The position numbers and the translations under genes are program-made. The notes below the pieces were generated by a model. That model saw only the letters and a list, made by a program, of their open reading frames with translations. It did no database searches and was not told the origin of the DNA. From Patescibacteria group bacterium (GTDB lineage: Bacteria > Patescibacteriota > Patescibacteriia > UM-FILTER-42-10), in the NCBI GenBank assembly GCA_018825385.1, contig JAHJEX010000056.1, positions 1 to 42,611 of the forward strand: a stretch of DNA of 42,611 nt. Reading direction: 5' to 3'. This document shows, piece by piece, positions 1-42,611 of the stretch (position 1 is the stretch's first letter; each line of letters starts with the position of its first letter).

Positions 1-2
1 AA

Positions 3-86
3 CAGGCAATCGCAGCTATCGAAGCGGCTATGCCCCGGACGGATACCGACCTTTCCTGGAGCGGTGCCGATCCGCACGAACGCTGA
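3..86 (+). CDS. C-terminal end of a CDS truncated by the window start, unknown function
   Basis: Open frame QAIAAIEAAMPRTDTDLSWSGADPHER* followed directly by a terminator hairpin. Confidence 0.45.
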   Translation, partial: QAIAAIEAAMPRTDTDLSWSGADPHER

Positions 87-103
87 TTCGCACACTCTTC
101 CAA

Positions 104-135
104 GGGACTCAACATTGCATCGAGCCCCTTTTTTT
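104..135 (+). terminator. Intrinsic terminator
   Basis: GGGACTC-N11-GAGCCCC followed by TTTTTTT. Confidence 0.75.
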
Positions 136-285
136 ATTTCCTTTAAAAAACCGTTGCCTGAAAAACGCGGGTCGTGTCCTTATCGCTCAAGAAAAGAATA
201 TGATGTTTTAAATTTTCTTTGGATCCTCGCATCAAGCTCGATAATGACATATAGGCATAAATTCGAATTCGCGTTTTTTTAGAAT

Positions 286-335
286 AAAAAAAAGACCCTT
301 TTGAGCTTAAGCTCATGGCAATGGGTCAAAGCCGT
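286..335 (-). terminator. Intrinsic terminator of the 341..841 gene
   Basis: Minus strand GACCC...GAGCTTAAGCTC...GGGTC followed by TTTTTTTT. Confidence 0.75.
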
Positions 336-340
336 AATGA

Positions 341-841
341 TCATCTGCAAAGATGCTTTTGTGCGTCAATGAATCTCTCGGCGGTCGTGGTCTGTATGGA
401 AGAGGCAATTACGATTTCGATTTCCAATTCGAAGATGGTATAGAGAACCTTGAATAGTTCATCGAGTATAGTCCTGTTTATACCATCTGCATCTTCGCAG
501 ACCATGAATACTTTACCGCTGAATATGATCTCGAAGTATATCAGGTTTTTGCGTCGGGCTTCGTTGTTTGCGACGATGACGCGTAGTTTCAACGGATTGG
601 ATCCGTTCACCAGATACCAGGCCAGAGCTTTGCAGAAATATTCCTGCGGATAGAAAAGATCGATGCTCCAGTTCGGGATGGTGCTGTCCTCAGGAACAGC
701 TAGATCGAAAGGGTGCTTTTCCAGTGGAGTTGCCAGACCGAGAAGAGCCGGCTTAACAGAACCGGCCGCGGAATCTAGAAATTGCTGAAATCCTTCCAAC
801 GCATGAAGATCTTTCAGTTTATCAGGTGCATCTTCCTGCAT
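341..841 (-). CDS. Hypothetical protein (166 aa)
   Basis: ORF with AAGGAG-type SD on minus strand, TTGACA promoter near 915-890 and downstream terminator. Confidence 0.7.
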   Translation of the reverse strand: MQEDAPDKLKDLHALEGFQQFLDSAAGSVKPALLGLATPLEKHPFDLAVPEDSTIPNWSIDLFYPQEYFCKALAWYLVNGSNPLKLRVIVANNEARRKNLIYFEIIFSGKVFMVCEDADGINRTILDELFKVLYTIFELEIEIVIASSIQTTTAERFIDAQKHLCR

Positions 842-999
842 TACACACTCCTTTCTTGAAAGTGAGAATACCTGATGGCTTGGACTTTATCACTACTGTT
901 TGTCTTTGTCAAAACAAAAACACCAAATTGACTATTATTCTATGGAATAAAAAAACCACCGAGTATTGTCCTCAGTGGGGGCAGAAAAGAGCGGTTTGC

Positions 1000-1308
1000 C
1001 TAGGTGTCCAGCTCGACCAGTTTCACTTCCATGGGAAGACCCGACATTACGTCGTCGGTCAGGCTGGTGAACCATTCTCCGTCTTTCAAATCCAGCATCC
1101 GACTGTACTGTTCGAAATTCTTCCCCCAGAGGTGAATCTGGATCTGTCCGTCGGGCGGCATCACGCTGCGCTGCCGGACGAAGGTTTCCACCACCATGCT
1201 GTTCGGAAAGGTGACACGCACGCGGGACGCTACTTCAGGTACATTGTCGGGAAAAACATTGTCTGGCATGATGGCCCTTTCGGATAGGGTTTTGCTCAGC
1301 ATCGGCAT
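1000..1308 (-). CDS. Hypothetical protein (102 aa, start uncertain)
   Basis: Minus-strand ORF with upstream TTGACA-N17-TATCCT and downstream hairpin/T-tract. The ATG at 1271 is an alternative start. Confidence 0.6.
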   Translation of the reverse strand: MPMLSKTLSERAIMPDNVFPDNVPEVASRVRVTFPNSMVVETFVRQRSVMPPDGQIQIHLWGKNFEQYSRMLDLKDGEWFTSLTDDVMSGLPMEVKLVELDT

Positions 1309-1359
1309 AATGCTAAGTGGGGAAGGATAACATATGATTTTTTATGTGTCAATTATAGT

Positions 1360-1389
1360 TTGTCTTTCATAAAATAAACATGTTATAAT
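1360..1389 (+). promoter_or_regulatory. Sigma70-type promoter of msrB, near-leaderless
   Basis: TTGTCT-N18-TATAAT; ATG at 1399 is 9 nt after the -10 box. Confidence 0.7.
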
Positions 1390-1398
1390 CAGAGTCCT

Positions 1399-1770
1399 AT
1401 GAAATACAAAAAACTTACTGTTGAGGAAGAGCAGGTAATAGAGCACAAGGGAACTGAACCCGCTTTTTCCGGAGAATATGACAGACATTTCGGAAACGGG
1501 GGATACTTTTGCCGAAGATGTGACAGTAAGCTTTATAATTCTGAAGATAAATTTGACGCGCATTGCGGATGGCCTTCCTTTGATCAGGAAGTTGCTGGCG
1601 CAGTAAAGCGCTTGCCGGATGCGGACGGCAGGCGAGTGGAGATTCAATGCGCCAGTTGCAATGCGCATTTGGGGCATGTTTTTGAAGGAGAGCAAATGAC
1701 GGAAAAAAACACCCGTCACTGTGTTAATTCTATTTCATTAGTTTTTAAATCAAATGGAGAAGCGAAATAA
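1399..1770 (+). CDS. msrB: Peptide-methionine (R)-S-oxide reductase MsrB
   Basis: CxxC pairs, CGWPSF, RHCVNSISLVF motif. Confidence 0.95.
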   Translation: MKYKKLTVEEEQVIEHKGTEPAFSGEYDRHFGNGGYFCRRCDSKLYNSEDKFDAHCGWPSFDQEVAGAVKRLPDADGRRVEIQCASCNAHLGHVFEGEQMTEKNTRHCVNSISLVFKSNGEAK

Positions 1771-2269
1771 AATAGTTTTGGGCGGTGGATGCTTTTGGTG
1801 CGCGGAAGCGGTTTTTGCGTTGCAAAAAGGAGTTATTTCTGCGACCTGCGGTTATGCGGGCGGAGAAACCCCGAACCCAACATATGAGCAAGTAAGTAAT
1901 GGTGAGACAGGTCACGCCGAGGTAGTAGAGATTGAGTATGATCCTTCTATTGCAAGCCTTTCTGCAATTTTGAAAACGTTTTTTGCGATGCATGACCCAA
2001 CCTCATTAAACCGGCAGGGGAATGATGTTGGTACACAGTACAGGTCTGCTATTTACTGGACGGACGAAGAGCAGAAAAAAGAGATTGAGAATTATCTTAC
2101 AATGCTGAAAAGCGAATATACCCAGCCAATTGTCACCGAAGTAAAACTATTGGACAAATTTTACAAAGCGGAAGAATACCATCAGCGGTTTTTTGAGAAA
2201 AATCCAAATCAGGCTTATTGCCAAGCGGTGATTGCACCAAAGGTAGAGAATTTTAAAAAGAGTTTGTAG
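1754..2269 (+). CDS. msrA: Peptide-methionine (S)-S-oxide reductase MsrA
   Basis: GGGCFWCAEAVF, TGHAEVVEIEYDP, HQRFFEKNP motifs; overlaps msrB by 17 nt. Confidence 0.96.
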   Translation: MEKRNKIVLGGGCFWCAEAVFALQKGVISATCGYAGGETPNPTYEQVSNGETGHAEVVEIEYDPSIASLSAILKTFFAMHDPTSLNRQGNDVGTQYRSAIYWTDEEQKKEIENYLTMLKSEYTQPIVTEVKLLDKFYKAEEYHQRFFEKNPNQAYCQAVIAPKVENFKKSL

Positions 2270-2308
2270 CTATTATCTAAGCACGATCAATCAAAAAAGA
2301 CATTACTA

Positions 2309-2524
2309 TCCTTCGACTCTCCCACGGCAGCGGAATCACTCAGAAGCCAACTGATGACTTATTCCCTGAGTGGAGCCCCGCTTAAGCTGGACGGAATCGA
2401 AGGGTTATTTTATTGTCGTCCTTCGACTCTCTGTCGTTCGCTCAGGAGATAATGGATTTAATAAATATGTACGCTTCTGGGCGATTTTCCCTCGACTCTC
2501 CCGCATCCGCGGGATCGCTCAGGA
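2309..2524. repeat. Cluster of short dispersed TTCGACTCTC...CGCTCAGGA repeats, one inverted
   Basis: Copies near 2309-2345, 2364-2404 (inverted), 2419-2448 and 2489-2524. Confidence 0.7.
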
Positions 2525-2573
2525 CAAGTTTTGTCTTGAAATAAAAAAAGACCGTTGTCAGTAAGGACGCGGG

Positions 2574-3041
2574 TCATTTGGGGGCAAGTTCGTGCCTCTC
2601 TTGCGAGCGGGGTTCAACCTGCCTGGGGTTTTCGCCGATCTGCTCAGCGAAGATCTGGACTACTTCCGGCGGACACTCGACGGGCGTGTGAACCACCCGG
2701 TCGATGGCGTACTGCATGGAGCGACGGTGAACGTAGAAATCGATCTGCTGGCAGGAGAACTCACCGGGTTTGTAGAGGTCGGGGCGCGAGATGTGGGTCT
2801 GGAGGTCGAAGTATTCGAGTTCATCCACCTCCACATGTTCGCTGTAGCCGACCGCGCTGATGATTTCACCAGCAATCCGGATGCTGTCTCCACGATGCGA
2901 ATTCTTATCCCATTCCTCGAAGGTGTTTATGCTTGTGAAATGGCACTTGCCGTCGATGACTACGTAAAGAACGCGTTGTTTCATGCGTCCGATCGTGATA
3001 CAGATCCAGAATTCCTTCAGCGGGCTTTTGGCTGAATCCAT
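2574..3041 (-). CDS. Hypothetical protein (155 aa)
   Basis: ORF with AAGGAG SD, terminator GACCCG..CGGTC-TTTTTTT at 2574-2540 and upstream TTGACA box. Confidence 0.65.
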   Translation of the reverse strand: MDSAKSPLKEFWICITIGRMKQRVLYVVIDGKCHFTSINTFEEWDKNSHRGDSIRIAGEIISAVGYSEHVEVDELEYFDLQTHISRPDLYKPGEFSCQQIDFYVHRRSMQYAIDRVVHTPVECPPEVVQIFAEQIGENPRQVEPRSQERHELAPK

Positions 3042-3268
3042 TGGCTCAGACTCCTTGCATTGCCCAAACTTAGACGACTAATCTAATAATCAGGCCCTGT
3101 TAAAAAGAGCATTAGTTTAAATACGTTATCAATAATAAGCCTGTGTGTCAATTCTTGGCTATAATTTAGCACGAAAGTCAATTTTAGCTATTGGCAAAAA
3201 CACCAAGTTGACTATTATTCTATGCAATAAAAAAAGCGCCAATCGATTAAAAAACAAATGTGTACGTG

Positions 3269-3297
3269 CACCTTTGACAGTTCAGCTAATTCATGAT
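3269..3297 (+). promoter_or_regulatory. Promoter of the 3350 gene
   Basis: TTTGACA followed by N17 and TAACTT. Confidence 0.45.
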
Positions 3298-3349
3298 AAC
3301 TTAAGAAACTTGCATAGGTTGTGAACGGTGATCTAGAAAGAGGGGTATC

Positions 3350-3700
3350 ATGAGTTCACCGAAGATTGAAGCGGGAACCAAAATCTGGAGAATGGTAATG
3401 TTCTCTAAATTGGATCCGCCCCATCTGTTTTCTTCGCAATTTCCGACTAACGCTGACGGCCACGCGCTTTTTCGCGCCAATGTCGGCACCAATGTCTTCT
3501 CTACACAGCTCATGGCTTATTCCGCTTGCCAGCAGGGAACGCTCTGCGTCTGTCCGGATCCGATTCCGGATGACTTCACCCACTTTGAAGTGGTGGAAGT
3601 AGGGCAGGGAGAAAATCCCACAGTAGTGAAGCCGGTGGCAGGCGATTCTGCTGAGCACCTGCGTCAGTTCAATCCGCCTGAACGGTGCCGGCTGGAGTAG
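3350..3700 (+). CDS. Hypothetical protein (116 aa)
   Basis: SD AGAGGGG, followed by terminator GGTAAATC..GATTTACC-TTTTTT. Confidence 0.65.
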   Translation: MSSPKIEAGTKIWRMVMFSKLDPPHLFSSQFPTNADGHALFRANVGTNVFSTQLMAYSACQQGTLCVCPDPIPDDFTHFEVVEVGQGENPTVVKPVAGDSAEHLRQFNPPERCRLE

Positions 3701-3814
3701 TCCAGGTAAATCTTGACCAGATTTACCTTTTTTATTCCGATAAAAAAAACCCTTCGAAGCAAAATGGAGGAGAGAGAGTATGAGAATAGTTGTGACTAAC
3801 TTACACTAATCGTT

Positions 3815-3843
3815 TTGACAGAAGGCAAAAAGTATGCTACAAT
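3815..3843 (+). promoter_or_regulatory. Near-consensus sigma70 promoter
   Basis: TTGACA-N17-TACAAT upstream of the 3891 ORF. Confidence 0.8.
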
Positions 3844-3890
3844 AACAAATATTACGCTAATGTTAGCGTTTAATTATTAAGCGTAAGCTT

Positions 3891-4976
3891 ATGGGACAAG
3901 AACAAAGAGAAACAACTGTAAAAACTAAAACGTCAGTTGGAGTAGTTAATGTAGCGGTTGCGACGCTACTTATGGGAGCATCTTTGGTGGTTGCTTCCGG
4001 AATTGTTATGGGTCTTGGAAATATTAAAACCGCATCAGTGAAAAAAAGCCCACCAAATGTTGCTGTAACTGAGGTTAGCGTTGATAAAAATGCATTTATT
4101 CCCAAGACTATTGATGATGGTCATGCTTCATTCATGAATTTTATTGGTCGCTTGGATGTTTATAATCAGGGAGTAATGGCAGGATCACTAACTTGGGATG
4201 GTGTATGGCATCCATCTGATAATGTCGGTTCAGATGTTACTGAACCATTATCAATTGAAGTATTTTTGCTTCAAGGTATGGTTACCGACGATGTTCCTTC
4301 TCAAGTTATAACTATGCTTACTGACGGAGGGACAATCACAGATCTTTGCTACCCTGGAGGAAAAGATGTTTCAACAGGAGATTTAAAGTATTATTATGAC
4401 CAAGACGGTATGCCTTACAAAGATGCCGCACTGAAAAACCCAGTTATGACATCTAAATGTACCGAACTACTAAAGAATTCTTACAATCCAATGGATTTAA
4501 TTGGTGGAGAGGTTAATACTGCTTATCCTGATGAAGTTGGTGAAGTGGGGTCAACTATTCGAGCTTGGATTGTCAGAGAGGGTCAAAGTATCGGCGCATA
4601 CTTAGGGAGTGAATATGGCTTCAATATGAAACTGTGGGATGATACTTATAACTTACTTGGTGGTAATGCTCCTTTATCGGTATCACTTGGACATTTTAGT
4701 GAGGGAGTACAGACTATTCCGGAACGGATGTGGAAATTAACATCAGATATTGGCGCTCATGAACTTTGTATACCGGCAGTTACTGTTGAGCCCTATACCG
4801 GCTCCTTCTTCTTCTATAATCAAGAAGGTTACCCATATGCTGATTCTCTATTAACAGAGGCAATTGCCTGTGGACCAAAATCCGGAAAATCGGTGGCCGA
4901 AACAAAAGAAGTAACAAAGGATCTTGATAATTCTGGTGAGTTCATTAATACTTTGCCAGACGAGGTAGTAGAATAA
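3891..4976 (+). CDS. Hypothetical membrane-anchored secreted protein (361 aa)
   Basis: Long ORF with N-terminal TM segment, promoter and terminator. Confidence 0.8.
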   Translation: MGQEQRETTVKTKTSVGVVNVAVATLLMGASLVVASGIVMGLGNIKTASVKKSPPNVAVTEVSVDKNAFIPKTIDDGHASFMNFIGRLDVYNQGVMAGSLTWDGVWHPSDNVGSDVTEPLSIEVFLLQGMVTDDVPSQVITMLTDGGTITDLCYPGGKDVSTGDLKYYYDQDGMPYKDAALKNPVMTSKCTELLKNSYNPMDLIGGEVNTAYPDEVGEVGSTIRAWIVREGQSIGAYLGSEYGFNMKLWDDTYNLLGGNAPLSVSLGHFSEGVQTIPERMWKLTSDIGAHELCIPAVTVEPYTGSFFFYNQEGYPYADSLLTEAIACGPKSGKSVAETKEVTKDLDNSGEFINTLPDEVVE

Positions 4977-4998
4977 GAAAATCTAGAACTGAAAATAA

Positions 4999-5028
4999 AT
5001 CCCCCGCATGAAAATGCGGGGGATTTTG
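4999..5028 (+). terminator. Intrinsic terminator
   Basis: ATCCCCCGCAT-GAAA-ATGCGGGGGAT-TTT, perfect 11-bp stem. Confidence 0.9.
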
Positions 5029-5069
5029 GTTTTGAATAAAAAAACCGCTTCAGGGAAGAAACGGTGGGA

Positions 5070-5468
5070 TTAAAGGGAGCGAATCCGCGGAGAGCGATCG
5101 GTGTCGTACATTTCCTCTCTGGTGTAAGGTTTTCCCCAGAAGATAAAGGGGATTAGGCCAAAGAGCATAATGGCCAGAACCTCAGGGAATGGGTACAGGG
5201 GTCCCAGGAACCACTTACCAATTGCAAGCAGTGATCCCAAATAGAAGATGCCTAGAATCATCCTCAGTCCGTGGTTGTGGTTGCGTTCTGTGGCGATGCG
5301 AATCGCTACAAACAGGAACGGGAAGGCAGTAGCACGGGCCACGATCCAGCACGAAGCGAGGTAGTTGTGGCCCCACTTGTAGGCTGGGTATGATGCCATC
5401 GTGCTTACGAGGATAAGGAATAAAAAGAATCTGATACAAATCCTTTTCATTTGATCCGACATGACCAC
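5070..5468 (-). CDS. Hypothetical multi-pass membrane protein
   Basis: Several hydrophobic segments; SD GAGAGGAG; promoter TTGACA-N17-TATTAT on the minus strand; terminator ACCGTTTC..GAAGCGGT-T6. ATG at 5462 is the more likely start. Confidence 0.7.
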   Translation of the reverse strand: MVMSDQMKRICIRFFLFLILVSTMASYPAYKWGHNYLASCWIVARATAFPFLFVAIRIATERNHNHGLRMILGIFYLGSLLAIGKWFLGPLYPFPEVLAIMLFGLIPFIFWGKPYTREEMYDTDRSPRIRSL

Positions 5469-5620
5469 TCCTCTCTTTCCAAGGAAAAGGGCTAGTTAAA
5501 AATAATACTTTTTATAACCGATATTGTCAATAGTAACTTTTTCATATAAAAAAATCCGCCAACTCATGTCCTGATAAGGATAAGTGGCGGTCTAGAAAAG
5601 ATCAAGTACGGCGAGGAGCC

Positions 5621-5968
5621 CTAGGCCCTTTGAACCTTGTACAGTTCATACACATCGAGGTGTACGGAACAAACGCTCTGCGGGTCTCGGAGTAGCACCT
5701 GGATGTGCCCACCCACCGATGCTATTGCGGGACTGAACATGACCAGCCCTTTACCCTTCTCCGCCGAGTTTTTGGGGAAGCGCCACTTGCCCGAGGAGGT
5801 CTGGTGCAAGCGCACCATCATCGGCTGGACACAGGCACTGTGAATATCCTTGGGCGGGTTGAAGCGAGGCATGGGTCGGTGAAAGAACTGGACGGCTTCT
5901 GGTGGCACATGGATGATGTCACCGGGATTGATGGAAAACGTGTGTGGATGATGATGCGGGTCGTTCAC
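5621..5968 (-). CDS. Hypothetical protein, GTG start (MNDPHHHPHTFSINPGDIIHVPPE...)
   Basis: SD AAGGAGG precedes GTG at 5968. The ATG at 6043 overlaps the -10 box of TTGACA-N18-TATAAT. Confidence 0.65.
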   Translation of the reverse strand: MNDPHHHPHTFSINPGDIIHVPPEAVQFFHRPMPRFNPPKDIHSACVQPMMVRLHQTSSGKWRFPKNSAEKGKGLVMFSPAIASVGGHIQVLLRDPQSVCSVHLDVYELYKVQRA

Positions 5969-6206
5969 GACTGGTCCTCCTTGAAAGGGTGGCAGAGCCT
6001 GACATGTTTCTGATACCTTTCTGACCATCAACAAGTTTTTCATTATAGAGGAATTTCGTCATATATGTCAATATAATGCTTTTCACTATGCAGAAATAGA
6101 GAAAAAAATGTTTTGTGATCTGTCAGACTATTAGCTTTAGAGTTCTTTGTTTCTAAAAAAAAGACCCATGTTTTTGATAACAGAGGAGTCAACTGTTTGT
6201 TAGAGT

Positions 6207-6395
6207 CTAGGTAGCAGAACTGGTTGGATTGTCAGTCCGCGGTGCCTTGCAACTGCGACAATGCTTGTCTTCAGGACGCAAATAGTCTTTCTGACAGTTG
6301 CTACAGATTGGCACTATTTTCATTCTTCCGCCACAATTGCCACAAGTATCTTTTCCTGCCAACGATGGTAAATGACAATCCAGGCAAACACGCAT
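6207..6395 (-). CDS. Small double zinc-ribbon protein
   Basis: Four CxxC motifs in 62 aa (CLDC, CGNC, CSNC, CRSC); TTGACA-N17-TATGAT promoter; terminator downstream. Confidence 0.75.
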   Translation of the reverse strand: MRVCLDCHLPSLAGKDTCGNCGGRMKIVPICSNCQKDYLRPEDKHCRSCKAPRTDNPTSSAT

Positions 6396-6477
6396 ACCAC
6401 ATTCCTTTCCTTGCCTTTTCTCAATTTAAACAGTTGCTACATCATAGAGCGTTGTAATAATATTGTCAAACAAAGAC

Positions 6478-6500
6478 CCCCCGAGTCGGGAGGTCTAGAG
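6478..6500 (-). terminator. Intrinsic terminator of the 754-aa ORF
   Basis: Minus strand GACCTCCCGACTCGGGGGGTC-TTTG. Confidence 0.7.
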
Positions 6501-6526
6501 TTAGTAGGATTGCAATTTTGGTAGAC

Positions 6527-8791
6527 TTATCCTTCTAAATCAATTTTATATATATTGTTACCGTTTAAGAGATAAATGGCATTGTTTGATTCGGAAACTG
6601 TGAAGTCCTTCAGATTATCAAAAGAGTCTGAAAAATACTGATTAACTAGCCCGCCGTTTTCATTTAATACCACAATCCGTTTGTTATTTGGGTCCAGTAC
6701 ATAAACATTATCAAGATCAGGTGCTGCATGGATCTTAGTCGGATTAGAGAAAGCGGGATCAATAGTACTAGTCTTAAAATCTTCATCCTTCCCTCCAGCA
6801 AATAATTTCCATACCTCACCATTATTCTTTGCTACATAAACTGAACCGTCAACTGCTATGGAGTTTGCATTAGTCACATCTAAGCTATCGTCTGTAATCC
6901 AAGCGGTACCACTACCCCAATCGTTTGCTGATTTTTCGTGACGGAAGATCTGGTTATTTTTAGTATCAAGAGTATAGATTCTACCAAGATAGGTGTTGAA
7001 ATCTTTTATTGTTTTATCTACGTTTGCTGATTCAACACTACGTTTGGTAAATGAAGCATCAGCAATATTATATTCATAAAAATTGTCAGCGGATGTGTAT
7101 AAAAGGAACAGGTTAGTAGTAAGAGGAATGCCTTTTAGCAAATTACCATCAATAGCACCAGCTGATTCTATGGCAACTGACTGATCTTCCAGAGAAGCAC
7201 TTAAAATAGAATTATCTGCAGACTCATATGAGTAGAGAGTATCACCAATCAAAACCAGTCCGGCAGGGGATAGACCTCCGCCTGCTGTTGCCAGATCAGC
7301 AACCTGATTGGGACCTGTAATCTTCACTATATGATTGACTTTATCCAGCTGATTTTGAATTAGTTGCAAAAGTTCAGTTTTTTTGCTTTGAAAATCTTTT
7401 TCTTCATCCGGAACACTTTGCACCAAAGTCTTTGCTTCACTCAATAGGACCCTGGAGTCTTCTTCATTTTCATAAATTAGCGCAGCTTCTGCTTCCGAGG
7501 TCTTTTCTTCAGCCTGTACTAAAGCTTGCTCGTAGCCTTCCCGTAGCTGTTTTTGATCTTCTCGTTTGCCCAGGTTTACAATATTGAATGCAAATATCAC
7601 AATCAGCAATACCGCAATTCCCAATATTGCCTTACGAGGATTTGACATATTCTTTAAACGAACTAGAAATCTGGCAGTTCCTTTATTGGTATTATGAGGA
7701 AGCGTTCGAATACGACCGCGGATTGTTTCTTTTTTCCTGAATAGACCGCCAATTCCTCTGATACCTAACACTGCCAGTTCAAAAATCCTTTTTCCGGCCA
7801 AAATCGTATAGCTTAAAACAGTAGCAAGGAATCCCTGTCTCTCTGGCTTTCTGTTTTTTATTTTTCTCGTTACTTCTGATTTCTCTTCCGTGTCTTCTGT
7901 TAGTTCCCTTTTTGAAATACGGTTTCTGACTTTTCCGGTAAGAGATTTTATTCCTTTTGAAATATTTGGCCAGATCGATGGCGTGAGTAGTTCTGAAGTG
8001 CTGCGTTCCTGGTCAATTAATCCATCCATTGAATGTTCGGGAGTAGTTCTTTGTGCTCTATTCAGTAGTACAGATGTTGCTTGTGCATCTTCACTTACAC
8101 TGACAACTGCTTCTACTGATTTTATTCCTAAGATTATGGCAATGAATGATGCACCGTTTGAACTATCACCCAAAAGACTTTGAATAGTTCTTACTGCGTC
8201 TTCAGGACTATTCTCTGTGATAATCCTTCTAATTTTTTCCTGAGAGATATAATCCAAAAGACTATTGTTGCAGAACAGTAGGGAGTCATTTTCTTTTACG
8301 TTTCCAGAGATTACATTTGAAAAAATCTTCAAAGGATTTACTTTTCCGCCAGCTTCACCGGCCTGATCAACAATATCAACAATCTTTGTTTTTTGAATAA
8401 AAAAAGCATGCATACCACCAAGTTGAGCAATGTGTAACTCACTTCCTTTATGCACACCGACAATACAGTTGAAAACATCAACCCAGTCTTTTTCACCGGA
8501 TGCGATTAGCTCATGAAGTTTATTGTTGGTTTTTTGAAGCGCATCTTCAAAGGCTAACTCAACATTAATTTTGTCCGATCCGTAGTAGTGATTTTTTAGT
8601 TCCGATTCAACTAGCTGAACCACTTTCTTGTTTATGTCACTCTTTGCATCAATCTCTGTGAGCACAAATAAATGGCCCAAGTTCTGAAGTTCTAGCGGGG
8701 TGATTTCCGGAACAAATACATTTACAGTTGACCTGCCTTGTTCAGGGTTATGGACCAGGAGTCTGGTTATTTTTGCTTTGATGCCATTCAA
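6527..8791 (-). CDS. Degenerate PP2C-like domain, TM helix, coiled coil and C-terminal beta-propeller-like repeats
   Basis: N-terminal PP2C-like pattern with AQLGGMHAF where GDSR is expected; TM AILGIAVLLIVIFAFNIV; C-terminal NHL/propeller-like repeats. Confidence 0.7.
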   Translation of the reverse strand: MNGIKAKITRLLVHNPEQGRSTVNVFVPEITPLELQNLGHLFVLTEIDAKSDINKKVVQLVESELKNHYYGSDKINVELAFEDALQKTNNKLHELIASGEKDWVDVFNCIVGVHKGSELHIAQLGGMHAFFIQKTKIVDIVDQAGEAGGKVNPLKIFSNVISGNVKENDSLLFCNNSLLDYISQEKIRRIITENSPEDAVRTIQSLLGDSSNGASFIAIILGIKSVEAVVSVSEDAQATSVLLNRAQRTTPEHSMDGLIDQERSTSELLTPSIWPNISKGIKSLTGKVRNRISKRELTEDTEEKSEVTRKIKNRKPERQGFLATVLSYTILAGKRIFELAVLGIRGIGGLFRKKETIRGRIRTLPHNTNKGTARFLVRLKNMSNPRKAILGIAVLLIVIFAFNIVNLGKREDQKQLREGYEQALVQAEEKTSEAEAALIYENEEDSRVLLSEAKTLVQSVPDEEKDFQSKKTELLQLIQNQLDKVNHIVKITGPNQVADLATAGGGLSPAGLVLIGDTLYSYESADNSILSASLEDQSVAIESAGAIDGNLLKGIPLTTNLFLLYTSADNFYEYNIADASFTKRSVESANVDKTIKDFNTYLGRIYTLDTKNNQIFRHEKSANDWGSGTAWITDDSLDVTNANSIAVDGSVYVAKNNGEVWKLFAGGKDEDFKTSTIDPAFSNPTKIHAAPDLDNVYVLDPNNKRIVVLNENGGLVNQYFSDSFDNLKDFTVSESNNAIYLLNGNNIYKIDLEG

Positions 8792-8917
8792 TTGTTTATG
8801 CCTTTGTAGTTATGAATAAAATAGGGGATATTCCACTTGCATATACCTTATTATTATTGAACATTTTTGCATTTTTCGCAAGTTGGGAAGGTATTTTAGC
8901 ATCATTTACTTCAATGC

Positions 8918-8946
8918 TTTACATGAATTGTGGAAAAACGTATAAT
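8918..8946 (+). promoter_or_regulatory. Sigma70 promoter of the winged-helix regulator/K+ channel operon
   Basis: TTTACA-N17-TATAAT; in-frame ATG at 8959. Confidence 0.85.
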
Positions 8947-8958
8947 AAAGGCAACTTT

Positions 8959-9594
8959 ATGGTTACAAAAATAACGGATCGAAAATCCATGCTTGAACAA
9001 CTTTTTGGTTCACGAACCAGAGTGAAATTATTAAGACTTTTTCTTTCCGAGCCGGATAAGCTGTATTTTGTTCGAGAAATAACCAGGGTGATTGATGAGA
9101 GAATAAACTCAGTAAGACGGGAATTAAAAAATATGGAAGATATGGGTCTGCTTGTTTCCAGGGACAAAGATCAAAAGAAATTCTATCAGGCCAACTCAAA
9201 CTTTGTCCTTTTTCCTGAATTAAAAAGTTTAATTTTGAAAGCCCAAGTAATATTAGAGGACAAATTGGTATCGGACATAAAAGCACTGGGCAATATTCAA
9301 TACATGGTTCTTACTGGATTTTTCGTGGGCATTCAGGATAATTCTACCGATATACTGCTGGTGGGAAAGATAAATCGGGAAAAGCTGACACGGCTAATGA
9401 ATAAGTTTGAAAAGTTCTTTAACCGAGATATCAACTATACAATGATGACTACTAAGGAATACAAATACCGTCGCGATCTCACGGATCGGTTCCTATACGA
9501 TATTCTGGAAAACAAGAACATAGTCATGATCGACAAGTTCAGCGAAATTCAAAAAAAAGACATCGAGGAAAAAGAAAACAAAGAAACCGAATAA
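8959..9594 (+). CDS. Winged-helix transcriptional regulator with nucleotidyltransferase-like C-terminal region
   Basis: LFGSRTRVKLLRLFLSEPDKLYFVREITRVIDERINSVRRELKNMEDMGLL wHTH pattern. Start moved from 8812 to 8959 on promoter evidence. Confidence 0.75.
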   Translation: MVTKITDRKSMLEQLFGSRTRVKLLRLFLSEPDKLYFVREITRVIDERINSVRRELKNMEDMGLLVSRDKDQKKFYQANSNFVLFPELKSLILKAQVILEDKLVSDIKALGNIQYMVLTGFFVGIQDNSTDILLVGKINREKLTRLMNKFEKFFNRDINYTMMTTKEYKYRRDLTDRFLYDILENKNIVMIDKFSEIQKKDIEEKENKETE

Positions 9595-9597
9595 AAA

Positions 9598-10344
9598 ATG
9601 GTCAACAAAACAAAAGAGGGATCAGTATCACTGAGCAGGGATCTATCCATGATATTGCTGGCGATTGTCAGCATAGCTCTGTTGATTTTTGAAGCGAGCT
9701 CGGACCTTACTGAAGAACAAAACAAAGTATTTTTAATAGCTGATTTCATAATTGCTATTATTTTTTTAGCGGAGTATCTATACGGTATTATTCGTGCCGA
9801 GAGAAAGTGGCATTATGCCATTACTCATTGGTATGATCTTATCTCTTCTATTCCTATTACCAGTGAATCAACAAGAGTTTTGAGAGGTATTAGAGTTGCC
9901 AGAATATTTAGGGCAGCGCGCTTATTCCGACTGGTCCGGCTTAAAAAGATACTAAAAGATTCCAATAAGTTTGCAACAGAAAGCAAAATTATCTACATTG
10001 GTGTTATTTCTTTTACTATCATTATTTTCTGTTCACTAACATTTCACTATTATGAATTCGAAGTCAATTCTAATGTAGGGTCATATTTTGATAGTTTCTG
10101 GTGGGCAATGACTACAATCACAACGGTTGGGTATGGTGATATCGTTCCAATGACAATCATGGGCAGAATAATGGCAATTATCCTAATGCTGGTGGGCATC
10201 GGTACGCTTGGTACTTTGACCTATTCGATTGCAGGATATGTCTTGCGTGAACAGGAAAAAGGGGGCCACATGCTATCCAGGAAAAATATACCAATAGAAG
10301 GGAAAAGAACTAAGCAAAAAGCGGTTCGCAAAAGAAAAGAATAA
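9598..10344 (+). CDS. Voltage-gated-type (6TM) potassium channel
   Basis: TTITTVGYGDIVPMT selectivity filter; Arg-rich S4-like RVLRGIRVARIFRAARLFRLVRLKK. Confidence 0.93.
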   Translation: MVNKTKEGSVSLSRDLSMILLAIVSIALLIFEASSDLTEEQNKVFLIADFIIAIIFLAEYLYGIIRAERKWHYAITHWYDLISSIPITSESTRVLRGIRVARIFRAARLFRLVRLKKILKDSNKFATESKIIYIGVISFTIIIFCSLTFHYYEFEVNSNVGSYFDSFWWAMTTITTVGYGDIVPMTIMGRIMAIILMLVGIGTLGTLTYSIAGYVLREQEKGGHMLSRKNIPIEGKRTKQKAVRKRKE

Positions 10345-10398
10345 CAAAAAAAGGCCTCTCCGTTTGAAGGAAATGGCCTGGCGGATAAGATGCTCCCA

Positions 10399-10755
10399 TT
10401 AATAATATCGATAAGGGCGCATTTTATTTCCGCATTGACTACAGATGACCACCTGTACCGACGGCCGGTTTCCAACCTGAATGGTTCGGGTGGGGTTGGG
10501 GTAGTAGCGGCACTTGGAACATGCCCCGTCGCGGTATTGTGTTCGGCTGAGGAGATTGTACTCCCGCAAGGTCAGATCGGGCTGCCCTTTGAGAGATTTT
10601 TGCCTCTTTGCCCTACCTTCGGGAAGAACATACTGGCCAGATTGACCGCATTCCGCGAGGCGGCGCAGCTCTTTCCTCTTTTCCTCGGCGGTCAGGCCGA
10701 GGCGATTCAGAGCAATGCACATGCGGCGTCTGTATTTTCTGCGCCCTTTAGACAT
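10399..10755 (-). CDS. Basic zinc-ribbon hypothetical protein
   Basis: CSKC...CSQC pair; TTGACT-N17-TATTGT promoter; AGGCC..GGCCT-T7 terminator. Confidence 0.65.
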   Translation of the reverse strand: MSKGRRKYRRRMCIALNRLGLTAEEKRKELRRLAECGQSGQYVLPEGRAKRQKSLKGQPDLTLREYNLLSRTQYRDGACSKCRYYPNPTRTIQVGNRPSVQVVICSQCGNKMRPYRYY

Positions 10756-10839
10756 AATACCCCACTTTCTCTAGGGTGGAAGAACGATTGGATAGTCTGT
10801 AACAATAGAATTATTCTGGAATGTAGTCAAGAGCCAGAA

Positions 10840-10867
10840 TTGGCAATTTACGCAGAATTGCTATAAT
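10840..10867 (+). promoter_or_regulatory. Promoter, near-leaderless
   Basis: TTGGCA-N16-TATAAT; ATG 10876 is 8 nt past the -10 box. Confidence 0.7.
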
Positions 10868-10875
10868 ACATATTA

Positions 10876-11439
10876 ATGAACAAAAAAACTACCATTGCTG
10901 TAATAGTGATTCTTGCCATCGCTGGTGCATGGCTTGTTTTACGCTTTATTATCGGCTGTGATGAGGATACCTGGATTTGTGACAATGGGGTGTGGGTAGA
11001 ACATGGTGTCCCCAGTGCTCCTAAACCAACAGACCTGTGTCCAGGAGGGGAGGTAGAGCAGATTCTCAATAGTCCCAGTGTTCAGTTGGAAGAATTGACT
11101 CCGTTATCGCGCATTACTATTTCCATTACTGAGAGTGGTGAAATTAACTATGAAGGCCTAAACACGCTTGATCAGGAAGTAGAAACAAGTTCAACTACTG
11201 TTACCCAGGAAGAATATGCGGGACTTGTGAATTTAATCAGTAGTTCCGGTTTTTATGAATTAGAAGGGGAATACAAAGATGAAAGCCTTGTAGATGGAAA
11301 TACATATACAATTGTTGTTACGACTGAGGACGAAATTGAAATAGTCAGCTGCTATGGTGAATGTCCTGAAGGGTTTACAGCAATACGGGAAAAAATTGAA
11401 GAATTATATATTGGTGGAATTATAGATACTGGTGTTTAA
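10876..11439 (+). CDS. Membrane-anchored hypothetical protein
   Basis: N-terminal TM segment, AT-rich coding style. Confidence 0.75.
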   Translation: MNKKTTIAVIVILAIAGAWLVLRFIIGCDEDTWICDNGVWVEHGVPSAPKPTDLCPGGEVEQILNSPSVQLEELTPLSRITISITESGEINYEGLNTLDQEVETSSTTVTQEEYAGLVNLISSSGFYELEGEYKDESLVDGNTYTIVVTTEDEIEIVSCYGECPEGFTAIREKIEELYIGGIIDTGV

Positions 11440-11460
11440 TAATTATTTATTAAAGAAAAT

Positions 11461-11982
11461 ATGTTAACAGATAAAATGCGAGAAGCATTAAACAAACAGG
11501 TGAATGCCGAACTTTTTTCAGCCTACTTGTATATGGCTATGTCAGCAGACTTTACAGATAAAAATTTGGCCGGATTCGCAAATTGGATGAAAGTACAAGC
11601 TCAGGAAGAAGTTACCCACGCTATGAAATTCTATAATTATATTCTGGATAGAGGGGGAAGAGCAGATTTGATGGCAATTGATCAGCCACAAGCTAAGTGG
11701 GATACCCCGCTGGCCGCTTTTGAGGAAGCTTTTAAGCATGAACAAAAAGTGACCGCAATGATTAACAATCTAGTAGAGCTTGCCAGAGTAGAAAAAGACC
11801 CTGCCACCGAGAGCATGCTTAAATGGTTTATAGATGAACAAGTGGAAGAAGAAGCAAATGCGGATGAAAATGTTCAAAAACTGAAAATGATTGGTAATGA
11901 TACCAGTGCTACCTTTTTTATGGACCAGGAAATGAAGCAAAGAACATTTGTAGACGAAACACAAGAAAACAGTAAGGAATAA
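11461..11982 (+). CDS. ftnA: Ferritin
   Basis: NAELFSAYLYMAMSADF, QAQEEVTHAMKFYNYI, FIDEQVEEEANAD motifs. Confidence 0.95.
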   Translation: MLTDKMREALNKQVNAELFSAYLYMAMSADFTDKNLAGFANWMKVQAQEEVTHAMKFYNYILDRGGRADLMAIDQPQAKWDTPLAAFEEAFKHEQKVTAMINNLVELARVEKDPATESMLKWFIDEQVEEEANADENVQKLKMIGNDTSATFFMDQEMKQRTFVDETQENSKE

Positions 11983-11997
11983 ATAACTAATAAAACA

Positions 11998-12369
11998 ATG
12001 AAAAAAATTGTAATTTTCGAAGATGACCTGCTAATTTCCGAAATGTACAAAAGCAAATTTGAAAAGGAAGGGTTTGAAATTGTGATATTTGATCATCCGC
12101 CAAAGGATGTAGTAGATGTAGTAGCAAAAGAAAAACCGGATTTAATTGCTATGGATATTGTAATGCCCCAGATGAGCGGGTACGATGCTATTAAACTTTT
12201 GAAAAGAGATGAAAAAACGAAAGATATTCCAATAGTTGTACTCACTAATCTAAAAGAAGGTGGCCATAGTATGTTAAGTGAGGATCTGGGAGCGGCTGCC
12301 TTTATTGCTAAAGCTGATAATACGCCGGCAGAAGTAGTGAAGAAAGTAAAGGAGTTAGTGAATAAATAA
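11998..12369 (+). CDS. Single-domain response regulator (receiver)
   Basis: EDD, MDIVMPQMSG, VLTN and K residues typical of REC domains. Confidence 0.9.
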   Translation: MKKIVIFEDDLLISEMYKSKFEKEGFEIVIFDHPPKDVVDVVAKEKPDLIAMDIVMPQMSGYDAIKLLKRDEKTKDIPIVVLTNLKEGGHSMLSEDLGAAAFIAKADNTPAEVVKKVKELVNK

Positions 12370-12384
12370 ATAGTGCTTAAAATA

Positions 12385-12415
12385 AAAAACTGCCTGTTAG
12401 TAGGCAGTTTTTGAG
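12385..12415 (+). terminator. Intrinsic terminator
   Basis: AAACTGCCT-GTTA-GTAGGCAGTTTTT. Confidence 0.85.
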
Positions 12416-12459
12416 TATAAAAAATACCCCCACTAGGGTGCTCTTTTGGTAGAGTGCTT

Positions 12460-13194
12460 TTATTCTTGCTGAGAATGAAGTTCTTCTTCACGCTCTTTAT
12501 AAGAATCTATGATTGTAGCTATTTCATCTTTGCGGGTGAATTCTTGAGCAAGATACCAATCAGTAAATTCTTGTCGAAGGGTGTATTGTTCTTTGCTACT
12601 CCTGCCAGATTTATATTTAAATCGTTCAAAATTTTCTGATTGAGTAGCAAGTGACGCTATAATTTCAAGTTCTTGTAAATCAATAGAAGCTTGTTGTTTA
12701 TATGGAAGAGAACCACCTCTATGATATTTTAGTGTTTCATTATTGTAAATTAGTGTGGGACGCCCTGCCGGGAAAATACTACTGATAATTTCTTCCCATA
12801 CTGCCTTAGCTTGATCTACAGCAATTTCTAGACGAGATAATTGCTCAGGATCTAGACCACTTTTTTCGTAATGTTTTTTCAATTTTTCTATCTCAGTATC
12901 ATTAACTATTTTTGGACCAATTTCGAAAAGAGTTGGTAAACCCATATTCGATTGAGTCTTTCTAAGTTGTCCATTTACTCTTTCAAGTCTTTGAATTCCG
13001 CCTGCAGTAAGAGAGCCGGCATATGGCTCTGTGAGCATTAATTTTTTATATCGTTCAGAATCATCTTCTAATAAGGCAGTTTTTATTGCATCAAGTTTTT
13101 CGATCAGGTTTTCAAATATTTCTATAGCTTCATTAGCTTCTCCTTGCCCCATTTGACTAGTAGAAGTAGCGTTGGGCTCTTTAAATTCAGGCAT
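12460..13194 (-). CDS. Hypothetical protein (244 aa, helical)
   Basis: Long ORF; TTTACA-N17-TACCAT upstream on the minus strand. Confidence 0.75.
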   Translation of the reverse strand: MPEFKEPNATSTSQMGQGEANEAIEIFENLIEKLDAIKTALLEDDSERYKKLMLTEPYAGSLTAGGIQRLERVNGQLRKTQSNMGLPTLFEIGPKIVNDTEIEKLKKHYEKSGLDPEQLSRLEIAVDQAKAVWEEIISSIFPAGRPTLIYNNETLKYHRGGSLPYKQQASIDLQELEIIASLATQSENFERFKYKSGRSSKEQYTLRQEFTDWYLAQEFTRKDEIATIIDSYKEREEELHSQQE

Positions 13195-13492
13195 ATTTTT
13201 GAATTAGTAATTTATGTAATAATGGTAGCTAATATTAGTCTACTTGTAAATCAGGAATAAAAAACTCCTCAAAACTATCTCTGAAATAAGTTCCCCATTC
13301 GACTCACTTCGTTCGCTCAGGGCAGATGATAGTAGATAGTGCCCAGCTCCATCCTTCGCTAAAGCTTCGGACGGCAGGCCAGATCTACGGTTTTATAGCC
13401 TATAAATAAAATTCGCCTTACTTAATTGGTGTTTTTTGTTTAACTAAAGAATTTAACAGAGTTATAATTATTGAAGATAAATAAAGTATCAA

Positions 13493-13522
13493 AAACCGCG
13501 TGGATCTCCCGAGCGGTTTTTG
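13493..13522 (+). terminator. Orphan terminator-like hairpin, bidirectional
   Basis: AAACCGC-N13-GCGGTTTTT with no + strand ORF upstream since 12.37 kb. Confidence 0.65.
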
Positions 13523-13560
13523 AGTATAAAAAAACCTTCCAAGCGAGTTGAAAGGTTGGG

Positions 13561-14613
13561 CTAGAAAATACCCTTTTCTCGAAGCCATTCCAGTATCACC
13601 GGTTCGATCTGCCTACGCAGAGACTTGTTGGCATAGCCACACCAGTGTACGGGAGTATGAACATCCATTGGTGGACAAAGCTCATTGCCTAGCCCATCAG
13701 TAATGATTACACCAGCTTTCTGAGCGATTGTGATCCCTGCAACATCATATGGGTGACATTCTAGACCGCGCACTTTCTGGTTGGTCTCTTTTTCTAGAAT
13801 CTGGTAGAACAGTGGACGAAGATCACAGCAGAAACGATCATGTCCCAATATCAACTCAACCATCTGACCGGCGGTCGAGATGTACTGATCCTCAAAGACT
13901 AGTGCAGATCCTTCTTCTTGATCGCCCAGAGTTTTGGAAACAATCCGTTCCATTAACTCAGAAGCTAGTACCTTAGTGCCAGGAAAGAAGTTAGCAACCT
14001 GGGCAAAACCGTACTGCAAACTGGTGGCTGTACTAGGAACAGCCTTGATTTTAGAAACAGTTTCACTATTTATGTCTTTCTGGAGTGTCCGAATGCCTCT
14101 AGCGTTGCTTTGAGTAATAAAGATGGATCTTGCAGTTTGGCGACTGGGTGGAATTTCAAGCATCATAGAGACAACAGCATCTGCAACACTGGTTTCGGGT
14201 CCCAGATTTGGAGCAACGGCAGCAATAAACCATGCAGACCGCTTGTCATACATGATATTGCGAGTGCCATCGATTGGATCAATAATCAATCGCCACTTAG
14301 GTTTCGATTCTTTCGGACCAAAACACATGATACCATTCTCGCCTAATCCTTCGCATATCAGGATTAGCGGAAACAGTTTGTCAAGATCACCTGATCTTAA
14401 CCAGCTATTGATCTGAACCAGAATTAGAGGTTCCACTTCCCGGTCGATAGCAAAAATGGTGTCGCCTCCGGCGAAACCAATGGCTTTGCGAAGTGACTCT
14501 TGATCGCGCTGTTGCGACCTTTGTATGTTCCTGACAACTGTGTTTCCAAGATCTGACAGTCGCCAGATCCAGCTGCCGATGTCAGTGGCACTTATGTTGG
14601 GCTGGCGAGTCAT
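13561..14613 (-). CDS. Inositol-monophosphatase-family protein
   Basis: WRLIIDPIDGTRN and YDVAGITIAQKAG motifs; SD GAGGAGG; terminator AACCTTTC..GGAAGGTT-T5. Confidence 0.85.
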   Translation of the reverse strand: MTRQPNISATDIGSWIWRLSDLGNTVVRNIQRSQQRDQESLRKAIGFAGGDTIFAIDREVEPLILVQINSWLRSGDLDKLFPLILICEGLGENGIMCFGPKESKPKWRLIIDPIDGTRNIMYDKRSAWFIAAVAPNLGPETSVADAVVSMMLEIPPSRQTARSIFITQSNARGIRTLQKDINSETVSKIKAVPSTATSLQYGFAQVANFFPGTKVLASELMERIVSKTLGDQEEGSALVFEDQYISTAGQMVELILGHDRFCCDLRPLFYQILEKETNQKVRGLECHPYDVAGITIAQKAGVIITDGLGNELCPPMDVHTPVHWCGYANKSLRRQIEPVILEWLREKGIF

Positions 14614-14804
14614 GGCGACCTCCTCAGAGGTAGGATTTTTAAGGGCGACTATTCAATCCACAAATCGGATTGATTTTTTAGACTACTATAAATGGATATC
14701 GGTGTCAAGTTGCCATAACCAGAAAGCACTAAAAAAATACCCCCACCAGTTGAACCGATGGGGGCGAGCGCATGAGCTCCCAAATAGGGAGCCGCGACTC
14801 GTCA

Positions 14805-15236
14805 TTAGCACCGCAGGGGGTGCCAGGTGCAGGTGCCGGTGGCGCCGGCGAGGGTGGCCGTCGTCGTATAGTTGGCCGTCACATCGAAACTGCTCATGCT
14901 CAATTCCACGTATGAGTTCACCATCAGCGCCGAAGCGCTGGCGGGAAGAACCCCGACGTAGTTACGAGATCCCTTCGCCCGCAGGTAGAAATGGGTATCG
15001 GAGGTGTTGATGACGAAGCCGGCCGTCGCGGAGATCGCGCCGTCGTTCACATATGCGGCGGAAGAGCTCGTGAGGCCGAGGCCCTCGGCGCCGGCGTTGG
15101 CGTCCAGGGTGGTGATCGTCGGGATCGTTGCGGAGATCGATTGTATTGAAGAGAACTCGTTGGCGCTCGCTGTGAGCGGCGGGATCAGCATGATCCCGAG
15201 CACGACGAGCGCGAGCAGGACATTGAGTCGTCTCAA
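14805..15236 (-). CDS. Secreted hypothetical protein (signal peptide)
   Basis: MRRLNVLLALVVLGIMLIPPLTASA signal; SD AACAAGGAGG; TTGACA-N17-TAAGAT promoter; terminator CCCCCAT..GTGGGGG-TA-T7. Confidence 0.75.
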   Translation of the reverse strand: MRRLNVLLALVVLGIMLIPPLTASANEFSSIQSISATIPTITTLDANAGAEGLGLTSSSAAYVNDGAISATAGFVINTSDTHFYLRAKGSRNYVGVLPASASALMVNSYVELSMSSFDVTANYTTTATLAGATGTCTWHPLRC

Positions 15237-15437
15237 GACGACACCTCCTTGTTCAGGGAATGCCCGTTGTTGGGCAACCTGACAAAATATGAAAATATGT
15301 CAGGTTGATCATCTTATACTATTTACTGTATTTTGTCAACCCCATTAGGGAATTTTCTCTAACAGGGCCAAGATGTGGGTTTGATTTTACTTCAAAATAA
15401 GTGCTAAACTGCATATATAATCATTAGTATAAACAAT

Positions 15438-15635
15438 ATGAATGAATTTGAAGTACCAAAAGATAGAAGACCAGAAGCGGCTCGACTATTCAATGAGATG
15501 GATGTTGAAGAAACGCTAAATGTACTTGATAAATTGGATAAGGCCGGTCAGGGCGATAACACGGTAACTGAACTTATTGACCAACTTACTGCTCTTCGTG
15601 GAAGGAATCTAGAAAAAAGAGACGAAGCTGCGTAA
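15438..15635 (+). CDS. Small hypothetical protein (65 aa)
   Basis: ORF with TATAAT at 15416-15421. Confidence 0.6.
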   Translation: MNEFEVPKDRRPEAARLFNEMDVEETLNVLDKLDKAGQGDNTVTELIDQLTALRGRNLEKRDEAA

Positions 15636-15639
15636 AAAT

Positions 15640-16383
15640 ATGCACCGTTTAGAAAAAACAGTTCACAGATTATTTATCGCAATTTTAGTAGTCTTTGCTG
15701 TTCTTTTTTTTCTGCGCAATAGCTTACCCAGTCAAAATGAACTTGTTGATGAAGTAGCTCAGATACCAATTCAAAAAGAGATTAATAAAGACACAATTAC
15801 TATTCCTTTAGATGGGTCAATAGGGGAGGTGGATCCATTGTATTCATATGAACTGTATGGACTGGTGGTTGCAAGTTATGATAGCGATGTCTGGTATGAT
15901 CAGTTTCACAAAGATGATCCGCTTAATACCAAAGACTTATGCGTAGTCTGGGGTGGGAATGCAACAGAGGGGAAGTACTTAAAGGGCAAGTATTCTCATG
16001 GCGAATTCACTTGTTTCTGGAATTTCAAATCATATGAAGATTATAGAAACTTTAACGAATCAGAAATAGCTAACAATCATCTGATTCCTGCTGATGAATC
16101 ATTGGCCGATAAAATAAAAGAGGCTCAAATAGGAGATCAGATACATTTTAAGGGATACATCAGTAGCTATAGTATTATCTCCGAGGAAGACAGCTCAATA
16201 ATCTTCAGTAGAGGAACCAGCACAATCAGGGAAGACACTGGTGATAATTCATGTGAAACAGTATATGTAACAGATTTTGAGATAGTAAAAAAGAATCCGA
16301 ATATTTTTGCGCTTCTGTATCAATATGCGATATACGCCCTGATTTTTCTGACGGCTATCTCACTACTAATGTGGGCTTTCTGA
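15640..16383 (+). CDS. Membrane protein (N- and C-terminal TM)
   Basis: Hydrophobic segments at both ends. Confidence 0.75.
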   Translation: MHRLEKTVHRLFIAILVVFAVLFFLRNSLPSQNELVDEVAQIPIQKEINKDTITIPLDGSIGEVDPLYSYELYGLVVASYDSDVWYDQFHKDDPLNTKDLCVVWGGNATEGKYLKGKYSHGEFTCFWNFKSYEDYRNFNESEIANNHLIPADESLADKIKEAQIGDQIHFKGYISSYSIISEEDSSIIFSRGTSTIREDTGDNSCETVYVTDFEIVKKNPNIFALLYQYAIYALIFLTAISLLMWAF

Positions 16384-16390
16384 ATTGAGT

Positions 16391-16789
16391 ATGAATAAGG
16401 AAATTTTTGAAAAGATGGTTACAGACGCGATTATAGAAGTTCCGAAACGTCTGCGCAAACGGATAGAGAACCTGGCTTTTGTGGTTGAGGAGGATTCCAG
16501 GCCAGCTACGATAAAAGAACATGGAATCAATTATCGGGGAATGTTGCTCGGTTTATATCAGGGTATACCGTTATCAAAAAGGGGAGTGAATTATGGATCG
16601 GTGCTGCCGGATAAAATCACAATTTTCCAGAAGCAAATAGAACAGCTGGCCGGAACAGACCCGGAGAATATTCGAAAGCTGGTGCGGGAAGTTGTACATC
16701 ATGAAATTGGCCACTATTTTGGTATGGACGAAACAACGGTTCGTAAATGGGAACAGAAAAGAAGAAAAAATAACAAAATTAAGCAATGA
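16391..16789 (+). CDS. Minimal zincin-type metallopeptidase family protein
   Basis: VHHEIGHYFGMDE (HExGHxxGxxD/E). The TTG at 16385 is an alternative start. Confidence 0.85.
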   Translation: MNKEIFEKMVTDAIIEVPKRLRKRIENLAFVVEEDSRPATIKEHGINYRGMLLGLYQGIPLSKRGVNYGSVLPDKITIFQKQIEQLAGTDPENIRKLVREVVHHEIGHYFGMDETTVRKWEQKRRKNNKIKQ

Positions 16790-17196
16790 TTCTATTTATT
16801 AACACCTCACAAGCAGAGGAGGCAACTTTGTTACTAGATGATGGTAAAAGAATTTTTAATCATTCTTTTGCAACAGGATTCAACAGGACTGATACCTTGC
16901 TGAAACATATAAGTGTATTTCTGACAAAAAGAAAAGTTGAAACCAAAGAACTGGAAGGGATAGCGGTGGTAACAGGGCCGGGCCCTTTCACCTCCTTGAG
17001 AATTGGTGTAGTAGTTGCCAATACGCTCGGATATGCTCTGAACATAAAAGTAGTAGGTATAAAAGCAACTGATTTTAAGTCTGATGATATGCTGGTAAAA
17101 AAAGGGAAAGCTCTATTGGCAAAGGCCAAAAACTTTCAAATTGTTGAACCATTTTATGGTAGAGCACCAAATATCACAAAGCCGAAAAAAAGGTAG
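16786..17196 (+). CDS. tsaB: Short TsaB-like tRNA threonylcarbamoyladenosine biosynthesis protein
   Basis: INTSQAEEATLLL, TGPGPFTSLRIGVVVANTLGYAL; ATGA overlap with previous gene; only about 136 aa. Confidence 0.8.
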   Translation: MILFINTSQAEEATLLLDDGKRIFNHSFATGFNRTDTLLKHISVFLTKRKVETKELEGIAVVTGPGPFTSLRIGVVVANTLGYALNIKVVGIKATDFKSDDMLVKKGKALLAKAKNFQIVEPFYGRAPNITKPKKR

Positions 17197-17347
17197 TATT
17201 TTAAAAATTCAATTTTGTCTAGCAATTAGCCAAAACTCATTGAATCTATCTGGATAAGTTTTCTTATCAAGTAGGTGGAGAGCTTACTTTCCTGTTTTTT
17301 ACTTTTTACTCGAATTTTTATTCTACTCTTACGAAGAAGCGCAGGGG

Positions 17348-17376
17348 TTGACAAAACACGTCTGTAGGTATATAAT
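17348..17376 (+). promoter_or_regulatory. Perfect-consensus sigma70 promoter
   Basis: TTGACA-N17-TATAAT. Confidence 0.9.
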
Positions 17377-17536
17377 GCCTCGTTGACAATAAAATAGAGG
17401 AGAGAAATTAAGGGTTTTAATGGTCTTGCATTTGTATGTGTATCCTCAAACAATCATGTATAAATGCAAGACTATTTTCTATGTCGACCACCGGATTGGG
17501 GATTTCACCTGATCCATTCATCCTCCATGGAGGAAC

Positions 17537-17632
17537 ATGATGAGGACTCTTCTGCACATCATTTTGATGTTCATCAGCGACTTCTCCTTCCTGTCCGATC
17601 GGGACCAGGAAGAGATGGGCGTGGACGTCTAG
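17537..17632 (+). CDS. Small ORF, 31 aa, MMRTLLHIILMFISDFSFLSDRDQEEMGVDV
   Basis: GGAGG 4 nt before the first ATG (7 nt before the second); lies in the transcript defined by promoter and terminator. Confidence 0.55.
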   Translation: MMRTLLHIILMFISDFSFLSDRDQEEMGVDV

Positions 17633-17666
17633 CAGGTTAACCTGCGACTGACTTCGGTCGGTTTTA

Positions 17667-17697
17667 GGGGCAGCTACTTCGGTATTTCTGCCCCTTT
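17667..17697 (+). terminator. Intrinsic terminator
   Basis: GGGGCAG-CTAC(TTCG)GTATTT-CTGCCCC-TTT. Confidence 0.8.
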
Positions 17698-17830
17698 AAA
17701 TTTGTCTGAATATATTGATCTTGTTAGAATCAGAAATTCAACAGAATTGACAACAAACTAATTTTTTCGTAAGGTAAATTACCGTATCCACTGATGGATC
17801 ATTGAAAATGAGCCTTAGGAAGGAGGCAAA

Positions 17831-18016
17831 GTGACTCGCAGAAAAAGGAAGAAGATCGGAAGAAGAACTGCTGATAATCAGGAGAATGGTCCGATGAGTG
17901 ATAGTACCATGCTTGCTTGTCTTGTGTGGATTGCAATAATCCTAGCTGTTATTTTCAGCGGAAGGACAGATGAGCAAAGAGACGGTGCTGGCAGTCAGAT
18001 CGAGCAGCAAGAGTAG
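17831..18016 (+). CDS. Small single-pass membrane protein (GTG start)
   Basis: SD GGAGG before GTG; hydrophobic stretch MLACLVWIAIILAVIF; TTGACA-N17-TAAGGT upstream. Confidence 0.65.
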   Translation: MTRRKRKKIGRRTADNQENGPMSDSTMLACLVWIAIILAVIFSGRTDEQRDGAGSQIEQQE

Positions 18017-18053
18017 CGTGCGGAAAGTCCGTACATTCAGGAAGGACCTCAAA

Positions 18054-18950
18054 ATGTCACGATTAATCACCTGTGCCTTTATCGGTGGAACCGGTATGGG
18101 TACACTGTTCGGAGATCTGGGATTCAAAACTGGAGGACACCGGAGCATTAAGACGCCCTACGGCGATGAAGTGATGTACACCATCGTCCGGCGCGGTGAC
18201 CTTGCCTTCGTGGCGATTGACCGGCACTACTCAACCGGCAATTTTCGTCAGGCGGATCAGCTGGACCATCGAGCATACATGTATGCTCTTTGGAAGGTGA
18301 ACCAGTTTTTTCCCAGTGTGTTCAACATCCAGTACATCTTCAGCACATCCGCGGTCGGCGGTTTACACAATACCCGTCACGTCCAGGACGGTTTGGAATT
18401 GGGGGATATTGTGGTCCCCCATGACGTGAAGGACTTCACTCGGGGAGTGTGGAGTTACTCTGTCAAGGATCGCTATGTGCATCCCACGGCGTTCCACCGG
18501 TCAGCCAACGGCTTGTTCTGTCGGCATCTCCAGCAACTGCTTCAGGAGAACGAACAGGTGAAATTCGGTGGCGTGCTGGCTTGCGCGATTACGGGTCCGC
18601 TGTACGAGACTCCGGTCGAGATCGTTGAATTTACCCGTCATGGCATCTTCAATCTGCTCGGTATGCAGACGGTAACACCAGAGGCGTACTACGCTCGTCA
18701 GAACAGCATGCATCTGGCAGTGGCTTGTGTGGTCACGGACACGCCGGACGTGGAACATGATGTGGACGGCGAAGAAGTTGCCCGGATCATGAACTTACGG
18801 AAGCCTCTTCTGGCTGATCTGTTCGTGACTGCCATGCTGGATGTACAGGACATGGCTGGATTCAAGTGCTCGTGCACCAAAAAGCTGCCTGTGTTCCACG
18901 AAGACCTGGCTGGTGATCCGGCGGATGTAATGGGTATGCCTGTAGACTAG
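18054..18950 (+). CDS. Purine nucleoside/5'-methylthioadenosine phosphorylase family protein
   Basis: FIGGTGMG, DRHYSTG, ITGPLYETPVEI, LGMQTVTPEAYYAR motifs. ATG 18054 has SD AGGAAGGA. Confidence 0.85.
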   Translation: MSRLITCAFIGGTGMGTLFGDLGFKTGGHRSIKTPYGDEVMYTIVRRGDLAFVAIDRHYSTGNFRQADQLDHRAYMYALWKVNQFFPSVFNIQYIFSTSAVGGLHNTRHVQDGLELGDIVVPHDVKDFTRGVWSYSVKDRYVHPTAFHRSANGLFCRHLQQLLQENEQVKFGGVLACAITGPLYETPVEIVEFTRHGIFNLLGMQTVTPEAYYARQNSMHLAVACVVTDTPDVEHDVDGEEVARIMNLRKPLLADLFVTAMLDVQDMAGFKCSCTKKLPVFHEDLAGDPADVMGMPVD

Positions 18951-18991
18951 TCACGACCGATATTTTGATCTTTATTTCTAACATATTCGAT

Positions 18992-19028
18992 GGACCAAAC
19001 TTATTCGCACCAAGGATGGTCCTTTTTT
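18992..19028 (+). terminator. Intrinsic terminator
   Basis: GGACCA-N19-TGGTCC-TTTTTT. Confidence 0.8.
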
Positions 19029-19256
19029 CTTTGATGCTTATTTAGCAAATGATCACTTCGACCATAGTGGATCTGCCTCACGTCGATGAACAACCACAAG
19101 TCGAGGCGGGGAAGTCTATGGATTTCTCGACTTCGCTCGAAATGACATATTAACGTCCCTGTGTCATTCCGGAATTCGCCAGAAGTTGAGGACAGGTTTT
19201 GCAGGAATGACAGGTAGAATAGGAATGACAACTGAATATGGCAAATACTATGCACA

Positions 19257-19406
19257 TGTCATTCCGGAATTCGCTCGCCTCGCTTATATTATGGCGAAGC
19301 GGGCCGGAAGGCGAATATCCGGAATCCAGAAAGATTACTAAAGGGATAGTGAAAGATACGCAAGTATTTTATTTACTGTATAAGGGTTTTCTGGAGACCA
19401 TGACCC
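19257..19406 (+). repeat. Left arm of degenerate inverted repeat bracketing the dcw genes
   Basis: Inner 25 nt AAGGGTTTTCTGGAGACCATGACCC matches the reverse complement of 23351-23375 with 2 mismatches; outer TGTCATTCCGGAAT...GGCGAATATCCGGAATC also matches. Confidence 0.75.
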
Positions 19407-19491
19407 CTAAACTATAATTGGTAAAGTAAAACTAACCCTATTTAATACTCCAATATTACCTTGAAAAGGGGACTGTTTTATGTTTTAACAG

Positions 19492-19590
19492 TTATCCACT
19501 TGTTGACCTGAGGCAAAAAGTGGTGTAGAATGGAAACATATGGTGAAAAGTGGATGAAAGTGGGGATAAGTAAGGAAATCTGTGGATAAC
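19492..19590 (+). promoter_or_regulatory. mraZ promoter with MraZ-box array and DnaA-like boxes
   Basis: TTGACC-N17-TAGAAT at 19504-19532; boxes AAAGTGG/AGAATGG/CATATGG/AAAGTGG/AAAGTGG every 10 bp from 19518; TTATCCACT 19492, TGGGGATAA 19562, TGTGGATAA 19582. Confidence 0.75.
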
Positions 19591-19689
19591 TACGCACAAA
19601 CCACTTGAAATCCGCTCCGTTCAAATAAAAATTGGCTTTTGTGAACAAATAAGCAAATAACAGAGGTTTTTAATACACTTCAAAATCAT

Positions 19690-20121
19690 ATGTTTATCGG
19701 CGAATACCAACATGCAGTAGACGACAAAGGAAGATTGGCGATTCCTATCAAGTTTCGCAATGATCTTGCCAAAGGGGCTGTCGTAACCAGAGGTCTGGAT
19801 AACTGTTTGTTTTTGTATTCAAAGGAAGAATGGGAAAAGATGGCGGAAAAATTGGCAAAACTTCCTGTCAGCAAATCAAACTCCCGTGCTTTTTCTAGGC
19901 TGATGTTTGCCGGAGCGATGGATGTAGAGGTTGATAAACAGGGGAGAGTGGTAATTCCGGATTATTTGAGAAAGTTTGCCACTATCAGCAAGAAGGTAGT
20001 TGTAGCAGGATTATACAACCGAATTGAAATCTGGAATGAGGAAAACTGGGAGAAATACAAGCAGGGAACTGAAAAAAGCGCAGTAGACATAGCAGAAAAA
20101 CTTGAGGAATTGGATGTTTAA
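19690..20121 (+). CDS. mraZ: Transcriptional regulator MraZ
   Basis: MFIGEYQHAVDDKGRLAIPIKFR and DKQGRVVIPDYLR AbrB-like repeats. Confidence 0.97.
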   Translation: MFIGEYQHAVDDKGRLAIPIKFRNDLAKGAVVTRGLDNCLFLYSKEEWEKMAEKLAKLPVSKSNSRAFSRLMFAGAMDVEVDKQGRVVIPDYLRKFATISKKVVVAGLYNRIEIWNEENWEKYKQGTEKSAVDIAEKLEELDV

Positions 20122-20124
20122 GCA

Positions 20125-21096
20125 ATGATTCTTCAGAAAGTGAAGAAGGAGGATAGTAATCCTCTTCACACATCTGTCCTCCTGGAAGAAGTTATTTTGT
20201 ACCTTGATCCAAAACCAAATCAGAATTTCATAGATGGAACTATAGGCGCTGGTGGTCATGCCGAAAAGATTTTAGAAAGAACTGGCCCTGACGGAAAACT
20301 TATCGGGTTCGATATGAATCCAGAATCGATCAAACAGTCAAAGAAGCGTTTAAAAAAATACAAAAATAGAGTTTTACTTTATCAATCTAATTATTCAAAA
20401 ATAGAGCGAGTCACGTATGAACAGTCCAGGATACATAAAATTAGCGGCATTTTACTTGACCTTGGTATTTCTTCATTTCAGCTCAAGTCAAAGGGCGGAG
20501 GATTTTCTTTCAAAATTGATGGGCCTTTAGATATGCGGTTTGGTGGCCCCGATCAGGAGCTTACCGCAGAAGAAATAATTAATAAGTGGCCGGAAAAAGA
20601 ATTAGTAAATATTTTACAAAACTACGGCGAGGAAAGACATAGCAGGTTAATTGCAAGAGAGATAGTAAGGTCTAGAAAAACCAAACATATTGCAAAAACA
20701 AATGAGCTCGTTGAGATAATTGAAAAGGTTTACAGCAATAAACCAAAACCGAGAAGAATTCACCCGGCAACCAAAACTTTTCAAGCACTGAGGATCGCTG
20801 TAAATGACGAACTAAACAGCTTGCGCCGGATGCTTCCGCAAGCACTGAACATTTTATCGCCAAAGGGCAGAATAGCAATAATCTCCTTTCATTCTTTGGA
20901 AGACAGAATTGTAAAGCAATTCTTTCGTCAGGAATCTAAAGGTTGTCTATGTCCGCCGGAATTTCCTGTTTGTCGCTGTGCTCATAAGAAGCAGCTTACT
21001 ATATTAACCAAGAAGGTAATTACACCTTCATTGGAAGAAACAAAACAAAACTACCGCGCGCGGAGCGCAAAGCTCCGCGTCGCGGAAAAAATATAA
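20125..21096 (+). CDS. rsmH: 16S rRNA m4C1402 methyltransferase RsmH (MraW)
   Basis: HTSVLLEE, DGTIGAGGHAEKIL, GISSFQL, SFHSLEDRIVKQFF. Confidence 0.97.
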   Translation: MILQKVKKEDSNPLHTSVLLEEVILYLDPKPNQNFIDGTIGAGGHAEKILERTGPDGKLIGFDMNPESIKQSKKRLKKYKNRVLLYQSNYSKIERVTYEQSRIHKISGILLDLGISSFQLKSKGGGFSFKIDGPLDMRFGGPDQELTAEEIINKWPEKELVNILQNYGEERHSRLIAREIVRSRKTKHIAKTNELVEIIEKVYSNKPKPRRIHPATKTFQALRIAVNDELNSLRRMLPQALNILSPKGRIAIISFHSLEDRIVKQFFRQESKGCLCPPEFPVCRCAHKKQLTILTKKVITPSLEETKQNYRARSAKLRVAEKI

Positions 21097-21103
21097 CAAA
21101 CCA

Positions 21104-21466
21104 ATGACAAAATTTACCCGATTCACAACTAAATGCAAGAGGGAACGACTTCAAAAAGAAAGCAAGTTGAAGAAAGTTCGACTAGGAAATATTAGCATTC
21201 GCATGGTCGTGGTTGCTCTGACTGTTTTGGTTGGTTTTGTTTATTTGGTTCAAGTAAACAGTGTTTCAACTGGAGGATTTGTAATTAAAGACCTTTCCCA
21301 GCGGGCAGAAGAGCTGCAAAGAGAAAACAAAAAGCTAGACCTGCAAGTCTCAGAGCTTCAGTCACTGAGAACAATTAAAGAGGCGTCAGAAGATCTTGAA
21401 CTGGTCGGTGTTAGCAGAGTGGATTATGTAATCATTCCTCCGTCTGAAGTAGCATTAGGAGAATAG
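21104..21466 (+). CDS. ftsL: FtsL/DivIC-like septum protein
   Basis: Basic N-terminus, one TM, coiled coil; position between rsmH and ftsI. Confidence 0.75.
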   Translation: MTKFTRFTTKCKRERLQKESKLKKVRLGNISIRMVVVALTVLVGFVYLVQVNSVSTGGFVIKDLSQRAEELQRENKKLDLQVSELQSLRTIKEASEDLELVGVSRVDYVIIPPSEVALGE

Positions 21467-21557
21467 AACACATATATTGTGTAAGTTTTTTATTGCTATT
21501 GTTATGGGTCCCGCTTAAATCAGAGGGACTTTCTTTGTTAAAAGATTTAATACTAAA

Positions 21558-23339
21558 ATGAACGTCAGAAGATATTCGAAAGCAACAAAACGGCAAAATT
21601 ACGGTAGAGCTTCTTCTGATCGAAAGAAGAAAAAGTTCAGCCGTATCCATTTTCTAGTTGCAGTTTTCACTGTATTTGTTGTAGCAATTGTTGTTAGACT
21701 TTTTTCCCTGCAAGTTCTGCAACACGGTTTTTATGAAGCGCTGGCTGAGGGGCAGCATGCTATTTCTCAGTTATTACTTCCTGATCGTGGTGAGATATTA
21801 GCCTATGATAACTATTCTAAAGAACCGCATTCAGTGGCAACCAATTTGGATGTAAATTTGGTATTTGCTATTCCGAAGCAGATAGAAAATCCAGAAGAAG
21901 TTTCGGAAAAACTATTGCCTTATGTTGATTTAGAGGAGGAAGAATTATTGAGAAGACTTTCCAAAGAAGATGATATTTACGAACCGATCGAACACAATGT
22001 ATCTGATGAAAAATGGGAAGAGCTCCAACAATTAAATCTTCCTGGAATAGATGCCACAACTGAACGCACGCGCTACTACCCAGAAAAAGAAACATTTAGC
22101 CACTTAACTGGTTTTATTGGGTTCAGTGATGATCAACGAATTGGTCAATATGGAATCGAGGGCTACTTTGATGAGGAATTGGCAGGAGAACAGGGATTCC
22201 TAAAAACAGAGCAAGATGCCGGTGGTAGATGGATAACTGTTGGCAATACTTTGTTGGAAGAGGCTAAAGATGGAAATAGCATCATACTAACAATTGATCA
22301 TGCTGTTCAGTTTTACGTGTGCGACAGGCTTGCCGAAGCTGTACAAAGACATGGCGCCAGTGAAGGAAGCGCAATAGTCATGAATCCTTCTACGGGAGCG
22401 ATACTTGCTATGTGCAATGCGCCGGAATATGACGCTAATAATTATTCAGAAGTTGAAAATATAGAAGTGTTTATAAACTCAGCCGTTTCTGATCAATATG
22501 AGCCGGGTTCTGTTTTTAAAACTATTGCAATGGCAGCAGCGCTTGATATGGGTGCGGTAACTCCTACTTCAACCTATGAAGATACTGGAGAGGTGAAGAT
22601 TGGAAAATATACTATTCGCAATTCTGATCTAAAAGCATACGGAATTCAAACCATGACTAATGTTCTGGAAAACTCTTTAAATACCGGTGCTATCCATGCT
22701 GTACAGGAAATTGGTAATAAAGCTTTTTATCAGTATGTTTCAAAGTTCGGGTTTGGTGAGAAAACGGGAATTGAACTTGAAGGTGAAAATCCTGGAGATG
22801 TAGCTTCTCTGGCAACTTTGGGGGATATTTATGCTGCGACTGCTTCTTATGGTCAGGGGATTACGGTTACACCGATTCAGTTGATAAATGCATATGCTGT
22901 TGCTGTAAACGGTGGGAATCTTATGAGACCCTATATTGTTGGCAAAGTAATCAAAGAAAATGGATTTGAAGTAGAAACAGAACCGGAAATAATTCGTCAG
23001 GTTATTTCTGCTGAAACTTCCAGAACGATAAAAGCGATGTTAGTAAGTGTAGTAAATAAAGGGCATGCTTCCAACGCACAGGTGCCCGGGTATTTCGTAG
23101 GTGGCAAAACAGGAACAGCGCAAATAGCAAAAAGCACCGGAGTGGGATATGAATCAACTCGGCATAATGATACTTTTGTCGGGTTTGCCCCTGTAGATGA
23201 GCCAGAATTTGTGGTGCTAACAAAAATTAATGAACCAAAAGATGTCCCTTGGGCTGCATCATCAGCCGCTCCTCTATTTGGTGATATTATGAAGTTTTTA
23301 GTTGACTATTATCAAATACCTCCTGATGAGGTAGAGTGA
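21558..23339 (+). CDS. ftsI: Penicillin-binding protein 2/FtsI transpeptidase
   Basis: EPGSVFKT (SxxK), KTGTAQ, PBP dimerisation domain. Confidence 0.95.
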   Translation: MNVRRYSKATKRQNYGRASSDRKKKKFSRIHFLVAVFTVFVVAIVVRLFSLQVLQHGFYEALAEGQHAISQLLLPDRGEILAYDNYSKEPHSVATNLDVNLVFAIPKQIENPEEVSEKLLPYVDLEEEELLRRLSKEDDIYEPIEHNVSDEKWEELQQLNLPGIDATTERTRYYPEKETFSHLTGFIGFSDDQRIGQYGIEGYFDEELAGEQGFLKTEQDAGGRWITVGNTLLEEAKDGNSIILTIDHAVQFYVCDRLAEAVQRHGASEGSAIVMNPSTGAILAMCNAPEYDANNYSEVENIEVFINSAVSDQYEPGSVFKTIAMAAALDMGAVTPTSTYEDTGEVKIGKYTIRNSDLKAYGIQTMTNVLENSLNTGAIHAVQEIGNKAFYQYVSKFGFGEKTGIELEGENPGDVASLATLGDIYAATASYGQGITVTPIQLINAYAVAVNGGNLMRPYIVGKVIKENGFEVETEPEIIRQVISAETSRTIKAMLVSVVNKGHASNAQVPGYFVGGKTGTAQIAKSTGVGYESTRHNDTFVGFAPVDEPEFVVLTKINEPKDVPWAASSAAPLFGDIMKFLVDYYQIPPDEVE

Positions 23340-23350
23340 ATAATAGGGAC

Positions 23351-23470
23351 GGGACATGATCTCCAGAAAACCCTTTGTGAATTATTTAGCATATTTTCTT
23401 GTCTTGCACTATTCTAGTAGTAACTTCTAGATTCCGAATATCCGCCTACCGGCACATTCCGGAATGACAG
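23351..23470 (-). repeat. Right arm of degenerate inverted repeat bracketing the dcw genes
   Basis: Reverse complement of the 19257-19406 arm at inner and outer blocks. Confidence 0.75.
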
Positions 23471-23697
23471 GAAGTATAGTGCTTGTCAGCTTCGGGCCTG
23501 TCTGCCCCGCTACCTAGCAGCGGCTAGGCGATTGGGGACCCGGGAATCCAGTAAATCAAAATGTACAAAAAAAGAGAGGAAAAGAATTGATGCAAGTAAT
23601 AAGGAATTATGATATATGGGAGTAGGTGGTGAGCTTGCTCGCCTAAGCGGATAGTCACCTCAAGTATAAATAGACCATTTATTGTAGACTAATAATA

Positions 23698-24348
23698 ATG
23701 CGAACACCAGCGAATCCAAGGAGTTTCAAAGATCCAACAGCAGTTCTTTTTCGGACAAATTATATAGATGAAAATAATGTTAGGGAGTTAAATCAGTATG
23801 TTCGTACATTACAAGAATCCCGTGGTGAGGATTTCTACATACCGTGGTTTGATCCTTTTGATGGAGGAGTAAACGCCAAAATACTCTTAGTTGGGGAAGC
23901 GCCGGGTGGAAAAGCGAGTGGAACAACATCTGCAAGTGGATTTGTTTCAACTGACAATAATGATCCAACTGCCGAAAACATGTTTGTTCTTAGAGAACGT
24001 GTTGGGCTGGAAAGGTCACAGCTAGTTCATTGGAATATTGTACCTTGGTATGTTGGAAGTGGAATGCGAATATCAAGACCAAACACAGAAATGCTAAAGA
24101 ATGGTGCGAAAGAACTTGAACATGTTCTTAAATCACTTACCAAACTTCAAGTAATTATACTTCTTGGAAAAACAGCACAAACTGCTTTTTATAAAAATAT
24201 CCTGAATATTCGTAAAGGTATTAAGATATTTGATGCGCCACACCCTAGTCAGCAAGGTATATCCAAACACCTTCATCCCGGAAATAAAAGACTACTCATC
24301 CTTGCATTAAAGAAAGCAAAAATAGTAATCAGTAATAAGAAGCATTAG
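23698..24348 (+). CDS. Uracil-DNA glycosylase superfamily protein
   Basis: ILLVGEAPGG, WNIVPWYV, VIILLGKTA, HPS motifs. Confidence 0.75.
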   Translation: MRTPANPRSFKDPTAVLFRTNYIDENNVRELNQYVRTLQESRGEDFYIPWFDPFDGGVNAKILLVGEAPGGKASGTTSASGFVSTDNNDPTAENMFVLRERVGLERSQLVHWNIVPWYVGSGMRISRPNTEMLKNGAKELEHVLKSLTKLQVIILLGKTAQTAFYKNILNIRKGIKIFDAPHPSQQGISKHLHPGNKRLLILALKKAKIVISNKKH

Positions 24349-24372
24349 ATTAGCAATTACGATTCAATAACT

Positions 24373-25680
24373 ATGTTAAAGAAAATTCTAGAAAAAAAAT
24401 TAAGATACTTGGCCAAGCGGATTTTAAATAAATATAAGCCGGAAGTAATTGGAATTACTGGAAGTGTGGGAAAAACTTCTACAAAGGAAGTAGTATCTGC
24501 AGTATTAGAAAAGAAGTTCAGAGTTCGAAAAAACATAAAAAATTACAACAATGAAATTGGTGTGCCACTTACCATTATCGGATCTGAATCTGGTAACAAG
24601 AACATATTTATTTGGATTGTCATATTCTTGAAGGCTTTTTGGTTAATTTTGTTTAGAAGCAAAAAGTATCCAGAAAAGTTGGTTATAGAAATGGGAGCTG
24701 ATCATCCGGGAGATATTAAATATTTGGTAGAGATGGCTCCATGTAAAATTGGGATAATCACAGCTATTGGCTCTTTAGGGCCAGTACATTTGGAATTTTT
24801 TAAAAATGTTGATGAGCTAATAGATGAAAAATCTAATATCATTAAACATCTTTCTCGAGAAGGAATTGCTGTATTGAATCGGGACGATATACATGTGTAT
24901 CCATTAAAAACAAAAACAAATGCTAAAATAATCTCTTTTGGGTTTGTGGAACAAGCGGATATTCGTGCCAGTGATGTTTCTATCGCTGATCACGTGGAAA
25001 TAGGTGAGAGAGAACCTATCACTGGTGTCAGCTTTAAACTACATTATAAAGAAAGCGTGGTGCCTATTGTGTTATCGCAGGTTTTAGGAAGACATCAAAT
25101 ATATTCTGCATTGTGTGCAGCTGCAGTGGGAACTATTTATGATATTAATATAGCAGATATAGCAGAAGTTTTGAGAGGATACACTCCGCCACCCGGTAGA
25201 ATGCATTTGATTCCAGGAATTAAGGGAACGGCGATAATTGATGATTCGTATAACTCCTCACCGGTCGCGACTATTGCGGCAATAAAAACTTTGGAAACTC
25301 TTCATGTGGAAGAAGGAAAAAGAAAATATGCAGTATTGGGAGACATGGCGGAACTGGGGACATATACAGAAGAGGGTCACGAAAAGGTGGGTCAATATGT
25401 GGCACGGGTTGCAGACATTTTGGTGACGATTGGTGAGAAAGGAAAAATGATTGCAAAAGCAGCTAAAAAAAATAATATGCCTGAGGATAGAGTGTTTGAA
25501 TTTTCTAATTCAAACGAGGCCGGAAGATTTTTGCAGGAGAGAATTAAAGAGGGCGATTTGATTTTAGTTAAAGGATCTCAGTCTGTTCGTACAGAGAAGG
25601 TGGTAAAAGAAATAATGGCAGAGCCTATGAGGGCAAAGGAGCTTTTAGTAAGACAGAGCAAAACATGGCAAAATAAATAG
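24373..25680 (+). CDS. murF: UDP-N-acetylmuramoyl-tripeptide--D-alanyl-D-alanine ligase
   Basis: GITGSVGKTSTKE, NYNNEIGVPL, IDDSYNSSP, LGDMAELG. Confidence 0.95.
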   Translation: MLKKILEKKLRYLAKRILNKYKPEVIGITGSVGKTSTKEVVSAVLEKKFRVRKNIKNYNNEIGVPLTIIGSESGNKNIFIWIVIFLKAFWLILFRSKKYPEKLVIEMGADHPGDIKYLVEMAPCKIGIITAIGSLGPVHLEFFKNVDELIDEKSNIIKHLSREGIAVLNRDDIHVYPLKTKTNAKIISFGFVEQADIRASDVSIADHVEIGEREPITGVSFKLHYKESVVPIVLSQVLGRHQIYSALCAAAVGTIYDINIADIAEVLRGYTPPPGRMHLIPGIKGTAIIDDSYNSSPVATIAAIKTLETLHVEEGKRKYAVLGDMAELGTYTEEGHEKVGQYVARVADILVTIGEKGKMIAKAAKKNNMPEDRVFEFSNSNEAGRFLQERIKEGDLILVKGSQSVRTEKVVKEIMAEPMRAKELLVRQSKTWQNK

Positions 25681-25779
25681 CCCCGACTTTTTGGTTATCC
25701 ACCCTCCAAAAACAAGAGTGGTGGATTTTTTATTCTAAAATTTGCTATAATGAAGGCATAATACTTAATAGCAAAACAT

Positions 25780-28068
25780 ATGAATAAACGTTCCAATACT
25801 ATATGGCTTATTATACTGATAGTAGTGTTCGGTCTTGGTGCTTATTATATAGTAAATGAAAATGCTACGGATAATACGAATACTACGGTAGCAACCAATA
25901 CAAACGCATCAAACACTAATCAAGACACTAAATTCGTTGATTCGCTGAAAACGCCCGAAGCTCTGGCATCGTCTTTTGCCGAGTATGAACCGGTGATAGT
26001 GGATGTCGACCCGCAGGTTCCTGCAATTGACGTGGCGGAAGATTTTTCCAATGTGAATAATTTTGATCAAGTATCATACTTGCTCAGTGGTACAAATCAG
26101 AAGGCACAGTTGCTGGATGAAGGGTTTATTGTAGAACCTGGATGGGGTGATGAGTTCTTTTCTGTCTATGAGCAGAACAGATATAACTACAGACCAAGTT
26201 TTGTTACTGTTGATTCTCTTTTGCATAACTACCATCTGCTGTTTGATCATTTACTGAGACAAACAGAAGAAAGTTATTTGATTGAAAATTTAAAATCATT
26301 AAACGCTACAATGTTGAATGTCTCGCAGGAACAGTATGAGATTCTCAAAAATACTGATTGGCAAAATTCTGCTAAAAGAAATGTAGGACTATTTGCCGTT
26401 TCCAGTAGACTGCTTGATCCTACTGTAGAAATACCTTCAATCGTTAAAACAGAAGTGGAAGGGGAATTAAAATTAATAGAAGAGAAGGCGGGAATTGAAA
26501 ATGCTATTGTAGTAAACCTAGGCAGAGAGGAAGAACTTGGTCTGACAAATCCGACGGATGTGGAGATGCCTAGCCTCCTTTTAGAGGACTATTCACAATA
26601 CATACCAAGAGGTCATTATGATAGGACGGAGGAATTGGAAAAATATTTTAAATCAATGATGTGGCTGGGACGCATGACATACCGATTCAGCAATGCAGAC
26701 GAGGCAGCTTCCGCAATTCTCATTACTCAAGCGCTTTCAGATTCGGATATTTCATCTTTATGGCAGTCAATCTATGAGCCAACCAACTTCTTTGTTGGTC
26801 AGAGCGATGATATAACTTATCAGGAATTAGAGCCGCTCATCGATGATGAATACGGTGCTGTATCAGCAGTATCTGAATTGGCAGGCAATAGTTCAGCCTT
26901 TTCAGATCTATTTGTTGCTATCCAAGAAATATCCCCACCAAAGATCAATTCAATCCCAGTATTCCAGGCTAGTATTGAGCCCGATCGCGATACACAAATA
27001 ATAGGGTTTAGATTCATGGGCCAGCGATTTACTCTTGACGCTTCAATTATCCAGAGGCTGATTTGTAGGGATGTGGGGAATAAAAGAGGAACCATAGACT
27101 GCGGAGGACTAATTCCTGATTCTAGGATGCTTCCTAATGGTTTGGATATCCCTGCTGCATTTGGGTCAGACGAAGCTTATACTATATTAGACGATTTGGG
27201 TGAAACAGAATATTATCGATACCCAGAAAACATGGATTTATTGAAAAAGTATATTGTAGGTTTAGACCAAACTATCTGGACACAGAATTTATATTGGGGT
27301 TGGTTATATGCAATTAAACCACTAACGGAACCGGTTGATGAAGGTTACCCAGAATTCATGCAAAACCAATCATGGGTCAGAAAAGATCTGCAATCATTTC
27401 TGGGAAGTTGGGCAGAATTAAAGCATGATACAATCCTGTATGCAAAACAAGCTTATGCTGAATTAGGAGGAGGCCCGATACCGGAATATGATGATAGGGG
27501 ATATGTAGAACCGAGACCGGAAGTTTTCGGTCGTCTTGCCTCATTAACAAAAATGACGCGAGAAGGACTTGAACTGCGCGGTCTAATCAGCGAAAGTATG
27601 TCAGAAAATCTTACCCTTATGGAGACGCTTGCTACTTCGCTTAAAACAATTTCCGAAAAAGAATTGAACAATGAATCCAGAACAGAAGATGAATATGAGT
27701 TGATCCGGTCTTATGGCGGGCAACTGGAACATTTTTGGCTGGAAGTGAACAAAGCTGATATGGAAGTCGCAGGAAAGACTGCGGATCAGTTTCTCACAGA
27801 CAATCCGGCGGCAGTGATTGCTGACGTTGCAACAGACCCGAATGGGGATGTGCTGGAAGTAGGAGTCGGAAAAGTTGATAATATCTACGTTCTGGTTGAA
27901 GTTGAGGGGGTGATAAAAATTGCAAAAGGCGGTGTGTTCTCTTATTACGAATTTCCTTGGCCGCTTAATGATCGGTTGACGGATGATAAATGGAGAGAAT
28001 TATTGGTTTCTGATGAAGTACCTGAGCGCCCAGACTGGCAGGAAATGTTTCTCAGTCAGACGGAATAA
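25780..28068 (+). CDS. DUF3160-type secreted/anchored protein
   Basis: N-terminal TM; FVTVDSLLHNYHLLFDHLLR typical of DUF3160. Confidence 0.8.
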   Translation: MNKRSNTIWLIILIVVFGLGAYYIVNENATDNTNTTVATNTNASNTNQDTKFVDSLKTPEALASSFAEYEPVIVDVDPQVPAIDVAEDFSNVNNFDQVSYLLSGTNQKAQLLDEGFIVEPGWGDEFFSVYEQNRYNYRPSFVTVDSLLHNYHLLFDHLLRQTEESYLIENLKSLNATMLNVSQEQYEILKNTDWQNSAKRNVGLFAVSSRLLDPTVEIPSIVKTEVEGELKLIEEKAGIENAIVVNLGREEELGLTNPTDVEMPSLLLEDYSQYIPRGHYDRTEELEKYFKSMMWLGRMTYRFSNADEAASAILITQALSDSDISSLWQSIYEPTNFFVGQSDDITYQELEPLIDDEYGAVSAVSELAGNSSAFSDLFVAIQEISPPKINSIPVFQASIEPDRDTQIIGFRFMGQRFTLDASIIQRLICRDVGNKRGTIDCGGLIPDSRMLPNGLDIPAAFGSDEAYTILDDLGETEYYRYPENMDLLKKYIVGLDQTIWTQNLYWGWLYAIKPLTEPVDEGYPEFMQNQSWVRKDLQSFLGSWAELKHDTILYAKQAYAELGGGPIPEYDDRGYVEPRPEVFGRLASLTKMTREGLELRGLISESMSENLTLMETLATSLKTISEKELNNESRTEDEYELIRSYGGQLEHFWLEVNKADMEVAGKTADQFLTDNPAAVIADVATDPNGDVLEVGVGKVDNIYVLVEVEGVIKIAKGGVFSYYEFPWPLNDRLTDDKWRELLVSDEVPERPDWQEMFLSQTE

Positions 28069-28070
28069 TA

Positions 28071-28769
28071 ATGTCAAAAAAGCGAATTATCGTACTTAGC
28101 GCCATACTTGTTGTCGTGGCGGGGGTTGTGACATACAGATTTTGGAGCGGATCAAACGTAAAAAATAAGGCTATACCTTTTGATATTTTTTTGGAGCATG
28201 CTGTATCCGATGATCAATATATAGAAGAAGACGTTTCGGGCGACCACTTGCCGGAAACTTATATTCTTAGCAGTGGCAGATTGACTGTTACCCAAGCAGG
28301 GGAGGAATTGTGGCAAACACCATCTGAATGGTGGGTTGATCATTTTGAAATTGCTGATACAACAAGCGATGGTCAAATGGAAATAGCGCTTTCAGTCTGG
28401 AAATCAGGATCATACGGAACATCCAAACCGTTTTGGGTATCAGAGGAGGATAAAAGTGTAAAAAATCATTTCTTTGTTTTTGGGTTTAAAGATCAGAAAA
28501 TTCAACCTATTTGGCAGTCTTCAAACTTGTCTCGGCCGAACTGCGAATTTAACTTTAAAGATGTAAATGGTGATGGTATGGATGAGTTAGTAGTTATTGA
28601 AGGAGAGTATTCAAGTGATTTTATTTGTTCGGGCAAATATTTGGCGGTTTGGAGTTGGCAGGAATGGGGATTTTATAATGACTGGAGAAGCAAAGCGGGA
28701 GAATATGAGGGCGAGTTATCACAGGAGTATTTGGATCAGATAATTGAAGTGTCTAAATTTTGGGAATAG
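28071..28769 (+). CDS. FG-GAP/VCBS-like anchored protein
   Basis: N-terminal TM; DVNGDGMDELVVIEG, EDVSGDHLPETYIL motifs. Confidence 0.7.
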   Translation: MSKKRIIVLSAILVVVAGVVTYRFWSGSNVKNKAIPFDIFLEHAVSDDQYIEEDVSGDHLPETYILSSGRLTVTQAGEELWQTPSEWWVDHFEIADTTSDGQMEIALSVWKSGSYGTSKPFWVSEEDKSVKNHFFVFGFKDQKIQPIWQSSNLSRPNCEFNFKDVNGDGMDELVVIEGEYSSDFICSGKYLAVWSWQEWGFYNDWRSKAGEYEGELSQEYLDQIIEVSKFWE

Positions 28770-28855
28770 TATAATTGACAAAACGGCTCTGTTTGATAAA
28801 ATATAAGTACAACACAAAAAGATTATTTGAGGCGTCCTAGGCGATGCCTTTTTTA

Positions 28856-29320
28856 AATCTCTAATTCCTAATATCTAATTTCTTATCAAATCCCAATGAC
28901 CAATGGAAAAATTAATAAATATGATCTAGAGGAAAGGACTGCGAAACTTGGAGAGCAGATAATAAAATTCACAAATGACATGCCTAAAAGTCCAGTGACG
29001 CTACCCCTGATTACCCAATTAGTAAAATCAGGCACAAATGTCGGGGCAAATTATTGCGAAGCTGATGACGCTGAGTCAAGAAAAGATTTTAAGCACAAAA
29101 TTGGGATTTGCAAAAAAGAAGCTAGAGAAACAAAACATTGGCTGAGAATGATTATTATTGCTGTACCATCCTGCAAAAATGAAGCCATGAAATTGTGGCA
29201 GGAAGCAAAGGAGTTAAATCTTATTTTTAATGCAATAACTAATTCATTAAAGAGGAATATCGAGTGATTGGACATTATGCATTAGGCATTTATTAGAAAT
29301 TAGGAATTAGAGATTGAATC
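28856..29320. repeat. 24-nt inverted repeat flanking the four-helix-bundle gene
   Basis: AATCTCTAATTCCTAATATCTAAT at 28856-28879; reverse complement with one mismatch at about 29294-29317. Confidence 0.8.
28896..29267 (+). CDS. Four-helix-bundle (S23/23S rRNA IVS-family) protein
   Basis: SGTNVGANYCEADDAESRKDFKHKIGICKKEARETKHWLRM is characteristic of the family. Confidence 0.92.
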   Translation: MTNGKINKYDLEERTAKLGEQIIKFTNDMPKSPVTLPLITQLVKSGTNVGANYCEADDAESRKDFKHKIGICKKEARETKHWLRMIIIAVPSCKNEAMKLWQEAKELNLIFNAITNSLKRNIE

Positions 29321-29533
29321 ATTCGCAGTCTTGCATATTTATCTAGCTGTGCTAAAATAAAAACAAAGGTAGATAAGATTATGGGGGCGTCCAGTTCTTG
29401 CGACGGCTCGTTTTGTTTTTTGGAAAGATAAACTCCGCCAAACTAAAACAAAATACCCGCGAAGATGTTTATGCAGCGACGGCGCAAATAAGTGTGGACA
29501 AATATTTAAAGGTCGAACAATAATTATTAATAA

Positions 29534-30139
29534 ATGATTATTAACAATAAGACTATGCCTAAATTAATAGTTCTTAATAATAAAAATCGAAAAATAATAC
29601 CAATCCTGCTAATATTTGAACTGGCTTTTATATTTTTTCCTCATAGTGATTCAAAGGCATATACTTATGGAGGTCAAAAATGGAGTAATGGTAAAGCAGG
29701 TTATTATCTTGATATAGCAGGATGGGATCCAACTTTGATTGTGTATCCGGCGCATACTTGGAATGATGCTGGGTCGCCGTTCAGGTTCAATTTCAAAGGG
29801 CATAATATATATCACGATAGAGATGGTAAGAATACAGTTACACGTTTTACAATGAATAATAGTAGGCCAGCTGAGACTCGTCTTAGATGGAATGGGAACT
29901 CTCTTTCTGAGGCTGATGTGGTTTTTAATATGCGTTATGGATGGGGATGTTGTGGGGAGCCAAATTTATATGATGTCAAAAACGCAATGACTCATGAGTT
30001 TGGCCACTGGTTAGTCTTACTGGATCAAAACAATCCCTGGGACTATTGGGATACGATGTACAAAACTACTTATCCGGGTGAGACAAGAAAGAGAACACTG
30101 CATAGCGATGATAGGAATGGAATTAATTACATCTATTAG
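29534..30139 (+). CDS. Matrixin-like (M10-type) metalloprotease
   Basis: THEFGHWLVLLDQ zinc-binding motif; hydrophobic N-terminal segment. Confidence 0.7.
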   Translation: MIINNKTMPKLIVLNNKNRKIIPILLIFELAFIFFPHSDSKAYTYGGQKWSNGKAGYYLDIAGWDPTLIVYPAHTWNDAGSPFRFNFKGHNIYHDRDGKNTVTRFTMNNSRPAETRLRWNGNSLSEADVVFNMRYGWGCCGEPNLYDVKNAMTHEFGHWLVLLDQNNPWDYWDTMYKTTYPGETRKRTLHSDDRNGINYIY

Positions 30140-30159
30140 TTATAATTAAGTAAACGACT

Positions 30160-30771
30160 ATGAAAAAAGCAATTCCAATTATATCTACACTATTGGTGGT
30201 AGGCGCATTACTATATGTAGGAATACTAATGTTTTCTGGTTATACCAATGAAAAGGAGATTGTAAATTATTTGGAGCAAAACAAGCTAGATATTCCGGAG
30301 GGAAAAGAAGTAGTTGAGATGCGAGGTTTATTGCCAAATGATCCTACGACAAAGAACATTTCTGAAGATACCAAAATTATTGTTCATGGTAAAGTGGAAA
30401 AAATCACTGATCCATATAAAGGAGATCATGATGCTGTTTATCACGATATACTAATTAAACCGAAGGAAGTATTTAAAAACGTTGCTAAAGTTGATGAAAA
30501 TGAGTTGTTAACAGCTGAGATATATGGTGGTGAAATTGACGATGTAACCTATTGGTCTCCTGGAGCTGCAAGTTTTAAAGAAGGAGAAGAGGTAATACTA
30601 TTTCTAGGAAAAGTTGACGGATTTGATAAGTACTATGTTTCATATGGGGTTTATGGGAAATTAACTATAGAAAATGGGATAGTAAATGGAATCAATAAGG
30701 AAGATGGCCTAGTCGATATGAGTTTAGAAAAATATACTGAAAAACTAAATAGGGTACTATCGAGTAGCTAA
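30160..30771 (+). CDS. Membrane-anchored hypothetical protein
   Basis: ORF with N-terminal TM. Confidence 0.75.
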   Translation: MKKAIPIISTLLVVGALLYVGILMFSGYTNEKEIVNYLEQNKLDIPEGKEVVEMRGLLPNDPTTKNISEDTKIIVHGKVEKITDPYKGDHDAVYHDILIKPKEVFKNVAKVDENELLTAEIYGGEIDDVTYWSPGAASFKEGEEVILFLGKVDGFDKYYVSYGVYGKLTIENGIVNGINKEDGLVDMSLEKYTEKLNRVLSSS

Positions 30772-30794
30772 ATCAAATAAAATTCTAGTATAAA

Positions 30795-30839
30795 AGGGCG
30801 TCCTCGACTCTCAAGTATGAGAGAATGACGTCCTTTTAG
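30795..30839. terminator. Bidirectional intrinsic terminator
   Basis: AAAAGGGCGTC...GACGTCCTTTT. Confidence 0.6.
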
Positions 30840-30897
30840 CCAAAATGAAAATTAAAGGTCGCATTGGGCATGAGAATAATTATTAAAGAAAAAACCA

Positions 30898-31323
30898 ATG
30901 GATCTAAATAAAGTAACAATGATCGGCAATCTAACAAAAGATCCGATCGGCAAAAAAATTGCATCCGGCCAAAGCATTACATATTTTGGCCTTGCAACCA
31001 ATTATTCGTGGAAAGATATAAAAACTAAAGAGCGCAAAGAAAAAGTCGAGTTTCATAACATAATTGCCTGGGGAAGACTGGGCGAGATTGTAACAACTTA
31101 CCTAAAAAAAGGCGACAAAGTATATATCGAAGGCCGATTGCAAAACAGAAAATGGGAAGATGATAAAGGGGAAAAGCGTTCTAAATCAGAAGTAGTGGCG
31201 CAGAATCTGATAATGCTCGGCAAGGCCAGTGCAGTTAAGGAGAAAGTTGGAAATGAAGCTCAGAAACAGAATGCAACAGAAGAAGTAAGTGCAGAAGAGG
31301 TACCAGTTATAGAAGTAGAATAA
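30898..31323 (+). CDS. ssb: Single-stranded DNA-binding protein
   Basis: MDLNKVTMIGNLTKDP, EKVEFHNIIAWGRLGEI, GDKVYIEGRLQNRKWED. Confidence 0.97.
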   Translation: MDLNKVTMIGNLTKDPIGKKIASGQSITYFGLATNYSWKDIKTKERKEKVEFHNIIAWGRLGEIVTTYLKKGDKVYIEGRLQNRKWEDDKGEKRSKSEVVAQNLIMLGKASAVKEKVGNEAQKQNATEEVSAEEVPVIEVE

Positions 31324-31325
31324 TT

Positions 31326-31544
31326 TTATCTCCTCTCCTTGGGGTTCTTCGTAGGCTGAAGGACCTCGAGACAAAGAAGATAAGACGTTGGGCGTTCGAA
31401 ACTGATTGATTTCAGTTTAGACGCTCTTTTCATTTCAAGCCGTTCTCAGATCTTTGAGAACAAAACCTGTCTAAGGAGGTGAAACCATTAAAAGCCCTTT
31501 CTTTGAATCGCAGAAAACGTTTCTCTTAAACAAGGAGTAGTGTC
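31326..31544 (+). promoter_or_regulatory. Structured 5' leader, copy 1
   Basis: 13-bp stem CTTGGGGTTCTTC/GAAGGACCTCGAG; GCGT..AAACTG/CAGTTT..ACGC hairpin followed by TCTTTT; GTTCTCA/TGAGAAC hairpin; AAGGAGG at 31473. Near-identical to copy 2. Confidence 0.8.
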
Positions 31545-32294
31545 ATGAAACGGACACTTTGGATTCTCGGAATGGCCATCTGCATGGTGGCCGTGTTCAT
31601 GGTCGCAGGTTGCGACCAGACGGATTTACCCATGTCGCCGCCAACCGACGAGGTTGTCGTCGATCAGCCGGGGGATGATGGTTTTCTGACTGCTGAGCAG
31701 ATCAACGCTATCGGCCAGAAACAGCATGAAGAGTTTCTGGCAAACGGTGGTGTGCTCCCGCAGCACGACGGAGAAAAGAGCTGGCAGGTTTACGTGCACG
31801 TACCGTTCTATAGCCAAAAAGACTATCACTGGAGTGGTGTTGGTCTTGGATTCAACTATGACGGTAGATCCACAATCGGAAGATATGGATGTCATCTGTG
31901 TTGTGTTTCCATGCTCTATGCTAAATGGGGGTATGGGTCAGAAACAAATCCTCCGAACCTGAACGCGTGGAAGAAGAGGTCTCGTGACCACTACGCCTTT
32001 TCAACTTCAGCGAATGGGGATCTAATCCGACCAACTCAAGCACTGGAGTATCCCTACAATTGTCGTCCTTGGTACACTATCTCCTCGAGCCAGATTTATG
32101 GCGAGTTGAGGCGAGGTCGACCAGTGATTGTGAGGACTACCTATGGGGGGAGCCATTTCATGGTCATTTTCGCCTTTGATGGCCAGCGGTTCTGGGTAAA
32201 GGACCCGCTTAAAGACGGGAATCATCAAAGTGTGCCACTCTACGGCGATGCACACCCGAAAAAACCTTTCCGAGTGTATGGTTATAGCCGATAA
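31545..32294 (+). CDS. Lipoprotein with C39-like (papain-fold) cysteine-peptidase domain
   Basis: Lipobox VAGC; YGCHLCCVSML, GRPVIVRTTYGGSHFMVIFAFD, VKDPL as plausible Cys-His-Asp motifs. Confidence 0.8.
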   Translation: MKRTLWILGMAICMVAVFMVAGCDQTDLPMSPPTDEVVVDQPGDDGFLTAEQINAIGQKQHEEFLANGGVLPQHDGEKSWQVYVHVPFYSQKDYHWSGVGLGFNYDGRSTIGRYGCHLCCVSMLYAKWGYGSETNPPNLNAWKKRSRDHYAFSTSANGDLIRPTQALEYPYNCRPWYTISSSQIYGELRRGRPVIVRTTYGGSHFMVIFAFDGQRFWVKDPLKDGNHQSVPLYGDAHPKKPFRVYGYSR

Positions 32295-32308
32295 GTGGCT
32301 TAGCTTGA

Positions 32309-32346
32309 GGTGTGGGGGTCATAACGATCCTCACACCCATTTTTTC
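32309..32346 (+). terminator. Intrinsic terminator
   Basis: GGTGTGGGGGTC..GATCCTCACACC-CATTTTTT. Confidence 0.8.
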
Positions 32347-32401
32347 AAATAGCGTACCTTTGTTTATATGCTATAATTGAAACGAATTTATTAGTAATAC
32401 T

Positions 32402-33565
32402 ATGGATAAAAAAACGGGAATAATTATATTTGTGCTTCTCACTGTTTTTGTTTTTGGTATTTTCGTGGTGGTATCATTACTAGATGGAGAACGTAATTTG
32501 GAAATGGAGATTAGTAGTATTGAAAATGGAGAAGTTGATGATGAAATTGTCGAAGCTGGTAAAGATCAACATATATTTAGATCTACTGGTATTCGTGATA
32601 ATAACTGGATTCAGTATGTAAGTATTGAATATGATTTCGCAATTGATATACCACGTGAGTTCTATTGTTCTCTTTCACCAGAAGTTCTTTGGGGTGGTAA
32701 CACAGTCTATTGTCTAAGGCCAAACTCCAATTCCTCTAATAGTCAAGACGATCCACTTTTTATTGAAATTTTCTCGACAGGGTATGATTACACACAAAAA
32801 GATGCGTTTGAAAATTGGTATAAAAATGGAATAGAAAAATATTACGCACGTCAACTTGATAAAATTGCTAGCGAAGAATCTCTATTTACATTAACTCATG
32901 AAACAACTACAGGGGGCATTGCTTCATACGTATATTTTCCAACAAAAGAAACTGTGCTAACAATTGGCTCAACAGTTGTCTCAGAGGAAGAGATTCTAGA
33001 AATTGCAAATTCATTTCACTGGAAAGATGAATCACAAATAAGTAATATTAATAATAATTTAAACAGCTCTACTAATGATGAATGGATAACATTTACCGCA
33101 GATGAAATAGACCTCAGATTATCTTATCCCGGAAACTGGAAAAAATATTATGACTATTCCGAAGACTATGGTTTTACACTAGAATTAGAATCTAATATTC
33201 AAGTTTATAATGTTGATCCATTAACAAACCAGGGGGCTGAAGGTCCGTTAATAGAATTTCGTGTCAATAGTCAACCAAACTTTGAAAATTATGTACTAAG
33301 TGATTGGGTTAGTCACTCTTCTGCTGTTGAAGATGAACAAGAAAGAATTAGAAAAGACATTCAGGGGTATATGGGTTACACACAATGGATTTGGCATCAA
33401 AGTAATCCATTTGCGTTTTCTTCCATAAATTATTATGTTGATGTAAACGATGAAATTTGGGAATTTAGAGCAAGTATAAATGATGATAATCCTGAGTCAG
33501 AACAGTTTATAAAATCAAAAAAGATTATAGAGCAAATCTTCGAGAGTATTGAGTTTACAGATTAA
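32402..33565 (+). CDS. Anchored secreted protein with PsbP/Mog1-like domain pattern
   Basis: N-terminal TM; EIDLRLSYPGNWKKY and C-terminal KSKKIIEQIFESIEF patterns shared with ORFs at 35-37 kb. Confidence 0.7.
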   Translation: MDKKTGIIIFVLLTVFVFGIFVVVSLLDGERNLEMEISSIENGEVDDEIVEAGKDQHIFRSTGIRDNNWIQYVSIEYDFAIDIPREFYCSLSPEVLWGGNTVYCLRPNSNSSNSQDDPLFIEIFSTGYDYTQKDAFENWYKNGIEKYYARQLDKIASEESLFTLTHETTTGGIASYVYFPTKETVLTIGSTVVSEEEILEIANSFHWKDESQISNINNNLNSSTNDEWITFTADEIDLRLSYPGNWKKYYDYSEDYGFTLELESNIQVYNVDPLTNQGAEGPLIEFRVNSQPNFENYVLSDWVSHSSAVEDEQERIRKDIQGYMGYTQWIWHQSNPFAFSSINYYVDVNDEIWEFRASINDDNPESEQFIKSKKIIEQIFESIEFTD

Positions 33566-34073
33566 TTCAAAAAATATGAAGCACAAGCTTATCACTATCA
33601 TAACTATCATTGCCAGCTTGTCTATGAGTTTATACGGCGTTGGTGCTAATGCCGCTGTTTCAGATTACGAAGGAAGTATTTTGCTGGATGTGGAGCGTAA
33701 TGGAGAAGCATATTATGTATATCAGGGAGAAAAATACTTCCTTGGTAGACCATGGCAAGCTTTTGAGATAATGCGAAAATTATCGTTAGGAATATCAGAA
33801 GATAATTTCCAGACAGGATTCCAACAAGTAAATGATATCTGGCAGATCTATAGAATAGTAAATATATACTTATTTCCCTACATTCAGGGTAGGATAGTCA
33901 TACGTCCCGAAGCCAATGGAGAAGCTTATTATGTGACCCCCAATCTTGCCGGAGGAAGTGGATATTCTGCTGAGTATCTTGGAAGGCCTTATGATGCATT
34001 TCAGATAATGACAAAGTTTGGACAAGGCACGCAGTCGGCACAAATAGATTCGATTCCAAATGGTACTCTGTAA
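33549..34073 (+). CDS. Secreted protein with two NGEAYYV...LGRPxxAFxIM repeats
   Basis: Internal repeat: RNGEAYYVYQGEKYFLGRPWQAFEIMRKL and ANGEAYYVTPN..AEYLGRPYDAFQIMTKF. ATG at 33576 (MKHKL) is the likely start. Confidence 0.75.
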   Translation: MSLQINSKNMKHKLITIITIIASLSMSLYGVGANAAVSDYEGSILLDVERNGEAYYVYQGEKYFLGRPWQAFEIMRKLSLGISEDNFQTGFQQVNDIWQIYRIVNIYLFPYIQGRIVIRPEANGEAYYVTPNLAGGSGYSAEYLGRPYDAFQIMTKFGQGTQSAQIDSIPNGTL

Positions 34074-34104
34074 ATAATATCTGTTTAGACTAAGCAAAAT
34101 ACAA

Positions 34105-34323
34105 TTATCTCCTCTCCTTGGGGTTCTTCGCAAGATGAAGGACCTCGAGACAAAGAAGATAAGACGTTGGGCGTTCGAAACTGATTGATTTCAGTTTAGA
34201 CGCTCTTTTCATTTCAAGCCGTTCTCAGATCTTTGAGAACAAAACCTGTCTAAGGAGGTAAAACCATTAAAAGCCCTTTCTTTGAATCGCAGAAAACGTT
34301 TCTCTTAAACAAGGAGTAGTGTC
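34105..34323 (+). promoter_or_regulatory. Structured 5' leader, copy 2
   Basis: Aligns to 31326-31544 with no indels and about 4 substitutions, three of them in one hairpin loop. Confidence 0.8.
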
Positions 34324-34935
34324 ATGAAACGGACACTCTGGATTCTCGGATTGGCCATCTGTACGGTGGCCATGTTCTGGGTCACGGGCTGTGACCAGAC
34401 GGATTCACCCATGTCGCCGCCAACCGACGAGGTTGTCGTCGATCAGCCGGGGGAGGAGGGGGCACAGGTAGAGAAATCTGCCTTGTCGAATTACTGGCGT
34501 TCCGCTGTCTACCGCGAGATCTGCTACGCGCTTTCCCGCGTACGCTACAATGCCGGTGATTGGGGTGCTTCTACCCGAATCTACCACGGATGGTTTGCCG
34601 GTGACTGGGACTACAGTAACCGAAGCAACATCATCGGGTGGGGTGGCGAATGTAAACAGTTCGCACGTGAAATCGTCTGGCGGGCGACTGGTCAGAACTG
34701 TCTTCCGACTAGTTACTACTACGCTAATGGTGACATTGCTTGGTGCCGTCCTGGTGATGTGATCCAGCGCAGGCCTCCTAATCAGCACACGGCCATCGTT
34801 TTCAAAGTGTTGGCTCGTGATTCACATGGTCGTGCGACGAAGATCGATGTCATCGATAGCAACTACATCCGGTATCACACGATCGGCAGGCACGTCCTGA
34901 GTGGCAGTACGCTTTCCAAGTACAAGGTTTGGTAG
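34324..34935 (+). CDS. Lipoprotein with CHAP/NlpC-like cysteine-hydrolase domain
   Basis: Lipobox VTGC; GWGGECKQFAREIVW (Cys), GDVIQRRPPNQHTAIVF (His), IDSNY. Confidence 0.75.
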   Translation: MKRTLWILGLAICTVAMFWVTGCDQTDSPMSPPTDEVVVDQPGEEGAQVEKSALSNYWRSAVYREICYALSRVRYNAGDWGASTRIYHGWFAGDWDYSNRSNIIGWGGECKQFAREIVWRATGQNCLPTSYYYANGDIAWCRPGDVIQRRPPNQHTAIVFKVLARDSHGRATKIDVIDSNYIRYHTIGRHVLSGSTLSKYKVW

Positions 34936-34940
34936 TCCTC

Positions 34941-34989
34941 TGTGGTCGATACGGCTCATTACGAGCTAGTATCGGCCACATACTTTTTT
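34941..34989 (+). terminator. Intrinsic terminator
   Basis: TGTGGTCGATACGGCTC..GAGCTAGTATCGGCCACA-TACTTTTTT. Confidence 0.85.
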
Positions 34990-35031
34990 CTCAGTAAATA
35001 AAGTGATATAATTAAATAACATTGGTTAATT

Positions 35032-35640
35032 ATGAAAGGAAATAATATGAAAAAATCTCTCTATACAATAGGTGTGTTACTAGTAGTAGGTATTTTTGCC
35101 TACTATGCAGCGACGACACTAAGTAAGAACGATCAGGATAATGATAATGCAAATACCAATAGCGTAGTGAATAGCGAATGGAAGACTTATAGTCATGATT
35201 CTGGTTTATCTTTTGATTATCCTGAGAATGCTACAGTGTGGCCGGATGGGTATAAGGAAGAATCTGGTTCTTTGTCTATCATAAAGAATAGCGATTACAT
35301 TGATGATTATATGGAAGAATATGTGTTATTCAAGAATGGTATCCCAGGGATTACGTTATCAGAATATATTTCTCAAAATAGTGCTCCAGAATATAAAGAT
35401 AGTAAGAAAGAAATTGACTTGAATGGAATGACCGCATATCAGTATGTAGTAAAAAATCCTACTGATATCTATCTTGGAACATTCTTTGAAGATAATAATA
35501 GCAATTACTATGATTTCTATATTGAACAAGGTGCTCCTAGTCTTGAAGGGAAAATAACTGGAGAATTGTCACAAGAGTATCTTAATCAGATTGAATCTAC
35601 ATATACTCAGATTTTGAATAGCATTAAGTTTGTTAACTAG
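35032..35640 (+). CDS. Anchored secreted paralog
   Basis: TM plus Asn/Thr-rich linker; EWKTYSHDSGLSFDYPENATVWPD. Confidence 0.7.
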   Translation: MKGNNMKKSLYTIGVLLVVGIFAYYAATTLSKNDQDNDNANTNSVVNSEWKTYSHDSGLSFDYPENATVWPDGYKEESGSLSIIKNSDYIDDYMEEYVLFKNGIPGITLSEYISQNSAPEYKDSKKEIDLNGMTAYQYVVKNPTDIYLGTFFEDNNSNYYDFYIEQGAPSLEGKITGELSQEYLNQIESTYTQILNSIKFVN

Positions 35641-35651
35641 CTTTTAGAAAT

Positions 35652-36749
35652 ATGAATAAAATATCAAAAATATTACTCACAATTCTATTAATTGTTGTGC
35701 TTGGTTTTGGTGCATACTACACAATAAATGAAATCTCTACTGAAGATACAAACACAGCTACAATAATAAATACAACTGCAGAAGAGGAAGAAATAACTGC
35801 TGCAGAAGAAGATTTTGAATACAAAACAATAACTTTTAGAGATGAAGTTCACGCTGTTTCAATGCAAATTCTTGAACAATGGAAAGATTATCCTCTAAAT
35901 ATTAATGACAGAGAAAAAGCTAGTTTGTTAAGCTTTGATGTCGAAGAACTAAATCCAACATCACTAGAAGATGGTTATCCATATTCCGCAGATTTGAGTT
36001 GGTATAATTCAAATGGAATTGAATTAAATGCATGGGTAGAAGAACATTATGATAATGAGCTTACTACACATTCAGTATGTAATGGAGTGTACAATACATC
36101 TACTAATGATGGCTATAATGGTGTCGAAGTTGTGTGTAAGGAAGAATATGAAGCGTCTTATACAAACACAGGCCATTCAGCGACTAGAGCGTATTACTTT
36201 TTTAGTGTTGGTGACTATATTTATAAGTTTATGGTTTATTTAGGAACTTCTATGTATACAAATATGCAACCTATTATTGAAGAAATTAAAGATAGTATAG
36301 TTTTTGGTGAACCATTTAATCTTGATGAATGGAAAACATATGCAAGTGAAGATAATGGTTTTAGTGTGAAGTATCCACCAGTTTGGTATGTATCAGAAAA
36401 CTGGGAACAGCTTGGAGGATTTGTTGGTTTTGATGAAATAAAGGATCTTTTTGAGGGTCATAAGGTAACAATAAGTACACATTCTGATGAGGGATATACA
36501 AGCTCATTGGCAGGGCAAACAAGATTAGAAAATACTCAATTATCTTATCCTCATATTGGGGGTGTCCCCGCAGTTAGAATTAGTGGAATTTTTCCTGAAC
36601 CTACATATGGGTTTTCAGATTATACTGATTCCGTTTTTGTAATGAGTGACGGGTTAGGAATAGAAATGGCATATCAGGAAACGGGTTTTGATCTTGAATC
36701 TCGTGAAACATTTAGCCAAATGCTCAGAACATTTGAATTTATAAAATAA
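35652..36749 (+). CDS. Anchored secreted paralog
   Basis: EWKTYASEDNGFSVKYPPVWYVSE; N-terminal TM. Confidence 0.7.
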   Translation: MNKISKILLTILLIVVLGFGAYYTINEISTEDTNTATIINTTAEEEEITAAEEDFEYKTITFRDEVHAVSMQILEQWKDYPLNINDREKASLLSFDVEELNPTSLEDGYPYSADLSWYNSNGIELNAWVEEHYDNELTTHSVCNGVYNTSTNDGYNGVEVVCKEEYEASYTNTGHSATRAYYFFSVGDYIYKFMVYLGTSMYTNMQPIIEEIKDSIVFGEPFNLDEWKTYASEDNGFSVKYPPVWYVSENWEQLGGFVGFDEIKDLFEGHKVTISTHSDEGYTSSLAGQTRLENTQLSYPHIGGVPAVRISGIFPEPTYGFSDYTDSVFVMSDGLGIEMAYQETGFDLESRETFSQMLRTFEFIK

Positions 36750-36754
36750 TCTAG

Positions 36755-37537
36755 ATGCCCCCAAAAAAACAACAACCCCAAAATTCAAAAATAATCAATC
36801 TGCTTTTTCTGATTGCTGTAATTGTAGTTGGTGCTATAGGAGCATATTATTTGATCACAGATTCTGATTCTGATACAGAAATAAATACAAAAAAAAGCGG
36901 TTCAACTAAAACTACCATTACTAATCAACCCGCAAGTTCTTCTAATGAAAATATAAATAAAAATACTTTTGAAGGAGATGAACTAAATGTTGGAAATGGA
37001 TTTACAATCACTGTACCAACGGGATGGAATTTGGCCGGTTTTTTGGAAGACGCTATAAATATTGTGAAATTTGGGTCGCCGGCACAGATCTACACTCTTA
37101 CTCCTGAAGGCGGTCAAATTGATATGTTTGGGCCGGTTATTTCTGTAGACACATTTACAATTGATGAAAATCTGAACGCAACAGAAGTGGTAAACCTGAT
37201 TCATGATCAGGGGATTGCTAGCGATCTAGAAAGAAAAAAAGATAACTGTTTCTTTGAGATGGAGAAATCAAAATTTGGGCAGTTTGATACTTTCTCTTTT
37301 ATTCGAGACAATACTGATCCAGAAAAATGCAATGAAGAAGCAACTGAAACTGCTAAATCCCAGACAGTAGTATTGAAGGAAAAAGGGAATTCTGATACAG
37401 CTATTCTCACACTTGTGGCGATTGACGATCCTCAACTTGTAGCATTACTCCCAGATTTTCAACAAATCTTGGGAAGCATGAAGTATAAAAAAACAGTTTC
37501 TGATACTGTAGAAGAAGCAGTAGAAGAGACTGAATAA
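36755..37537 (+). CDS. Anchored secreted paralog
   Basis: N-terminal TM; NGFTITVPTGWNLAG; C-terminal LLPDFQQILGSMKY. Confidence 0.7.
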   Translation: MPPKKQQPQNSKIINLLFLIAVIVVGAIGAYYLITDSDSDTEINTKKSGSTKTTITNQPASSSNENINKNTFEGDELNVGNGFTITVPTGWNLAGFLEDAINIVKFGSPAQIYTLTPEGGQIDMFGPVISVDTFTIDENLNATEVVNLIHDQGIASDLERKKDNCFFEMEKSKFGQFDTFSFIRDNTDPEKCNEEATETAKSQTVVLKEKGNSDTAILTLVAIDDPQLVALLPDFQQILGSMKYKKTVSDTVEEAVEETE

Positions 37538-37650
37538 AACACGAAAAAAACGCGGAAAGCAAAACCTTCCAATTGATAAATTCGAGAATTGATGAAACAA
37601 TAAACACATATAATGCGCTTCTGCATAATTGTTTAAATGATTAAGCTGAT

Positions 37651-38307
37651 ATGAGAATATATACATTAAAAGAAAAACTGTTAGGAATAATATTATCAAA
37701 TACTAGGAATTCTGATGTTGCCCATGACTCTGAACACACTTTTCGCGTGTTAAAAACAGCAGAAAAAATAGCTCGTGCAGAAAAAGCAGATCTTGAGGTT
37801 GTAATACCTGCCGCATTGTTTCATGATTTTATCGTTTCGGCAAAAAATAATCCCAAATCGAGATCTGACACCAAATTAAGCGCAGATTTTGCTAAGCAGG
37901 TTTTGAGTGAACTCAAAGGATATCCTGCACATAAAATTGACCTTGTTTGTCGGGCTATTTTAGATTGTTCATTTACAAATGGAACTAAGCCAAATTTTTT
38001 GGAGAGCAAGGTGGTTAAAGATGCAGATAGTTTAGATACTGTAGGATCGTTAGGTGTAATGCGTATTTTTGCTACTGCTGGTCAACTTCAGATACCATTT
38101 TATAGTTTGTAGGATCCATTTTGCAGTAAACGCAAGCCAAATCCAAAATTATACGCAATTGATTTCATATTTACACGTTCCCTAAAAGTTTGTGATAACG
38201 TGTATACTAATACTGCTCGTAAGATGGCTCAAAGTAGAAGTAAGTATATTAGAAGTTTCTTAAAGCAATTACAATTAGAACTTAACCAAATATCAAGATT
38301 GAGGTAA
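37651..38307 (+). pseudogene. HD-domain phosphohydrolase interrupted by an in-frame TAG at 38110-38112
   Basis: HDSEHTFRVLKTAEKIA..ALFHDFIV; after the TAG the same frame continues 64 codons (DPFCSKRKPNPKLYAIDF...TNTARKMAQSRSKYIRSFLKQL) to TAA 38305. Confidence 0.75.
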
Positions 38308-38309
38308 TA

Positions 38310-39368
38310 ATGAAAAGAAAATTTTCTGCTGGTGGAATAATATCAAAAATACACGAGGGTAATACTTTTATACTTTGTTTGACGACAAAAAATAATCTTT
38401 TGACATTACCAAAGGGGCATTTAGAGAAAGGTGAAACACCAGAGCAAGCGGCGATTCGGGAAATAAAGGAAGAAATTGGATTGAGGTCAGCTAGCATTAC
38501 AAAGAAATTGGGAGAAATCGTACGAGTGGGAACAGAACAAGACGGGAGTCAATCTATCAAGAAAATTACGTACTTTATTATGGACGGCTCTGAATATACC
38601 TACGATCATGAAGAAAATTACGTGTGGGTTGGTTTTGATATGGCACTGAAATTAATGGACCACCCTGAAGAAAAAAACTTGTTGTTTGATAATGAAGAAT
38701 CTATTGCAAAAAACACTTCCGCATATTTTAATAGTTATAAATCATTTATTAATTATTACTATTATCCTAAAAAGACAATTTTGAGCGAAAATTACGAATT
38801 ATTAAATAAAGTGAGAAAATTTGTTAATAGTAATACAGTGGCAGTAGTTATTGGAATACCAACAAAACAAGAGAAGGAATTATTTTCTAAGACACACAAA
38901 ACTTTGTATGTTTCTCCAGGAATTGATAAAAAAGAAAGATTTAAGAAGAATAAAAAACCTATTGCTAATCTATTGTCACCTCATACTGTTAAAAACTTAG
39001 TTGATGCTGATTTGCCTGAAGATATTTCTATTTGCTATGCATGTCAATCAATAAACCTATCAAATACTAAAACCTTTTTTTTAATCAACCAGTTAGTGAA
39101 AAAAATGCGACCTGAGGCTAAATTTTTTATAGAGGGCATAGGAGAAGATGATCTAATGATACATGGGGGGGTAAAAATTGGTCCGAACCTCATTAATCTT
39201 GGAGGGTATATTATAAGAATGTGGAATAAAAGCAATACTATAAACTATTTTGTAAGAAAACTTGGTCTAAATATTATTTCTTACGACAGTATAAAAGTTG
39301 ATAAAAAGGGTGAAAGATGTGAAGTTCATCAAATTATTTTAGAAAGACCAGATAAAACTATTTTTTAA
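38310..39368 (+). CDS. NUDIX hydrolase fused to an uncharacterised C-terminal domain, possibly methyltransferase-like
   Basis: GHLEKGETPEQAAIREIKEEIG Nudix box; about 200-aa extra domain. Confidence 0.8.
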   Translation: MKRKFSAGGIISKIHEGNTFILCLTTKNNLLTLPKGHLEKGETPEQAAIREIKEEIGLRSASITKKLGEIVRVGTEQDGSQSIKKITYFIMDGSEYTYDHEENYVWVGFDMALKLMDHPEEKNLLFDNEESIAKNTSAYFNSYKSFINYYYYPKKTILSENYELLNKVRKFVNSNTVAVVIGIPTKQEKELFSKTHKTLYVSPGIDKKERFKKNKKPIANLLSPHTVKNLVDADLPEDISICYACQSINLSNTKTFFLINQLVKKMRPEAKFFIEGIGEDDLMIHGGVKIGPNLINLGGYIIRMWNKSNTINYFVRKLGLNIISYDSIKVDKKGERCEVHQIILERPDKTIF

Positions 39369-39369
39369 G

Positions 39370-39912
39370 GTGAAAAAGAAAAATACAATTGTTTTAGAGG
39401 GATTGCCTGCAAGTGGAAAAACAACATTGGCAAACTATTTGCGTGATCATTTTGGTGTATTTAAAGTGAACGAGTCTACTGGTATTGCTTCTAAAAACTC
39501 TGGTAACCAAACTAAAATATTCGAAGAAACGATTGATAAATATATTGAAGCAAGAAATTGTTCCCAGTTATCTATAATTGATCGAGGTTATCCATCTATA
39601 CTGGCATGGGATTATTGCCGAGAGAAAGAAGGAGGGGAACATAATTACTATAAAAAAAAGTATTGGATACGCGAGGCAATAAAAAAAGGCTATTTGTTTG
39701 AGCCTCAATTATATATATATTTATATGCAGATTGTAATTTAAGCTTTATTCGCAGGCCTAGACAAGAGACAAAAATTGATGTTTGGAGTAGTAAAATAGG
39801 TGTTGCAAATTGTAAATTATTTTATGAAAAATTTTTTCTAACAAAGAGATCAAGAAAAATACTTTATTTGTTAATGCAGAAGATAAAACTAAAAAAATTG
39901 CGGATATTTTAA
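39370..39912 (+). CDS. P-loop nucleoside/nucleotide-kinase-like protein (GTG start)
   Basis: LEGLPASGKTTLANYL Walker A; IIDRGYPS (DR motif). Confidence 0.7.
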   Translation: MKKKNTIVLEGLPASGKTTLANYLRDHFGVFKVNESTGIASKNSGNQTKIFEETIDKYIEARNCSQLSIIDRGYPSILAWDYCREKEGGEHNYYKKKYWIREAIKKGYLFEPQLYIYLYADCNLSFIRRPRQETKIDVWSSKIGVANCKLFYEKFFLTKRSRKILYLLMQKIKLKKLRIF

Positions 39913-39932
39913 TGAATTCAATCCAAAAGTGA

Positions 39933-41243
39933 ATGTTAGATTATAAAATAATATACTTGACTGATGATGGAATAACGTCACTAAGGTGTGGTGTCGGAGC
40001 AATTACTAGTAATTTTATTGAATCCTTTCCAGCTATCAATGATTATTTCAAAAAAAGAAAAATAAATATATCTTTATCAGTAATTTCTTTTAATACTTCT
40101 AAAAAAAATATTGGGTATAGAATTGACTTGAAGAATCGGGCAAAAAGTATTTGTCGTTCAACTGGAGGAAAAGTTTATCTGATTTATAGAAGGAAAATTA
40201 GAAAAATCGGTTATTTTGATTTCTCATATTGGAAAAAGTATAACGAAGAGATATCAAAAATTATAAATAGAATTGCTGATGATGGTAATAAAAAAGTAAT
40301 AGTACTTGCAAATGACACAATATTTGCTAATGTTCACTGCCCAAAAAATGTGATCTTCGTGTGGATACCTCACAGTTTGGCGATGGTTCATTCGCAAACG
40401 TATGTAAATAATGCTAAGAGATTAAACTGGGAAAAAGAAGCGATTTCTCGTATAAACAGCATGCCAGATCATTTTATTGGGTATATTTCCCCCTTTGTTA
40501 AAAGTATACTTACCAAAAAGCTGAAAGTGAAGAAAGATAAAGCAATACCATTTCAAAATGGTTTTTGTCTAAAATATATTAAAAAACAGAGTAGTTATTC
40601 CAAAAAACAAATCGATAAGATGCTTATTAAAAGAGGTATAGACACAAAACGGCCGATAATATTGACATTTGCTCGAGCTGATGAGTATAAAGGCCTAGAG
40701 CATTCTTTAAGGGTAATGACACATTTTACGGATACGGGTTATTATTATGGAGTAATTATCGCATCAAGGTTTAGTAATGAATTGATTGTTGATCGTGTCC
40801 AAGAAAATTTGAGAAAAATATTATCAGGTCACAAAAATATTAGTGCATTTTTTGAATATGAATTTGAATTACCTAAATACTTATTGCGCTATGCAAAAAC
40901 TCAGGTATTACTTAATTTACCAAATAAAGACTTCTGCCCGTTGATTCCATTTGAAGCAGAATTAATTGGGAATAAGAACTTGCAAGTAATAAACAGTAAT
41001 ATAGCTTGTTTTAATAAATTGGTAATAAATAATCATAATGGTTTTTTAGTTGATCCGTATTACCCTAAAGCTTTTATACAGGTTAGAAAAGCAATAAGCA
41101 TCAGAGCAGAAAAAAAGAAAACAGTAATTAAAAATGCAAAAAAATTTGCACAACAGAATTTCGATATAATAACTAATTATATAAAAGGATTTGAATGCTT
41201 GTTTGAAAAAGAGAAGCTGGGCAAAGGTTTAACAAGAACCTGA
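39933..41243 (+). CDS. Glycosyltransferase (GT4/GT-B-like)
   Basis: ILTFARADEYKGLEHSLRVM and late PFEAE motif. Confidence 0.7.
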   Translation: MLDYKIIYLTDDGITSLRCGVGAITSNFIESFPAINDYFKKRKINISLSVISFNTSKKNIGYRIDLKNRAKSICRSTGGKVYLIYRRKIRKIGYFDFSYWKKYNEEISKIINRIADDGNKKVIVLANDTIFANVHCPKNVIFVWIPHSLAMVHSQTYVNNAKRLNWEKEAISRINSMPDHFIGYISPFVKSILTKKLKVKKDKAIPFQNGFCLKYIKKQSSYSKKQIDKMLIKRGIDTKRPIILTFARADEYKGLEHSLRVMTHFTDTGYYYGVIIASRFSNELIVDRVQENLRKILSGHKNISAFFEYEFELPKYLLRYAKTQVLLNLPNKDFCPLIPFEAELIGNKNLQVINSNIACFNKLVINNHNGFLVDPYYPKAFIQVRKAISIRAEKKKTVIKNAKKFAQQNFDIITNYIKGFECLFEKEKLGKGLTRT

Positions 41244-41290
41244 TAATTCTATCAGGTTGTTTCTTTAGAATTCTAGCCAGGGAGGATGAA

Positions 41291-41890
41291 GTGAAGAAGC
41301 AAATAGTCTTTGTCGGTGGCATCCATGGTGCTGGCAAAAGCACTAATTGCCACGCTCTGTCCGTCCAGCACGGTTGGCGTGTAGTGAAGCAGCGCAGGCA
41401 ACTGATTAGTGTGGGAGCGGAACATGGTATATTGTGGCCTGAAGTGGCAAGTAGACATGACGAACTGATTCCGCATGTTGCTGATCGGTTGTTGGATATG
41501 TTAAGACAGTCTGCAGAGGCAGTCTTACTGGTTGATTGCCACTATGCAATTCCGACTTCTGCTGCGCTGAGAACACGCCACTGCACCGGCTGTTATATGC
41601 CGAATCTTGACTGGAATCTGGTAGAACGTGTTAAACAAGAGCACTGGTGCAGGTTTGTCCTTCTAAAAGTTGACCCTGCAATAGCTTTAGCACGCATCAT
41701 GGCTAGACCAGAAGCTACCCATTACGTGAATACGCTGAGACATTTCGTAGAAGAAGCAGTTGCAGAAAACGAAGTATTTCAGCGTTTACTTGCTCATTTT
41801 TCGGTACAATTCAGCGACTGTATTATCCTGGAAGCTATAAATTCCAGGCAAACAGTTTCTATGCTGGATAGGTTTATTTGCTCTACTTAA
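41291..41890 (+). CDS. P-loop kinase/ATPase-like protein (GTG start)
   Basis: VGGIHGAGKSTNCHAL Walker A; SD AGGGAGG; terminator downstream. Confidence 0.7.
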   Translation: MKKQIVFVGGIHGAGKSTNCHALSVQHGWRVVKQRRQLISVGAEHGILWPEVASRHDELIPHVADRLLDMLRQSAEAVLLVDCHYAIPTSAALRTRHCTGCYMPNLDWNLVERVKQEHWCRFVLLKVDPAIALARIMARPEATHYVNTLRHFVEEAVAENEVFQRLLAHFSVQFSDCIILEAINSRQTVSMLDRFICST

Positions 41891-41916
41891 GCATCCACAG
41901 CGTGGATGCTTTTTTA
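41890..41916 (+). terminator. Intrinsic terminator
   Basis: AGCATCCAC-AGC-GTGGATGCT-TTTTT. Confidence 0.9.
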
Positions 41917-41954
41917 AAGAAGACTTTTTTTGAGCCTTGATTTATTTAGAATGC

Positions 41955-42021
41955 AAAACCTTCCCCTACAATGGGGGAAGGCTTTTGTGAACAAACAGTA
42001 TAGATCTTGTCTATACCGTCA
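41955..42021 (-). ncRNA. Candidate small RNA of about 67 nt
   Basis: Minus-strand TTGACC-N17-TATTAT (42056-42028); hairpin CGGTATAGA-CAAGA-TCTATACTG; terminator CCTTCCCC-N6-GGGGAAGG-TTTT. Confidence 0.55.
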
Positions 42022-42172
42022 AGCATTATAATATCAAATTGCGCTTTAGCGGTCAATAGAGTTGTACACACTTACTCCCCAAGAGTAATAAATTTATTCT
42101 CAAATTAGCCATAATATTGACTGAATTCCCCCTATGATTTAGGATGAAGATGCAATCAAAATTACAGTGTTG

Positions 42173-42214
42173 GCGTTCTCTTAAATTCCCGGTAATCGGG
42201 ATAAGGAGTAACGC
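42173..42214. repeat. Imperfect 42-nt hairpin upstream of the transposase
   Basis: GCGTT-CTCTT..CCCG-GTAAT-CGGG..AAGGAG-AACGC. Confidence 0.55.
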
Positions 42215-42242
42215 TTATTTTATTTCAAGGATCTACGCGGCA

Positions 42243-42611
42243 ATGACATTGTACCGCAATTCACAAAAACGAATATATTTGGATGAAGCAATTTATTTTG
42301 TGACATTCAATACAAGGGGAGGCCTTCCGAATTTTAAAGAAGAGATTTTCTGCCAACTTTTTGTGGACAATTTGAAAATTTGTAAACAGTTGAAACAGTT
42401 TGAATTGTACGCATTTAATCTTTTATACAACCACGCGCATTTATTGTTGAAACCGGGACGGAAATATAATGTGTCGAAAATCATACAAAATTTGAAAATG
42501 AATACATCGCGCAATATAAACAAAGTTATGGGTTATGAAACCCATGAAGGCGCGAATACGTATTCGCGCCTTCATGTTGGGAAATATCGTAAATTATTCA
42601 TAAAAAAATAC
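42243..42611 (+). mobile_element. Y1 (IS200-like/REP-associated tyrosine) transposase, truncated by window end
   Basis: MTLYRNSQKRIYLDEAIYFVTFNTRGG..., NHAHLLLKPG (HxH) and open frame to the last base. Confidence 0.88.
42543..42576. repeat. 34-bp perfect palindrome inside the transposase CDS
   Basis: CATGAAGGCGCGAATACGTATTCGCGCCTTCATG equals its own reverse complement. Confidence 0.95.

What the first reader, a model, noticed from the sequence alone, without database searches (positions are those of the whole stretch)
31326..34935. Duplicated structured leader and lipoprotein signal carrying two different cysteine-hydrolase domains (modular surface-effector cassette)
Seen: 31326-31678 and 34105-34457 align with no indels. 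The untranslated 219 nt differ at about 4 positions while the first roughly 134 coding nt differ at about 14, so the leader is more conserved than the signal peptide. Homology stops after the shared linker (TDEVVVDQPG). One mature protein then looks like a C39-type peptidase and the other like a CHAP/NlpC-type hydrolase. Each ends in its own terminator. Inference: a common export/anchor/regulatory front end with interchangeable catalytic modules, possibly for host-surface or cell-wall interaction in an epibiotic lifestyle.
Basis: partly seen in the sequence, partly recalled or inferred. Interest (0 to 1): 0.85.

Follow-up and report, generated by a model that had tools for sequence, protein, structure and literature searches.

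The report
Shared leader, swapped surface wall-cutting enzymes
A tiny bacterium of the ABY1 group (Patescibacteria) carries two neighbouring genes with almost the same RNA leader and membrane-anchor signal but two unrelated predicted wall- or peptide-cutting enzymes behind them, and several distant relatives do the same with their own leaders, so front ends and enzymes appear to be exchangeable parts.

Summary
31326-31678 and 34105-34457 align without gaps: 4/219 leader differences (three in one hairpin loop) and 13/134 coding differences; homology ends just after the linker. The mature parts are unrelated: Peptidase_C39_2 (Pfam E 2e-9) and a CHAP-like Cys-His domain (no Pfam hit; weak Foldseek CHAP hit; conserved Cys110/His155/Asp178/Asn180). 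The leader DNA occurs only twice, both here (389 class genomes searched).

The arrangement recurs in the class. G044, G064 and G142 each have two genes sharing their own leader plus N-terminus in front of different domains (M23/CHAP-like, CHAP-like/divergent CHAP-like twice). In a Komeilibacteria-type family the spot behind one ssb holds C39 subtype A, C39 subtype B, M23 or no enzyme.

Many of these leaders share a layout: hairpin(s), boxA-like element, extended Shine-Dalgarno without nearby start codon, then the real SD and ATG (10/13 genera versus 4/75 control upstream regions). The genomes encode NusB and LspA.

Best reading: exchangeable lipoprotein front end (leader, lipid anchor, linker) carrying probable envelope hydrolases, expressed through a NusB/S10-type leader. 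Anatomy is shown; leader mechanism and enzyme target are inferred. Novelty: new variant, closest to Mycoplasma vsp/vpma families.

The parts
31326..31544 (+). Leader, copy 1 (219 nt)
   Evidence: direct repeat with 34105-34323, 4 differences
34105..34323 (+). Leader, copy 2 (219 nt)
31338..31370 (+). Hairpin 1 (14-bp stem, 5-nt loop); 3 of 4 leader differences lie in the loop
   Evidence: folds
31390..31426 (+). Hairpin 2, followed by T-rich TTTTCATTT
   Evidence: folds
31442..31461 (+). Hairpin 3, containing the boxA-like AGATCTTTGAGAA (31448-31460; 34227-34239 in copy 2)
31473..31482 (+). Extended SD-like AAGGAGGTGA (SD1), no ATG/GTG/TTG 4-14 nt downstream; copy 2 at 34252-34261 reads AAGGAGGTAA
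31487..31540 (+). Possible 17-codon leader ORF starting at ATT, its TAG next to SD2 (speculative)
   Evidence: read from sequence
31531..31537 (+). SD2 CAAGGAG of the coding sequence (copy 2: 34310-34316)
   Evidence: read from sequence
31545..31678 (+). Shared coding front end, copy 1: lipoprotein signal (VAGC) and linker TDEVVVDQPG
34324..34457 (+). Shared coding front end, copy 2: lipoprotein signal (VTGC) and the same linker
31545..32294 (+). Lipoprotein gene 1: mature part Peptidase_C39_2 (249 aa; candidate Cys116, His204, Asp220)
   Evidence: Pfam PF13529 E 2e-9; alignments
34324..34935 (+). Lipoprotein gene 2: mature part CHAP-like (203 aa; Cys110, His155, Asp178/Asn180)
32309..32345 (+). 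Intrinsic terminator of gene 1
34942..34989 (+). Terminator-like hairpin and T run of gene 2
   Evidence: read from sequence; not called by the scan
30898..31323 (+). ssb directly upstream of copy 1; one of two ssb paralogues; its neighbourhood holds lipoprotein or secreted hydrolases in several relatives
   Evidence: Pfam SSB 2.3e-33

Best explanation
The two genes are members of a class-wide set of single-gene units encoding surface lipoproteins in ABY1 Patescibacteria. Each unit is leader + lipoprotein signal + short linker + one hydrolase domain (C39_2, CHAP-like or M23) + terminator. Within a genome the front end is re-used: a new enzyme domain is joined behind the resident leader and signal by recombination in or after the linker, or front ends of neighbouring units are kept alike by gene conversion. 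Inferred mechanism: the transcript begins with hairpins and a boxA-like element that would bind NusB and S10 and carry RNA polymerase through the structured leader, as in rRNA leaders; an extended SD without its own start codon would hold a 30S subunit on standby before initiation at the second SD. The protein is exported, lipidated at the lipobox Cys (LspA is encoded) and held on the outer face of the membrane, where the domain probably cuts peptidoglycan or peptides. Shown: repeat, domain swap, recurrence, leader layout, presence of NusB and LspA genes. Inferred: NusB/S10 binding, 30S standby, lipidation, enzymatic activity, substrate.
For: Repeat and its limits; unrelated mature domains; CHAP-like alignment with conserved Cys/His/Asp/Asn and a CHAP domain as top, though weak, PDB fold hit; three more within-genome pairs sharing leader + N-terminus over different domains: G044 228 nt 82%, M23 vs CHAP-like; G064 579 nt 84%; G142 324 nt 75%; ssb-linked spot with C39 A, C39 B, M23 or no enzyme among 18 ssb loci of one family; hydrolase near this ssb paralogue in G001, G066, G123, G029, G151, G142; boxA + SD1 joint score raised in lipoprotein leaders (17/22 leaders, 10/13 genera, vs 4/75 other upstream regions; p 3e-11 and 5e-8); SD1 without nearby start codon in 18/22, and the 16S 3' end is GGATCACCTCC; rRNA leaders of several of these genomes contain CTTTGACAATT (by eye); NusB and LspA in all 8 genomes tested.
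Against: The boxA/SD1 motif was noticed in these leaders before it was scored, with published consensuses but no clean hold-out set; of three C39 genes scored later, one fits (G184) and two do not (G151, G277). The copy-1 boxA matches 10 of 13 positions and lies inside hairpin 3. Some leaders lack the motif (G142, G123 CHAP, G002). rRNA boxA in these genomes differs from the consensus at its 5' end. No expression data. PG hydrolysis is inferred from family names; the C39 model failed.
Confidence: 0.5

Rival explanations
1. Ordinary partial gene duplication: a segment from leader to linker was copied once in front of another secreted-protein gene. The leader is just a transcript leader, conserved because the copy is recent, with no special regulation.
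For: Only two copies exist in this genome; high identity; no Rfam family.
Against: Differences are very uneven (about 20% in the signal core, under 2% in leader and linker) and three of four leader changes sit in a hairpin loop; the same arrangement arose with unrelated leaders in three other genomes.
Confidence: 0.25
2. Front ends kept alike by repeated gene conversion or site-specific recombination through the leader, as in Mycoplasma vsp/vpma, so that surface enzymes are switched or exchanged between copies.
For: Conserved 5' UTR plus signal peptide with unrelated remainder is the hallmark of vsp/vpma (PMC2268961); the copies are direct repeats 2.8 kb apart.
Against: No recombinase gene noticed in the window, no inverted copies; each gene has its own complete leader, so both could be expressed; population variation cannot be seen in one MAG.
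Confidence: 0.2
3. Independent single-gene insertions (mobile cassettes): G+C-rich units with leader and terminator inserted at hot spots such as behind ssb.
For: C39 and CHAP ORFs are 51 and 55% G+C in a 40% window; filled (L040) and empty (L039) ssb sites differ by a unit flanked by AGATAATTA on both sides.
Against: No recombinase, recombination site or terminal inverted repeat was recognised at the ends (not searched with dedicated models); a 9-nt flanking repeat in one AT-rich site may be chance or mark a deletion; the G349 unit is 37% G+C.
Confidence: 0.2

Closest known systems
Mycoplasma vsp/vpma variable surface lipoprotein families (PMC2268961)
   Same: 5' untranslated region and signal peptide conserved across family members; the rest of the coding sequences largely unrelated; surface lipoproteins
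   Different: there 6 (vpma) or 13 (vsp) genes switched by a Xer-type recombinase acting in the 5' UTR, and antigens rather than predicted hydrolases; here two genes, hydrolase domains, no recombinase seen, each gene with its own leader
BoxA-controlled mRNA leaders such as suhB (PMC5725501) and rRNA leaders
   Same: boxA-like element in the 5' leader; a hairpin upstream in several leaders; NusB encoded
   Different: targets are surface hydrolases; followed by an extended SD without a start codon; binding not tested; match to consensus imperfect
CHAP, C39_2 and M23 peptidase families
   Same: Pfam hits for C39_2 and M23; CHAP-like conserved Cys-His-Asp/Asn and top weak fold match to a CHAP lysin domain
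   Different: single small domain on a lipid anchor, no wall-binding repeats seen; the CHAP-like group has no Pfam hit and the window member no NCBIfam hit

Membership tests
Peptidase_C39_2 (PF13529) | profile score above curated cut-off | tested here: met
   38.6 bits vs cut-off 24, residues 86-221
Peptidase_C39_2 (PF13529) | catalytic Cys, His and Asp | tested here: inconclusive
   His204 and Asp220 invariant; Cys116 in the GC motif present in the window protein and most relatives but absent in the G349 relative
CHAP domain | profile score above curated cut-off (Pfam/NCBIfam) | tested here: not met
   no family hit
CHAP domain | papain-like fold with Cys on the helix and His on a following strand | tested here: inconclusive
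   model pLDDT 72; Cys110 at the start of helix 110-122, His155 at the start of a strand; best PDB match CHAP 9eum, E 0.08
Bacterial lipoprotein | signal peptide with lipobox Cys and an LspA-encoding genome | tested here: met
   VAGC / VTGC at Cys23; LspA E 7e-27 in own genome
boxA (NusB/S10) antitermination leader | boxA consensus in the leader | tested here: inconclusive
   10 of 13 positions in this window, 11-12 in several relatives; joint motif enriched
boxA (NusB/S10) antitermination leader | NusB encoded | tested here: met
boxA (NusB/S10) antitermination leader | binding of NusB/S10 and effect on termination | not testable with these tools
   needs experiment
vsp/vpma-type variable lipoprotein family | shared 5' UTR and signal peptide, unrelated remainder | tested here: met
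vsp/vpma-type variable lipoprotein family | adjacent site-specific recombinase and on/off switching | tested here: inconclusive
   no recombinase recognised when reading the ORF list of the window, no dedicated profile search run; switching not testable

The most novel reading that the evidence does not exclude
ABY1 Patescibacteria use an rRNA-leader-like device (hairpin, boxA, extended SD without a start codon) as a common regulatory front end for exchangeable surface hydrolases, tying production of wall-cutting enzymes to the Nus/ribosome machinery, and this front end is a recombining module that captures new catalytic domains.
Probability: 0.3. Interest if true: 0.8.

Novelty: new variant of a known kind. 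Interest (0 to 1): 0.58.

Why it matters
How reduced, mostly uncultured Patescibacteria diversify and control the enzymes on their surface is largely unknown. A recurring front end marks surface hydrolases that domain databases miss (the CHAP-like group has no Pfam hit) and gives a testable regulatory element. A boxA-type leader on surface enzymes would extend Nus-factor control beyond rRNA, suhB and similar genes.

Tried and rejected
Rfam: no family for the leader. Leader DNA in 389 class genomes and one pattern in viral contigs: nothing outside this genome. C39 relatives in viral contigs: none; the CHAP alignment was too diverse for such a scan. Phage origin: no support. PDB by sequence: none. 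AlphaFold of the C39 protein: pLDDT 40, not used further. Rejected: homology of hairpin 1 with the hairpin after ssb in Komeilibacteria; that hairpin also occurs at ssb loci without a lipoprotein gene and has a different loop. Rejected as general rule: leader always more conserved than signal peptide. The ATT-started leader ORF is kept only as speculation; most SD1s have no start codon behind them. Pairing of the 5' end UUAUCUCCU with SD1 or SD2 is possible here but was not seen in the relatives folded.

Full report
What is there. The window is contig C66 of a 1.27-Mb, 90-contig MAG. The closest C39 relatives in named genomes are Komeilibacteria, Kerfeldbacteria and unnamed Patescibacteria, so the organism belongs to the ABY1 class (that placement is my reading of the names). 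Two segments, 31326-31678 and 34105-34457, are copies without indels. The leader differs at 4 of 219 positions, three of them in the five-base loop of a 14-bp hairpin, and the start of the coding sequence at 13 of 134, mostly in the hydrophobic core of the signal peptide. Similarity ends right after the linker TDEVVVDQPG.

The two proteins. Both have a lipoprotein signal with the lipobox Cys at position 23, and LspA is encoded in the genome. Protein 1 continues into a Peptidase_C39_2 domain. Protein 2 has no hit in Pfam, NCBIfam or PDB sequences but has relatives in other genomes of the class. Their alignment keeps Cys110 (GGxC[KR] in most), His155 (H-T-A-[ILV] in most), Asp178 and Asn180. The AlphaFold model (pLDDT 72) matches a CHAP lysin domain first, weakly (E 0.08), with another lysin third. 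I call it CHAP-like, not CHAP. The mature parts of the two proteins show no relation to each other by BLASTP or by profile comparison, which aligns only the signal peptides.

The arrangement recurs. Three other genomes of the class, from two other families, each hold two genes with their own shared leader + N-terminus over different domains. G044: 228 nt at 82%, M23 peptidase (E 2e-19) and CHAP-like. G064: 579 nt at 84%, CHAP-like and a second, divergent CHAP-like. G142: 324 nt at 75%, two divergent CHAP-like proteins, one of them with an in-frame stop. The leaders of these genomes show no overall sequence similarity to the one in the window (a search of the class with the window leader found none). 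In a Komeilibacteria-type family (18 ssb loci) the place behind this ssb holds C39 of subtype A (L040, L045, L054), C39 of subtype B (L038, L048), an M23 protein (L051) or, in most, no enzyme. In G001, G066, G123, G029, G151 and G142 a lipoprotein or secreted hydrolase also lies within a few kb of this ssb paralogue. In the window the cell-wall cluster (mraZ, mraW, a penicillin-binding protein, a Mur ligase) is nearby; in G001 a PBP and a Mur ligase lie near the CHAP-like gene and ssb; in G064 a Mur ligase lies next to the pair.

The leader. In the window it reads: hairpin 1 (31338-31370), hairpin 2 (31390-31426) followed by a T-rich stretch, hairpin 3 holding a boxA-like sequence (31448-31460), an extended SD AAGGAGGTGA (31473-31482), about 50 nt, SD2 (31531-31537) and ATG. 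The fold is more stable than shuffles (z = -2.8). In relatives with unrelated leader sequence the order boxA-like, then AAAGGAGGTGA-like, then 50-150 nt, then SD2-ATG recurs: GTTCTTTGACACATCAACAATGGAAGGAGGTGATCC in G044 and TGTTCATTGACAAAACCAAAGGAGG in G174 are examples. A joint score built from the boxA consensus of E. coli/B. subtilis type and the 16S complement is 18 or more in 17/22 leaders (10/13 genera) against 4/75 other upstream regions from the same loci. In this window the two lipoprotein genes have the highest score of the genes scored. SD1 has no start codon 4-14 nt behind it in 18/22 leaders. NusB is present in all eight genomes tested. The rRNA leaders of several of these genomes contain CTTTGACAATT behind a hairpin (read by eye).

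Caveats. The motif was noticed in the same sequences in which it was scored; three C39 genes scored later gave one positive and two negatives. Controls came from the same loci but are not matched for leader length. The leaders are not fully independent of each other. Genomes are MAGs. Nothing here shows expression, binding or activity.

Comparison. Works like: Mycoplasma vsp/vpma, where the 5' UTR and signal peptide are conserved and the rest is not (PMC2268961). It is not shown to be a member of that kind, because no recombinase or switching was found. The leader works, if the inference holds, like boxA-controlled mRNAs such as suhB (PMC5725501). Literature searches found no description of either feature in Patescibacteria, within an open-access library only.

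Verdict. The host-surface (epibiont) role remains a guess; wall remodelling of the cell itself is equally possible.

Noticed in passing
window 341-841(-), 1000-1308(-), 2574-3041(-), 5070-5468(-), 5621-6043(-), 10399-10755(-), 13561-14613(-), 14805-15236(-), 17541-18950, 41291-41890: Many short G+C-rich (about 0.45-0.62) single-gene islands in an otherwise mostly 33-40% G+C contig, several with a TTGACA/TATAAT-like promoter and their own terminator; origin unclear.
   Followed up: partly
L040 (filled) vs L039 (empty), behind ssb: The filled site has AGATAATTA on both sides of the lipoprotein unit; the empty relative has it once. Five filled Komeilibacteria sites also carry AGAAAAGCGATTTTT-like sequence upstream of the unit, resembling the first codons of the LTD-domain gene that follows ssb in empty genomes.
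   Followed up: partly
L039, L041-L044, L047, L049, L052, L055 intergenic after ssb (also L038, L040, L045, L048, L054): A hairpin with a conserved GCCTGT loop follows this ssb paralogue in nearly all Komeilibacteria-type genomes seen, with or without the lipoprotein gene; possibly a conserved 3' RNA element.
   Followed up: no
window about 29330-29533; G002 (L117) upstream of 4616; G066, G123, G029 leaders: Upstream of the M10-like protease gene at 29534 lies a GCGACGGCTCG... / TGTGGACAAA arrangement resembling that upstream of the G002 C39 lipoprotein; DnaA-box-like TGTGGA[TC]A occurs in several of these upstream regions.
   Followed up: no
window 915-960 and 3195-3240: Near-identical 46-nt repeat (91%) with a palindromic TTATTCCATAGAATAA core next to terminators of two G+C-rich island genes.
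   Followed up: no
window 33576-34073 and L114 2365-2895(-): A secreted protein lying between the two lipoprotein genes has a relative beside the G044 lipoprotein pair (shared DYEGxILLDVERNGEAYY), so neighbours may be conserved too.
   Followed up: no
L051 2188-3360: M23 peptidase with a Por-type C-terminal sorting domain (PF18962) behind a Komeilibacteria-type ssb; that sorting signal is typical of other phyla, suggesting transfer.
   Followed up: no
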